Below, piece after piece: positions 1-64,000 of a stretch of DNA of 64,000 nucleotides. The DNA lies in assembly GCA_949751835.1 (NCBI GenBank), contig CATKHK010000011.1, forward strand, positions 496,327-560,326, in the 5' to 3' direction. Made by a program: the position numbers and the translations under genes. This stretch comes from Blepharisma japonicum. Its lineage: Eukaryota > Ciliophora > Heterotrichea > Heterotrichida > Blepharismidae. The notes below the pieces were generated by a model, which saw only the letters and a program-made list of their open reading frames with translations, was not told the origin of the DNA and did not search any database. Position 1 is the first letter of the stretch; each line of letters begins with the position of its first letter.

Positions 1-106
1 AAATTTTTTTATGAAATTAATTAGCAGCATTTTAATATTAAATTTTACTAAAAATTACAACCCCATTAAATCTTCATATTTTAGTCGAACTAATTCATAA
101 TAAACA

Positions 107-712
107 ATGGCAGGAAAACTCCTCTTCGTCAGTTTTCTTCTGATTTCAGCATTTGCTTCAGAAAATGCCCCTAATCCAGTTGATGATTTCATGGATGGGT
201 TCTCAATTGGCGTTAACCAACCTATGTCATGCTCTGACAATTGGAAAATGTGTGGGGTATATGCTGGCCAACTTATGGGCATGCCGACATCAGATTTAAT
301 CTCTTTATTTACTCAAAGAATTCCTCTATCTGGAGCCTTAGAAATAGTTGAAGGCTTCCAAGCAAGTTTTTCAAGCATTTGGGGATGCATTAGCACCGTC
401 ATTGACGTCGGGACAGTTGCTTATGATATCTACCACTTTACTACCCCAAGCTTCCAAAATGAAAGCATCCTTAAGAAGGTCTCCGATGTCCTTAATTTCT
501 CATGCAGCGTCCAAAAAACAGCTTTTGACTTTGTCTTTATTATGAACACTTGTGGAGCTAGGGCTAATTTAAGCCTTGAATTTGTGGCCCAAAACTATAA
601 AGCCCACCATGATGAAGTAGCTAGCTTGATGGTTGATGTTAACAATTGTGAAAACAATTATCGTCAATGCGGCAAGTCGGCAGGAGATTTAATTCAGCTT
701 TTACTTCAATAA
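107..712 (+). CDS. Secreted Cys-containing protein, unknown function
   Basis: This is a 201-codon frame starting at the ATG after an AT-rich leader and ending in TAA. Residues 1-17 form a clear signal peptide (basic MAGK, hydrophobic core, cut near AFAS/E), so the product should enter the secretory pathway. The mature part has about eight cysteines spread along its length (for example MSCSDNWKMCG, WGC, FSCS, NTCG, NNCENNYRQCG), which fits a disulfide-bonded lumenal or extracellular protein, and a few N-x-S/T sites. No second membrane segment is evident. I recognise no family. Its 3' end faces REV3 on the other strand about 120 nt away, so the two genes converge. Confidence 0.7.
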   Translation: MAGKLLFVSFLLISAFASENAPNPVDDFMDGFSIGVNQPMSCSDNWKMCGVYAGQLMGMPTSDLISLFTQRIPLSGALEIVEGFQASFSSIWGCISTVIDVGTVAYDIYHFTTPSFQNESILKKVSDVLNFSCSVQKTAFDFVFIMNTCGARANLSLEFVAQNYKAHHDEVASLMVDVNNCENNYRQCGKSAGDLIQLLLQ

Positions 713-834
713 GATTAATTCTTTCATTATTTTATTCATAAATAAGATCCATAATATTAAGCTGTAAATTAAAAAAAAGGAAAATAAGACCATTGAATTA
801 AAGTTTATTTAGAAATTTAATATGCTAAAAAAAA

Positions 835-3800
835 TTATTTCAATTTTTTATGCATTTTTAGCAATTTTCCTTCGAATTCTCTTTTTATTTTATTTTTTTC
901 TAAATAAATAGGACAATCCAAAGAAATGCATTCAATATCTCTGACGCATCCAGTGCAAGCTCTACACATATCATCAAGATTTTTCAATTTTTTTTCCTCT
1001 TGTTTAAGCACAACTTGTATCCCTAAATTCAATTTTTGTGTATCATTCCCACATGATTCACAAAAATCAGTTTTCGAGATACATTTGCAAATAATACAAT
1101 GTGCAGGTTGATAATACCTATCTAATCTTGCTGATCCTGATTTAGCCATTGGCTTATTATTTAATAACTGTGTATTTCCTCTCTTTTTAGGGTATTTTTG
1201 GTATCATGTAAATACGTCAATTCCAGCAGTCTCAAGCAGTCTGTTTAGAATTGTATTAAGATTTCTTTCAATATAATAAGAATGGTTCAGCTGATAGTCA
1301 GGGTGAGCTAAAAAGTCTTCAGGACTAACAACCTGCTCTGATAAAGTATCGCCTGGTGTTCCTGAAATCACGACGTAGCCTATTCTTTCTCCTCATAAAG
1401 GTTTGGCCATTCTGTCTTGGTCTTCTTTTCGTTTTGATATAATATAAGCTGGAGGGGGATTTTTATAGGCATCTAGAGATACTTTTTCATGAAAAATAAA
1501 ATCAATTATTCTAGCTTTTCCTGTCAGAATTTGGTTCCATTCGTTACATAAGAAATCATAAAGCTTAGATACATCTTTTGAAAAAAGGACTGTTAAAGCA
1601 TTTTGTAATATAGTGGCAGATAGTGGGCAGTTATCTCTTCTGACAGTTTCTATACCTTTAGCTTCAAACACAGGCACTGAGTCTGGTTTTTCATATTTCC
1701 AGCCTGTATAATGCTTTTTTGCTAGTGTTATCATAGGACAATAAACTTTTTCTAACAAAATTTCTACAGGTTTAGGATTTGATTGATTAATAGCATTGGC
1801 TATTTCTTTTCCTACCTGAAAAGCTTGTTCAACCGTTCTTCCTCCTAGTTTTATCATCATAGAATCAGTATCCCCATATATAACTTTAGCATCTCATTTA
1901 GGGTTATTTTCAACTAAATATATAGCAGCTTCTAATGTTTTTCTTCCTAGTGCCACAATTGTATCAGCAATATCATTGCATGGCATCCTCCCTGACTGTC
2001 CTGCTCCTGTATACCCATATGTAGTATTACAAAGAAGCTTAATTCCTAGCTGTTGGGAAAATAAATGGACATATTCAATAGATTTTTTATCCACTTTTTT
2101 CATTGCATTTTTTATCATAATTCTGGTCTGTAATAGCTCATACATCATTCTAGGCAAAATTCCTCGTCTTCTGGTCCAATTTATGTACCCAACATTGTTT
2201 GGGGCTATTATTATATCGTCTTCACCACTATAAATACTTCCTTTCATAGTTGTGACCCCGAATTTTTTGTAAGGCTGGGCATTGAGCTTTCCAAGGCAAG
2301 TACAATAGCAGAGATTATAAGCAATCATAAGGGAGGGGTAAAGAGACTGAAAATCTAAGACAATGACAGGGTCAACCCAAAACTTTTTTTCAGGCTCAAC
2401 AACTAGGGGGATAATTTCAAGCTCTTTTTGTGCTTGGATTTGGGATTTCATTGCAGAAAGTAGTAAATAGTCAGAAGATTTGATGATTTTTTTCATTAAA
2501 GCTTCAACTCGGTATTGGGAACCTCTGGTAAATACACTTGGAAGGTCCATACAGTAGACTTGGGCTAGTAGCACATTTCTCTCTATAATTGTGTAATGGT
2601 CTATTAACTTTTCTGTATGAGCTAAAATATCTCAAATATAGTCATAAACAAGATACCTATTTTCAGCAAAAAACCTCGTTAAAGTTCCCCAGGAATAATA
2701 AGGCAATCTCACATTTAATACTAAATACACCAAATTGTGAAAATTATAAGAATAATAATTCTCCTCAGCCTTCACAATTCTTCAAGCTGTCAATATCATT
2801 CTTCCAGGTATTTTCTGTCCACCTATTTTTCCAGGCGCAAATGTCGAAAACTTAAAAAGTCTGCTTATCTGTGAAGACATGTCATATTTTATTGCTTTTG
2901 CCCTCTTCATTAAATATCCAATACTAGATCTCTCACTTTCAAAACCTATAATAAAATCAGGGTCAGATTTTTGGATTTTTAATGTAATTCATTCAATAAG
3001 CTGTTTTTCTGTATTTACATAAATCACATTAAATGAGTATTTACTTCTTATATAGCTTGAGGATTTGTGACCAAACTGGATAAGCCCTTCTTCAGCTCGA
3101 TTTAAGTCATCACGAACTTTATAGACTATGAATCTTATAGGATCAATTTTTGGGTCTGGAAGTAATGAGCCTCGAGTTTCACAAAAAATTTCTAAAAAAA
3201 AGGTAGTCACATATGATTGGTGCGTCTTTTGAGGAGGACTGGGGAGATGAGCATTTACAGGCTGCAGGTTAATAGTTTGTGAATGAGTTAATGAGCTTTC
3301 GCTTTGCGAAAGCTGAAAAATATCATCATATTTAGGAGGGTTAGGTTTATAAAGATAGCTATTTTGAAAAGGATCAGCTTTTATTTGATTTTTCACAAGC
3401 TTATGTGCGAAATCTGGCAGATTTTCGTAATTTTCATTTGATAAGATTTCTGAATTTGTGATTCCTTGAATTATTATTTTATTTTTTGTGCCCAAAAATA
3501 AAGGCTGATTTACTATTCTTACGCTATGCTCAGATGATTCCAAAACATCTTCATATTTTGGAGGCTGCGGCGAATATTCATAAGCAAATCCAATTGAAAA
3601 ATTCAAGTTTTCATTATAATTTTGTGAGAAAAAAAATTTCCTTACTCTTGCGCTTGTCATTCTTTCAGTAAAATCTTTTAGTCTTTTTTCATGGTACGTT
3701 TGTGCTGGAGAAATATAATCCAGCTTCATCATTTCAGCATTTGTTTTACTTTCCATTAAATTTGGCTTTGGTGTATCAATAATATCATCTAAAAGTTTAT

Positions 3801-4734
3801 AGTCGTCTTCATCCACCATATTTACTGTTGCATAATTTGTAGGAGGATTAGCACTTAAAATATCTAAATTATCCTTTGGCAACGATTTTAAATATAGCAA
3901 TTGATGCTTATGCTCAGGAGATTGGATAAAATCATATGTAAAATTGTAATTTTCAGGGAGTTTTGATATACATTCATTCATGCTTTCATTATTTTTCATT
4001 CTTCTTTCACACTCTTTCTATATATTTTTTACAAATCAGATACCTAATATAGAAGGCATAGAAATTTGTCCAAAATTATGAGAAGGGACAATTTCAGATC
4101 TTTCTAAGTCATAATGCATACAGTCAGCCTCAATTTCACAATATGTGGATTTATTGATATTGTGAGTAGGGACTGATGGAAGGATGCAAGGCTGCCTATA
4201 TGCAGCATTTTTTGATTTTATTCATTCCATTCCTGCAAAATTGTAATCAGTGTAGAGCTGCTGAAAAACGTCAATGTGAGCTTCATAAGGCTGAAGCCTG
4301 CTACCACAAATCCCATCACAGCACAGCTCAGCAACTTTTTTTACGTTTTCAGTTGAGTAAACTGAAATTTTGATAAATCTGACCTTTTCTGTATGAAATC
4401 CATAAAATGGAATTTTATAAACGATCTGCATATCATGGATAATAGGAATTGCTTGTTTTTTACCTGAATTTATTTCTTTTTCTAATATTTCAGTCATTTC
4501 TTCAAAATTTGGCTCAAAATCCTTAGGTAATTGTACATAAAAGAAAGGATAATACTAAATATTTTTTACTCCATGGACATGTAATGCTGCCCTCATTCCA
4601 TCTCGCATTCTTCCATAAAACGTAATTATAGGTGCTTGTACAGCTTTTCTATTTATATATCTGCAGCTGTCTTCATCATAATTCTCTATAGGATTGCTTG
4701 TATAGAAATGCTGAGTTATTAAAATTAGTTCCAT
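835..4734 (-). CDS. REV3: DNA polymerase zeta catalytic subunit (REV3), B-family
   Basis: With UGA read as Trp and two 15-nt introns removed, this gives a continuous 1,289-aa protein. The N-terminus has the B-family HVHG-YYPFFYV block and YNFAGMEW. The middle has the Pol zeta-like SILGIWFKECERRM segment, and the exonuclease-like domain follows. The polymerase core carries DFQSLYPS (motif A), LLCNTTYGYTGAGQSGRMPC (motif B) and YGDTDSM (motif C). The C-terminus ends with two Cys clusters (CIICKCISKTDFCESC and CRACTGCVRDIECISLDC), as in REV3, which bind zinc and an iron-sulfur cluster. The role is translesion DNA synthesis in the nucleus. The ATG at 4734 lies only 4 nt after the stop of the upstream NEK gene. 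Animal REV3 is far longer through an insert that is absent here. Confidence 0.93.
4018..4032 (-). other. 15-nt spliceosomal intron in REV3
   Basis: GTAAAAAATATATAG on the minus strand. Removing it joins SILGIWF to KECERRM, a block expected in Pol zeta. Retention introduces TAA and TAG stops. Confidence 0.9.
4555..4569 (-). other. 15-nt spliceosomal intron in REV3
   Basis: GTAAAAAATATTTAG on the minus strand. Removing it joins HVHG to YYPFFYVQLP, the conserved N-terminal polymerase motif. Retention gives a TAG stop. Confidence 0.93.
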
Positions 4735-4738
4735 TTTA

Positions 4739-7015
4739 TTATTGAATTTTATCAATATTTTCTTCCAAAAATATCAAAGTTTCTACCAATTTATAGCCTA
4801 TATCATGAGATTTTCCTCGTTGTAACGCAGCAGCTTCAAATGGGTCTTCATCGCTCCATAGGTTTTCTTGGGCTCTTTTTTCTATTGTTTTTTGTGTTTG
4901 GTAAGTTTTCATTAAAGATTCCATGCCAAGCTCTTCTTCTAAATATCCTCTTAAAAGTTCTAAAGTTTCAGCAGGTGTCAATTTATTATCATAAAATTTT
5001 GGAAAGCTTTCTATAGTAACTGAAACTACATTATTTTCAGCAGGAATTTCTATTTTTTCTATAGGTGGGACAGCTTGGTTTTCAAGATCATCTATTCTAT
5101 CTACCACATCTTCATCTTTTTCTTCTTCAATTACTTCAATTGAAGGCATTATTTCATCTTCTATATCATCAGGAATATTTCCATCAGCAATATCTTGCAG
5201 CTCATGTAGCATTCTGTCTTGGTCTTGTTCTTCTGTATAGAGCTGTCGTGAGCTGCCGTTTCCTATTCATTCTACAACTACGTCATCTTTTTTCTTTTTT
5301 TTCTTTTTCATTTCTTTTTTCCGTCGTTCCATATCTTTTCTCATTTCATTTCTTTCTTCTGAATGTTTTTTGTGTTTTTCTTCTTTAACTTTTAATGCGG
5401 CTTGCTTTTTGGCTTCTTCTTCGTCTCTTTTGTCTTGTTCTTCTTTCATTTTAATTTTCATTTCGTCAATTTTCTTTTTTAAATTATTTTGCTTTTTGTC
5501 TTCGGGCTTCTCCCATTGAATTAGTCCTACTGGATCGTTTCTTTGCTTTTGGACTGGCTTAAACTCGTCTTCTAGGTGCTTGTTAAGAGGGGATTGAGCT
5601 TTAGGGACTGGAGGCTTGTAAGGAGGAATGTCGGCAAGAATTTGGGGTTTCCAAGGAGGGATATCAGGAAGGGCATTTTTTTTATTTTCTGGGGGTTTGT
5701 CTTTAGGCTTTCATGCAGGGATTTCAGAGATTTTTGCTTCAGGCTTTTTTTCATTCCTAGCAGGAATTTCGAATGGTTTTGGCTGGATATCAAGATTTCG
5801 CTGAGGAATTTCAAAGGGCTTTGGATCTGGATTTCTTGCAGGAATTTCGTAAGGTTTTGGGTCTGGATTTCTTGCAGGAATTTCGTAAGGTTTTGGATCA
5901 GGATTTCTTTGAGGAATTTCATAGGCTTTGGGCTCATAGCGTTTAGGATCAGGGTTTCTTTGTGGAATTTCATAGAGTTTTGGCTTTTCTTCTTGAATTT
6001 TTTGTGGAATCTCATATTTGTAATCGTTTTTCGGAATATCTCTTGCATATGGTAAATCTCTGTTTCTTTCCAAAATTTCCTTTTTTATTTCTTTTGGCTT
6101 TTCCTTTGGAATTTCTCTTGCTTTTTTTAACGCTTCTTCATTTTTCTGCACAAAAACGTTTTGATTATGCAAAATCGTATGAGAAAACTCTTTTTTCCTT
6201 ATAGTTTCACTTAAAAAATTCTGAACTCTATTCCTGACAAAAGGCATTTTTAAAATCTGCGCTATATTTGGCCTTTTATTAGGATCTAAAGATAGCATTT
6301 GTCCAATTAAATTTTTCAAATCTTTAGAAAAGTTATTAGAAAGCGGTGTATAAACTCCTCTAACAATATTGCACGATAACTGATGTATCGAATTTCCATC
6401 AAATGGCGGCCTAAGTGCACATAATTCATATAGCAAAACTCCAATAGACCATACATCGCTTTTAAAGCTATATGGTCTATTTTCAATAATTTCTGGAGAC
6501 AAATAATAAGGAGTCCCTACTTGTGTTCTGGCTTTATCAATGGTATGACTCAAAACTTTTGCGATCCCAAAATCGCCAAGCTTGATCATATTTCTTTCTT
6601 TCATCAAAAAAATATTCTGTCCTTTAATATCTCTATGCAAGATCTTTCTATCGTGGACATGCTTCATTGCAAGACATATTTGTACAAATCAATCTAAAAT
6701 TTGATTTTCATTAAATGGTCTGCCTCTCTGTTCTTTTATTTTTGAAGCCAAATCCCCTCCATCTGCATGATCCATGACGATATTTAATTTCCCATTTGTG
6801 GTTGTGTAGACATCCCTGAATCTAATAATATTGGGATGGTCAAATGCAGACATTACTTTAGCTTCATGATAAGCTTCTTTTTTTTCTTGGCTTGACATAC
6901 GAGAAATATCGATTTGTTTGATTACACATGTGGATTTGTCTGAGTTATTTTCGCAGAGATAGCACTTCCCGAAGGCTCCTTCTCCGAGAAGTTTGATAAT
7001 TTTGAATCCTTCCAT
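4739..7015 (-). CDS. NEK-family Ser/Thr kinase with EIP-repeat and coiled-coil tail
   Basis: This is a single 758-aa frame containing three in-frame TGA (Trp) codons. The kinase domain occupies about residues 4-260: glycine loop GEGAFGKCYL, catalytic lysine in CVIKQID, HRDIKGQN, GDFGIAK and GTPYYLSPE, the NEK signature. A tail follows with tandem (Y/F)EIP(A/Q)RNPDPKP repeats, a highly charged Lys/Glu coiled coil with a run of eight lysines, and an acidic C-terminus. NEKs act at basal bodies, cilia and the cell cycle. I chose the start MEGFKII because an in-frame non-ATG extension to 7051 would overlap the neighbouring gene's stop at 7041. The upstream gene ends 25 nt away and REV3 begins 4 nt downstream. 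Confidence 0.92.
5755..5990 (-). repeat. 36-nt tandem repeat coding for EIP motifs in the NEK tail
   Basis: Several direct copies with a 12-codon period encode variants of YEIPARNPDPKP. The clearest consecutive copies lie at about 5815-5925, and degenerate copies flank them. The period is a multiple of three, so copy-number change would preserve the frame. Confidence 0.8.
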
Positions 7016-7040
7016 CTTAAGTTTATGAAACAGATTATTA

Positions 7041-8699
7041 TTAAATTTCAACAGTGATATCTTCTAATGATATACAGCTTTCTTCAATTTTGTAAGGATG
7101 TCCTATTTCATCATTATCATTTTCACTTTCAGGTATATTAGGAATAATATAAACCGGAATCCCTAAGGTTAAGCTTGAGATTTCCCCAGGATGTTCTATT
7201 ATTGCTACTTCAGATACTATTTGTAAAAATCTTTCTTTTTCATAAGGCTACATAACAATTACCAATATCATGCCTTCTGAGTAGGCTTGCAACGCATTTC
7301 TATCAAACATTCCTTGCAAAATATCATCAAGATTTACCAAAGGACCATTTTCACCTAAGCTTAAAGTCTCAATTTCATCAAAAAATGGGTCAATTTTTCT
7401 GAATCTAAAATAAAGTAGCAGAACTAAATAGCATTGATAAATAATGCTGAGATGTGTACTTACTGCAATCCAAGGCAAATATTCAAGGTAAAAGACTGTA
7501 ATTACTCCACATGTGCTTAGGGCAAGTAGGAAAATTACTAGAGTGATTCGTAAAAAACGAAACATTCGAAGTTGAGACCAAAACGGCGTGTTTATTGGGT
7601 CAAATCCAGCCTCTGAAATTAACAGAATTTGTTTGGATAGTTTTCGGGTGTTCTTTGTGATATCTCAAATACAAATAAATAAAATTAATACATAGCTACC
7701 AGCTAATGAAAACAGTCCATCATCTCCAAGCTTGATGTAAAGCCACATACAGCAGTGTAAAGATCCTACTGCAAATAAAGATTTTAGGAGCGTTCAGATT
7801 TGGAAAGACGGTTTTGTAATTCCTGAGCCTGCACATATCATCACTACAATCCAAAAAAACATGCATTCAGATGTTGCAAAAAGAATTAGACTCCATTCTT
7901 TCATTTGCTCGTCAGATTTCCCTGAATCTGAATAATCTTCTCAATATGTCTTAAACAGTCATGAAAATGCTGCTCATACCATAGAGTTCAAAATTAAGCC
8001 AATTTGTATAAATGAAAGCTTTAGCTTTCTCACTAAAACTCATGATAATATTCATAGCCCAATTAATGCCAATCAGCCAATTTGAGCCCCGTTCATCACA
8101 TATTTCATTTCTAAGAATCCAACCCCAAGGTTTTCTCCTCCAGGATTCATAAATATATAATCAATTCCAAGTTCAACGTTATCTTCCACACAGCTTGCAG
8201 CTACAAAGTAGTAGAGCTGCGAGCTTGTGATTTTAGCTGTTATATCAGTGTGTTTCTTAATTTTTATATCCCTATCACTCATGCTATTTCTGCGTGAAAA
8301 TTCTTTTAGGTAGTATTCTCACTGATTTTCTGTTAGATCCCATCAGCGGACATTTATACTGTTCAAATAAGCAATAAATTCAGGATTCGTTTTATATTCA
8401 GATCCATAAAAGGGATAGGTGAAATTATATTCGCAATTCGTAAAATTCCCTGCGTTTGTGTTATTAATACAAAAATCAGATTTAAAAGCATGAACAATGG
8501 TGTTTACTTCTCCAGGCTCACATAAATAAATTCCTATTGATCCAGTGCTGTTTGATGTTATTGTAAGATTCATTGCAATTCAGCCTCCTTCTTCAAATAC
8601 AAATCAATTTCATGATTTTGCTGCAGGTTTGCTAAAGCTTAGGTCTGTATCACTAATAATTCCATAAGAGAAGGGAAATAAAATAAGAAGTATTATCAT
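7041..8699 (-). CDS. Seven-transmembrane GOST-like receptor/trafficking protein
   Basis: With UGA = Trp and one 15-nt intron removed, this is a 547-aa protein. A signal peptide (MIILLILFPFSYG) leads a lumenal domain of about 190 residues with many N-glycosylation sites and a few cysteines. Seven hydrophobic helices then follow, starting at WLALIGLWILSW and ending at HLSIIYQCYLVLLLYF. The C-terminus is a short acidic cytosolic tail. The order of signal peptide, beta-rich lumenal domain and 7TM matches the GOST/GPR107-TMEM87-Wntless class, which works in Golgi and membrane trafficking. The assignment rests on topology and on the segment ending NPGGENLGVGF just before TM1, not on a diagnostic motif. 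About a dozen tryptophans are encoded by TGA, an unusually high density. Confidence 0.65.
7248..7262 (-). other. 15-nt spliceosomal intron in the 7TM gene
   Basis: GTAATTGTTATGTAG on the minus strand. Retention stops translation at TAG; removal adds a 67-codon acidic tail ending in TAA and keeps the total length a multiple of three. Confidence 0.85.
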
Positions 8700-9189
8700 A
8701 TTTATAATAAAAAGACTTTAGATAAGTTCATTATATACAATATGATTTTACTGCAAAAAGAAATATGTCAGAGCTCTACTCTTAATGGAGAAGGTGAAAA
8801 ATTAAAATATAATTTTTCAACTATTGCAAAAATGAGACAAAATATTGGAAAATAAATGAAACTGACTAGCTATAAACTCTACCAAATAATGGAGCTATTA
8901 GAAAATTAAAATTAATATTAATTATATCTATTCTTCACAAATTAATTATTTTTGCTTATGTTATAACAAAAAGATTACATTTTAAATGAAACGTTTATTA
9001 AAACTGAAGACTAATTTGTTATTATATTTCTTGTCAAAATGAAATTCTAGCTTTATCTTTTACTTTAGCAAATCTCAATAACCCTCAAATTTCCCCAAAA
9101 TCATATCTTTCCCAAAATCCTCTTTAATTATGGAACATTTTAAAGGACTTTTATTAAAAGTTGAATTATTCTGATAATCATAAATTAAA
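8700..9189. other. AT-rich divergent intergenic region
   Basis: About 490 nt lie between the divergent 7TM and 14-3-3 genes. I see no open frame, RNA gene or repeat. It presumably holds both promoters. Confidence 0.6.
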
Positions 9190-9879
9190 ATGTCCAGAGA
9201 AGAGCTCATTTACAATGCTAAGCTGGCTGAGCACGCTGAACGATACTCAGATATGGTCAGCTACGTCCGACAACTAATTGATGAAGCTGCAGGCGATCTT
9301 AACAGCGAAGAAAGAACTCTTCTGAGTGTAGCCTACAAACAAGCTGTTGCTGAGCGCAGAAACGCCTCAAGAATCCTCAGTTCTTACCAAGAAAAACAAC
9401 GCTCAAGAGGCTCTGACCATCTGGACATCATTTCTGAGTACTTACAAAGGATCAATAAAGAGCTTCACGATCTTTGCCTTGAAGTTGTCCATCTCGTGGA
9501 CGAAAAATTGCTGAAAAAAGGCGAACCAGATGAGATTGAAGTATTTTACTTAAAAATGAAAGGCGATTATTACAGGTATTTGGCTGAGTCTGGAGATACT
9601 GAAGTTATCCAGCCTAGTCTTGACGCCTATTTGCGGGCATCAGAAGCAGCTGCTCATTTGCCAGCTAATAATCCAGTCAGATTGGGGCTTGCTCTTAATT
9701 TTTCAGTGTTTTATTATGAAGGGATGAAAGAGCAAGAAAAAGCATGCGAATTGGCCAGGAAAACTTTTGATGAAGCTTTGCCGACATTGGAAGAGCTAGA
9801 TGAGAGAGCTTATAAAGAAGCCACTTCAATTCTAGGGCTAATCAAGGATAATCTTACAATTTGGACCAGTGAGGATTAA
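9190..9879 (+). CDS. 14-3-3 protein
   Basis: The 229-aa protein matches the 14-3-3 family over its full length: NAKLAEHAERYSDMV near the N-terminus, the signature RNASRILSSYQ (family RRASWRIISSIEQ-like), FYLKMKGDYYRYLAE, and LGLALNFSVFYYE before a short C-terminal tail. 14-3-3 dimers bind phosphoserine/phosphothreonine motifs on many cytosolic partners and adjust signalling and localisation. The phosphopeptide-binding Lys/Arg/Tyr positions appear retained (VAYKQ, MKGDYYRYL). It has no intron and no TGA codon. Codon choice is visibly more GC-rich than its neighbours, as expected for a highly expressed gene. KAP3 starts 76 nt downstream on the same strand. Confidence 0.96.
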   Translation: MSREELIYNAKLAEHAERYSDMVSYVRQLIDEAAGDLNSEERTLLSVAYKQAVAERRNASRILSSYQEKQRSRGSDHLDIISEYLQRINKELHDLCLEVVHLVDEKLLKKGEPDEIEVFYLKMKGDYYRYLAESGDTEVIQPSLDAYLRASEAAAHLPANNPVRLGLALNFSVFYYEGMKEQEKACELARKTFDEALPTLEELDERAYKEATSILGLIKDNLTIWTSED

Positions 9880-9955
9880 TAAGTTATTAAGTTCTTAGAA
9901 ATTAATTTTGAATTTTGGCTTAAAATATGCTTTGGGGTCGATTTGAATTTAATAA

Positions 9956-11812
9956 ATGTCTGGCTTAACCCGAACAGCGAAAAAGCAGTATGAAAGCACA
10001 GTTACAGCTAGCATCGAGCGGCTGGATCAATACATAGAAGATCTATACTCAGACAACCCAGACGACAAAATCCAAGCTTCTCGTCAGTTGCTATATCTTT
10101 TCAATGAAGCGGAAAATATTGAAATTATTGTGTCTCATGAGTCATTACCTGGGATTTTAGGCCGTACACTTAGAGATGAGTACAAAACAAGCATGGAGCT
10201 AAGTCTTTATCTCTCTGGAGTTTTCTATATAATTTCAAACTATTCACAACTCCATCAAATAGTGTTACAAGTAATTTTCAATTAGAACCAAATTGGAGAT
10301 ACATGCATGAAAATCATTGAATACCATATACAAAGGCACGAATTAAGGAGAAGCGAAATCCAGAATCTTAAAAAAGATGCAGAATACGAAAAAAAGCTGA
10401 AAAACATGGAAATTCTAGAAAAGAAACAAAATAAATTGCTATGGCGTAATTTTTAAGCAGTTTGTTTTAGCATTTTGTTGAATTTGTCCGAGGATATCCA
10501 GATTGAGAGAAAAATGAAGAAAAGAAAAATCGTAGGGCTGCTTGTAAAAATGCTTGAAAGAGATAATTTGACACTTCTTGAAGTAGTTTTTACATTTCTT
10601 AAAAAACTAAGTGTTTTTGCTGAAAATAAAAATGAGATGTATCAGGATGAAAATATAGTGCAAAAGCTCCAAAAATTTGTGCCAGCCCCTCATCATCAAG
10701 AAATTTGTTCATTAGTTCTCAGACTAATCCACAACCTTTCCTTTGACAAGTCAATTCGAGAACAATTCGACTCATTAGGCTTCATCCCCAGAATTGTAAC
10801 CTTATTGAAGCACGCTCCTTTTAGAGGTATCACCTTAAGAATCCTCTACCAGCTCTCACTAGACGAAAAATCCAAGTCAACATTTACATATACAGAGTGT
10901 ATCCCTATTGTATTCATGTTGATGATTCAATTCCCAGAAGCAAAAGTAGGCCGAGAACTCATGGGCCTAGCTATAAACTTATGCAGCAACTCTCGAAATG
11001 CTGAAGTTTTTGCTGACGGAAACCAGCTAGAAGCTCTAGTAAAGCGAGCTTTAGAATACCATGATGACCTTATTATGAAAATGATCCGTAACATTGCAAG
11101 AGCTGCCAAAACTCAGCATGTCCAAGAAGTATTAGAAAAATATGCCAAAAAATTCATCAGTATTATATGTGGTAACGAAGATATGGATTTTGTAGTAGAA
11201 GTATTAGGGACTATGGTCAATATGGATTTAGAAGAAGAATGGGCTAAATATTTAAGCTCTCCACAGCTGCTAGATTTTCTGCAAAAACATCTTGTGGTGG
11301 GATATGCAGAAGATGATGTAGTATTAGAGTCAATTATGCTGGTTGGGACTATTACTTCTTGTGAACAAATTGCAAAAATGATTGCAAACACTTTGATAAT
11401 ACAGCTTTTGCATACACTTTTGTCAGAAAAGCAAGAGGATGATGAAATGGTGATGCAGATTATGTATACGTTTTATAGACTTTTGCTGTTTAAAGCCACG
11501 AGGACTATAATTTTAAATAAAACACAAGCAGTTAACTTTTTATTAGAACTTTTACAAGACAAGAACCCTAGAATTAGAAAAATGGCTGACACAGTGCTGA
11601 GCTTAGTTCAAGAATATGACGAAGATTGGAGAGAAGAAATCAAGCTTAAAAGGTTCCAATTACATAACCAAGAATGGTTAAGTCTTATTGAAAATGTAGG
11701 AGATAGCGATTATGATGAAGACGAAATCAGTGATGAAGACTCAGATAGAATGCATTGGGCTGATTTATCTGATTTAGACGGCCATGAATGGGGAAATATA
11801 AGTGAAGATTAA
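9956..11812 (+). CDS. KAP3: Kinesin-2 associated protein KAP3 (KIFAP3)
   Basis: Removing two 15-nt introns gives 608 aa. The N-terminal segment IEVHPTE-like family region is represented by KIQASRQLLYLFNEAENIEII, and the block LCFSILLNLSEDIQIERKMK appears only after splicing; it matches the LLNLAEDVKVE-KM motif of KAP3. Armadillo-type helical repeats follow (LRLIHNLSFDKSIREQ, TLRILYQLSLDEKSKS, MGLAINLCSNSRNAE), and the tail is acidic (DEISDEDSDRMHWADL). KAP3 is the non-motor subunit of heterotrimeric kinesin-2, which drives anterograde intraflagellar transport. It sits between 14-3-3 and a CCDC57-like gene, all on the plus strand. Confidence 0.93.
10271..10285 (+). other. 15-nt spliceosomal intron in KAP3
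   Basis: GTAATTTTCAATTAG, phase 0. Its removal continues IVLQ with NQIGDTCMK. Retention gives a TAG stop. Confidence 0.93.
10446..10460 (+). other. 15-nt spliceosomal intron in KAP3
   Basis: GTAATTTTTAAGCAG, phase 1. Its removal restores the conserved LLNLSED block of KAP3. Retention gives a TAA stop. Confidence 0.93.
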
Positions 11813-11850
11813 GTTTAATTATTTGCCCGTTAAATATGAAAAATTTTTAA

Positions 11851-13560
11851 ATGGATTATCAAGATGGGAATTTGACGACTCTTTTGTTACAAAAGGAAAA
11901 AGAGCTACAAAACTTATCAAAAATGAGAGTTATGCAGCTTCAAGAGCAGTTGTCAAGCAAAGATCAAACAATATTTGAATTAGAGACACAGATAAGAAGA
12001 CTTCATGATGATTTTAATTATAACTTGACTCTGATTCAGCAGAGAGACGAAGAAATTGCAGATTTGGAAGAAAAAATCAATGATATGTCATTTCGAAACA
12101 TGGGAAAGAGCCCTATGAACACTTATTGATCACAAGATGAGCAAGCAAGCTCAGGAAGATTAAGAGAAATTTATATAAAAGAAGAAGAACTGAAAAATGC
12201 TAATGATAAAATCCAGTTATTAGAAAACAAGCTAAAAAGTGCTGACGAAATCGAAATTCAACTACAAAGCGCTAAATCAGAGATAAGCAGACTGTCCTTT
12301 GAAAGAGACTCAGAAAAAGAAAAAAATTCCGAATTAATTGAGAATTTAAATGAACTGAAAATTAAAATAGAAAAAGAAAAAAATGAGGTTGGGAGAGATT
12401 GGTATATGAAAGAAAGGTATTATAAAGATAACGAAGAAAAATTAATGAAAAATAAATTGGATTTAGAAAAAGAAAATTTTGAATGGAAAAGAAAATTAAA
12501 TGTCGTTATAACAGAGAGAGATATCGAGCTAGAGCAAATTAGAAATAAGCATGAAATTGATATGGAGCATTTAAATGCAAACAAACAAGCAATTATTGAT
12601 AATTTAAATAATGACTATAAAGAGCAGATATCTAAGCTTCAGTTTCAAATAAAGCAACTTTTAGAAGAAAATTCTAAAAATAGCCAATATATAGAGCAAG
12701 TAAATACACAATTTTTTGATAATGAAAGAAGACTAACGGAAGAAATTTACGAGCTTAGAAATGAAATGACATATAAATTAAATACAATTGAGCAGCTAAA
12801 AAACGCTTTACAAAATAAATCTTCTGAATTAGACACAATTAAGCTGCAGTTTGAAAACTGAAAAAATCAAGCAAACTTAAAATCTGAAGAATATTTAAAA
12901 ATAAAGCAAAATCAAATAAAATACCAAAGTAAAGCAGAGGACCTTGAAAAAGAGCTTATAAGCTATAAAGAATTTCATTTAAAAGAAATAAATAACCTTA
13001 CAAATGAAATGCAAGCAAGAATTGATACCCAACAAGAACAACACTTTTCTGATGAAAAAATTATTAAAAAATTGGAAAAAGATAATAAAATATTAGCACA
13101 AAGATTAGAAAATATAGAAAAGCATAAGCAGCCTCATGAATATCAAGAAATTGTAATTGAATTAGAAAGGGCAAGAGATGAAATTTTTACAAAAGACCGT
13201 GAATTAAACCGGGTAAATAAAGTTTTGGAGTCTATTAGGAAGGATAAAGACAAAATTTTGCAAGAAAATCAGCAATTTAGAGATGCAAATGTAAGATTAA
13301 TTTGTGATAAAAAGCCAGCAGATGTGTATGATAAACTGCAAGATATAGAAAACAATATTGGTATGATACATAATGATATTTCGAATATAAAACAAATTAA
13401 AGTTATGCCATTTAACTATCAAAATTCAAGGTCAAAAAGTGTGATAGGAGGATATAACGACACAATAAGCAGTAATCCTGATAGAACAACAAAGCCGAGT
13501 AAAATTCTTCAAGTTAAGAAAAAACTTGATAGAAAGTTTTCAAAATTTGATAACTTTTAG
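11851..13560 (+). CDS. Coiled-coil protein, CCDC57-like
   Basis: One frame of 569 aa contains two in-frame TGA Trp codons (near 12128 and 12859). Almost the whole protein is heptad-patterned coiled coil rich in E, K, N, Q and L. The N-terminal 70 residues (LLLQKEKELQNLSKMRVMQL, then LHDDFNYNLTLIQQRDEEIADLE) resemble the start of CCDC57, a centriolar and ciliary coiled-coil protein. The last 60 residues are basic and not coiled (KPSKILQVKKKLDRKFSK). I am confident of the coding model and only moderately of the family, since coiled coils give weak similarity. The start lies 38 nt after the KAP3 stop. Confidence 0.7.
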
Positions 13561-13659
13561 TATTTTACATTATAAATTTAAAATTATTATGTTAGTCAAA
13601 GCTTTCTTTTATGTGACAACACTAAATAAGTTTAATAAATTTACTTAGTAATAGGGAAT

Positions 13660-14547
13660 CTAAAAGCCAAAGAACAGATCAGGATCAATGTCCTCATCGT
13701 CAACCTCTTTGAACAAGCAAAGTGGCTCGCCTTTGATTTCCTCAGGCTCACAGATATCAATGATTTCATCAATTCCTTTCTCAACCATCTTATTCTGTGG
13801 CACTGAAAAGTTCGACACATCATTGGTGCTTTCTATAGATAACCATGGCTCGATGCCAATATTATCGAACATTATTTTTTGGACATAAAATTTCAGCAAT
13901 TTCCAGCTATTCATGCATTCTGAAGAATGCTGAGGAGCTCTGCAGCACCTTAGCTTGAATTTTTTTGATAAAATGTCAGGGTCGAACTCTGAAAACACGT
14001 ATTCTGTATAATAAAAATAAGATTCTCTCACTTCAATTGGCTCGAAGTATTTCTTGCAGAACTTTCCATTAAAGCTTTTTGGAAGTCCATCCTCTTCTCC
14101 TTTTCTCTTAGTTTTGCCATCTGTTTTTGGCCCAGCTTCAGTTTTGCTTTCTTGGCTTAATATGCTTTTATATTGGCTGAATGTTTGTGTGAGACGATCC
14201 CAGAAGCTTTTTGCTTGCGCTGAAAATACGTTTAAGGTCCTTTTGGGGATAATTCCTTTTTCTATTTGCCGATTGACACGCTTATGGCCTCTTATCATTT
14301 TGCATCTTAGATACTCTTTCTTTGGAGGCTTTGGCTTAGATAGGCTTTCAAAGCGATTTAAAATTTTTGTATCAACAATTTGCTTTCTCCCTGTCGATTT
14401 TTTAGTTGAGTAAAGTTCCTCAGTTTCATGCTGAATTTCTGGAGCACCGAGTGGCTGAGGCTGCGGAAGATCTAAGAAATCCCTGTAGTCGAAGTCGTTT
14501 AAGTGGAACGACGACGGACGTGCGAAAGATTGAATACTACGACTCAT
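13660..14547 (-). CDS. Orphan protein, copy 1 of a tandem pair
   Basis: This 295-aa protein (start MSRSIQSF chosen by alignment with its paralogue; an ATG further upstream at 14610 has no counterpart there) is closely similar to the gene at 15235-16113. Shared blocks include RKQIVDTKILNRFESLSKPK, CKMIRGHKR, SFNGKFCKKYFEPI, VRESYFYYTEY and LLKFYVQKIMFDNIGIEPW, and both end in DIDPDLFFG plus one residue. Five conserved cysteines (YLRC, FCKK, LRCC, SEC) could bind metal or be structural. The middle is basic and the C-terminus acidic. I do not recognise the family; the basic, Cys-containing core with an acidic tail would suit a nuclear protein, which is inference. Confidence 0.75.
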   Translation of the reverse strand: MSRSIQSFARPSSFHLNDFDYRDFLDLPQPQPLGAPEIQHETEELYSTKKSTGRKQIVDTKILNRFESLSKPKPPKKEYLRCKMIRGHKRVNRQIEKGIIPKRTLNVFSAQAKSFWDRLTQTFSQYKSILSQESKTEAGPKTDGKTKRKGEEDGLPKSFNGKFCKKYFEPIEVRESYFYYTEYVFSEFDPDILSKKFKLRCCRAPQHSSECMNSWKLLKFYVQKIMFDNIGIEPWLSIESTNDVSNFSVPQNKMVEKGIDEIIDICEPEEIKGEPLCLFKEVDDEDIDPDLFFGF

Positions 14548-15234
14548 CGTACTTGTAAATATGAAATTATTAGGAAAGTGATGTATTAAGGAAAATATAA
14601 TGTAACCCATTTCGAAAATAGAATATTTAATTTTTTGATATTTATTAATGCCTTCTTTGAGTTCATTTTGACTTTAGTTAGTTCATAAAATAGAGTTAAA
14701 TTAAAGTAAAATATTATGGATTATAAATTTTGAACAAAAGAACCTATATAAAAATAGAGATTCGTGAGATTTTGAGTTTCCAAAGAATATTCAAAACAAT
14801 TTATTATTACTAGCTCCTTCCTCTATGTTCAAGTAAAACTTTGCTTTTCGGAAAATATCTACCATCCAGGTGGGCGAATTTCAATCCATTATTCGTAGAA
14901 ATCTTATAAAACATTTCTTGATCCTAAATTAGCAGAAAGCCTTATGCAGTCTTGCTGAAAGGGAAAATTTTTCTTTTTCAGTTATTTATTGAGAATATAA
15001 ATAATTATTACATCTAAAAATATAGATATTAAAAATCAAAAATTATTTCTAAAGATTTGGCGCCTTCAAACTAAAAGATCTTTTTTTTTAAAGCTAATGT
15101 AACATCTATTTTAACGAGTTCCTCCAAATATTTATTTAATTTCCATATTTGTATTTCAAAAAATACAATAAATTCTTTAAAAACTTTTTTGCGAAAAGCA
15201 ATTCGTTAAATACAGAATATTTATATATAAATAT
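14548..15234. other. AT-rich intergenic region between the tandem paralogues
   Basis: Roughly 690 nt of AT-rich sequence. I see no open frame with UGA = Trp worth calling, no RNA gene and no clear repeat. It should contain the promoter of copy 1 and the 3' end of copy 2. Confidence 0.5.
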
Positions 15235-16113
15235 TTACAATCCAAAGAACAGATCCGGATCAATATCCCCATCCTCCACTTCTTTAAATAAGCAGAAGTC
15301 ATCCCTAATTTCCTGAGGAGAGCACACATCAATAATCTCGTCAATCCCTTTTTCCACACTTCTTCCCGATGTTCCTGAGAAGCTTGAAGCATCAGTGCTT
15401 TCCAACGACATCCAAGGCTCAATCCCGATGTTGTCAAACATGATTTTTTGCACATAAAACTTCAGCAATTTCCAACTATTCATACACTCAGAAGTATGCT
15501 GAGGAGCTCGGCAGCACCTTAATTTGAATTTTTTGCACAAAACATCAGGATCAAACTCTGAAAAAATGTACTCTGTGTAATAAAAATAAGACTCCCTCAC
15601 TTGAATCGGCTCAAAATATTTCTTACAGAATTTTCCATTGAAACTCTTTTGTAACCCGTTTTCTTCACATGTACGCTTTGATTTTCCGTCAGTCCTGGGG
15701 CCAGCTTCAGTCTTGCTTTCCTCTCTTAAAATATGCCTGTAGAGGTGGAAGCATTTCGTCAGTTGATCCCAGTAACTTTGAGCTTTGTCTGAGAAAACAT
15801 TTAATGTCTTCTGAGGGAGGGTGCCTTTTTCTATTTGTCGGTTGGCGCGCTTGTGGCCTCTTATCATCTTGCAGCGGAGGTATTCCTTTTTAGGAGGCTT
15901 TGGCTTGGAGAGGCTTTCAAAGCGGTTAAGGATTTTGGTGTCCACAATTTGCTTACGGCCAGAGGTGGATTTTCTCCGAGTAGAAAAAGGCTCTTCAATA
16001 TCTGCAAGGCCTTCTGGAACTCGGACTGGAGAAGGTTGGGGAAAATCCAAGTATTCTCTGAAATCTAAGTCAACAAAATGCAAGGCTGTGTTTCTTGAAA
16101 ATGACTGGTTCAT
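15235..16113 (-). CDS. Orphan protein, copy 2 of a tandem pair
   Basis: A 292-aa paralogue of the gene at 13660-14547, on the same strand and about 690 nt upstream of it. The central 150 residues are nearly identical, including all conserved cysteines and the C-terminal DIDPDLFFGL. The N-terminal 45 residues and the Ser-rich stretch before the acidic tail (STDASSFSGTSGRS) have diverged. Divergence concentrated in the linkers suggests purifying selection on the core in both copies. Unknown family and function. It is divergent from the protease gene at 16292, with 178 nt between the start codons. Confidence 0.75.
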   Translation of the reverse strand: MNQSFSRNTALHFVDLDFREYLDFPQPSPVRVPEGLADIEEPFSTRRKSTSGRKQIVDTKILNRFESLSKPKPPKKEYLRCKMIRGHKRANRQIEKGTLPQKTLNVFSDKAQSYWDQLTKCFHLYRHILREESKTEAGPRTDGKSKRTCEENGLQKSFNGKFCKKYFEPIQVRESYFYYTEYIFSEFDPDVLCKKFKLRCCRAPQHTSECMNSWKLLKFYVQKIMFDNIGIEPWMSLESTDASSFSGTSGRSVEKGIDEIIDVCSPQEIRDDFCLFKEVEDGDIDPDLFFGL

Positions 16114-16291
16114 ATGTATAATTTTTATATTAAGAATTAGACCTATTTATCATCTGGATAAATTGGTTTTTTTAAGTAAATGGATTAATATAAGAAAATT
16201 TAAGAAAATTAAATTAAAGCCTGATTATTTTAATAAGATCATCTTGTGATCAGTAAAAAAAAATTATAATTACCATTTTTCTGATATAAAG

Positions 16292-17386
16292 ATGAATTAT
16301 GGAAAAATTAATATGGATGGGTTTTATTTAATCAGTAAGTCTGAATCTCCAAAGAAAAACACAATCCTTGCAGGTTTTGCTATTCTAGGACTAGCAGCTC
16401 TTGCAGGACTATTCATGATAGTCCATACGCCTTATCATGAATCTATCATGCTCAATCAATACAAAACTGAAGAGCAAGAATTTACTGATTATATGACAAA
16501 ATTCAATAAAAATTACAATACAGATGAAGAATACCTCAAAAGATTCAAAATATTCAGAGAAAACTCTGCTTTTATAAGGGTTCACAATTCCCTAGACAAA
16601 GACTGGACTCTCGGCATTAACCAGTTTGCTGATATGACACTTGATGAATTCCGTGAAATATATTTGCAAAATAAAATAACAGTCCCAGAAGAAGAGGAAA
16701 CTGAAGATTTTCATAGAGAACACTATGAAAATGTAAAAGCTCCAACTTCGATTGACTGGAGATCAAAAGGAGCTGTTCAAGGGGTAAAATATCAAGGCCA
16801 GTGTGGAGGCTGCTGGTCTTTTTCAACTGCTTCAGCTGTTGAAAGCAGTTGGTTTATAGCAGGACATACACTTCCTGACCTTTCTGAGCAGCAACTCTTA
16901 GATTGCGGAGGACCATTTGGAAATTATGGATGTGCTGGTGGAAATATAGTATATGGGTTTTCATATGTCCAGAAATATGGCTTGACCTCTGAAAGTGTTT
17001 ACCCTTACCAAGCCGCCACTCAAACCTGCAATACCTCAAAACAATCCCAAAAAATTGCATCAATTAAATATTTGGTTAAAGTAACTGCAAATGACCCAAA
17101 TGCCCTTATGGCTGCTGTAGCTGTGTCTCCTGTATCAATTGGGGCTGAGGCTGATCAAGCTGCTTGGATGTACTATAAAGGAGGAATTGTGACCGGAAGC
17201 TGTGGAATTAATTTAAACCATGCAGTCAATATTGTAGGCTATAATAATGGGAATAACCCTCCATATTGGATTGTCAGGAACTCTTGGGGAAGCTGGTGGG
17301 GAGAAAATGGATACATCCGCATTGCGATTTCAGGGGGAAATGGGATATGTGGAGTCAATATGATGCCGATGTATCCGGTAAGTTAA
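16292..17386 (+). CDS. Cathepsin L-like papain-family cysteine protease, membrane-anchored
   Basis: A 364-aa C1A peptidase. A short cytosolic N-terminus precedes a hydrophobic segment at about residues 23-45 (NTILAGFAILGLAALAG...), then an I29 inhibitor propeptide (YMTKFNKNYNTDEEYLKRFK, INQFADMTLDEF). The mature enzyme begins near APTSIDWRSKGAV. Catalytic residues are visible: Gln in YQGQCGGCW, Cys174, His310 in LNHAVNIVGY and Asn330 in RNSWGSWWGENGY. The usual QCGSCW has Gly in place of Ser here. The likely site of action is food vacuole or lysosome, reached as a type II membrane or signal-anchor precursor. ATGs at 16292 and 16313 (MDGF) are both possible starts; I give the longer. Confidence 0.95.
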   Translation: MNYGKINMDGFYLISKSESPKKNTILAGFAILGLAALAGLFMIVHTPYHESIMLNQYKTEEQEFTDYMTKFNKNYNTDEEYLKRFKIFRENSAFIRVHNSLDKDWTLGINQFADMTLDEFREIYLQNKITVPEEEETEDFHREHYENVKAPTSIDWRSKGAVQGVKYQGQCGGCWSFSTASAVESSWFIAGHTLPDLSEQQLLDCGGPFGNYGCAGGNIVYGFSYVQKYGLTSESVYPYQAATQTCNTSKQSQKIASIKYLVKVTANDPNALMAAVAVSPVSIGAEADQAAWMYYKGGIVTGSCGINLNHAVNIVGYNNGNNPPYWIVRNSWGSWWGENGYIRIAISGGNGICGVNMMPMYPVS

Positions 17387-17529
17387 TTAAAACGCATTTA
17401 TTCGAAATATATTATTGAGTATTTAACAGATTAAAAACATCTTGGCGAAATAAAAACCACTTTTTTTTAAAAAAAAAGCAAATGATTTTTACTAGTAATT
17501 TAAGATTTTATATCAATTTATTTAAATGT

Positions 17530-19629
17530 TTAATTAAAATATTTAATTTTTGAAGTAAAGCTCTTTGAAGACGCAGGAGTTTTCGGCGAAATTTCTCCTG
17601 AGAGTTTTTTATTATTTTGTATAGTTTTTTCAGTTTGTTTTATCGAAATTATCTTTTTTTGAAGAGATCGTGGGGTCATAGGAGAAAATGCTGCTTGTGG
17701 CGTTTTTGGTTTTATACTCATAGACATTGATGCTGTATGCTTGCTTCTTCGAGACCCAGGGGTCGATATATCAGTTGTTCTTTCATCTTTATCCATCTTA
17801 GGAATTACTCTATAGCTTTGAGACATTCTTCTCATCCTCATTATTGTATTCCCAACTTTACTAATATCTCTTGACACTGTATCTTTTGTAGAATCTGATA
17901 TTTCAGGCGATAATGTAGTTTGAGCTTTTAAAAGCTCATCCTGGTCCTCAGTTTTTTCTTGTCTATTATTTATAATTTCTATTAAGTTTCTCCCCAATTC
18001 TAAAGATTTTAAAAAATAATTTTGCAAAATATAATGTGATTCTGAAATTAAATTCGGAAAATCAGCTACTTTAAATCTTGATAAAAATGATTCTAGCATT
18101 TTATTGTCACATACAAGTTTAACAATTTTGCATTGCTCAAAAAGGCTGAGAAATTTTTGCTGGCTAGAAAAATCACTAAAATAATTTTTTATTTGTTTTT
18201 TTGATAAAGCAGTATATTGAAAAATGTCATCGGAAGGCAAAAATAAATTTTCGTGAGAAATAGTTAAGACAGGAGTTTTTGGAGTCCTTATACTCAATAA
18301 TTGTGTGGCTTTTTCTTTTTGTTCACCTTTAAAAAAGCCTTTATTTAGCTTTTGTAGTGCTATTTGCAGCCGATTTACATTTTCGTCAATATAAATGTCT
18401 TTTGACATTCCTTGAATTTTTTTTAAAACATTGATCAATCCAATGAAGGTATCAATTGTTTTATAATACATTAAAATGCACAAATTATCAAAATTTTCTG
18501 CTTTTTCTGCATCCATTGATACTTTTATTGCAGGCTCTTCAGGAAAATCCTTCTTGTTTTTTGGGATTTTTAGCAATTTTAGTTCACTCTGCATTTCTTC
18601 GCATTCCTTTTCTTTTTGTTGTTGCTAATTATATTTTACACTTTTAATTAACGAGAAATACTGCTCTTTCAACATATTGTCTTCTGAGCTTACATGTGTC
18701 ATAAATTCTGATATATTTTTAATAATAATATCAGTAACTCCTTCATTAATATTCAGCGAAGAATTTCATCTTTCTTTTAGAATCCTTATTAGAAATTACT
18801 TCAAAATAATTGAAAACTGTGTGGAGTAGTTTTGCATATCTTCTTTTATTTTCGAAGATTTATTAGCTCTGAATTTGTGGTCTTGCTCTTCTTCTATTAG
18901 CTGAAATAAATAATCATCATGGTGTTTAGAAGTTTCAAGCTTTTGGATTTGTGCATGAGTTATGGCCATAACTGCTTGCTGTATATGATTTCTGACTGAA
19001 TCTCTTAAATTCAATTTAATTTCATAAGCGTTATTGAACTTTCTTGTTTTTTCTCTGTGTTTTTCGCTTAAATCTTTTACTTCATCATTAACTCTTTTAA
19101 ACTCATATTGAGAAAAGTGCTTTAGCCTACTGCATTCTTCAAGCTTTAAGTTAGCTTCTTTATATTCGCATAGAGAATTGTGCGCTTTTTCTTGGAATAT
19201 TTTTAATTTGTTTTTGGTTTTGATAATCATTCTTTCGTACATAAAGCTTTTTTCTTCTTCATCTTGAGTGGCTTTGTCTGCGTTTATTATTTTTTTCTTT
19301 AAATCTTCGATTTGTTTTTTTTCCTGTTCGTTTTCATGATCAATAACTAAAGCATTACTTGATTTTTTGAAATTTTTAATTTTATTTTTCAATTTTGTAA
19401 TTCTTTCAGCTTTTTCTTTATTTTCTGCCAAAATTTTGTTTAACTCTCATCTAAGTCTTGGATTTTCTTTACTAGATCCTGATAAAGCTCTTCTATGAAA
19501 ATTCTGATAATCGTTTTCTAAAGAATCCAAAGTTTTACCGATTTCAATCTTATATAACTGTAGCTTGTCCTCAGGAATTTCTGAGAAGTTGCAAAAACTT
19601 TTATAAGGAGATGAAGGATATTTTTCCAT
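17530..19629 (-). CDS. Large coiled-coil protein, unknown function
   Basis: Two 15-nt introns and two in-frame TGA codons connect otherwise separate frames into one 689-aa protein, and the total is a multiple of three only after splicing. Residues 60-330 are a long charged coiled coil (LKNKIKNFKK, QIEDLKKKI, KHREKTRKFN). A helical region follows, and the C-terminal 170 residues are Ser/Thr/Pro-rich and basic (STPGSRRSKHTASMSMSIKP), with several S/T-P sites that could be phosphorylated. The layout is reminiscent of axonemal or basal-body coiled-coil proteins, but I cannot name a family. Its start codon is only 9 bp from the start codon of the divergent HIT gene. Confidence 0.75.
18625..18639 (-). 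other. 15-nt spliceosomal intron in the coiled-coil gene
   Basis: GTAAAATATAATTAG on the minus strand. Its removal joins YFSLIKS to QQQKEKECEEMQ. Retention gives a TAG stop. Confidence 0.88.
18785..18799 (-). other. 15-nt spliceosomal intron in the coiled-coil gene
   Basis: GTAATTTCTAATAAG on the minus strand. Its removal joins FSIILK to ILKERWNSSLN. Retention gives a TAA stop. Confidence 0.88.
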
Positions 19630-19638
19630 TTTCTAATA

Positions 19639-20181
19639 ATGTATAGGTATAAATGGAATGAACTGCTTGCAGTCGGTTCATCAATTATTAGGCCAAAAAG
19701 GATACTGGAGAAGCTAGGGATTGTGAGTCCTGCAAAAAACCAGACTTATGATGAAAATGGAATATGCATATTTTGTAGATATGCTCAAACAGGAGAAAGA
19801 ATTATTTACGATGATGAGCAAGTTGCTGCATTTGTTGACCGAAAAACAATTGCTAAAGACTATCTCCAAATTATCCCGAAACGCCACATCAAGAATATAT
19901 ACGATTTAACTGCCAAAGATATACCTTTACTTTTGCACATGTGAGATACTGGCCGGAGGCTACTACAAGACCGTCACCCAAATCAAAAATATATTTTTGG
20001 ATTTCACGTTCCTCCACGTAACAGTATAGATCATCTTCATCTTCACTGTATTGTACCACCAATAAAATCATTTTATGGAAAAATTATTCATTCCAATTAC
20101 TTTTGGCTTATGTCCCCTGAAGACCTTATATTGAAGCTTCAGCATGATTCAACACGCAAGCCAAGAAAAATAAAAATATAA
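19639..20181 (+). CDS. HIT-family nucleotide hydrolase/transferase (HINT3/aprataxin-like size class)
   Basis: Reading one TGA (19942) as Trp gives 180 aa. The HIT domain begins with CIFCRYAQTGERIIYDDEQVAAF, followed by YLQIIPKRHIKNIYDL, and ends with the histidine triad DHLHLHCIVPP (His-x-His-x-His-x-x). HIT enzymes cleave nucleoside phosphoramidates or transfer nucleotides; the middle histidine is the nucleophile. The CxxC near the N-terminus resembles the zinc-binding pair of HINT1/HINT3 proteins. The C-terminal FWLMSPEDLILKLQ fits the HINT3 branch, so that is my best guess. No alternative ATG exists before residue 101, so the start 9 bp from the divergent neighbour is well supported. Confidence 0.9.
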
Positions 20182-20196
20182 ATTAATAAAAATTAA

Positions 20197-20838
20197 ATGT
20201 TCAGAAAGCTTAAAGATGCCATTAACAATGCAAATACACAAAAGCTAAAAAGAGATGCTGAGGTCTTTAAAAAACGATTTCTATACAAGATGAACCAAAA
20301 TAAGCAAGAGCTCAAAAAGACTTATAACATGGATCAATTTTATAAAAGTTTCGGGCAATATATCCCTAATAAAACTAGCTATTCTAGATTAAATGATTCA
20401 TTAAAAAGATTTGAGAACTGGTACACCAAACAACGAGACAAAGCTGTCAACTCTTTTGATAATTCAACAAAAAATAAAGCAAAATCGGCCAAAAACTTTG
20501 GGATTAACTTTATCAAGACAGCACCCATCATGGTTGCTAAGGCATCAAAAACATTTTTTTCTGACACAAAAGATTATATGAAATCTTCTTATACAGAGGG
20601 AAGTGCTCATATAAAAGATTATTTCAGAAAAAATCAAAAATATTTCAGCGCAATGAGAGAAAAATATTTTGGGTTTTTTAAAAAATCAAAGAGAAGCATG
20701 CTTTTGCTGTTTGGAGTCACAGTATTTTTGTATGCTCTCGGATCAAATATCCCGCAAGCTTATGCAAGTTATCAGATTAAAAAGAAACAGATTGAGCTTC
20801 AACAAGAGCAATTAAATAAAAATTCAAATAATTATTAA
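20197..20838 (+). CDS. Basic single-pass membrane protein, unknown
   Basis: A 213-aa frame starting 15 nt after the HIT stop. The N-terminal 165 residues are very basic and probably helical (KLKRDAEVFKKRFLYKMNQN, KRFENWYTKQRDKAVNSF). One hydrophobic helix lies near the C-terminus (SMLLLFGVTVFLYALGSNI), followed by a short polar tail. The net positive charge and single late helix would suit a mitochondrial inner-membrane or ER tail-anchored protein, but there is no diagnostic motif. The next gene's ATG immediately follows its TAA. Confidence 0.65.
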   Translation: MFRKLKDAINNANTQKLKRDAEVFKKRFLYKMNQNKQELKKTYNMDQFYKSFGQYIPNKTSYSRLNDSLKRFENWYTKQRDKAVNSFDNSTKNKAKSAKNFGINFIKTAPIMVAKASKTFFSDTKDYMKSSYTEGSAHIKDYFRKNQKYFSAMREKYFGFFKKSKRSMLLLFGVTVFLYALGSNIPQAYASYQIKKKQIELQQEQLNKNSNNY

Positions 20839-21213
20839 ATGCTTAGCGCAGGGTTTAAATTTATATGCTGCACCACTGAAGATGACTCGGATAATCCCAA
20901 AATAGTATGAACTGAAAATTTATTAAGCTTGGAAAAGCTTCAATTAAGAGAAGAGAGGCTTAAGCTTAAATTATCCACAACTTTTTTGTCGTCCTCAAGA
21001 TTAGATCCAAACATCGATCACAAAAAGGAGTCTGATATAAAAAAGCACAGAAGAATAAAAAGTTATGATGGGTTTAGGCAATTTACTGATCCAAATTCAA
21101 GGCCATCTACAGCTCCTAATATAAAAACAAGCCAAAAAGAAAAATTAGTGCATTCTTTGTATGTGCTAGCTAGAGGATTAAATATAAAGATAAGTGATTT
21201 ATTTTATTACTAA
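20839..21213 (+). CDS. Small orphan protein directly abutting the upstream stop codon
   Basis: A 124-aa frame (MLSAGFKFICC...) with one TGA Trp codon near 20908. Its ATG begins on the base after the TAA of the upstream gene (TAAATG). No other methionine codon exists in the frame, so this is the only ATG start available. The protein has a short charged helical part (LEKLQLREERLKLKLS) and a Ser/Pro-rich middle (FTDPNSRPSTAPNI). No family is recognised. The UGA use and the length of the open frame suggest a real gene, yet read-through or a shared transcript with the upstream gene is possible. Confidence 0.55.
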
Positions 21214-21319
21214 ATATTTTATAAAATTAATTCTTTGTGTTATAGATTTTTTTTATAAAATTAGGAGGTTCCTTTTACAAGCTTATATTAAATTCAGCCG
21301 AGTAATTATATTAGTTTAA

Positions 21320-22210
21320 TTAATATTCTTTTGCTGTAGATAATGCTCGACTTTTTCTTATATCAGGTATAATCAATGGACTTCCATTTAATTCGCTTTT
21401 TAATGACCTCCTTCTTGATTCTAAATAATGATTGAGCCTTTTCTTTTCTTTTTTAATTTTCTTTTCCTTGTGCAACAAAGCCTCAAGCCTTTCGGAGGCT
21501 ACAGATTTACTGATTTGACTTTTATTGATTTTCTCTCGAACAAATTTTTTTGAAGGATGAAGATCATCGACAATTGTGAAATATTTAAGATTTCTCAGCT
21601 GGTTTATCCCTTTATTAAGCTTTTTAACTTGAGATGATAAAGCCCAGGATTCTTTTAACTGGTTTTGAAGCTTCTGTTTTTGAATTTCTTTGAATCTTAA
21701 GTCTTTTTCTAAAGAAAATAAGGCGTTTTCCAGCATAAATTTGTCCATTATTTCTTCTTTAGCCTTTTTCTCTTTCATAAGTTTAGAATTTTCTTGGATT
21801 TGAGCGTCTAGTTGATTTTTAAATTCATATTTTTTCTCATAAATGGATTTTTCCATTGAATTTTCAATTGATTTTGCTGACCCATAACTTCGAGTAATAT
21901 CTGGAGATTCCCAATTAGATTCATTCTTAATGCTCTGTCGTTTTTCTCTAATTTGTCCTTTAATAAATAACATATTTTCTATACGAAGATCTTGCTGGCG
22001 TTTTTTCTCTCTTTCTGCTTTTTCTTTTTGCTGCAATCAATATCGTTTTAACTGTAAATTTGTGGTTTCTTCTTCACTTAAAGATTTATGCAGCTCTTCG
22101 ACAGCTCGCTTACATGCTTCAGAATAAGCAATTGCATTTTGCTTGCTGTGGTCAGCTGGTGAGTTTATCATTTTACATAGTTTTGCAAACCTTATCTCGG
22201 TGTCTACCAT
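21320..22210 (-). CDS. Charged coiled-coil protein, unknown
   Basis: A 296-aa frame starting MVDTEIRFAKLCKM, with a TGA Trp codon at about 22037. The sequence is dominated by K, E, R and Q with long helical heptads (EKAEREKKRQQDLRIENMLF, KKAKEEIMDKFMLENALF, RLEALLHKEKKIKKEKKR). It ends in a Ser/Arg-rich tail (SRRRSLKSELNGS). Such trichohyalin-like proteins are common in ciliate cortex and axonemes, but I cannot assign a family. It converges with the small gene ending at 21213. Confidence 0.65.
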
Positions 22211-23130
22211 TTTCAGAAATATTAAAATAAAAGTTATTATGATTATTATGGAGAGGAATGATGCTAAAAAAATTTGCTACCTTTTGACATTTTCAATAGC
22301 TCAGAGCAGAAAATAACTACTTTATAAATATTCATAATGGAAAATAATTTTATTAAAATTAATGTTCATAAGTATTACTAAATTGAGATTCTATAGATTC
22401 TTTTTATTTAGCTAAAATATAATAAACCCCTACTTTTTGGTTTTTTTCATGGAGGCAATTTTATTATTTTATTAAAATTAATGTATTGCAAAAGTAATAA
22501 TTCATTAATTTTTATCAGTTTTTCCTCAATTTTTGAAATTTTAAATTGACAAATAATTTCAGAGAATTTTTATATAATTGTATTCTTTTCTGAGTAAAAA
22601 AAGTGCTCATTAAAATTTTATAACAATGATATTAATAAAAGGGAATACTGAAATCATCTTTTCACTTACTCCGTTATCTATCTCTGTCCAATAATATACA
22701 TAATCTATTATTCAAATAAAATTATTGCTGTATATCAATTGGTTCTGGAATACCTATATTTATTTCTGGCAAATAAAGTTTTATTTCCTCTCAAATTTCG
22801 TAACTTTTTAAGATTAGCACTCATAAAACATCCATAAATAAATCAGTCAGTAAATCCATTAAAGATATTCTAATGCACGTATATCCCAATACATTTCTTT
22901 GATAATTCCATTTATAATTGATTGTGAGGTGGTCTCAAAAAATCTTGTAAAATTATAATTTCCCAATTTAAAGTGAAGAAGATTTTTGTGAAAATAATTG
23001 CTCCTTTAAAGTTTCTCATGCTAAAAAGACATAATAAAATAAGGTGGGCTTCTTATTTTGAACAAAACTAATTTTCCAAATTTGTCTTGAAAAAGTACTG
23101 AAAACCCCACGTGGAATAATAAATATAAAG
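22211..23130. other. AT-rich intergenic region upstream of SEC61G
   Basis: About 920 nt, very AT-rich, with poly-T/A runs at 22410-22640. Apart from the possible gene remnant at 22722-22952 (listed separately) I see nothing in it. Confidence 0.5.
22722..22952 (-). pseudogene. Possible 3' remnant of a protein-coding gene
   Basis: The minus strand has an open stretch of 76 codons ending in TAA that uses TGA where Trp is plausible (WDHLTINYKWNYQRN, MDVLWVLILKSYEIWEEI). It lacks an ATG at its 5' end and is closed upstream by a stop. A second short frame (MRNFKGAIIFTKIF...) overlaps its 5' end in another phase, which would fit a frameshifted relic. It may instead be chance. I recognise no family. 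Confidence 0.3.
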
Positions 23131-23364
23131 ATGTCCGAAAAACAAAATATTGTCTCATCTACTCTTTCAGACATGACAGAATTCGCCAAAGATAGCAGAA
23201 GATTATTAAACCGCTGCACAAAGCCTGATAAAAAAGGTAAAATCTAAGCAGAATATGTGAAAATTGCGACTGCGTGCGCTGTTGGATTTGCAGTCATGGG
23301 CTTTATTGGATTTTTCGTGAAGCTGGTGTTCATCCCAATAAACAATATTTTGCTCACTCCTTAA
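23131..23364 (+). CDS. SEC61G: SEC61 translocon gamma subunit
   Basis: Splicing one 15-nt intron gives a 72-aa protein typical in length for SEC61 gamma/SecE. It shows [19 protein letters not shown] (family K/R-CTKPDRKEF), then the membrane helix [20 protein letters not shown] and the C-terminal INNILL. It is the small tail-anchored helix that clamps the SEC61 protein-conducting channel in the ER membrane. The intron falls inside the conserved KKE motif, so the model is secure. No in-frame TGA is used. Confidence 0.95.
23237..23251 (+). other. 15-nt spliceosomal intron in SEC61G
   Basis: GTAAAATCTAAGCAG, splitting the GAA codon of KKEYVK. The flanking protein is so conserved that both splice sites are certain. 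Confidence 0.96.
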
Positions 23365-23751
23365 ACTTAATACAAATTATTCTTATATAAACTTTTAAAG
23401 GCAAATTAAGCTTCTGGTGCATGGAAATAAGAAAAATTGATAAAATTAAAAGGAATTTTGATTAACAGGAATAATTATTAAGAATTTGAGGGCTATAATA
23501 TTTATAGATTAATTGAGAGATTAAATTTAATAGACTTTTAGAAAAAAATCCTGTTTTGATGATATTTTACTTTAACACTTTATATAAGAATAAAAATATT
23601 ACTATTAAATTTAACTAAATAGCTGCAATAAACCTTAGAAAATGATTAATGAATACACAATAAGGCCACGTTTCATTGATGCAAACTATTATCACAATAT
23701 TAATTTAAAATTCACTCTATCAATAAAAAACTATAATTAACTCAAATATAA
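23365..23751. other. AT-rich intergenic region
   Basis: 387 nt between SEC61G and the NEK gene. I see no open frame or structured element; it probably contains the NEK promoter. Confidence 0.5.
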
Positions 23752-25119
23752 ATGTCCGTAACAGACTTTGATATACTTGAAAAACTTGGCGAAGGAGCCT
23801 ACTCTACCGTCTTCAAAGTCCGCCGTCGCTCCGACGGCAAAACCTATGCCCTTAAAAAAGTCCGTTTCATGCCTTTAAAAGACAAAGAAAAAGAAAACGC
23901 AGTCAACGAAGTCCGCATTTTAGCATCAATAAGTCATCCAAATGTAATTGGCTATAAAGAAGCTTTTATTGATGAATCCACCAATACACTGTGCCTTGTC
24001 ATGGAATTCGCAGATAATGGTGACTTACTTCAAAGAATAACAAATCATCAAAAACATAACACTTATTTTTCAGAATCAGAAATTTGGGATATTTTTATCC
24101 AAGCTGTCAGAGGGCTAAAAGCGCTCCATGACCTTAATATCCTTCACAGAGACTTGAAATGTGCCAATTTATTCATGTGCAGTGATGGAATGGTCAAGCT
24201 TGGAGATATGAATGTGTCAAAGGTGGCTAAACTGGGCTTGGTTTATACTCAGACTGGAACTCCTTATTATGCTAGTCCTGAAGTGTGAAAGGACAAGCCT
24301 TATGACTCGAAAAGCGATATATGGAGTCTTGGGTGTGTTATATATGAAACTGCTACTTTAAATCCACCTTTTAGAGCTCAAGATATGAAAGGATTGTATA
24401 AAAAAGTCATTAAAGGGGACTATCCGCCACTTCCAAGCAGATATTCTGCACAGTTGTCAGATTTGATTAAATTATTATTAAAAGTTAACCCTGCACATAG
24501 ACCTACATGTGATGATATTTTAAATTTACCTGCGGTTGCACAGAGAAATACAAGGAGAAATGTTGGGGATTTGCCAGAAAATAATTTATTAGGGACTATA
24601 AAAATTCCTAGACAGATAAAAGGACTTTCAAATAATTTACCAGCTGCCAGCTATGAAAAGGAAAGAAGCTATCATAGTGTACCTGCTGTAACAAAAAGAA
24701 TGGGCATGAAGAAAACAAAAGATATGTCAAACGCGAGTGATACTGTCACAAACCGGATTTCTAGTGAAATCCAAAGCAATAAATCAAGAGTTTATAGCGA
24801 AAAAGAATTGAGAGGGAAAGAAATGCTGCCTCAAAGAGTAATTTTGCCTGAAATCGAACCTTTGAGACCTTATAATGCAGATAGAAGGTCGCAGAATAGA
24901 GAAGATTATGATGTTAGCCAACGGCAAAGACCACAAGCTTGTAAATTCTAATTAGATAAAGTTCCGCAAGTAGTTTCTTATTCGCCATATGCACAAGGGA
25001 CTATCGCACAGAGAATTCAAGCTTTAAAAGCACAATATGACAATGTTCCGCCAAGCATTGGGATCCCAAGACAGCCGAATTACCAAAGACCTGTGGTGCA
25101 GCCTTCGTGATGGGGCTAA
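23752..25119 (+). CDS. NEK-family Ser/Thr kinase with DMN in place of DFG
   Basis: One in-frame TGA and one 15-nt intron give 450 aa. The kinase domain fills residues 5-265: GEGAYSTVFKV, YALKKV with the catalytic Lys, ILHRDLKCANLF, and GTPYYASPEVW where the Trp is the TGA codon. The metal-binding motif reads GDMNVSK, not GDFG; the Asp is kept. The same DMN variant is, to my knowledge, common in a branch of NEKs from ciliates, algae and kinetoplastids. The C-terminal tail of 185 residues is basic and low-complexity, ending QRPVVQPSWWG. Likely roles are cilium length, basal body or cell-cycle control. Confidence 0.92.
24941..24955 (+). other. 15-nt spliceosomal intron in the NEK gene
   Basis: GTAAATTCTAATTAG. 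Its removal extends the tail by 56 codons to a TAA and uses two further Trp codons (TGA, TGG). Retention gives a TAA stop. Confidence 0.85.
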
Positions 25120-25605
25120 TTGTAGATTCAAATTTTAAATAAAAAATAATTTTACAAAATATAGTTTGCATATAGATTTTCTAAAATATTATTATAAAAG
25201 AGCTCTTAAATTTGATTTTTTATTATTATTCAGATCTGTCAGTGAAATTTTGACTCTTTTAAGAGTAATTTCATATTGCACATTAGAGCAATCTCAAATT
25301 TATATACTTAGAAACTCTTTATTAAGATAGTTCCTTTAATTCCTTTTGATATTTTTGAGCAATTTAAACACTTAAAGCGAATTTGAAAGAAAAATTAAGA
25401 ATTTTAATAAGAGTTTTTGATATATAAATTAATAATTCAATAATTCTATCCAAAAAAGCTTGATAATATTCCAATTATAACTCTCCAATTATAATGAACC
25501 TTTTCTTTTTGGTTTTATAAGGATTTGGATTCGCATTGTCACGGATTTAATGAAGGCGTTTATGCATTTTTATTATGGATTTAAACAAATCCGGATTAAT
25601 ATTAA
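25120..25605. other. AT-rich intergenic region
   Basis: 486 nt without a credible gene. A small inverted repeat (GGATTT-AAAC-AAATCC) occurs near 25577-25592, just before the next start codon; it may be coincidental in such AT-rich DNA. Confidence 0.45.
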
Positions 25606-26307
25606 ATGTTTTCGTTTACACAAAAAGCACTTAAAAGCTGCTCGGCTAACAAACTTTGGTCTAGGTCTCGATTTTTTACCGGAAAAATTAATTATTTTTC
25701 AACACAGATTGAAAATAAAGAAAGCTCAAGTGAAGATCCGAATAGAAAGGAAAATAGGGACTATGATTATGAAATTTTTGTAGGTAATATCAGTAGAGCA
25801 GTCAAAGAAAAAGATCTTTTAGAGCTTTTTCGAGCTTTTGGCAACCCAATTTTGTTGAAAGCATTAAATTCTAGGTCAGGGAATAGAATAAACTACACAT
25901 TTATTTCTTTTGATAATGAATCACAAGCCAAAAAAGCACTAAAGATGAATGGGGTTGATTTTATGGGTTCTCCTTTAAGAATCACTCTATCAACAGACAG
26001 GCCAAGATCAGAAGAAAGTAAATCTAGACCTGAAAACAGAGACCCATCTAAGTGTGTTTATGTTGGAAATCTCAGCTATTTAATAAACGAAACTTTACTA
26101 ATGAATTTATTTTCAGAATTTGGTAAAATTGAAATGATACGATTGAATCCTGGGAGATTTGGCCATAAATTCGCATTTGTGCAGTTTTCAAGCCAAGATG
26201 AAGCAAAAGAAGCATTAAAGCTGAATGGTAAAGATTTTCAGGGAAAGACGCTAAATGTCAAGCCAGCAGTGGCAAATAAACCAGTCAATAATACAAACCC
26301 AAGTTAA
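25606..26307 (+). CDS. Two-RRM RNA-binding protein, probably mitochondrial
   Basis: The 233-aa protein carries two RNA-recognition motifs. RRM1 (about residues 60-135) has RNP2 IFVGNI and an RNP1-like INYTFISF; RRM2 (about 150-225) has RNP2 VYVGNL and RNP1 KFAFVQF. The first 35 residues (MFSFTQKALKSCSANKLWSR...) are basic, hydroxylated and lack acidic residues, the pattern of a mitochondrial targeting peptide. It probably binds organellar RNA. A short overlapping frame starting at 25550 is a shadow. Confidence 0.85.
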   Translation: MFSFTQKALKSCSANKLWSRSRFFTGKINYFSTQIENKESSSEDPNRKENRDYDYEIFVGNISRAVKEKDLLELFRAFGNPILLKALNSRSGNRINYTFISFDNESQAKKALKMNGVDFMGSPLRITLSTDRPRSEESKSRPENRDPSKCVYVGNLSYLINETLLMNLFSEFGKIEMIRLNPGRFGHKFAFVQFSSQDEAKEALKLNGKDFQGKTLNVKPAVANKPVNNTNPS

Positions 26308-26411
26308 ATAATGCAGTAGCAGTTAATTATAGCTGAATTTTATTAAGAAATAAAAAATAACTCTTTGGGTTATGTAAATCTTGTAGACAAAGAAAACTTA
26401 ATAAAATAGTA

Positions 26412-26831
26412 ATGCTAAGCTTACTTCCTTTCCAGGTAATTGAAGTTCGACCCTCTATCCGCTTAAACAAGCTTTTTTCTAAGCTTCGGTTTCTTTGTGT
26501 TCTGCAAGGCATGCTCGGACTATTTCAGTCTATATACAGTCCTGTTGGAGGACTAATTATGCTGGTATCTTTATTGCTTCTTTACTGCATAACTATACGT
26601 AAAAACTGGGTCCTCTGCATAACTTACATTATTATATCCTTAACTGATATTTACACTGAATGGAAGCTCATTGAAGGTTTCTGCTTTTCCAATGAAAGAA
26701 AACATCATTTTATTCCTGGCGTTTCTTATGTGAAACTATTTTTTCATGTAATTGCTGTATATGTTGTTTTTCTTACTTATCGAGAACTTAAAGCATTACA
26801 TATAGAATTACTGCAGAGAAATAGAATTTAA
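26412..26831 (+). CDS. Small multi-pass membrane protein, unknown
   Basis: A 139-aa frame with about four hydrophobic segments (FLCVLQGMLGLFQSIYSP, LIMLVSLLLLYCITI, WVLCITYIIISLTDIY, LFFHVIAVYVVFLTY) and a charged C-terminus. No family is recognised. It begins about 105 nt after the RRM gene and ends 38 nt before the first calpain gene. A decayed copy of the same gene lies at about 28990-29277, also directly ahead of a calpain gene, so this gene and calpain were duplicated together. Confidence 0.65.
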   Translation: MLSLLPFQVIEVRPSIRLNKLFSKLRFLCVLQGMLGLFQSIYSPVGGLIMLVSLLLLYCITIRKNWVLCITYIIISLTDIYTEWKLIEGFCFSNERKHHFIPGVSYVKLFFHVIAVYVVFLTYRELKALHIELLQRNRI

Positions 26832-26869
26832 TTAATTTTGAAATTTTTTATAATTATTAAAAGCTTAAT

Positions 26870-28808
26870 ATGTCTTATGAAGACCCAGAGTTCGGCCCAA
26901 GTCCAAATAACTCTTCGATATATGGGGAACAATCTACAAGAAGGGTTTTAATCAAAATTCCATGAGAAAGGCTTAGAGCAGTTTTAGGAGAAGGTGCAAA
27001 CCTATTTTCAGAAGCAATTATCTTCAATGATATAAGTCAAGGAAGTATAGGTGATTGCTGGCTTATTAGTGCTATAGTTGCATTAGCAGAGCATGCGCCT
27101 GTGAAAATTGTTGGTATATTTGACCATAATGAATTAAATCATAGACAAGGAAAATACATTATCAGGCTTTACGAAAATGCTGAAGTGGTAAATGTTGTTG
27201 TTGATGATTTAGTACCATGCGACGCAAACACATGTAATCCAATTTTCGGTAAAAGTAATTGGGTTGATATGTGATTCCCACTATTAGAAAAAGCTTTTGC
27301 AAAATTATATGGTTCTTATTTTGCTTTAGATGCTGGAGAAACTCATGAAGCTTTTATAGATTTGACAGGGTTTCCTTCATTTAAATATAATATAAAAAAT
27401 TATACAGCTTGTGAGCTTAAATTGAGACTCATTGACTACAGTAAAAATAACTTCCCAATGGTAGTTTCTACTCCCACTGATATTGATGAAAATTTGGGAA
27501 TAAAGCACAATCACTGCTATGCAATATTAAGAGCAATTCAATTAGACAATTATTTTCTTATTCATTTGAGAAACCCATCAGGAAACAGCATTTGAAAAGG
27601 AGATTTTAGTCCAAATTCTGAGTGCTGAACTGAAAGTATAATAAGCGAAATTCAAAGGAATTACCCACTCTTCGATTTAAGAGATGGAAGCTTCTGAATG
27701 AAATATGAAGACTTTTTGAAATATTTTAACACTCTTAGCCTGTGCTATGTTGAGTTTGATATAGAAAAACGTGAAAAAAATATATTTAAAAAAGTTGAAG
27801 GAATCGGCTCGCAAGCTTTCTGGTACTATATTATTACTGTTAGAGAAGATGACACAGATATTGTGCTTGGGCTTCATCAAGAAGACGAAAGATGTATAGG
27901 AGTAAAAGAATGCAGAAAATATTTGGATTTAGGATTCGTCATGCTGAGAAAGAATGGCGAAAAATATGTGCCTTATCTTGCAAAAAAAAACTGCTATAAG
28001 TAGAGACTCACAAATGAAGCTGCGATTGTCCCAAGGAATATATGCAGTTATACCTGTCAGTTCTGGAATATCTTTAACTAGGCCGAAAACATCTCCAAAG
28101 AAATATTTTCCTTTGATTACTGATGATGCAAAAATGCATCCTCTGCTTCTAAGTACAGCAAAGGATATTTACCGAAGGATTAATATCCATATGAGGCAAG
28201 CTGTGAATTATAAAGAATTAATGGCTTTTTATCACAAAGAAGACGAATGTCTTACTGAGTCCTTTAGTAAGGATATTTTTAACGAAATCCGTGGAACCTT
28301 TGAAACCCAAAATCGGATCACTTTAAATGGCTTTTGCCAATTTATTTTAGACCAAACTAAAAAACACCATGAAGAGGACATAAGAAAATCTTTTAAATCT
28401 CTAGGGTATGATAGTGATTTTTACAGCAAAAAATCAAGAGCTGTGGTATTTACACTACACTCAAATAAAAATGTAGATTTAAAGACACACGAATTAACTA
28501 AGAAAATCAACATAAATGTATGGATTTTAATGGCAAAGTTCTATGGGACATGCTATCTTTATGAAAATGTAAAAATTTATATAATAACTCATTTAGAAGG
28601 TTGGTCTATCCTAGCACATAACAAGTCATCTGAAGCGATATACTTGAAATCAAATTTTAGTGGGTCTTCTAATGTGAATTTTTTTACAGGGTCTGAGATA
28701 TGCGAAAATTATTTGAGGCCTGGATACTGAAAAATAGTCCAGCATATATTTAAAATAGATATAAGTGTCGGAGCTGAATTAAAATGGGCTTTTTGCCCCA
28801 TCAATTAA
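26870..28808 (+). CDS. Calpain-like cysteine protease, copy A (one-base frame disruption)
   Basis: The frame opens MSYEDPEFGPSP and shows a calpain catalytic core: Cys63 in GSIGDCWLISA, His in IKHNHCYAI and Asn in HLRNPSGN. A C2-like calpain III domain follows (NIFKKVEGIGSQ..., LGLHQEDERCIGVKECRKY). Then come an EF-hand-like region and a C-terminal domain (KKSRAVVFTLHSNKNVDL...). Many Trp are TGA. At 27982-27990 a run of nine A shifts the frame; the other two copies continue in phase, and ignoring one A would give a 645-aa protein, the same length as copy B. This may be a sequencing indel, a recent null mutation or frameshifting. Calpains are Ca-regulated cytosolic proteases. Confidence 0.85.
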
Positions 28809-28881
28809 TTTAATGTTAATAATAAATAACAACTTTGAAATAGATTTAATGTAAATTAATTTATTTAAAACTGATTGAAGT

Positions 28882-28985
28882 ATGCTATATGAAGATCCTT
28901 ATTTTGGCCCAAATGATTAGTCTATTTATGGAGATGACCCCAAAAGAAATACTACTAAGATCTTATGATTAATCGAAGCACTCAC
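28882..28985 (+). pseudogene. Truncated calpain 5' fragment
   Basis: Begins ATGCTATATGAAGATCC and reads MLYEDPYFGPND, stop, SIYGDDPKRN before losing similarity. It matches the start of calpain C at 31551 closely (MLYEDPYFGPNDYSIYGDSP), down to the upstream leader. About 30 codons remain and a TAG interrupts them. Confidence 0.8.
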
Positions 28986-28989
28986 TTAA

Positions 28990-29277
28990 TTTTGTTCGAT
29001 TTGTCTGTTAAATCACACTCTTTTTATTAAGTACCATTCTGCACACAATATTTTATCCAGAACTATTAGCGATTAATGCACTCTAGAAGTATATCCTTAA
29101 CTAATTATTTACAGTAGAAACTCAATAAAGTTTCTGCTTTTTCACTGGAAGAAAACATCATTTTATCCCTGACGTTTCTTATATGAAGCTATTTTATGTA
29201 ATTACCCTATATTTTGTTTCCCTTATCGAGAACTTAAAGTCTTATATATAAAACTATTGTGGAAAAATATAATTTAA
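28990..29277 (+). pseudogene. Decayed copy of the small membrane-protein gene
   Basis: The 3' half (from about 29095) aligns well with 26650-26831: it keeps the equivalents of TTTCTGCTTTT, GAAAACATCATTTTAT, CTTATCGAGAACTTAAAG and the following leader of the calpain gene. The 5' half is only weakly recognisable. Stops and small indels remove the reading frame. It sits directly ahead of calpain B just as the intact gene sits ahead of calpain A. Confidence 0.75.
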
Positions 29278-29317
29278 TTTATTTCGAATATTTCTTAAAA
29301 TTATTAAATACTAAAAT

Positions 29318-31481
29318 ATGTCCTTTGAAGACCCAGAATTCGGTCCGAATGATTATTCTATATATGGGGAAAATCCATCGAAAAGAATATCAATCGATTA
29401 TCAATGAAAAAGGCTTGAAGAAATTTTGGGATTATTTTCAAGGCTATTTTCTGACGAGATGGTCTCCAATGACATAATTCAAGGACGTCTAGGTAACTGT
29501 TGGATTGCTGCCGCTTTAATTTCATTGATAGAGCACCAGCCTTTGAAAATATGAGAAATGTTTGACCACGATGAAAACAACCAGAGACAAGGCAAGCACA
29601 TTATAAGGCTTTATGAAAGTGGAGAACTCATCAGAGTTGTCCTTGATAGTTTTGTGCCATGCCGCATAGGCACAAATGCACCAATTTTCGGCAAAAGTAA
29701 TTGAATTGATCAGTGGTGGCCGTTATTAGAAAAAGCATTTGCGAAATTGTATGGTTCTTATTTAGCTTTGGATGCTGGATATTCTCATGAAGCTTTTATG
29801 GATTTGACGGGGCTTCCTTCATTCAAATTAGATATAAATAAGGATGAAGCTGACATGTTTAAATTAAAACTGATTGACTTTAGTGAGAAACAGTTTCCAA
29901 TGGTAGCTTCAACTCCTGATAAAATTGATATAAATAAGGGAATAAAGCCCAATCACTCTTATACCATATTAAGAACAGTTCAAGCAGGTGATTATTTTCT
30001 TATTAATTTAAGAAACCCTTCAGGAAATAACCAATGGATAGGGGATTTTAGTGAGAGGTCTTGGCTCTGAACTCAAAGTATAAAAAGCCAAATTCAAAGA
30101 GTTTGGCCACACTTTAATTTAAAAGATGGAAGCTTCTGGATGAAATATGAGGATTTTTTGGTGTATTTTGACACTCTTTATGTGTGCAATGTTGAGCTTA
30201 AAAAAGAAAAAAGAGAAAAAAATGCGTTTACAAAAGTTGAAGGTATTGGCTCATGTGCTAATTGGTGCTATATGATTACTGTTTTAGAAGAAACACAAGT
30301 TGTGATTGGAATTCACCAAGAAGACGAAAGAAATTTCGGGGTAAAAGATTGCAGAAAATATTTAGATTTAGGATTTGCAGTTTTAAGATATGATGGTCAA
30401 GATTATATTTCTCATTGCGTTTCAAAACAAACTGTTTTAAGTAGAGACTTACAAATGGATCTTACACTGCCTCCAGGAAAATATTTAGTTGTCCCTATCA
30501 GTTCTGGAACATCGCTAACTAGGCCGAAAAACTCTTGAAAGAAATATTTTCCACTGATTACTGAAAGATTAAAACTGCACCCTCTATTTCAAAGTACAAT
30601 AAAGGATTTTTACCGAAAGACTAATATACACATGAAAGAGGCTGTGGATTATAAAGAATTCATGTCTTTATATCGCGAATTTGACAAGGATCTCACTAAC
30701 TCATATTATTATAACAGCCAAAACCATTTAAAAATTGAGAAAACTATAAGCAAATTATTTTATACAGTATTTTGACAATTATTATGGTGAAATCTTTGCC
30801 CGTTTCTTCTTCAGCTCAAAGATTTTAAAACAAAATTTTATAAATTAATAATATTCCTTTCAATTAGATTTTTTATATATAATTAACAAAACCCCTAAAA
30901 GCGTTGCCCATTTGCGGAAGGGGATTGAGGATTATTTTAATAATGAAATCTGCAGAAACATTGAAACACCAAATCAGCTTACATTAAATGGATTTTATCA
31001 AATTTTTTATGATCAAGTATTAAATAAAGGTGAAGATGACGTAAGAAAATCTTTTAAATCGCTAGGGTATGATAGTGATTTTTATAGTACAAAATCAAGA
31101 GCTGTGGTATTTACACTACACTCAAATAAAGATGTAGATTTAGAGACACACGAATGTACTGAGAAAATCAACGTGGACGCATGGATTTTAATGGCAAAGC
31201 TCTATGGGATACTTTGTCCTCAGGATAATGAAAATGTAAAAATTTATAAAATAACTCATTCAGAAGGTTGGTCTATCCTAGCGCATAACGAATCATCTGA
31301 AGTGATGTGCGTGAAATCAGATTTCAGTGGGTCTTCTAATGTGAATTTTTCTACAGGGTCTGAAACATGCGAAAATTATTTGAGCCCTAGATGCTGACAA
31401 ATAGTTCAGCATATATTTAAAAAAGATATAAGTGTTGAAGCTGAATTAAAAAAGGGATTTTTGGCCTATCAATTTATTTAA
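29318..31481 (+). CDS. Calpain-like cysteine protease, copy B, interrupted by a 226-bp insertion
   Basis: Opens MSFEDPEFGPND and has the triad residues Cys61 (GRLGNCWIAAA), His (KPNHSYTI) and Asn (NLRNPSGN). The calpain III domain and C-terminal domain match copies A and C. The coding frame is broken by an extra 226 bp at 30705-30930 in the EF-hand-like region; omitting it leaves exactly 645 codons that align through the junction with A and C. No other stop is present, counting UGA as Trp. Whether the copy is expressed depends on what the insertion is. It is the middle member of three tandem calpains. Confidence 0.82.
30705..30930 (+). other. 226-bp insertion in calpain B, IES-like
   Basis: The segment is bounded by a 6-bp direct repeat ATTATT (30705-30710 and 30931-30936) that contains TA. 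It has no counterpart in calpains A or C. It has no long open frame and no clear terminal inverted repeat. It contains a short inverted pair CCCCT/AGGGG near its right end. Length and TA-containing boundary repeat fit a ciliate internal eliminated sequence or a small non-autonomous insertion. A spliceosomal intron is unlikely because no GT-AG pair fits these boundaries and all other introns are 15 nt. Confidence 0.6.
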
Positions 31482-31550
31482 TATTAATAAGAAATAACAA
31501 CTTTGAAATGGATTTTACATAAATTAATTTATTTAGAACTGATAAGAAAT

Positions 31551-33494
31551 ATGCTATACGAAGATCCTTATTTTGGTCCAAATGATTATTCTATTTACGG
31601 AGATAGCCCTAAAAGAAACATACCATTCCAAATTATATGAATAAGGCCTCAGCAGATTTTAGGACCACATGCAAGGTTGTTTTCTGATGCAATGGTGGTC
31701 GATGATATAAAGCAAGGATATTTAGGTAACTGCTGATTTGTTGGTGTAATAATTGCATTGATAGAGCACCCTATGAGAATAGTAGGCTTATTTGACGATG
31801 ATGAGCCAGAGCATAGACTAGGAAAATATCACATAAGGCTTTGCAAAAACGGCGAAATCATAAATGTCGTCATTGATGATTTAATACCATGCGATGCAAG
31901 AACAGATACACCAATTTTTACCAAAAGCAATTGGGTTGATATTTGAATGCTGCTATTAGAAAAAGCTTATGCAAAAGTGCATGGCTCTTATTTATCTTTG
32001 AAAGGAGGGTTGGCTCATGAAGCCTTTATGGACTTGACTGGGATTCCTTCATTTAAATATGATATAGACAAAATACAAGAAAAAGACGAGACTGAAGAAT
32101 TTTTATTGAAAATTATTGACTGAAGTAGCAAGCACTTCCCAATGGTAGCTTCCACAAGACAAGGAATACAAGATAATTCAGGCTTGTCCCAATCTCACTG
32201 CTATACAATAATAAGAACAGTTCAAACAGACAATTATTTGCTTATAAACTTAAGAAATCCATGGGGGAAATGCAATTGGGCTGGAGATTTTAATCCTCAG
32301 TCCGAGCTCTGAACTCCAGAAATAGTTGAAGCAGTTAATAGAAGCGGGCCACGCCTTAATTTGGGAGATTGGAGTTTTTGAATGAAATATGAAGATTTTT
32401 TGACGTATTTTAATGCTCTTTATGTGTGCAATATAGAACTTGATATAGAAAAACGCCAAAGAAACATTTTTAAAAAAATTGAAGGAATCGGCTCACAAGC
32501 TTTATGATGCTATATGATTACTGTTAGAGAAGAAAACACAGAAATTGTACTTGGGCTTCACCAAGAAGATGAAAGAAGTGTAGGAGTAAAAGAATATAGG
32601 AAATATTTAGATTTAGGGATTGTCGTAATGAGCTATGATGGTAATATATATATGCCTTGCCGATGCTCAGAAAAAATGCTGACTGAAAGAGATTTACAAC
32701 AAGAATTCACTTTACCTCCTGGAAGATATTTAATTACCCCTATAAGCTCTGGAGCAGCTTTAACAAGACCTCCTGATTCTGAAAAAAAAGTATTTCCTTT
32801 AATTACTGAAGAAGGAAGTATGCATCCTTTATTTCAAAGCACAATAAAAGACATTTTCCGAAGAGCTGATATTGATATGAACCAAGCTGTAAGTTACCAA
32901 GAATTCATGACCATGTACTCCATAATTGGAAACCTTTCTGAAGACGAATTTAATAGTATCATTTGCAGGACTTATGACAGTAAGAAAAACCGGCTTACCT
33001 TAAATGGCTTTTATGAATTTTTTATGGCCCAGACATTAGATAAAGGAGAAGAAACAATAAAAAATTGATTATCATTGCTCGGATATGACAGCGATTTTTA
33101 TAGTTTAAAATCAAGAGCTGTGGTATTCACAATGCACTCAAATAAAAATGTGGATTTAGTAACGCATAGCTTAACTGAGCAATTGAACTTACAAGCTTGG
33201 ATGTCATTGGCTCTATTAAATGGAAAAATTGATGTGAATATTTCGCATATAAAAGTTTATAAAATAATAAAATCAGGAGGTTACACAATACTAGCCCATA
33301 ATGAGTCAAATTCAATTATGAGTGTAACTTCAAATTTCAGCGGATCTTATAATATGAATTTTTCTTCTGGGTCTGCTATTTGTGAAAACGTCTTAGATGT
33401 GGGATCTTGGCAAATAATTCAGCATTTATCTTGCATAGACTCAAAATTAGAATATAGGCTATCTTATTATGTAAATGTCAGAAGTATATCTTAG
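31551..33494 (+). CDS. Calpain-like cysteine protease, copy C (intact)
   Basis: An uninterrupted 647-aa frame with about ten TGA Trp codons. The catalytic core has Cys61 in GYLGNCWFVG, His in LSQSHCYTIIR and Asn in NLRNPWGKCNW. A C2-like domain III lies around residues 300-420 (KKIEGIGSQALW, LGLHQEDERS). An EF-hand loop is visible at DIDMNQAVSYQE (acidic residues at 1, 3 and 12 of the loop), and a weaker second loop follows. The C-terminal domain begins at KSRAVVFTMHSNKN. It is the only copy of the three that is clearly whole. Its leader and first codons match the truncated relic at 28882, so that relic came from a C-type copy. Confidence 0.92.
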
Positions 33495-33541
33495 AATATT
33501 TTATTAAAAATAAATCATTTTAATTGAGATAATTTATTTAT

Positions 33542-34249
33542 TTATCTCTTAAGGACCAATTCTGGATTGGCTCCCATAATTCTCATTTCTTGCAGCTCAT
33601 ATCTTCTTTTCTCTTCTTCAGTGACACTAGGCAAGTATTCCACTGAATATCCGACATCCCCTTTTAGTCTGCTGAATGAAAAAGATCTCCCACCTGCTAT
33701 AATTAATCCAGCTGCAAGTCCTATAAGTGAGTAACGAAAAGGAGCCATCATGCTTCCTGTCATTTTTCCTAGAATGGCTCCATTTAGAAATCCTAAAACT
33801 CCGAACTTAGTGAAAATGTTTGCATCAAACATATGGTCGAATAAATCTGAGGTAAAGCAAAGCCAAAATCCGAAAAATCCTCCGATAGCTGCATATTGTG
33901 GGGTGAAGTTCTTTAAGGTGATTTTCGTGAGCTCAATAGGAATAAATTCAGATGGTCTAAAAGCCATTGCCACTTTACGATAGAGGTAAGGAGAGTGAGT
34001 TGTCATAGGATGAATAACTGTGGCTCCAATAAGAGTGCCAAGAATTGCGCCTTCTACCAAGGGATAGGTGAAGTGAAGAACGTAATTTCTTGAGTGCTTC
34101 CAATCATGAAGAAATTCTCTTAAGGAGTATTTATCTGAGTGATATGGATTTGGGTAATTGCCTCTACGACTCTGATATCTGAGACTTCTTTTTTCATCGC
34201 CTGTAAGGCCTGTTAATATTGGAGAGTTTGTTGAGACTGAATTTCCCAT
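33542..34249 (-). CDS. Multi-pass membrane protein, unknown
   Basis: A 235-aa frame starting MGNSVSTNSP, a context that could be N-myristoylated. Several Gly-rich hydrophobic helices follow (LVEGAILGTLIGATVI, AAIGGFFGFWLCF, FGVLGFLNGAILGKMTGSMM, YSLIGLAAGLIIAGG). The glycine-zipper spacing resembles Tim17/22/23 or complex I accessory proteins of mitochondria, but no diagnostic motif is present. The C-terminus is charged. It converges with calpain C, with 47 nt between the stops. Confidence 0.65.
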   Translation of the reverse strand: MGNSVSTNSPILTGLTGDEKRSLRYQSRRGNYPNPYHSDKYSLREFLHDWKHSRNYVLHFTYPLVEGAILGTLIGATVIHPMTTHSPYLYRKVAMAFRPSEFIPIELTKITLKNFTPQYAAIGGFFGFWLCFTSDLFDHMFDANIFTKFGVLGFLNGAILGKMTGSMMAPFRYSLIGLAAGLIIAGGRSFSFSRLKGDVGYSVEYLPSVTEEEKRRYELQEMRIMGANPELVLKR

Positions 34250-34908
34250 TGAAATTTATTATTATTTTGGTTTGGTAATTGAAAATATGAGATTTTATAT
34301 ATAAATTTACTATGATGTGCATATAAATAGGCAAGTGTTTAAATTTTGCCTTTAATTTAATATAGCTTAATATGAGAATAAAAATCATAAATTCAATTGA
34401 AGATTAACTACTTACTTAAACTGCTTAACAAACTCTCAAGTTGAATTTATAGCGCTGTATTTATGATTGGAAATGCTGTTAATCATACTTTATATTAATT
34501 TAAAAATTATATAATCATTTAATAAAAGCAAGTTGATAAGCATATTTGGTAAAGAAGGAAGCTCAAAGGAAAAAATATTTATTTAAGGAATAAACTTATA
34601 AAATTAGTGATAATTTTCTAATATTTAAATTAATAGTATTTATTTAGTTTTTGATTTTAAATGCTTATGAAAATACTATAAATCAATTTTAGTTATTCAT
34701 AATAAATATTTGTAAACAGCGAAGCAAAATATTTGTAATTATAAATAATTATTTTTGAATGCGACTATTAAAATATCATAAAAATTGAATATCAAGTAAT
34801 ACAAAAAATCTATTTTTAAAAAGTAATCTACAAACAATTTTAACAATTCTCAATAGGGCTTCTAACTAAAATGGAGAAAATAGATCGCGATCTTGAGTCT
34901 AATAATTT
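34250..34908. other. AT-rich divergent intergenic region
   Basis: About 660 nt between divergent genes. A short frame from an ATG at 34871 ends after 21 codons and overlaps the start of the next gene in another phase. I see nothing else. Confidence 0.5.
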
Positions 34909-35559
34909 ATGGATATCAGATTCTTTACAACTTTTACAACTGAATCAAAGGTAAAAATCGAGAAAAAACATCAAAAAAGAAGAAGCTCAACCGGAGAGTG
35001 CTTTCTCAATGTGAAATCTACAATTCAAATGAAAAAAAGGTTTTCCTTGGATTTTACCTGCCTGAATTATTTCACCAAAAATATCGATACCATCTCCAGC
35101 AATTCAAGCCCTAGAAGCCAAATTTCGTGCAGAATCTGTTTAGATAGCTCAAGAAGAGACGAATTAATTGCTCCTTGCAAATGTAAAGGCTCCTTAAAAT
35201 TCGTCCATAAGTCATGTCTAAAGCAGTGGCTAGACGCATGTCCTAAACAGGATGACGAAGCTCATTTTTGTGAGCTCTGCAAGTGTAAGCTTGATATTAA
35301 GTTTAGGTATATATGAAGTTATAGAAAAAACTGTTCAAAAAATACATCGTTGGTGATTTCGATGATCATCTCATTTTTGGTTATTTTTTCATTGCTAGCA
35401 ATTATTGGAGCGAAAGTCAGCTCTGGAGAGATAGATTCAATGCTAACCACCTTATTTGTACTTCTAGCACTAGCAATGATGTTTTGTTTTGGAGTCACCA
35501 CACTATCACTAAAAAGCCAGTGCTTTAGGCTTTCTGTTATAGACTGGGACTCAGCGTAA
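34909..35559 (+). CDS. RING-CH (MARCH-type) membrane E3 ubiquitin ligase
   Basis: A 216-aa protein with one TGA Trp codon near 35316. The RING-CH (C4HC3) finger is complete: CRICLDSSRRDELIAPCKCK, then VHKSCLKQWL and HFCELCKC. Two hydrophobic helices follow (SLVISMIISFLVIFSLLAII and LTTLFVLLALAMMFCFGV). This is the MARCH layout of a cytosolic finger next to two membrane spans, used to ubiquitinate membrane proteins. The N-terminal 70 residues are basic and lack a domain. The start is the first ATG in frame. Confidence 0.9.
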
Positions 35560-35872
35560 TTTTTGAATTAATTTTTTAACCATAAATATTTAGTCTATTA
35601 TTTTCAAATTCCTATATTAAATTATTCATTATTTTTAGAGCATTTTCAGCATTTTCTAAGATTATTTTAAAATATTAAAAGTCATTGATCATTTATTCCA
35701 AGATTATTTTTGGTTTCTCTATAATACCATATTTGATTTAAATAATGAATTAATTATTTTTATTTGTTGCTTATTAAAAAATTGTCACTTTCTAGTAAAA
35801 TTCTAATAAATCCTTTAAAATTCTACAGCTTCCCTCAAAGATATTTCAACAAATAATAAATTATCTTGAAAA
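35560..35872. other. AT-rich intergenic region upstream of SZT2
   Basis: About 310 nt with many stops in all frames. I see no gene; it presumably carries the SZT2 promoter. Confidence 0.5.
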
Positions 35873-38800
35873 ATGGAAAGACCTGAGACCACAGTCCTCG
35901 CTAATTTTAGAAAAGTTTCTTTCGTCGAAAGAGCTTTATGATACATCAACTCAACTAGACATCCTGAATCTGCCTGAACTAGCAATATAGCCCATATGTC
36001 TGGGAGCAGCACTATTACACCTAACACAATCACAACTTTTCACTATTCAAAGTATCGAATTATCATAATGATAGATTTGCCTCCTTCTGTATTTTCCTAT
36101 AATTCCAAACACAATGATTTTACTATTAATTTGATCCCATCAGTAGTTAAAAAATTTTTAGAATTTTTATATGAAAATTCAGCTGACATAAATGCAAAAA
36201 TTGACTTAGGGATTATTTGTGTCAGAATGCCTAATGAGCCTATAAAAGTTGTAGTCCAGTCCTACCGTTTACAGCACTTTGAAGACTCTATAGACATAGT
36301 TGACCAGCTTTCTTTTTATCTGCATGGCATTCAGTCAGAAATAGGGAACACAATATCGTCCTTATATTCCAGTGAGAGATTGGAAGGAGGAATTGAATTT
36401 ACCACAAGCTTAAAATGAAGCCTTTTTGCTTTAAATTTAATGGATGACGATGCATTGCCTATGGTTGTGTATATTACTGATGCTGTTAATTGTAATTTGG
36501 TCCTTGGGATTTATGATGGATTAGTAATGCAGTATTGCAGGGCTGACGTGGCGTTTCATATAATTAATTTATCAGACGGAACTGGGTCTTATTCCAGTCA
36601 ATTTGGATATTTATCAGACCCTATGAATATAAAATTGATGGCAAAAGCGACAGGTGGGATTTATATGACCCCAAACAATATCCATGAAAAAACGAAGTTA
36701 ATTTTGGAGAGAAAAATTTTCTTGACTGCTAAAAGAGATATTTATTATGACGGTAGTGAAAATTTACAGTGTTCACAGTTTGAAGAGTATTGTGTTCCTA
36801 TGCCTCATATCATTTTAGTACAATGTACGCTCAGAGAAGGTTTCATGCTAAAAAATATTGATGGAGAAAAAATAATTTTATGATTTAACTGCCACTGCAG
36901 TACAAAAATTGAATATATAATCTACCCAATTGATAATGATAAAAGCACTATTGAAATTAATATCATAGGAAGACCAAAACTTTTCAAAAAATTAAAAATG
37001 AAAGGGTTAACGTCTCCTCTTTTATCAAAAGAATCTAAGCCTTCACTAGCAGCAAGAGTTATATGGCTAATTCAGAATATGAAGGAAACAGAACAGACTG
37101 CATTAAATTTATATCAAGGGATAACTAGAAATGATATAAGATATTTAGGAGAGAAAATGGTAAATATTCATTTATCCAAATGGCATAGATGATTCCATGT
37201 AGAAAGCTTAGATCTTATTATCACCAAATTAAACCAAAACCAGCCTAACTATGGAAGAGAAAAAGTCAGAGATAAAATCAAGACCTTAGGAAATGGCTAC
37301 TTTATAGACGACATGTATATTGAAATTGTGGAAAAAACTGGGATTTTCGCTGCAAAAATTAATTGAGAAATCTATAATAAAGCTGCCATTTATTTTGCAT
37401 TTTTCGAGTGCCCAACTGAATTTCGGCTTGAAAAATTAGAATCAATTTATAGCAGCTTAAAAAAATCCTGCCAAGAAGTATTCGACAGACCTATGTGTAA
37501 AACAATAGTAGAAGAAGCCCCAGCTCAAAAAAAGAGTTATTGGTCAAAAGTTTACTCAGTTTTTACTTACAAGCCTCACAGCAAGGCTATTAAATCCTTT
37601 ATGTTCAAATGTATAAGAAAGCAGCACCTCTACACATTGAGATCTGCCCAACTCATGATAAATATATTATTTGCATCACGACTTAAGCAAGGCTTTTATT
37701 CTATAGGTTACTGTGAAAGAGACAAATTTTTATTATTAAAACCATTAGAAGTAGAAATAGACAACAGAATTCAAAGCTTTTTTATTCAATATTTAATTTA
37801 CATTGAAAAAACTGAAGTTATTACAGAATTATATGTGGAGCCAGCATTAGCCAGCTTTTTTGATAAATTTGAGTATGATTTATTGCAAGAAATCAAAGAA
37901 GAATATGAGACTTATGACGATTTTATGTATAGCTCTATTTTTTGCCTTGATTTTTTAATATATAAATGCTTAGAGCATAAGCTTGATAATGGAAGCTTAG
38001 ACGATACTATGAGCAGCGATGATTACGACACAAAAGTTATAGAAATATCTGAAGATGATGATTTATTTTGCTATATTCAAGTAGAAGATTTAAGTAAAGC
38101 TGAAAATTATGACGAAATTAAAGCTCAAACTTATGAGAAAATGTATGAGGTCATGAATTCTTTTCAAAATTTCTGCCAGTGTACCCCTAAGCTGCCTTAT
38201 TTATTAAAACACTCTAATTATTATTCATTGGATTTAGAAGTTTTTTCTTCAGAGCATATTTATGCATCAGAAGCTTATAGATGTGCCCTTGGTAGACTGT
38301 ATTCTAATACTTTAACAGCCTTTATAGATATGTCGGATTATCAGGACTGTGTGGACTCTGTGCATCATTTTGTGAGATATATAAATTCTAATACAATTTT
38401 AATATGGCTTTTACCTAGTTTTGAAGAATTTTTGTGTGCTTTAAGCTACTCAAAGAAAAGTTTTCCGATTTACCTATATGAATGTAGCCAACATAAGCTA
38501 GACACTATGAACATTGATAAGAGAAGACAGTCTGCCCCAATTGTCCTACTCCAGCAGAACACAACACTATGCAGATCTATTCAGCTTCTCCAAAGAATAT
38601 ATAAAGCTGTCTTAAATGGAACTTATTACCAAGCATTAAAAAACGAAGAATTACTCGCCACATTTGAAGATATGGAAAGGCTTGTTTCCTGCTGCGAAAT
38701 CAGTACCTACACAATAGAAATTTCAACAATTTACAATAATCTCCACAAGCAATGGGACTCCATCGAAGACCTTTCTAAATGCTTAATTTCCAGAACTCTT

Positions 38801-41800
38801 GAGCTAAATTCTGAATTATTTAGAGAAATTGACGAAAAATTCAACAAGCTTTTATCAAAATATTTCAAAAGAATCCCTAATAGCAACTATTTTATACTAA
38901 ACGATGATAAAGAAAAATGCCTATTAAGCATAGACAACTTTACAACCCTCCTCAGTCACTGCACAGTCAACTCTGAGGTCTCTATAAACCTGTATAGTCT
39001 CCAGCACAAAACATTTTTTTCCAAAGAAAGACATCAGCATAAAAATTTAGAATCTCCTGTGTCCCCTACCAAAAAAATAAAAAATGGGCTATTAAGTATC
39101 GTAGGAGAAAAAGCACGGTCTTTATATGCAGAAATTACCTTAGATTTATTGTCAAAAAAATTACCGATTGAATATGAAACTTTACAATTTGTATTAGAGC
39201 AACTGAATTATGTCCACGAGACAGTAAAATTTGAGTATAAGGTAGAGTCTGTGCTGAAAGAGCAGGATATCACAGAGCTGATTAACCAGGAATTTGTAAA
39301 AGGAAAAGTAGTGTCTACAAGGACTATTGGGGATGTACATTTTGTGGTATGCCAGACTGTGGTGGCATTTCCAGGAGTTTGTCAGGAAATGGTGGATATG
39401 GACTATTCAGTCCCATTTTGGGTGATTATTAAAGTCCATCAACCAAATATCATTGAATGCTCTTTTTTCTTGCCAGATCATATGAAAAATACAGAACTGA
39501 CTGTTGAAAAGGTCCAGATAAGACTTGCAGGGTATTTTAAAGACATTGAAATTAGGGTAAACCAAAGGATGCTGCTAAAACAGCTAGAGGAAACTGGAAA
39601 AATTTCTAATTTATTGATGAACCTTGACAGCCAAATCGAATTTCCCAATGAAAATTACGAAAAAGGCCCAAGAGAGCGTGCAAAAAAAAGATTCACACGA
39701 TTTTCCACCACAAATAAAATCCTTCCTAACCAAAAACCAATCACAAAAAACCTTATTGCTTATAAGCTTCCCCTCCAGCATACAAACCAATTTATAGTTT
39801 CCGACAGACTCGCCAAAAATGAGTCAATAAATTCCTTAATCTCAAAATTCTCAATTCCTCCCTTTTTAATTGACAATCGTGAAGGCTTATACCAGCTTGC
39901 CCATGACTCTGATATTCTTGTTTTTAAATTTTCTGAAATTGAGCAAGAAAGAATCGCGTCATACCCAAAACACCAGACGACGCCTAGTAATTCTCCAAAT
40001 CACAGGAGGACTTCTTCATCTTTGATTATCAGGATGGTGAAATTGGAAATTTATGGAATTGACCCTCCTTCTGCTGATACTATAGAAAAGCTAGAGCAAA
40101 GGGTTCAGGAGCAGCTGCAGCAGATTTCACTGTTTAAGCTTGCTGATTCGTTGATAAAAAACCAAAAAAATGTGATGACGCTGGGAGATTCACAGTTTAT
40201 CCAAGGAAATCTGCCACCTATTATTATATTATTTCCTATTACGTCTCTGGTTTCTGATATAAATTTATTAGCAAAATATGCAAAGCAGAATTTAATGAGA
40301 TTTTTGGTTTTATTCCAAATAAGAGAATTGCTAAATGAAAAAGAGCCTTCTGTGCTGGTATATAATTATTTAAATATCATTGAAAGCAGCTCATATAAAA
40401 CAAATTCCCCTATATTTAAATCTAGACAGGAAACTAAACAGGCTCAATTTTTAGGAAATACGTTTGGGAAAGCTTTAGCGCTACTATATCTTGACGTGTA
40501 TTATTATAATGGTGAAAATATCATACCATTCACTGAAGCTCCTAATGAATGCAGCCCGACCTTTGAAACTTGGAATGAAAATTATATTAAAGCTGAAATG
40601 CTTATAAATAAAACAAGCGGAATGTCTAGCCCTTCTTTTCCAGGAAATTATTTAGAAATCAAAATTTACAAAAATGGCCCATTAAATGAAAGTATTTTTT
40701 TTGAAAAATTAAATAAATGCATAAATCAAAGCATTTCTGAATATTTAATTGAAAATTTGATACAGTCGTGTATAAAAGAAGAAAAATATGGCTATAATGG
40801 ATACAAGCAAATAGCAGATTTGACAAAGAGAGCAATTGAGCTATCCCTTCATTTTCCTACACAGAAAATCGAACATTACGCCCCACCTTTTGCATTATTT
40901 CAATTTTTTAGTAAAATTTTGCATATTTTTCAAGAAAATAACAAGCAAAAATTCCCATTAGTAATGTGTCTGGAGGAAGGGGAAATTAAGCATATTTCTT
41001 CCAGCATTGAAAATTTACAGTCATTATGGGAGCTTGAGTATCTTAATGAAAAAAGTGTTGGTAAAAATTTCAAATTTTCTGCTATTGGAGGACCCTCAAG
41101 TTTAGGGAATTTAATTGGTGAACAATTTGAAGAATTTAAATGCGATGATATGAAATTTTACTCTGATGAAATCGGAGAAGGTCTAGGGCAGATTCCAAGG
41201 TCATTTTTTATTTACATAGAAATCACTAATACTTTCTTAGACGTTTATACTTATAACTGAAACAAAACAACTCTCCAGAAACTTCACAGTCAAATCGAAT
41301 CACATGTGCATTGGAACCGACAAAGATATAGGCTCGTCAATAATGCTTTAACTCAAAAACTCGGCCTTTTCCACCACAATATCCCTATGGACACTTTTTC
41401 ATTTTTAAGAAAATCACATCAAATCCAAATGTTTCCTCAAGCTTGCACAATATTAGAGCTTAAAGAAGAATTCGAAAAATTTTCTCTCGATTCTTTATTA
41501 AATTCTGATGAAATAACCCACACCGCAATTTCTACTGAAGACTCAGTCCAAACCTTCAAAATGACTGGGATGTTTCCTATGTTAAAAGATATAAAAAATA
41601 ATGAAGAAATCCCAAATGACAAAGTAAAACTCCATGGATATTTTTTAAATATGATGTATGAGAAAAAACGAGCCATATATGAAGACTGCTATAAGCTGGC
41701 CTATGCATTTAAAAAATGGGTCTATGAAAAAGATAGCTCTGCTATGAGCATTGTAAATCAGCTACTTAAAAAAGGGGGAAGCTTTAGAAATGAAAGCAAT

Positions 41801-43396
41801 TTAGCAAGAGAATTAATTACACAAGCCCAGATGATCCATTGTGAAAAAGCTCGGCTGTTTTTCGAAGTTTTAGACGTCCCTGCAACTGAGCTTGATAGAG
41901 AGCGTCAAAAAATGCAAAAATTAATTGCTAATGTTATGAGATATTTAGTTATCGAAATTAAAAGAACTACAAAATTGGACGATATGAAAGAGGATTTTGG
42001 GTTTATGAGAAAAAGCTCACATGACTTTTCGCCTGAAAATTCTTCAAGCAACCTCCTACGAAGAAAAAGGACGAGTTCTGGGATGTTTGACACTGAATCC
42101 AATATCCAAGTATTTTTAAAAAAAGCGCTAGAACAAGCTATAATCATTTTAGAAGTTTCATATGATAAAAATTTTATTATTACAAGCTCTTATTGTGTCG
42201 AAAGTATTCAGAAATTAATCCCTTTTACATCTAGAGATGACGACCCACCTTCTATGCATTTAAAACGGGAACTCCAAAAAATAAAAACGTCAATACAGTC
42301 AGAAACTTATATTTATGACGCCCATATAAAGCATTTATGCTATTATTTGTGCAGACCAAGGGATTATCCTTCAATTAATTTAATAGCGACACTTAACACT
42401 ATAGGGAAACTTTATTATAGCAAACCACCATCTGCTAACAATTGGCAGCATACAGGTATGATGTCAATTGATTTAGGCGAACTAAATGGGATCACTATTA
42501 AAGAAATTTACCATTATTTTACACTAAACTGTGACGAATATGGGTTTACTGCGTTTACAGCAGGGTCTACACCGTGGCCTGTTTATAAAGTTTTTAATTT
42601 ATCAGGAGAAGAGCTGTCAATAAACCAAGAAAATGGTAGCAATAATGCGTCAATTTTAGAGCTATCCCCTACTTCATCAGTAAGGAGAATTTCTAATTTC
42701 TCTTCAGATGGAGCAATCCCTACTCCTCCGCCTGAGCTGAAATATGCTACGTCATTAAGAGCGATTATTTATACTCTTATAGACACTAATGATTCCTCAA
42801 GACCTCGACCTATAGTCCGCCTTGAAGAAAGTGAAACAATTTACAAGCTGAGAATCCGCTATTATATATTAAATTTTGAAAAAACAAAAAAAGCTGGCCC
42901 AAAAGACACGCTAAAACAGATAAAAACAAAAGCTGAAGAGTTTATATTAGAAGCTATTAAAAAATCAAAATCTCATTTTAGGAGAGACCAACTGTGGGAA
43001 AGGCTTGGATACTTGCCGAGCAAAGATATTTGTCCTTATGAAGATTTTTTACAACTACTGCAAGCGTCTGATGTGCAGCCAATTGAAGAAATTGATCCAA
43101 GAATTTCTTTGTTGACTTCGCTTGGAAATGTTTTTACTTCAGATTGTTTTGATTATTTATATGATGTATTTAAAGAAGATTCAAGAAGATTTGAAGATAA
43201 AGACTGCCTTCATTTAGTAATTTTCAACTCCCCTAGGCTTTGTGCGCATTTAAAGATTATTTCAGATGAACAAAATTTGAAAATAAATGCTGTGAGGAGG
43301 TCGAAGGAGTATAATAAAGATGTGGAAGATAATTTCATATCGGACATCGTCAGCGAAATTTTGCAGTGGCTTTGGTCCAGGGTGACATCAAGATAA
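35873..43396 (+). CDS. SZT2: SZT2 homologue (KICSTOR complex subunit)
   Basis: A single intronless frame of 2,507 aa with at least six TGA Trp codons. The N-terminus matches the SZT2 start: TTFHYSKYRIIIMIDLPPS parallels the human TFLAWQYRFVIELDLSPS, and a VWA-like region follows (PMVVYITDAVN, FGYLSDPMNIKLMAKATGGI). Further matches are the LRLR-like EGFxF block (RLKQGFYSIGYC), VITELYVEP and, near 41220, FLDVYTYNWNK with QKLGLFHH. In animals SZT2 anchors KICSTOR and GATOR1 at lysosomes to repress TORC1 under amino-acid starvation. The ATG at 35873 is the first in an open frame limited upstream by TAA, so the N-terminus is shorter than in human. Confidence 0.88.
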
Positions 43397-43464
43397 TGGT
43401 AAAATTAATAAAAATTAAGCAAAAATTATTTTCAGGTGAGTTTGTTTATTTATCGTGGATTTGT

Positions 43465-43602
43465 TTATTTTGAGCTGGTATATCTTCTAATTAGTCTTGC
43501 TCCAATGATAAATGCTATGCTTATAGCGAAATATTTCAAGAACTTCTTAGTGTTTTCCTTTGAAGCTTTATTCTTTTCCTCACTGGGCTGCAAAAAGAAC
43601 AT
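43465..43602 (-). CDS. Candidate 45-aa tail-anchored microprotein, TOM5-like layout
   Basis: A minus-strand frame ATG-to-TAA encodes 45 aa: a charged N-terminus (SEEKNKASKENTKK), one hydrophobic helix (FLKYFAISIAFIIGARLI) and a basic end (RRYTSSK). This matches the size and design of small outer-mitochondrial TOM subunits such as TOM5. It lies 50 nt downstream of the aquaporin stop on the same strand. Short length means chance is possible. A plus-strand frame over the same bases has no ATG start and looks like its shadow. Confidence 0.45.
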   Translation of the reverse strand: MFFLQPSEEKNKASKENTKKFLKYFAISIAFIIGARLIRRYTSSK

Positions 43603-43652
43603 ATTTATTATAAGCCACTTACCTACTGTAATTACTTAATTAATTCCTTAAC

Positions 43653-44393
43653 TTATTTAGCTTTTTTCGCAATAGAAAATAAGCCTGCATCCATGCTAGG
43701 AACTTCACTCTTAATAAAAGATTCGTTCTTTTCATTTCTTTCAGTCAAGAAAATGATAGCGAGCAAGACTCCAATGCCAACTCCAATAAGAGGTCCAATA
43801 ATGTAGACAGGGACACTATCCAAATAGTTAGTAGCGTCGTCGCTGTAGCGGATTGCTTGGACTATATCAATTGCAATACACACTGTAGGGTTGAAGCAGC
43901 CTCCTGAAATTCCTCCGACTGTCCTAATTCCTGCGAGCACTGTAAAAGCAATTGCCATACCAGCTGCAATGGTAGAGTCCAACACAGCGCTGGTGACCAA
44001 TACCACGAGCACCAAATGTCCAGTAAACGCTGCTTCAGCTAAATAAGCTTCTGGCTTGCTTATATCAATTGGGGCATAGACATAGAAATGTCCGCCTGCA
44101 ATTAAGGTACCTAGAAGGGCTCCAAATAAGGCTCCGACGATCTGGCAAAGGAAATATAGAAGGTGTTCTTTGAGGAAGTTCTTTTCCAAAGTCTTGGTAA
44201 ACCACCATTCCTTGATGAGAGCTCCTAGTGTCACTGTAGGGTTGAAATGGGCTCCACCAATGAACCCAGTACCGACAATGATGACCCAAAAGCCGATTCC
44301 GACCGCGAATGCGTTGCCGTGGCTTGCAAAGATCACGAATGTAAGAGCAGCTGTCCCGTAGGTTTCAGCAAGCAATCTCCTCCACAATTTCAT
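43653..44393 (-). CDS. Aquaporin/MIP channel with two NPT motifs
   Basis: A 246-aa protein with six hydrophobic helices and the two MIP half-helix loops. Both loops read NPT instead of NPA: HFNPTVTLG (Asn51) and CFNPTVCIA (Asn168). The Arg that normally follows the second NPA is Val here, so the usual aromatic/arginine filter is altered. The family imports water, glycerol or other small neutral solutes; the changed filter predicts a wider or different selectivity. The likely site is the plasma or contractile-vacuole membrane. It uses TGG and no TGA, with fairly GC-rich codons, suggesting good expression. Confidence 0.93.
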   Translation of the reverse strand: MKLWRRLLAETYGTAALTFVIFASHGNAFAVGIGFWVIIVGTGFIGGAHFNPTVTLGALIKEWWFTKTLEKNFLKEHLLYFLCQIVGALFGALLGTLIAGGHFYVYAPIDISKPEAYLAEAAFTGHLVLVVLVTSAVLDSTIAAGMAIAFTVLAGIRTVGGISGGCFNPTVCIAIDIVQAIRYSDDATNYLDSVPVYIIGPLIGVGIGVLLAIIFLTERNEKNESFIKSEVPSMDAGLFSIAKKAK

Positions 44394-44904
44394 TTAATTA
44401 TTACAAAGCTTTTAATGGAATGAGAAAAGATGAGAAATAGCGAAAGATTAAAACACTTTGGGGGAGAAAGAAGGGAATGGGAAGGATAAGGGAGATCAAA
44501 GAAAAGAATTATTAAGAATGATGGATAATATTAAGATGGAAGAAATAAAAATTTAGATTATATTAGGAAAAGAAATAAAAAGGATTTTTGGAAGAATCGG
44601 GAAAATAGAGAGGGGAATGATAGGAGATTAAGAGTATTTTATAAAATAATAAGCAAAAAAGAGTTATGAAGGAGATAAAGGAAAAAAATAAAAAAATATT
44701 TTTATTTAGAAGTAAAATTTAGATGTAAAACGTAAATCCATAATAATTTTACTCTTCAAAAATAAATCAATAAAAACGCAATCCTTCTAACTGTCAATTG
44801 TCTAACAAATGGTCTTGCTAATTATTACTAATAAATAAGAATATTTTTCCTTGCCTGTTATATTTATTTACAAATTCTTATATTCCTTTATTCCTTATAA
44901 TTAA
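44394..44904. other. Intergenic region with a long purine-rich strand
   Basis: Between the divergent aquaporin and TVP23 genes. From about 44405 to 44720 the plus strand is strongly purine-rich (many GAAAAGA, GGGAGA and GAAGAA runs); the remaining 180 nt are ordinary AT-rich DNA. There is no open frame. Confidence 0.7.
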
Positions 44905-45522
44905 ATGGCAAATCTCAACTTTCAGATGAGTTTAGACAATGAAGCTCCTAAAGCTTCTTCTCAAGGCCAATTCCAGCCAGCTCAGCCTCAAGAAGCAGGA
45001 GGTCTTTCAGGTCTTCTCAAGCGTTCAACTCACCCAATAGCAATCATTTTCCACTATCTTTTCAAATCACTTGCACTTTTATGCTTTTTCTTCCTCAATA
45101 TTTTCTCAAACGCTACCATTACCTTTATTATAGTCGTGATTTTCTCTGCCTTTGATTTCTGGACTGTGCAAAATATCACCGGTCGGCTACTTGTAGGACT
45201 TCGATGGAGAAACAGGATAAATGAAGATGGCTCAGAAGAATGGATTTTTGAAAGCTTAAATGATAAATCCCAATCAAATAAAATCGATGTTTATGCATTT
45301 TGGCTTGGACTTGTAGTAGCTCCGTTGACTTGGTCTATTTTATTGCTTGCATATCTATTGACTTTTGACTTCTTTTGGAGTATGGTTGCCTTGATTTGCT
45401 TGGTACTTACTGGAATTAACATGGTGGGGTATTATAAATGCAATAAAGACAGCAAACAAAAGCTCTCAGGGATGTTAAAGCAAGGCGCTTTTATGGCAGC
45501 AAGCCAAGCTCTTAAGGTTTAG
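44905..45522 (+). CDS. TVP23: TVP23/FAM18 Golgi membrane protein
   Basis: A 205-aa protein. After a Gln/Pro-rich cytosolic N-terminus (35 residues) it matches TVP23 throughout: HPIAIIFHYLFKSLALLCFF, FSAFDFWTVQNITGRLLVGLRWRN, then EDGSEEWIFES, and the helices VYAFWLGLVVAPLTWSILL and FFWSMVALICLVLTGIN, ending YYKCNKDSKQKL. The family has four membrane spans and works in late Golgi vesicle trafficking. No TGA codons and no intron. It converges on RRP41 with 48 nt between stops. Confidence 0.95.
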   Translation: MANLNFQMSLDNEAPKASSQGQFQPAQPQEAGGLSGLLKRSTHPIAIIFHYLFKSLALLCFFFLNIFSNATITFIIVVIFSAFDFWTVQNITGRLLVGLRWRNRINEDGSEEWIFESLNDKSQSNKIDVYAFWLGLVVAPLTWSILLLAYLLTFDFFWSMVALICLVLTGINMVGYYKCNKDSKQKLSGMLKQGAFMAASQALKV

Positions 45523-45570
45523 ATTAAGTTGATTCTTAATAAGAATTTTATTAATTTATGTGGTAGTTAA

Positions 45571-46287
45571 TTAATTGCTGCAAGCATTCTGTAGTTCTTG
45601 TTTCATAATAAAATGCACTTGTTTGCAGCCTTCTATCGCCATAGCTGTAATTTCTCTTACAACCTCTGGTGTCAGCTTATGTCCTCCTATATCATCATAA
45701 TTCAGATAAGCTATCTGTAACGATTTTCCAAGCACCGCAACTCTATATTCAGAAATTACTTGGAAACTTGTGCTTTCGCTATAAGTCAAATCAATTAAAG
45801 GCATCCCACTATAAAATCCAGAGCTGCAAGATACCAAAAAATCTTTTAATGGCACTCCAGCATGGATTAAGCTTAAAGTGATAGCATTAATAGCAGCACA
45901 CTCAACGCTGCCGTCATCTGCTAATACAAGCACGTGGATATCAATATCTGAATGTGGGTTATTTTCCATTAAAACGACACTTTCAAACATAGTTCTTACG
46001 TTTGCTTCAAATTCATTGGATTTTTTGTCACCTTTGGAAAATTTGCGCCTTTCGCCTGAAGAGCTGAAATATGCTGTGTTAAAATAGCAATGAATATGGC
46101 CGCTTTCTTTCTCATGCTTAGTTTGTTTTGGACCATGGATGAATGCTAAAACTGATGTGTGGCCAATTTGGAATAATGCTGATCCTGAAGAATTATCAAC
46201 TACTCCTAGCTTGATTTTTATTTGTCTGAGCTCTCCTGGCCGCCTTCCATCCTGCCTAAAACCATAGAACAAAATTTCTTCTGTCAT
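45571..46287 (-). CDS. RRP41: RNA exosome core subunit RRP41 (EXOSC4)
   Basis: A 238-aa RNase PH-fold protein. It starts with FRQDGRRPGELRQIKIKLGV and has GSALFQIGHTSVLAFIHGP, FSSSGERRKF, VLADDGSVECAAINAITLSL and the C-terminal ...GCKQVHFIMKQEL. These are the RRP41 blocks. In the nine-subunit ring RRP41 pairs with RRP45 and lines the RNA channel; the eukaryotic ring is usually catalytically inert and threads RNA to RRP44. Length is typical. No intron and no TGA codons. Confidence 0.95.
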   Translation of the reverse strand: MTEEILFYGFRQDGRRPGELRQIKIKLGVVDNSSGSALFQIGHTSVLAFIHGPKQTKHEKESGHIHCYFNTAYFSSSGERRKFSKGDKKSNEFEANVRTMFESVVLMENNPHSDIDIHVLVLADDGSVECAAINAITLSLIHAGVPLKDFLVSCSSGFYSGMPLIDLTYSESTSFQVISEYRVAVLGKSLQIAYLNYDDIGGHKLTPEVVREITAMAIEGCKQVHFIMKQELQNACSN

Positions 46288-46950
46288 TTTATTATTTTAC
46301 ACTTATTTTATAATAAATTTTTTAATCACACAGATAAAAGAGCAAGATTTAAACGAAAATTATGAATAAATATCATCAAAGTATTAAGAGCACAATTTTT
46401 TAAAATATTTATCAAGATATTCAGTGAGTAAATTTTTTTAATACTTTGTTAAAATTTGTATAATAATTAAATATTTCACTATTTGAAAAAGCTGAATCAT
46501 AGATATGGAAAGTTTAAGTTAAGATACAAAAAGAAATTTCAGTTAAGGCTTACAATATTAATTAATAGTTTAATTATTGTTAAGGAAATAAATTTTCAAA
46601 AATGAATTTTGCTTATATTTACTAGTATAGAGGGGGAATAAGCATTTAATCTTTAATGAGTAGTCCTATCCCTGAAGATCCTTTAGATACTCAAATCTGA
46701 AGATATTTTAGAGAAGATCAGGATGGAGCTGAAAGAACTGCATTAGAATGTGATCCCAAATATGCATGCATATAATATAAACATATGATAGATTTTATGA
46801 TCATTCTGGAATATATTTTATTCAGCAACATATATAGTATGTCCATTATACAAGGCAATTAATTTGGAAAATACGTGTTTTTATTGATAGAAATACTAGT
46901 TACTTATTAAATAGCATTCAATTTTTTAAAAAGTTATTATTTATTATTAC
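46288..46950. other. AT-rich intergenic region
   Basis: About 660 nt. It contains one short frame (46656-46775, listed separately). I see no RNA gene or repeat. Confidence 0.5.
46656..46775 (+). other. Short open frame, possible gene fragment
   Basis: A 39-codon ATG-to-TAA frame (MSSPIPEDPLDTQIW, the Trp being TGA). Composition is protein-like, but it is short, unsupported by family similarity and flanked by AT-rich DNA. It may be a gene remnant or chance. Confidence 0.25.
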
Positions 46951-47778
46951 CTAGAAATTAATATCATTAGACTCTATTGGAGAATGACTAATTTTCGCCC
47001 ATGGAAATTCTGTTTTTACATAATATTTGACTGCATCTTTCAGATTTTTATTGGGAATTAAAACATTTCATAAGGCTTCTTGACGAGAAATAGGATCAAT
47101 ATAATGTCTTCCTGCATTCATATAAGCTTGAATGGCATCTCTTTCATAGCTGTGCCCTGTTGAATTTGTGACAGGATCAATGAAAAGGTCAAAAGTTATA
47201 GAACAATTTAAACTATCAGGGATATCTGGAGTAGGAATACGCTTCAGGTATTTTTTCAAGGAATTTTCGAGCGCTGGAGTTCTACCATAATAATTTAAAA
47301 GTTCATATGCTTGCTGGTTATGAATCTCTATGCTCACACATCATTTAAGAGCTTTAATTTTATTTTTAAGCTCTTTACAAATCTTTATAAAGTCTTTGCT
47401 TCCCATTATTTTTGCAACTAATCCAGCAGCTTTGCATTGATTTAATGCAATCTCAATTTTTTCCATATCATATGAAATTTTTGCTAAATTTGCTTGAGAC
47501 CTGGCAGCTATAATATGAGCTTTGATATTTGTTGAATCCAATTGGATTGAAGCTTGGGCATCTTCTAAGGCGTTTTCATATCGAAATAAATTTAAGTAAC
47601 ATCTCGCTCTATTGGAATAAAATATAGAGTCATTAGAATTCAATTTTATTGCTTGAGTATAGCATGATATTGCATCATTGTAATTTTGCTGTGAAAAATA
47701 ATAGTTACCTCTTTCTTTTAACTGTTTGCTTTTTTCTATAGCGTCGTCTTTTGGAATATTTGATGTGTTGACAGACAT
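46951..47778 (-). CDS. STUB1: CHIP/STUB1-type E3 ligase (TPR plus U-box)
   Basis: With two TGA Trp codons this reads as 275 aa. Residues 13-125 carry three TPR motifs (AIEKSKQLKERGNYYFSQQN, AISCYTQAIKLN, ALEDAQASIQLD), a coiled helical hairpin follows, and the C-terminal U-box reads SLNCSITFDLFIDPVTNSTG, then HSYERDAIQAYM and IDPISRQEAL. That combination defines CHIP, which binds the C-termini of HSP70 and HSP90 and ubiquitinates their misfolded clients. Two of the TPR-clamp Lys/Asn positions look conserved (KERGNYYF, FYSNRARCYL). It is slightly shorter than human CHIP (303 aa). Confidence 0.94.
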
Positions 47779-48085
47779 CTTTAGGTTGATTTATTATAGG
47801 GATTATTCTGTCTTTTTAAAATAAATCAAAAATGTTGTGCTGAGTATTATGGGCTAATAAGCAATGGTTCTCTGCTGGTCATTTTATATTGCTATATTAA
47901 TTTTACTTAGCTGGGGCTGAGTATTGATTAACTAGCTATAAATTTAACAGTTTAATATATCAAGATTATGTATAATCTCTTATGGTCTTAACGCGAAAGT
48001 CCTAATTAGTGATAATTGGCAGACTAAAATTTATCATGGCAATATTTAAAAATCTAGCTTTATTTCTCTTTTAATAAATTTTAAA
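47779..48085. other. AT-rich intergenic region
   Basis: About 307 nt with no open frame. I see nothing in it beyond presumed promoter of STUB1 and the 3' end of the next minus-strand gene. Confidence 0.5.
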
Positions 48086-48910
48086 TTAAACTGTACGAAC
48101 TGAGCACCTAGACTCCATGCTTTCTCTTCTCTTTTTAAGCAATTTTTCTTCTTTTTTCTGTCTTATCAGCCTAAGCTGTCCTTGTAAGGTATTTATTGCT
48201 TCTTGCAAATAATCTTCCTTTGCTTCTAGCTCCCTTGCCTTCCTATCTATTTTTTACACTTTATTAGAATGGATTTCATCTTCTTTATATCTTAAAATGC
48301 TATGAAATAGCTCCAAAGTTTCTTCAGAAGCTTTAGATTTATGCTGGAAGTTTATCAACGACTGTTGCTTCTGATAAAAATCAGATTGAAGCTTATCAAG
48401 CTTCTCCTTCAGCTGAAGCTCTGAATTCTTCGAATACTGCAATTGATTATTTAAATCTTGTTGAATAATCAAAAATTGCCTTCTCATTTCTTCAACATTT
48501 TGCTCTTTTTCGTCAATAATCTGACTTAGCCTATGAATTTCGTTTTCTTTTACCTCCAGCAGTTTATCTAGCTATTTTTCACCTTTTTTTTCGATATCTC
48601 TTTTCAAGTTCAGAACTTTGTGGTCCCATTCCAGATTTTCTTGGTCCCTTTGATTTTTTTTATTTCTGAATTTTATATTGAGAGCTTGGATATCCTCGCT
48701 AAGCTTGATATAAGAATCTTTTAGTGATTTAAAATTGGCTACAGTTTTCGAGTTTTCATTTTTTAGAATGGTGTTGTTATCTTTTTCGTTTTTGATTATT
48801 TTTTTAGCTGATTCTAAGTCTTTCTCAAGCTTGTGATTAATTTCTTCTGATCTTTTGAGCATTTCTTCATATCGTAGAAGTTTCTTAGTTAAATTTCTTA
48901 CTTCTTCCAT
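48086..48910 (-). CDS. Coiled-coil protein, unknown
   Basis: Two 15-nt introns removed give a 264-aa protein and the total becomes a multiple of three. It is coiled coil from end to end (MEEVRNLTKKLLRYEEMLKR..., NQLQYSKNSELQLKEKLDKL, LQEAINTLQGQLRLIRQKKE) and ends in a basic, Ser/Cys-containing tail (RRESMESRCSVRTV). No family is recognised. Its 5' end and leader are duplicated, with an internal deletion, at 49205-49316 next to the phosphodiesterase gene. Confidence 0.72.
48243..48257 (-). other. 15-nt spliceosomal intron in the coiled-coil gene
   Basis: GTAAAAAATAGATAG on the minus strand. Its removal continues HSNKV into KARELEAKED. Retention gives a TAA stop. Confidence 0.85.
48568..48582 (-). 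other. 15-nt spliceosomal intron in the coiled-coil gene
   Basis: GTGAAAAATAGCTAG on the minus strand, the only one starting GTG. Its removal joins RDIEKK to DKLLEVKEN within the coiled coil. Retention gives a TAG stop. Confidence 0.82.
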
Positions 48911-48994
48911 ATTTATTACTATTGACTAATAAGATCTCTTACTCGTATTCGATTTTATAAAAATAATATATAATTTTCGATAAAATCATTAAAA

Positions 48995-49217
48995 TTAAGA
49001 TAAATGCTCAGACATTTGAACTTGATCAGGCAAGTGCTGAGTTTCAAAAGATTATCTGTAATAAGCCTAAAGCTTCTTCAAAAGTTTCTTTCTTAATAGT
49101 ATGCGTTATCAATTAGCTGAGAAATACCTATTTTCAATTTCTTCAGATTTGAGAGCTTCATCAAATTCAATATATAAAGGCATTACAATGCTTTTTAAAA
49201 ATCTTCGCTGAACTTGA
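48995..49217 (-). pseudogene. Relic of the phosphodiesterase 3' end
   Basis: Aligns with the last 75-80 codons of the phosphodiesterase gene (49367-49610), including the stop context TTAAGATAAATG and the segment for LIDNEDY, but with substitutions and indels and no upstream domain. It is the product of a local duplication. Confidence 0.8.
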
Positions 49218-49316
49218 TATTAAATCTTTTAGTGATTTATAGAATGATTCTCTGTCTTTTTAATTTTCATATCGTAGAAGTTTCTTAGTTAAATTTTTTA
49301 CTTCTTCCATATTTAT
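49205..49316 (-). pseudogene. Relic of the coiled-coil gene 5' end
   Basis: Matches the first codons and leader of the gene at 48086-48910 (CATATCGTAGAAG through CTTCTTCCATATTTATTACT) plus a segment from about 48700-48735 (CTTGATATxAxAATCTTTTAG), with the intervening 130 bp missing. It is fused to the phosphodiesterase relic. Confidence 0.8.
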
Positions 49317-49366
49317 TACTATTGACTAATAAGATTTCTCCTTAATTTTCGTCAAAATAAATAAAA

Positions 49367-51472
49367 TTAAGATAAATGTCCAGACGTTGGAACACGATCA
49401 GGTAAACTTTGATGCCTTGTTGCATTTTTAAAAGATTCAGCTCGAACAAACACAGTATTTCTTGACTTTCTTTTTCAATAGTCTTCGTTATCAATTAGCT
49501 GATTAATACATTTTTTTTCAATTTCTTCAGATTTGAGAACCTCATTAAATGCAACATATAAAGGTATTACAATATTTTTTAGAAATCTTGACTGATCTCG
49601 TGGCAGATCAGTCATCAAAATTTCTGGAGCCAAAGTTTGTTTTATCTCAAGAGACTTCTCCAGTCTATCTGTCTCAATAATTTCTTCCATCAGCAGACCT
49701 GATCATTTTACATGAATATTTGTTTCCTTCGCAGCATGTCCTACATCTGCAGCCTTTATCGCCATTTTCATAAAACTCGTTCTATAATCCATATCAGTAT
49801 CATCAGGCTTTTCTCCAATGCTTAAATATTTTGCTTTAAAATTTCCTAAAATTTCAAAGTGTTTTTCCATATCTGTGGCCAAAATCAATTCAATAATTTG
49901 CTTTCTTAAAAAAGTTCATGAGTCATGATCAATGTTTTCCAATATATTAAATTTCGGCTTTTTTAAAATAGAAAATAAACTAGAAGCGTGATGCATTTCC
50001 AGGACGCTGATGTCATTATATAATGTGGCAAGCTCATCTTTACTTAGAATTAAATATCGGTTGTTTCAGCCTGGATGTGCAACATCATGAGAAAGTGTAA
50101 CAAGGATACCAATAAGAAGTTCAGAAGGTCGGATTTTGTCTTTTCAGGCAGAATTGAATGCAAACCATAGAAATGAGAACATCACATCTGCAGCATGAAG
50201 AGCATTGTGGTATTTATTCTTTTGATATTTTCCTTCTAATTCGATTAAGAAATCTCTTAATACAATTTCTTGGATTTTAAATTTTTTGATTAATCCATAC
50301 TTTAAAAATACATATCTCCCACAGACTTGGAAAACTTCATTATTGAGACCTTCAATCATACACACACTAAAATTTCAATCTCTACAGAATTTGTTGAGAA
50401 TATTTACAGTTTCATCAAAACCAAAAGATGCAGTGATGGTTTTCTCTTTGAGCTTTTTATCAGATTGTTCAGTTGCTGAAAATGATCCAGATGCCCCATA
50501 AAAATACTGAGAAATATAATTTTTATCTTCAGTTTCCAAATGTTTAGTTACTTTATTATAGTCTGTAGAATAAATATTTTCACATTTTCTTAAAAATGCT
50601 AAGCATTTTTCCAAAACACGAGAGGTTCGATCAATCCCAACACGAAAGCTAGCTTCAGGATAATCTTTAATATAATTCATCCATTCAATTGCAGTTTTAA
50701 TATAATGTACCACTTCTTCAAGCCCAGTACTAGCATCAGAGTCTTTCTGTGTCAAATTGACTTCAAAATCAGAAAGTGGAACTTCTGGGTGGCTTAATTT
50801 TTCTTCTTCAGGGACAACATATATCCCTTCTCTCATAACTTTATTAGATGCTAAAGCGTATTGACAATTTTGTGTCAATATTAAATATAAAAAAAATAGA
50901 AATATTTCTTGAATAATTTTATCTCTATTATAACAGTTCAAGCTTAGAGAAAGTATCCCTAAAAAAAAATTCATAAGCATAAATAATGACTTCGATCATA
51001 CAATTTTATTGATTGAAATAACTGCTAAAACCGATAAGGATTGCAAGCTTGAAGCAAAGGTAGGTTCATCTTCTACACCTAGTAGCATATTGAAAATATT
51101 TGGGTCGGATAGAATTAATCCAATTCCTGTAATAAAATAGAGCACTGTACATAAAGTAAATTTATCTTTTTTAAAATACTGCTCCCTTAAAAATACAGCC
51201 AAGCTAAATAAAATGCATATAATTAAAGAAATGATTCCTACCAAAAGGACAAGAATTCGCTGTGTATGGTAGCAGTAATATGTTAAAGTGTTACAAAGGC
51301 AGAGAACAAGCAAACTATAATAACTACACAAAAATTGCGAATTAAATAACTTAGTTGGCTCAGATTTACCGCCTGGAGACGGCGTAGTTACATCATAGGA
51401 AATTTGTAATTGGCTTTGCCTTGATGAATATTCAGATCTTGAATTTTTGCATGATATATTTTGAGATATCAT
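49367..51472 (-). CDS. Membrane-bound 3',5'-cyclic nucleotide phosphodiesterase
   Basis: Reading several TGA codons as Trp gives one 701-aa frame. The N-terminus has about six membrane helices (FLCSYYSLLVLCLCNTLTYY, ILVLLVGIISLIICILFSLA, FTLCTVLYFITGIGLILS, LQSLSVLAVISINKIV and two more). A linker follows, then the class I PDE catalytic domain with KYHNALHAADV, LSHDVAHPGWNN and KAADVGHAA, which hold the metal-binding His and Asp residues. It hydrolyses cAMP or cGMP. Membrane PDEs of this design occur in other ciliates. I chose the ATG at 51472 because the open frame upstream offers only non-ATG starts. Confidence 0.92.
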
Positions 51473-51730
51473 TATATTAATTTTTATATTTAGATTTAGG
51501 AGAAAATTTTTATTTTTATATTTCTTAGGGAAAAAAATAAATATAAGCAAAGAAGGGCTCAGGAAGACAATGAAAATAATAAATAATAATATTTCTTCAA
51601 ACAAAATTTTCTTTAAATCCAAATATTTCGGTTATCAAATAATTGCATTTTATTTTTCGTTCTCAGATAAAATTAAGCACTGATGTCATTAATATTAAAT
51701 CCCCACAAAATTACTAAAAATTATAAAATA

Positions 51731-52747
51731 ATGAATGGAGTTCTGCTAAAAGAAGTCTATGGCAATATTTCGAAGCTGCAAATCAATCGCCCTCGGTCTT
51801 TTAATTTTTGTGATTTAGCATTAGCCCAAGCTTTATTATCAGAAATTTCTGAAGCAAAATCTCTAAATCAGCACCTTGTGTTTACATCTTCAAGCCAAAA
51901 ATGATTTTGCTCAGGAGCAGATATATTGTTTCTCCGTTCAAATTATAAAGAATACCCACCATTTGGAAATTTAGCTTACCAAATATTAAAAAATCTCTAT
52001 AATTTTCCAAATGAGTCTTTAAGTATGTGGCACGGGCACACTGTAGGCTATGGAGTAGGTATTGGGATGTCCTGCAGGTATTCAATAGCTTTATCTAGCA
52101 CAAAGTGGTGTATGCCAGAGCATCATATAGGGATAGTCCCAAATAGTGGGACATCTTATTTTCTTTCTCATCTTAAAGATGAAGCGTTTGGGCTATATTT
52201 ATTTTTAACAAATCAAAGGATTACTGGAGAAGATTGCTATTTTTCTGGGATTTCGACTCATTATATGAAAAATGAAAATTTGGGAAATTTTTTTGAGGAT
52301 TTAAAAACAGCTGATTCATTGAAAAATTTGGTAGAAAAATACTCATCAGAGCCTGCTAAAGAGCTTAGCTCTTATCTAAAGTATAAAGATGAAATAAATG
52401 AGTACTTCAGCAGTCCAAGCTCAATAGAAGAAATACTGGAAAGACTGAAAAAGAGTAATACACCGCTTGCGGAACAAACGGCGAAGGAACTCACCTCAGG
52501 ATGCCCGTTAAGCTTAAAAATAGCTCTTAAGCAATTCCAGCTTGGGAAAAATCGTGATTTATCCCAAGCTTGTGACTCTGAGTATATCATTGATTGCAAT
52601 TTAATTACTCATAAGAATGAAAACTTTATCAAAGGAGTTCAAGCGAAAATGGTAGAAAGAAATCAAAGCAAGCCAAGTTGGATACCGCCAAGTTTAGAGG
52701 AAGTCACAGAAAGTATAATTGAAGAGCATATGGCTTTAATAAATTAG
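51731..52747 (+). CDS. 3-hydroxyisobutyryl-CoA hydrolase-like protein, copy 1 of 3
   Basis: With a TGA Trp codon (51901) the frame encodes 338 aa of the crotonase fold. It shows the CoA-binding FCSGADILFL, GHTVGYGVGIGMSCRY and the HIBCH-type CMPEHHIGIVPNSGTSYFL, then LTNQRITGEDCYFSGISTHY. In HIBCH, Glu of MPE and Asp of PDVG are catalytic; here the Glu is kept and the Asp is Asn. The enzyme family acts in valine breakdown, usually in mitochondria; activity of this copy is doubtful. The start MNGVLLKEV is chosen to match copy 3; an ATG 16 codons upstream (51683) is possible. Confidence 0.85.
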
Positions 52748-52962
52748 CTTTAAAATTAACATTAACTCTTAACTGCGCTATAATGATCAATGATTAACTA
52801 CAAAATTATGTTATTTCTTAATTATGCTGCTTAAATTAAATGATTTAGTATTATAAAAAAGTTTTTAATTATGATATATAATTTGGCATCTGCTTTCTAT
52901 AAACAATTTAATTATAAATTTTACTTTTTATTATTTTCTCATATAAACGGCTAAATCATAAA

Positions 52963-53994
52963 ATGTCAAGGGTAATCCTAAAAGAATCCTCAAAAAACTT
53001 TTGCAAATTATTTTTTAACCGTCCTCATGAGCGCAATTCTCTTAACTGAGAAATGAACCGAGTCTTAAATTCTGACCTCTCTGAAGCAGCCTCTTTGAGT
53101 CAAAAAATTATTTTTTCATCGACATCTGATAAATGTTTCCATACAGGCGGCGATGTGGTCTCTATTTTACATCAATATCAATCATTCCCTGATTTTGGGC
53201 CTCTTGCGTATGATTCTTTGAGGAAAATATATGAATACCCAGAAGAGACATTAAGCATATGGCGTGGATCTTTAATGGGTTATGGGATAGGCATTGCGAT
53301 GGCTTGTAAGTTTAAGCTTGCTTTTGAGAATACTTTTTGGTGTATGCCGGAGCACAGGATTGGGATAGTCCCAGATGCGGGGACTTCTTATTATCTTTCT
53401 CATTTAGAAGATAAAGCTTTTGGTTTGTTTTTGTTTTTGACATGCAAAACAATAACAGGGGTCGATTGCTATTATTCAGGAATTTCTTCACATTACATGG
53501 AGCTTGAAAATTTACAAAATTTCCTCAATGATATAGAAATTGAAAACAACATAAAAAATCCTATTGAAAAACACTCAAGTATCCCTAGTAAAGAAGATTG
53601 TGAATATTTGTGGTATAAGGATGAAATACAAACTGCATTTGGAAACCCTGAATCTATTGAAGATATTATTGAAAAATTAGAAAATATTAATAGCGGATTT
53701 AGCTTAGCAGCTGCAGATGATTTAAGAAATAGTTGCCCTTTGACACTAAAAATTGCGTTTAAAGTGTTTAATTTAGCAAAAAATAAAAGTTTTAATGAAG
53801 CTATAGAAACAGAAAAAATTGTTGATGCAAATTTATTTTGTTATAAGAATGAAAATTACGTGAAATCAGTCACATCTAGGCTTGTTAATAAGTCAAAAGA
53901 AAGAATTGAATGGAATCCTAGCTTGCTTAGTAGTGTTACTGAAGAAATGATTCAGGATTATTTAAAAAATAGAGCATTAATTATAAATCAATAA
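52963..53994 (+). CDS. 3-hydroxyisobutyryl-CoA hydrolase-like protein, copy 2 of 3
   Basis: A 343-aa frame with one TGA Trp codon near 53047, starting MSRVILKES. It has FHTGGDVVSIL, GSLMGYGIGIAMACKF and CMPEHRIGIVPDAGTSYYL. It is the only one of the three tandem copies that keeps both the catalytic Glu (MPE) and Asp (PDAG), so it is the best candidate for true HIBCH activity (release of 3-hydroxyisobutyrate from its CoA ester in valine catabolism). The spacers before and after it are about 215 and 35 nt. Confidence 0.87.
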
Positions 53995-54029
53995 AATTAA
54001 TACTAAAAAAATTAGTCAATAATAAATAA

Positions 54030-55052
54030 ATGTCAAGTGTCTTGTTAAAAGAAGTCCACGGAAATATCTGCAAGCTTCTTTTTAATAATGCTAAGCGCTT
54101 TAACTCAATGGACTGAGAATTAGGCACAGCTTTATGGCAAGAAATCAAAGAAGCTGAATCAAATCGCCAAAAAATCGTATTTTTCTCTACGTTGGAAAAG
54201 GTTTTTCAATCTGGCGGAAATTTATTTTACATGTTGGAAAACTGCAAAGATGTTGCTACATTTGGCGATTTATTTTATGGTTCAGTTAAAACCTTATATA
54301 ACTATCCATACGAAACCTTGAGTATTTTACGAGGACATACCATAGGTTATGGAGTTGGATTATCAATGTCATGTGATTATTTAGTTTCTTTACCAAGTAC
54401 ATTATGAAGCATGCCTGAACATTTAATAGGGAGTGTCCCTAATACAGGCACGTCATATTTTCTATCTCATATAGAAGATGATGCATATGGGCTTTATTTA
54501 TTTTTAACTAATAAAAGAATTACAGGTGAAGATTGTTATTTTTCAGGAATTTCTTCACATTATATGGAATCTGAGAGATTATCAGATTTTTGGACAGATT
54601 TAAATACAGCTGATTCTATAAAAGAATCTATAGAAAAATTCTCGTCAATCCCTGATAGAGAAAAATCAAGATATTTAAGCCATAAAGACGAAATAAACGA
54701 AGCCTTCAAAAACCCAGACTCTATTGAAGAAATTATAGAAAAACTCCACAAAATTAAGACTGGCTTCGCCAAAGAAACCTTAAATGATATAAAAGCTGGT
54801 TGCCCTTTAACCTTAAAAATAGCCTTAAAACAGTTCAAAAACGGCAAAAATATGCCATTTTTGGACGCTATTGACCTAGAAGCTATTATAGACTGCAACA
54901 TTTTATATCATAAAAACGAAAATTTCAGAATAGGGGTCACACATAAAATGAAAGAAAAAAGCAAGGAATCTGCTCCCTGGAATCCTAAAACCCTTGCAGA
55001 AGTAACAGAAGAAATGGTCGATTATTATTTTATAGATCATAATGATGATTAA
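54030..55052 (+). CDS. 3-hydroxyisobutyryl-CoA hydrolase-like protein, copy 3 of 3
   Basis: A 340-aa frame with two TGA Trp codons (54116, 54406), starting MSSVLLKEVHGN. It has FQSGGNLFYML, GHTIGYGVGLSMSCDY and SMPEHLIGSVPNTGTSYFL, so like copy 1 it has Asn in place of the catalytic Asp. The GGDV loop aspartate is also changed (GGNL). Its C-terminal half closely matches copy 1 (ITGEDCYFSGIS, LTLKIALKQF). It ends TAA at 55050-55052, and the convergent ALDH stop codon starts on the very next base. Confidence 0.87.
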
Positions 55053-56615
55053 TTATCCTTTAAGCATTTTAATATAGCTAAGTGCAAAACTCCATAAACT
55101 TTCAGCTTGTCCAATAACTGCGTCCAAGTACCCTAATTTCCACATTGCAATGGTAGCAGCTATAACAGCCGCGATTTTTACCTTATGTGTCACTTTATTG
55201 ACTGTACTGCCCATTATCATGCCCATCCTTTGGAAGGACTTAATTTTTGGTGGTGTATATGGAGGGTATCTTAATGTGACTGGATAACCATTATATCCTT
55301 GGCTTTCGAGAACTCCTTTAAGATGGCTCATAGACCTGAACCCCTCAACCCCGAAATAGTTACCACAGCCAGATTCTCCGACTCCTCCAAATGGGATTGT
55401 TTGGCAAGCATAGTTAAATGCAGACTCGTTCCAGCAGAAATTGCCTGAGCTGGTTTCGTTTCTGAGCCTTTCCATGTTTGCTGTGCTTTTGCCATAGTAG
55501 TAAATTGATAATGGCTTTTCTCTTTCATTGATAAAGTCTATTGCTTCTTGTAAATCCGAGTATGGGTAAACTAAAAGGACAGGCCCAAAGATTTCTTCTT
55601 TAGCAATATCAGAATCTTCATTAGGGTTCAAAATAATAGTAGGTGCAATATATCTTTCTGTTATATCAGCTTCGCCACCAATAATCTTATCACCTCCGTG
55701 ATTTCCCATAATTAAATTCAAAATCCTTTTTGTATGGAACTCATTGATGATTCTTCCTAAGTCTTTGCTATTTTTAGGGTTTTCGCCATAAAATTCTTTG
55801 ATATATTTCTGAGCTCGAGCAAGAAAAGCGTCAAGAATGTCTCTATGAACCAAAGCAAATTCAGGGGATAAGCAAACTTGCCCAGCATTTAAAAAGCGGG
55901 TTTGGACTATTCTCATAGTAGCCATTTCTAGGTCGACGTTCTTGTCTACAACGACAGGGTTTTTGCCTCCAAGCTCTAGAATTGTAGGAGTTAAATGTTT
56001 AGCTGCAGCTTGTGCTACAATTTTTCCTTTCTGAGGAGATCCAGTAAATATAATTAAATCCCATCTTGCTTGAGTTAATGCTATAGCAATTTCTGGGCCT
56101 CCTTCTAAGCATTGTACAAATTTTGGATCTATCCTGCTCAGAATTGATTTCATTACTCTAGAAGTATTTGGAGAAAGTTCTGATGGTTTTGCACAGACCA
56201 CATTTCCAGCTGCAAGGGCTTGGATTACAGGGTGTAAAGTTGTAGCGAATGGGAAATTCCAAGCTCCCATAATCAAAGTAAGACCATAAGGTTCTTTAAC
56301 AACTTTTGCTTTCCCTGGAGATAACAATAGTGGGAGGTCAAAATCTTCAGGAGCCATCCAAGTCTTCAAGTTTTCAAGATGATAATCAATGTTTCCAATC
56401 AGGCCATCGATTTCTGTCAAATGTGACATATGCTCGTTTCTTCCTAAATCAGATAACAAGCTATCTGCCATCTCTTGAGTACTTGCTGTAATGCTTCTTC
56501 TTAAATCCCGGAGCAGTTTTACACGTGTTGAGTACGCTTTGGATTGTCCTGAAGAGAAACCTTGCTTTAAGGCTTTCTGAGCCTGATCAACAATTGCTGC
56601 AGCACTTCCTTCCAT
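55053..56615 (-). CDS. Aldehyde dehydrogenase, ALDH3-like, membrane-tethered
   Basis: A 520-aa protein with the ALDH core: GAWNFPF near residue 117, catalytic Glu214 in ILELGGKNP and Cys248 in NAGQVCLSPE, KEEIFGPVLLVYPY and the C-terminal FGGVGESGCGNYFG. The GQVC and lack of a long N-terminus fit the ALDH3/fatty aldehyde dehydrogenase branch, which oxidises medium and long aliphatic aldehydes with NAD(P)+. A hydrophobic C-terminal helix (IAAVIAATIAMWKLGYL) would tether it to ER or peroxisome membrane as in ALDH3A2. No TGA codons and no intron. Confidence 0.94.
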   Translation of the reverse strand: MEGSAAAIVDQAQKALKQGFSSGQSKAYSTRVKLLRDLRRSITASTQEMADSLLSDLGRNEHMSHLTEIDGLIGNIDYHLENLKTWMAPEDFDLPLLLSPGKAKVVKEPYGLTLIMGAWNFPFATTLHPVIQALAAGNVVCAKPSELSPNTSRVMKSILSRIDPKFVQCLEGGPEIAIALTQARWDLIIFTGSPQKGKIVAQAAAKHLTPTILELGGKNPVVVDKNVDLEMATMRIVQTRFLNAGQVCLSPEFALVHRDILDAFLARAQKYIKEFYGENPKNSKDLGRIINEFHTKRILNLIMGNHGGDKIIGGEADITERYIAPTIILNPNEDSDIAKEEIFGPVLLVYPYSDLQEAIDFINEREKPLSIYYYGKSTANMERLRNETSSGNFCWNESAFNYACQTIPFGGVGESGCGNYFGVEGFRSMSHLKGVLESQGYNGYPVTLRYPPYTPPKIKSFQRMGMIMGSTVNKVTHKVKIAAVIAATIAMWKLGYLDAVIGQAESLWSFALSYIKMLKG

Positions 56616-56693
56616 TTTATAACAATTGACGTAACCAGAAAAATATGGGTCTGGAATGTTATATGTGGTTATAGAATTTTAGTTAGTTTTAAG

Positions 56694-57302
56694 TTATTCC
56701 CTATGACGTTTAGGAGATGCAGAGCGGTCAGGAGACTCTGGCTTTGTGATTTCAGCCTTTGAAGGTTGAACAAAACACCAAAAAATTGCTAATAAAGGAA
56801 CTGCCCATACAGAATGATAATAAAATGGGAGCTGCGACACATATTCGCTTGCTTTTTCAACAAAAGATATAGGCTGAGGTACTTGTTTGTGTGGAAATTC
56901 CTTATAACTTTGTGTTTTCAGCATGTTTAAGAAAAAGTCTTCATTTTCTTTTCTAGCAATATTATAAACTACTCCTTGCCTAAACATCAGAAAAGTTGGA
57001 AATTCAGAAATCTCAAATCTTCTTAAAAGCTCTGTATTTTCTACTGAATTTACCTTTGCAATATTCACAGTCAAATCCTGGTCTTTTTTCACTTTTTCAG
57101 CCAAAATCTTCCATTCATCTAAAAATTTTCCACAACAACTCGGTCTGTAAAATAAAACCAGCCAGTCCCCAGTTGTCGCGCCTGTAGAAGCTTGAGTTTC
57201 ATGCTCGAAATTTTCATCTGTAAGATCAATTGACAAGTCATGAAAGCCTTTTTCTATACTTCCTAGCACAAAAGTCAATAATAGCCCTACCCAAATTTTC
57301 AT
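56694..57302 (-). CDS. Thioredoxin-fold ER membrane protein without a CxxC
   Basis: A 202-aa protein: signal peptide (MKIWVGLLLTFVLGS), thioredoxin-like domain with the conserved cis-Pro region EISEFPTFLMF, a membrane helix (VWAVPLLAIFWCFV) and a short basic tail (SPKRHRE). The active-site position reads FYRPSCCGKF, two adjacent cysteines in place of CxxC, so ordinary disulfide exchange is unlikely unless Cys56/Cys57 act alone. The architecture is that of TMX-like ER membrane PDIs. It starts 18 nt from the DYRK stop, both on the minus strand. Confidence 0.82.
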   Translation of the reverse strand: MKIWVGLLLTFVLGSIEKGFHDLSIDLTDENFEHETQASTGATTGDWLVLFYRPSCCGKFLDEWKILAEKVKKDQDLTVNIAKVNSVENTELLRRFEISEFPTFLMFRQGVVYNIARKENEDFFLNMLKTQSYKEFPHKQVPQPISFVEKASEYVSQLPFYYHSVWAVPLLAIFWCFVQPSKAEITKPESPDRSASPKRHRE

Positions 57303-57320
57303 TATATATAATTAAGATAA

Positions 57321-58868
57321 TTAAAGTTTATGAGCCTCACCCAAAAATCGTGACTTCGTCCTGCGTAGTGGAATAATTTGTTCTTTATTAGGATTTATCC
57401 ATTGATGGGATAAGGCTTCTTCTGCAGTAATTCGGTCTTGAGGATCCCAAGTTAAGCATCTTTCAATAAAAGAAGAAAAGTCTGAGTCAGCGCCGTCAAG
57501 GATTTGTGATAAAGTACGAGGGGAAGGGCAGTAGCTTCTTTTGTTATCTTTTACCCTGATTAGCTTGTAATCTGGGGTAAAATAAATGTTTTTGCGGGAA
57601 CAGCTGCGAAGAAAACTTATGGGAGGTAGCCCGATTGCGATTACAATTCGTCGTAATAGATCTTGCTCGTTTTCGCATGGGAAGAGAGGAGTGCCTTGAT
57701 AGAGCTCGACAAGCATGCAGCCTAGTGACCAAATATCGATTTTACAGTTGTATTTGCGGCCTAAGACTACTTCAGGAGATCTGTAAATGCGGCTTTGTAC
57801 ATATGTGTGAAAAACTAAATTTTTTTCACAAGCATTTCCGAAATCAATTATTTTTATACTTGATTTCCCTTCCTGTTTTAGCAGTACATTTTCAGGCTTA
57901 ATATCACAATGAATTAGTCCTTGCGAATGAATATGCTTTAGTGCAATCAATAATTGTATAGCAATTCTTCTAAGTAAAGTCATACTTACTCCTTGAAAGC
58001 TATTTTTCCTCAAAAATTGGTATAAATTAATGCTAAACAGCTCTGTAACTATGCAAAAATATCCTCGAAACATAAATCTCTCCTTCATTCTTATGATATT
58101 TTTTGAGTCTTCTTGGTCTGCTCTTTGTAAAATTTCTAAAAAATTTGCTTCAGATTCTCCTTGCTTCTGGTGCTTGGGATTTTTTTTCATGATCTTTATA
58201 GCGACTGGCTCATCTACTTTGTGGTCAAAGCACTTCAGGACTCTTCCAAAAGTTCCGCTTCCTAAATACTCTAAAATTTCATATCGGTATTTTACATGAT
58301 CTCCTATAATAACATCGAAATCTTCTCTTGCAATTGGGTTATATTTGGATTTTGAGTATTTTGCATTAAAATAATAAACTGTGCCATATCCAATAATTTC
58401 TCGTTTTTCCGCTTCAGAAATTCCATTTGCAAACTCTTTTAAAAACTGCTCTGAATTTAGCGGAAAAATCGGATTTTTTTCTTCAGTCAAAAAGGTGCGT
58501 CTTCCAATTGTCCGTGATGGCGATACGCTTGAAGCTCTTTGTGTTAATATAGCCAGCGGCTCAATTTTCTTAAAAAGTGTTTTTTTCAATGAAACACACT
58601 CATTTGCAGGGGAAAGCGGGATTCTTGACATATATTTGCGATGAGTTGGCTGTGTGTTGAAATTCTCGATATTATGCTTAATGTCAATTTCTAGCTTTTT
58701 TGGCTTGATATAGGCATCCTTTAAAGGGGAATTTTCAAATGTTTTTGTGTATCGATCATTCATTTTTGTCTTGGGTGTGTTTTCAATTTCTTTAAAAACG
58801 ACGAGATCTCCTGAGTCTTCTAATGAAATTCCGTTAAACTTCTTTGGGCTTGAATAATTTAGATCCAT
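57321..58868 (-). CDS. DYRK-family dual-specificity kinase
   Basis: A 515-aa protein. After a 190-residue N-terminal region it has the kinase core: GSGTFGRVLKCFDH, VAIKIMKKN, HSQGLIHCDIKPENVLL with HCD typical of DYRKs, IIDFGNACE and the activation loop YVQSRIYRSPEVVLG, in which the second-Tyr motif is autophosphorylated in the family. The N-terminal segment YYFNAKYSKSKYN and DYVIGDHVKYRYEI-like block (DVIIGDHVKYRYEI) match the DYRK homology box. Roles are growth and cell-cycle control. No TGA codons, no intron. Confidence 0.95.
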   Translation of the reverse strand: MDLNYSSPKKFNGISLEDSGDLVVFKEIENTPKTKMNDRYTKTFENSPLKDAYIKPKKLEIDIKHNIENFNTQPTHRKYMSRIPLSPANECVSLKKTLFKKIEPLAILTQRASSVSPSRTIGRRTFLTEEKNPIFPLNSEQFLKEFANGISEAEKREIIGYGTVYYFNAKYSKSKYNPIAREDFDVIIGDHVKYRYEILEYLGSGTFGRVLKCFDHKVDEPVAIKIMKKNPKHQKQGESEANFLEILQRADQEDSKNIIRMKERFMFRGYFCIVTELFSINLYQFLRKNSFQGVSMTLLRRIAIQLLIALKHIHSQGLIHCDIKPENVLLKQEGKSSIKIIDFGNACEKNLVFHTYVQSRIYRSPEVVLGRKYNCKIDIWSLGCMLVELYQGTPLFPCENEQDLLRRIVIAIGLPPISFLRSCSRKNIYFTPDYKLIRVKDNKRSYCPSPRTLSQILDGADSDFSSFIERCLTWDPQDRITAEEALSHQWINPNKEQIIPLRRTKSRFLGEAHKL

Positions 58869-59163
58869 ATTTATAACAGCATTTTATGCAAGTTATTGAA
58901 ATAAAGCGCCTGGAAAAGATATTAAAAGCATATTTACATTAATTAATGCTATTTTTATAGTTAATTACCTCATTTTGCAGCCAAAAACATTTTTCATAAC
59001 ATTTTAAAAAATTAAATTAGTTTTTGTAATAATTATTCATGCTAAACAAAATTATTCAATATAAAGTTGCTCAATTTCCTTAAAGCTAGACAAAATAAAC
59101 TTTAGATAAAAAGTCAAAATTATATAAAATTTTAAAATACTCCATTTATATTATTATAATCAG

Positions 59164-60006
59164 CTAATAAGTTATCGTAACTTGTGGCAGCTCATTAATA
59201 AACCTTGCTTTAATGTCCTCATCTATATGGTTTCCAGTCAAATTTACAACCATTTTCTTGTTTTTCAGTGCATCAATAAACTCATTTTGACTGTCACCTG
59301 TAATAAAATTAAATGCCATTCCCAAAACTTCAAGATTTTCCATATCTTTTAAACATCCTGAAAGGTCAATTAGACCTTTGTTTTGGATATCATTTTCATC
59401 CAGACCTAATTTTTTTAACGATTTTACATTTTTAAGCGCTTTTCCTATAAATGCAGCTCCTTCAGGTCCAATTGCGTTGATATGAAGCCATAATTCTTCA
59501 AGTGATGTCATTTCATATAAAGCTTGTGCTAAATAGCAGCATCCTTCTGTTTTCATAGCATTGTCTTCTAATGAAAGAATCTCAAGACCCTTCAGTAAAG
59601 GCAGTGTGGCGGACAAAATTTTAACCCCTGCAGCCCCAAGTTGGGTTTTCCAAAGTTTTAGAATTCTTACTCGGCCAGCAAAAGGTAGCAAGTGACTTAA
59701 ATGCTGAGCCCCTGTAGTCCCTAAGTTTGAAAAACTTAAATTAATTTGGTCAATTCCAAGTTTTTGTTCATAAATTGCTTTTGTATAAAGACCGATCAGC
59801 TTACGATTCATTTCGCATTCTTTAGTGTCAAAAATCTTCTGAAGCGGGTGCACTTGAGATTCATGATTATCTGTATTTGGATTAGAAGCAGTCTTAGCCA
59901 GACGGTCAAGCGCTGCGTCAACATCTGATTTGCCTGCAGCTGTGCTACTGGGGATGGATTTTTGTGTTTTAGGGCGTGATAAACTCGTACAGCAGCCTGC
60001 TCCCAT
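59164..60006 (-). CDS. Leucine-rich repeat protein, ribonuclease-inhibitor type, lipid-anchored N-terminus
   Basis: A 280-aa protein starting MGAGCCTS, a consensus for N-myristoylation of Gly2 with palmitoylation of Cys5/Cys6, so membrane attachment is likely. From about residue 90 there are five to six RI-type repeats of 28-30 residues (INLSFSNLGTTGAQHLSHLL, ILSLEDNAMKTEGCCYLAQA, LWLHINAIGPEGAAFIGKAL, LGLDENDIQNKGLIDLSGCL). The horseshoe would bind a protein partner; none can be named. No intron or TGA codons. Confidence 0.88.
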   Translation of the reverse strand: MGAGCCTSLSRPKTQKSIPSSTAAGKSDVDAALDRLAKTASNPNTDNHESQVHPLQKIFDTKECEMNRKLIGLYTKAIYEQKLGIDQINLSFSNLGTTGAQHLSHLLPFAGRVRILKLWKTQLGAAGVKILSATLPLLKGLEILSLEDNAMKTEGCCYLAQALYEMTSLEELWLHINAIGPEGAAFIGKALKNVKSLKKLGLDENDIQNKGLIDLSGCLKDMENLEVLGMAFNFITGDSQNEFIDALKNKKMVVNLTGNHIDEDIKARFINELPQVTITY

Positions 60007-60468
60007 GATATTAGTGATTATAAATAGAAGTCTATTAATGGAAAGATATTAAATTGACCATTATAATGAATGAAAAAGATATAGTGGAAAAGGATAATGA
60101 ATTTTTAAATATGAGTCTGAGGCAGTTTTTATAAAAATTATAAAACGGTTGGGAAGATAACGATTTAAAGAATAAGTATTCATTTTATATTATTAACGAT
60201 AGGCAAGTATTTCATTAAAACGTCCATTTTTGAATATTTTTATTGATGAAAAGGAAATGATTATATTTTTGGTAAATTTTATTTATAAAGATAATATTTT
60301 AATATAGATGTTTATAAACTTGGATTATTCGCCAGAAATTTCATAATGCTTTTGCTCTAATAAACAAGAATAATTTGATAGTTTATTTAAATTTTTGATG
60401 AAAAATAAATAAATTTTCATGTTTTTATTAAATTGTATGGATCAACTCGATTTAAGATGATAAAATTA
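60007..60468. other. AT-rich intergenic region
   Basis: About 460 nt of AT-rich DNA between the FMO 3' end and the LRR start, both on the minus strand. I see no gene or structured repeat. Confidence 0.5.
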
Positions 60469-61980
60469 TTAATTTTGGCTAAGAGATTCCTCAACCCATA
60501 AGTCCTGCCTTCCAGAAGCAATAAGTGCATTTCTAATAGTATTTCTTGAAACTTCTGGGTTATTAAAAGGTCCACATAGTCTAAAATGCGCTGGTAAAAG
60601 AGGCCCTTCCCACAAAGCATGATACAAGCTATCATTCTTATTGAGCTCAGGCAGAGCTCCGATTTCTTTTGCAATACAATCTGCAAAAGATACATAGTCT
60701 GGATGAGGAAATTGAGGGGCTGGATTCATATTTCTTATTGCAATTTCTTCTTGAATTCCTTTTTGCAATGCCTCTTGGTCAGGTGCAGGGACTATTCCTG
60801 CAAATACCAAAGTTGCCCATCTTCCTTGGAGCTCCATAATTCCATAATAAGGCCCTCTATACATCCCCGCAAACGCTATTGTATTATCATAAGTTGAAAA
60901 AGTGGCTTTATGAAGTAATACAGGCTGCAGCAAATTTTGAGGATCATAGCCAATCGCTGACTTTACGTCATCTGCTAAGAAGTCAAGCTTAGGCTCAAAA
61001 CCTGTACAAAATACAGCACAATCACAATCCACGTGCTTAATTTCGCCTTTTTCATTGATGACCATACCAGTTTCATCAAACTCCAAAATGTCTGCTTTAT
61101 GAACAGCTATTTTTCCTTGCTCTATTGCTGGGATATATTCATCGCTTATGATAATAAAGATATTTTCTTCACTGTTTGGGTCTATATAAAGATCTGGACA
61201 TACCACTCCTTGTTTACTTAAAAACCGATTAAGAAACTGATTTCTAGCTTGATTATTTTCTCTATCACTTTTTGTTTTTTTAAGCTCATTCCAAGCTCTA
61301 TTATATATCAATAAGTCAGTCCCTATATTATGAGGTGGAAAATGCCTTGGACATATTCATATTGGATATTTTATCACATTATGTACCTCTGCAGCCACTT
61401 TAGAAATTTCTGCTGAAATTTCTGCCCCACTATAGGACCCTCCGACCACCACCACTTTTTTTCCAGCAAATTCATCATTTTCCCAATAATTGTAACTGTG
61501 ACTTATACGGTTATTTTTTGAAAATTCTTCAAGGCCTTTTATATTTGGGTAATGAGGAACTGCAAATACCCCTGTTGTGATTATAATAAAATCAAATTCA
61601 GCCTTTTCATCAGCTGCTTCAACAACCCATTTTTGGTTTTCTTTTTTGACGCTAATGATTTCTTTATTAAAGCGGATATATTGGAGTAGATTGAAATGGT
61701 CTGCATAACGGTGAAGGTATTGGAGTAATTCTTCATTAGTAGGGCACTTAGCTGTGCAGTCTTCCCATGGGAAGTCTGAAAAAGAACAGGTAAATTTAGA
61801 AAGATTGGCATTCATGCTTTTCCAAATACCTGTGTGGCCTTTTCAAATACCACCTAAATCAGATGATTTTTCATATACAGTTGGTAATAGACTGACTTCT
61901 AGGGCAGATTTGCAGGCAGCTAATCCACTCGGCCCAGCACCAATAATGGCGACTGAGTGGTGAATTAAATTTCCTTCCAT
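60469..61980 (-). CDS. Flavin-containing monooxygenase (FMO)
   Basis: Two TGA Trp codons (GGIWKGHTG and YPIWIWPRH) make one 503-aa frame. The FAD-binding motif [14 protein letters not shown] lies at residues 9-22, GGIW follows, the NADPH motif [13 protein letters not shown] near residue 205, and CAVFCTGFE in the second half corresponds to the FMO FATGY motif. The enzyme inserts one oxygen from O2 into soft nucleophiles (N or S) using NADPH. No signal peptide or C-terminal anchor is clear, so it is probably cytosolic. The ATG 62 nt from the RBR stop is the first in frame. Confidence 0.93.
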
Positions 61981-62042
61981 TTAAATTAATTTAATTAGTA
62001 AAAATACTTCAAGGTACCTTATTACTAACCCGTTTTATGTAT

Positions 62043-63083
62043 CTAATAACCATTATCTTCTAAGAATTTATAAGCGTCTGTCCTATCAATCAGTGCTTTT
62101 TCTTCAAAATTCATAATTTCATCAATATCATACCCATTGTTTTTAATACTTGAAAAATGTTCAGAAATTTTATAATAATTGTCAAGCCCAATCTCATTTA
62201 TAGCTTGCTTGAGATATTTTAACGTTAAAAGCGTATGAAAATAATTCAAACATTCCTCGTCATTGTTAGGCCATCTTGGGTCGAGTTCCGAGATCTGCGT
62301 AAAATACATAGGACATCTTAGTTCGTTATTGATTCAGTCTAAATTGTGACTAAACATTTCATCTCTTGGATAATTTTTATTACAGTCTGATTCTTTTTTC
62401 CCGCAAAGATAGCACCATACAGTTTGGCAAACTGAGCAAGTCATGTGGGTACAATTTTGATCTTTCCTTCCGGCAAGCCCACACTGTGGACATCTTCTTT
62501 TTTCTCCTTCTTCAATAGCTAAATCAATTTTTTTCTTCAAATGGTACAATTCAACACAAAGTTGATGGTAGAAAAACCCTTCCATTAGAATGGTTTCATA
62601 TTCCTTTTCTAGTTCTATCTCTTCTTCATAGCTATTAATTTCTTTATTTGCAAATTCTTCATAATCTGGTACTTTAAAACTTTTATTACAATAAATACAA
62701 GTGGTAATTCGGCAAGAAGGCATTTTGCAGTAAAATAAGTTAGATGTAGACGATGAGTCCCATATTTCAAAATAATTACATTTGGGGCATCATTTAAGTT
62801 CTTCGTTTTTGTTCTTGTTTATCCATGCTATATATTGAGTGAGTAATTCAGGGGAAAGCTGACGCTCGAAAACCAGAGGAGGAATTTCTACATTGCATTT
62901 AAGGCATTTTGGGGGAAGGTTGGGTTGCAAGCCTTCAAAGATGCCTTCTACATAGTTTTTTGAGCATTCAGAACAGAGGCCGTCATCTTGAGGACATCTT
63001 ATGCCAATATGGTCTATTTCAAGCTCTGCGAAGCAAATGGAACAGATAGGTTTCGGCTTGTCTTTGATATTAGGCACTTCCAT
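62043..63083 (-). CDS. RBR (RING-IBR-RING2) E3 ubiquitin ligase
   Basis: Two TGA Trp codons join three frames into 346 aa. RING1 begins ICSICFAEL and continues DGLCSECSKNYV and PPKCLKCNVEIP; the IBR region has CPKCNYFEIW, FYCKMPSC and TTCIYCNKSF; RING2 reads RRCPQCGLAGRKDQNCTHMT with CSVCQTVWCYLCG. The Cys of QNCTHM aligns with the catalytic Cys of HHARI-type ligases, which carries ubiquitin as a thioester. The C-terminal 110 residues are helical and acidic. The start is ATG 63083; the codon two before it is TTG. Confidence 0.92.
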
Positions 63084-63267
63084 GTGCAATTTATTATGTT
63101 TTTATAATTAGAATTTTAGTAATACAAAAAAATATATTAAAGATCCCTATATTGAAAAACAAGTAATACTTAAATTGTTTTGTATATTGATTTATATTAT
63201 CATTCATAAATTTTCTAGTAAGAAGATGCACATTGTGAAATATTAATCTTTAAATTCTTAACAAAAA

Positions 63268-63420
63268 TTATACTCTCTTTATTATTTCAAGTGAAAGTGC
63301 TTTTCGTGCTAGCTGATAATAAGGAAAAGAATTGAATTTCGAAGTGCTGCCCTGGATAATTTTATTTAAAGTTAGGAATTTTTGATAGTTGCGCAATCCA
63401 GCTGATTGCTCTTCACTCAT
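63268..63420 (-). CDS. Candidate 50-aa small protein
   Basis: An ATG-to-TAA minus-strand frame of 50 codons (MSEEQSAGLRNYQKFLTLNK...) with amphipathic helical composition. The LRNYQKFLTL segment loosely recalls LYR-motif mitochondrial proteins, though the motif itself is not intact. No other family resemblance. It could be a real microprotein, an exon or chance. Confidence 0.3.
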   Translation of the reverse strand: MSEEQSAGLRNYQKFLTLNKIIQGSTSKFNSFPYYQLARKALSLEIIKRV

Positions 63421-63813
63421 GAATTTTGGATGAATGAACAAATATCTTAATAAGAGAAATTTTGGCTATAAAAGGTGGAAATTATATTATTATATATCTT
63501 TTAGAAATATTCCTAATAGATAGATTTTTATCTCATAATTTCTATATGGGATATAAAATATCGACTCATAATTATAAAGTTCATAATTAATCATAATCTC
63601 AGCATCCTTAAAATTAAAAAAAAGCATCGTAAAATCATACAATAACAGCCAATAATGATATAAACTTCATCATATTTATTTTCGATAAATATATGCAGGA
63701 AAAATGAAGAAAATTATAAGTAAAAATTGTAGAAGATCTGAGAAAAAATGAATGAATTTTTGCTTTAAAAAAGAAGCTCGCCGATGTATATAATGTGAAT
63801 GGAAAAGCATTGA

Positions 63814-63839
63814 GGGGCGGATTAGGGGCAGGGGGTGGG
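63814..63839 (+). other. Putative G-quadruplex motif
   Basis: Four G-runs (GGGG, GGGG, GGGGG, GGG) separated by loops of 7, 2 and 1 nt meet the usual G3+N1-7 rule. It stands out in otherwise AT-rich DNA. Confidence 0.6.
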
Positions 63840-64000
63840 TTTCATGGTTGGCAGATGTCAACGCGGTGACTGAAGAACTCTTAATTTGGGAAGTAAGTAC
63901 AATCCCTTATTTAGAAGATCAAAAAAGTTAAGGGTGTGCAATACTAGTAAGCAAGTAGTGAAGTTATGCAGCAAGGAATCGGGTCTAACTAATGTTAACC

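Follow-up and report, generated by a model that had tools for sequence, protein, structure and literature searches.

A 229-bp insert with TA-bearing ends in a Blepharisma calpain gene: a possible internal eliminated sequence in assembled somatic DNA

In the germline of Blepharisma stoltei, 39,799 internal eliminated sequences (IESs) have been assembled, of which about 70% lie within genes and some three quarters have direct repeats that contain TA, as described in PMC9942856; over 41 Mbp this corresponds, by our own calculation, to approximately one IES per kilobase. According to the same description the IES lengths show a peak at 228 bp, presented as the only one of four non-periodic peaks without a repeat family, TA-type repeats are commonest in IESs of up to 228 bp, and the GC content of IESs is 33.3%. 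Residual IES retention scores in B. stoltei macronuclear DNA are given there as at most 0.02, which would make it exceptional to find an IES in a consensus, and partial excision is reported at some retrotransposon loci (PMC9942856). For Paramecium, PMC3464196 cites from earlier work an IES that stayed in the macronucleus following a point mutation. B. stoltei also harbours BogoMITEs, which are described as about 389 bp long with TAA/TTA flanks and an inverted repeat that is C-rich and about 30 bp long, in some 8,000 copies (PMC9942856).

The stretch of DNA analysed here, the window of 64,000 bp, is G000:C11:496327-560326 and belongs to a 45.2-Mb assembly of 224 contigs. The telomere repeat CCCTAACA, searched as an exact threefold run, gave 168 matches genome-wide (77 forward and 91 reverse) and its reversed control 0 matches in the assembly; among the matches listed (100 of 168, in contig order), contig C11 has the run at the contig start only. 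Together with TGA as tryptophan in the calpain frames and a GC content of about 32%, this telomere identifies the host as a Blepharisma (telomere and genetic code as described in PMC9942806). Long uninterrupted frames, such as the 2525 stop-to-stop codons at 35819-43393, suggest that the sequence is macronuclear and not germline.

Three calpain genes, A, B and C, lie in tandem at 26870-33491:

26870-28805, forward strand: calpain A, with a frameshift at an A9 run near 27980 and four extra codons at the insert site
28879-28956, forward strand: start of one more calpain, C-like and truncated, lying between A and B and carrying an in-frame TAG
29318-30703, forward strand: 5' part of calpain B, with Peptidase_C2 over the full profile and the first EF-hand half by comparison with C
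30933-31478, forward strand: 3' part of calpain B, with the other half of the EF-hand pair, as judged from C, and the C-terminal part, followed by TAA at 31479-31481
31551-33491, forward strand: calpain C, uninterrupted, 647 codons

All three match Peptidase_C2 along essentially the whole profile (E-values of 2.6e-58 in A, 9.1e-59 in B and 4.4e-63 in C), and the 5' part of calpain B also has a Calpain_III match that stays under the family cut-off. A and B share 75% identity at 26633-28233 against 29090-30674, and the 3' end of A with its spacer and the truncated C-like start is 85% identical to the 3' end of B with its spacer and the start of C (28270-28949 against 30928-31618). The C-like fragment at 28879-28956 is probably the remnant of a lost array copy. 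The frame of calpain A shifts by one base within nine consecutive A (region 27930-28000). Inspection by eye showed no 16-bp GT-AG stretch that would account for this, and either a real lesion or a homopolymer error in sequencing may be the cause.

Calpain B is open from the ATG at 29318 into the insert and stops there, and its 3' part follows in another frame that is open to 31478 and closed by the TAA at 31479. The insertion in calpain B is real and certain, and apart from it the gene is without frame lesion. By comparison with C the break falls in the linker of an EF-hand pair; the EF-hand_7 match in calpain C covers query residues 434-495 and is below the family cut-off (23.8 vs 30 bits). 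The features of the insert are as follows:

30704-30932, forward strand: 229-bp insert in its best register (one TATT copy and the rest), from a junction scan against a paralogue profile
30705-30930, forward strand: alternative insert of 226 bp in the ATTATT register
30704-30707, forward strand: left TATT, start of TATTATTATAA (30704-30714)
30933-30936, forward strand: right TATT, start of TATTTTAATAA (30933-30943)
30705-30710, forward strand: left ATTATT of the 226-bp register, with the right copy at 30931-30936
30704-30883, forward strand: 60 insert codons open in the calpain frame, the predicted tail of a truncated product if the insert is retained

Two 16-bp stretches inside the insert, 30790-30805 and 30898-30913 (TTGCCCGTTT/TTGCCCATTT), are 81% alike and lie 108 bp apart.

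The length of the insert was assessed by scoring in-frame junctions with the last kept base at 30674-30733 and the first kept base at 30890-30950, giving 1220 junctions and 712 distinct proteins, against a profile of seven paralogues and with no repeat used to set the length. The top 11 of the 712 proteins all remove 229 bp. Three in-frame registers have a TA-containing repeat: TATT at 229 bp (30704/30933) scored 235.6 bits and ranked 4 of 712, the best junction having 238.3 bits, ATTATT at 226 bp scored 231.4 bits (rank 28), which is 4.2 bits below TATT, and ATTAT at 223 bp scored 229.7 bits (rank 64). The seven-paralogue profile includes L018, which lacks its C-terminal part, and two further profiles were used, one of six paralogues, likewise without A, and one with the 3' part of A added. 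In all three the best junction removes 229 bp and the order is 229 > 226 > 223; with A added, 232-bp junctions, in which at most AT is repeated, appear from rank 5. L018 (G000:C70:112623-114254) ends before its C-terminal part, and four calpain queries gave no further match in the 4632 bases searched there. Three junctions without a TA repeat outscore TATT at 229 bp by 1.3 to 2.7 bits. Their advantage comes from GAG GAT (30927-30932), which they retain in whole or in part and which resembles the ED of C and L015 when translated, and they argue mildly against a TA boundary.

Removal of 229 bp also fits the five-residue linker spacing from L/I to F/Y (L-x4-F), which is kept in six of the seven aligned paralogues (C, L012, L014, L015, L017 and L018, with L016 gapped); A, whose 5' half was out of frame in the alignment and of which the 3' half alone was used, has four more codons. 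The insert coordinates are thus better given as 30704-30932 on this comparison, and removal of these 229 bp would return calpain B to family length and frame with 644 codons. The original prediction had described calpain B as broken by 226 bp between ATTATT repeats. The interruption and the repeats at 30705-30710 and 30931-30936 are as it described them, and removal of 226 bp does give the 645 codons from the ATG that it counted (646 residues including one before Met), but the profile favours 229 bp over 226. It had also aligned the junction with copies A and C, of which A is not a clean reference owing to its frameshift near 27980 and to its four codons more than the family at the site.

At the 229-bp register TATTATTATAA and TATTTTAATAA form an imperfect 11-bp direct repeat with 9 of 11 positions identical. 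The repeats were compared with 5000 dinucleotide shuffles of the insert in each test, the flanks being kept. A TA-containing repeat of at least 4 at 229 bp alone was found in 13.9% of shuffles, and one of at least 6 in 5.6% (226 and 229 bp), 7.8% (223, 226 and 229 bp) or 12.7% (six registers). At 229 bp, an imperfect repeat with at least 9 of 11 positions identical occurred in 1.0%, the 11-bp length having been picked after the repeat was seen. The repeat alone is thus weak evidence. The lack of an obvious inverted repeat, as originally described, was borne out, as no convincing terminal inverted repeat was found at the insert ends, where 4 to 6 of the first 12 positions match depending on the register. 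The repeat finder listed 20 inverted pairs within 451 AT-rich bases around the insert, and one 10-nt pair (I16), 90% complementary, joins 30705-30714 with 30935-30944, but the right arm of this pair is flanking sequence and coincides in part with the AT-rich direct repeat.

The insert resembles the B. stoltei IESs in its TA-bearing terminal direct repeats (TATT at 229 bp, ATTATT at 226 bp), its intragenic position, its in-frame removal, which at 229 bp would restore the gene, and its genus, and its 229 bp are 1 bp from the described peak of 228 bp. It differs from them, as far as they are described, in being part of an assembled consensus, in its GC content (26% vs 33.3%) and in having no convincing inverted repeat; the last point is not decisive, as such repeats are common but not universal in Blepharisma IESs. 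With the retained IES of Paramecium it shares an IES-like stretch left in somatic sequence, but that case is stated from earlier work, and the calpain B insert is known from one assembled sequence instead of a mutant and wild-type pair. BogoMITEs and MITIES are likewise small non-coding inserts in a Blepharisma genome; the BogoMITE was rejected, since the insert has 229 bp and neither such ends nor such flanks, and the Bogo repeat piece had 0 matches in the assembly.

A retained or partly retained IES, as originally proposed, is possible and is the most natural single reading of such a stretch in Blepharisma. The anatomy fits, and the assembly encodes PiggyBac-type domains in 12 matched stretches, three of which span the full profile with no stop but TGA (Pogo-type DDE_1 domains were found four times); the terminal repeat, which was part of the same proposal, is not clearly beyond chance. 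We consider it possible, at somewhat less than an even chance, that the 229 bp are an insert of the IES type which the assembled somatic sequence has retained. A piece of germline DNA would then have been inserted into the EF-hand linker of the gene, flanked by TATT repeats that bear the TA, and a PiggyBac-type excisase would cut at a presumed TA site, leave one TATT and restore an in-frame calpain of 644 codons. Given its presence in the assembly, the insert would persist in the somatic copies, either in all of them or in a large fraction, and as long as it is kept the product of B would have the protease domain and end after 60 insert-coded residues. Retention might be caused by the missing inverted repeat and possibly by weak ends. 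Excision in any molecule would be an inference from the sequence, as would the TA cut site and the cause of retention.

Alternatively the insert may be an ordinary recent insertion, for instance a small non-autonomous element that is never excised, leaving B as a young pseudogene or truncated calpain in a decaying array. This is a serious though less probable possibility, and the anatomy of the insert suits it as well. The insert is present in the consensus, and no insert-free calpain B was found among the 25 scored candidates of a calpain search in the assembly. The end repeat is near chance, and the neighbours are damaged (the frameshift of A and the truncated C-like fragment), so that an ordinary lesion in B would not be out of place. 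Against it, removal of the insert restores the frame at family length, and no dispersed element is seen: dispersal had been named as a finding that would speak against an IES, and when the 45-Mb assembly was queried with the complete insert, with two of its sub-pieces and with a 23-base pattern allowing 3 mismatches at most, the searches, which skip common words and could miss diverged copies, gave back the locus itself and no second copy.

Other sources for the insert were likewise rejected. A blastn self-comparison of 24001-36000 at E 1e-4 gave no match to the insert except in its last 5 bases, where the A-B match 28270-28949/30928-31618 starts, and it is therefore not taken as a copy of another part of the array. 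AT-rich matches elsewhere in the window, obtained with filtering off and word size 6 (best E 0.001), were not accepted as relatives. No RNA family was found at E 1 in 30600-31050, and the phage collection had no match to the insert. A duplication or conversion breakpoint was dismissed because the sharper A-B similarity starts near 31037, some 100 bp downstream of the insert. There the A-B identity jumps from 70 to 93 per 100 alignment columns, and the sharper similarity runs over 31037-31435 against 28376-28767, with subsequent blocks of 76, 89 and 91, as from gene conversion.

The rate of change in calpain B bears on the ordinary insertion from both sides. In our own Nei-Gojobori count with 200 bootstraps, the A-B dN/dS is high, with 0.48 (0.37-0.65) for the 5' part (355 codons) and 0.72 (0.45-1.20) for the 3' part (178 codons), as would suit a decaying array; the B-C values are 0.31 and 0.50, respectively. 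With C as outgroup, the excess of change expected in B itself is not seen: unique amino-acid changes in the 3' part number 13 in B and 19 in A (176 codons, 23 unresolved), those in the 5' part 37 and 40 (354 codons, 56 unresolved), and those in the 89 codons from the A frameshift to the insert site 4 and 11 (20 unresolved), a comparison that is weakened by the damage to A itself. Calpain B thus shows no extra decay beyond the insert and no sign of long decay, which would make the insert either recent or absent from the molecules that count.

It is unlikely that the insert is a true IES that is excised from most somatic molecules and was assembled from germline-derived or low-frequency reads. 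The TA repeat and the in-frame anatomy would be the same, and in a repeated array assemblers may pick a minority path. This explanation is opposed by the lack of a sign of germline carry-over in two patterns, as 18- and 20-base pieces of the published Bogo and BstTc1 terminal repeats had 0 matches in the assembly with up to 1 and up to 2 mismatches, a result that would also be expected for a species without those elements.

Since the frame is open for 60 codons into the insert, a length equalled or exceeded in 1.3% of 20000 shuffles, the insert could by now be part of a working gene, a shortened calpain with its last 60 residues insert-coded and a silent 3' remnant. The full Peptidase_C2 profile within the truncated frame (E 9.1e-59) is in keeping with this, but the tail matches no Pfam family, and the 3' remnant is open and changes no faster than in A, which would not be required of a silent remnant. 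We regard such a gene as improbable.

Calpain A has its four extra in-frame codons (12 bp, AGTAAGGATATT) at the insert site, and these agree with the right end of the insert, ATTGAGGATTAT, in 8 of 12 positions. Within them ATTGAGGAT of A and AGTAAGGAT of the insert right end agree in 7 of 9, which was reached in 0.5% of 20000 shuffles and in 0.9% with slack. The extra codons may be the scar of an older, differently bounded excision or one of several small A-B indels in a loose linker. That the insert predates the A/B duplication as an IES turning into coding sequence, with a 12-bp leftover in A and the whole IES kept in B, seems to us quite improbable; an alternative right boundary would then have left the 12 bp in A, and B would have gained the 60 open codons and become a truncated calpain.

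An intron had also been named as a finding that would speak against an IES. The insert does break the coding frame and its removal restores it, as for an intron, but there is no GT between 30666 and 30766, and a length of 229 bp compares poorly with B. stoltei introns, described as predominantly 15-16 bp (PMC9942806). A canonical GT-AG intron is excluded by the missing GT, its size would also be wrong, and a spliceosomal intron in general is barely credible.

If the insert is carried by all reads, it would be an ordinary gene lesion. If reads show instead that some somatic copies lack the stretch, calpain B would be a natural locus, with its tandem relatives as controls, for studying the escape from excision of a single-copy Blepharisma IES that has no inverted repeats.
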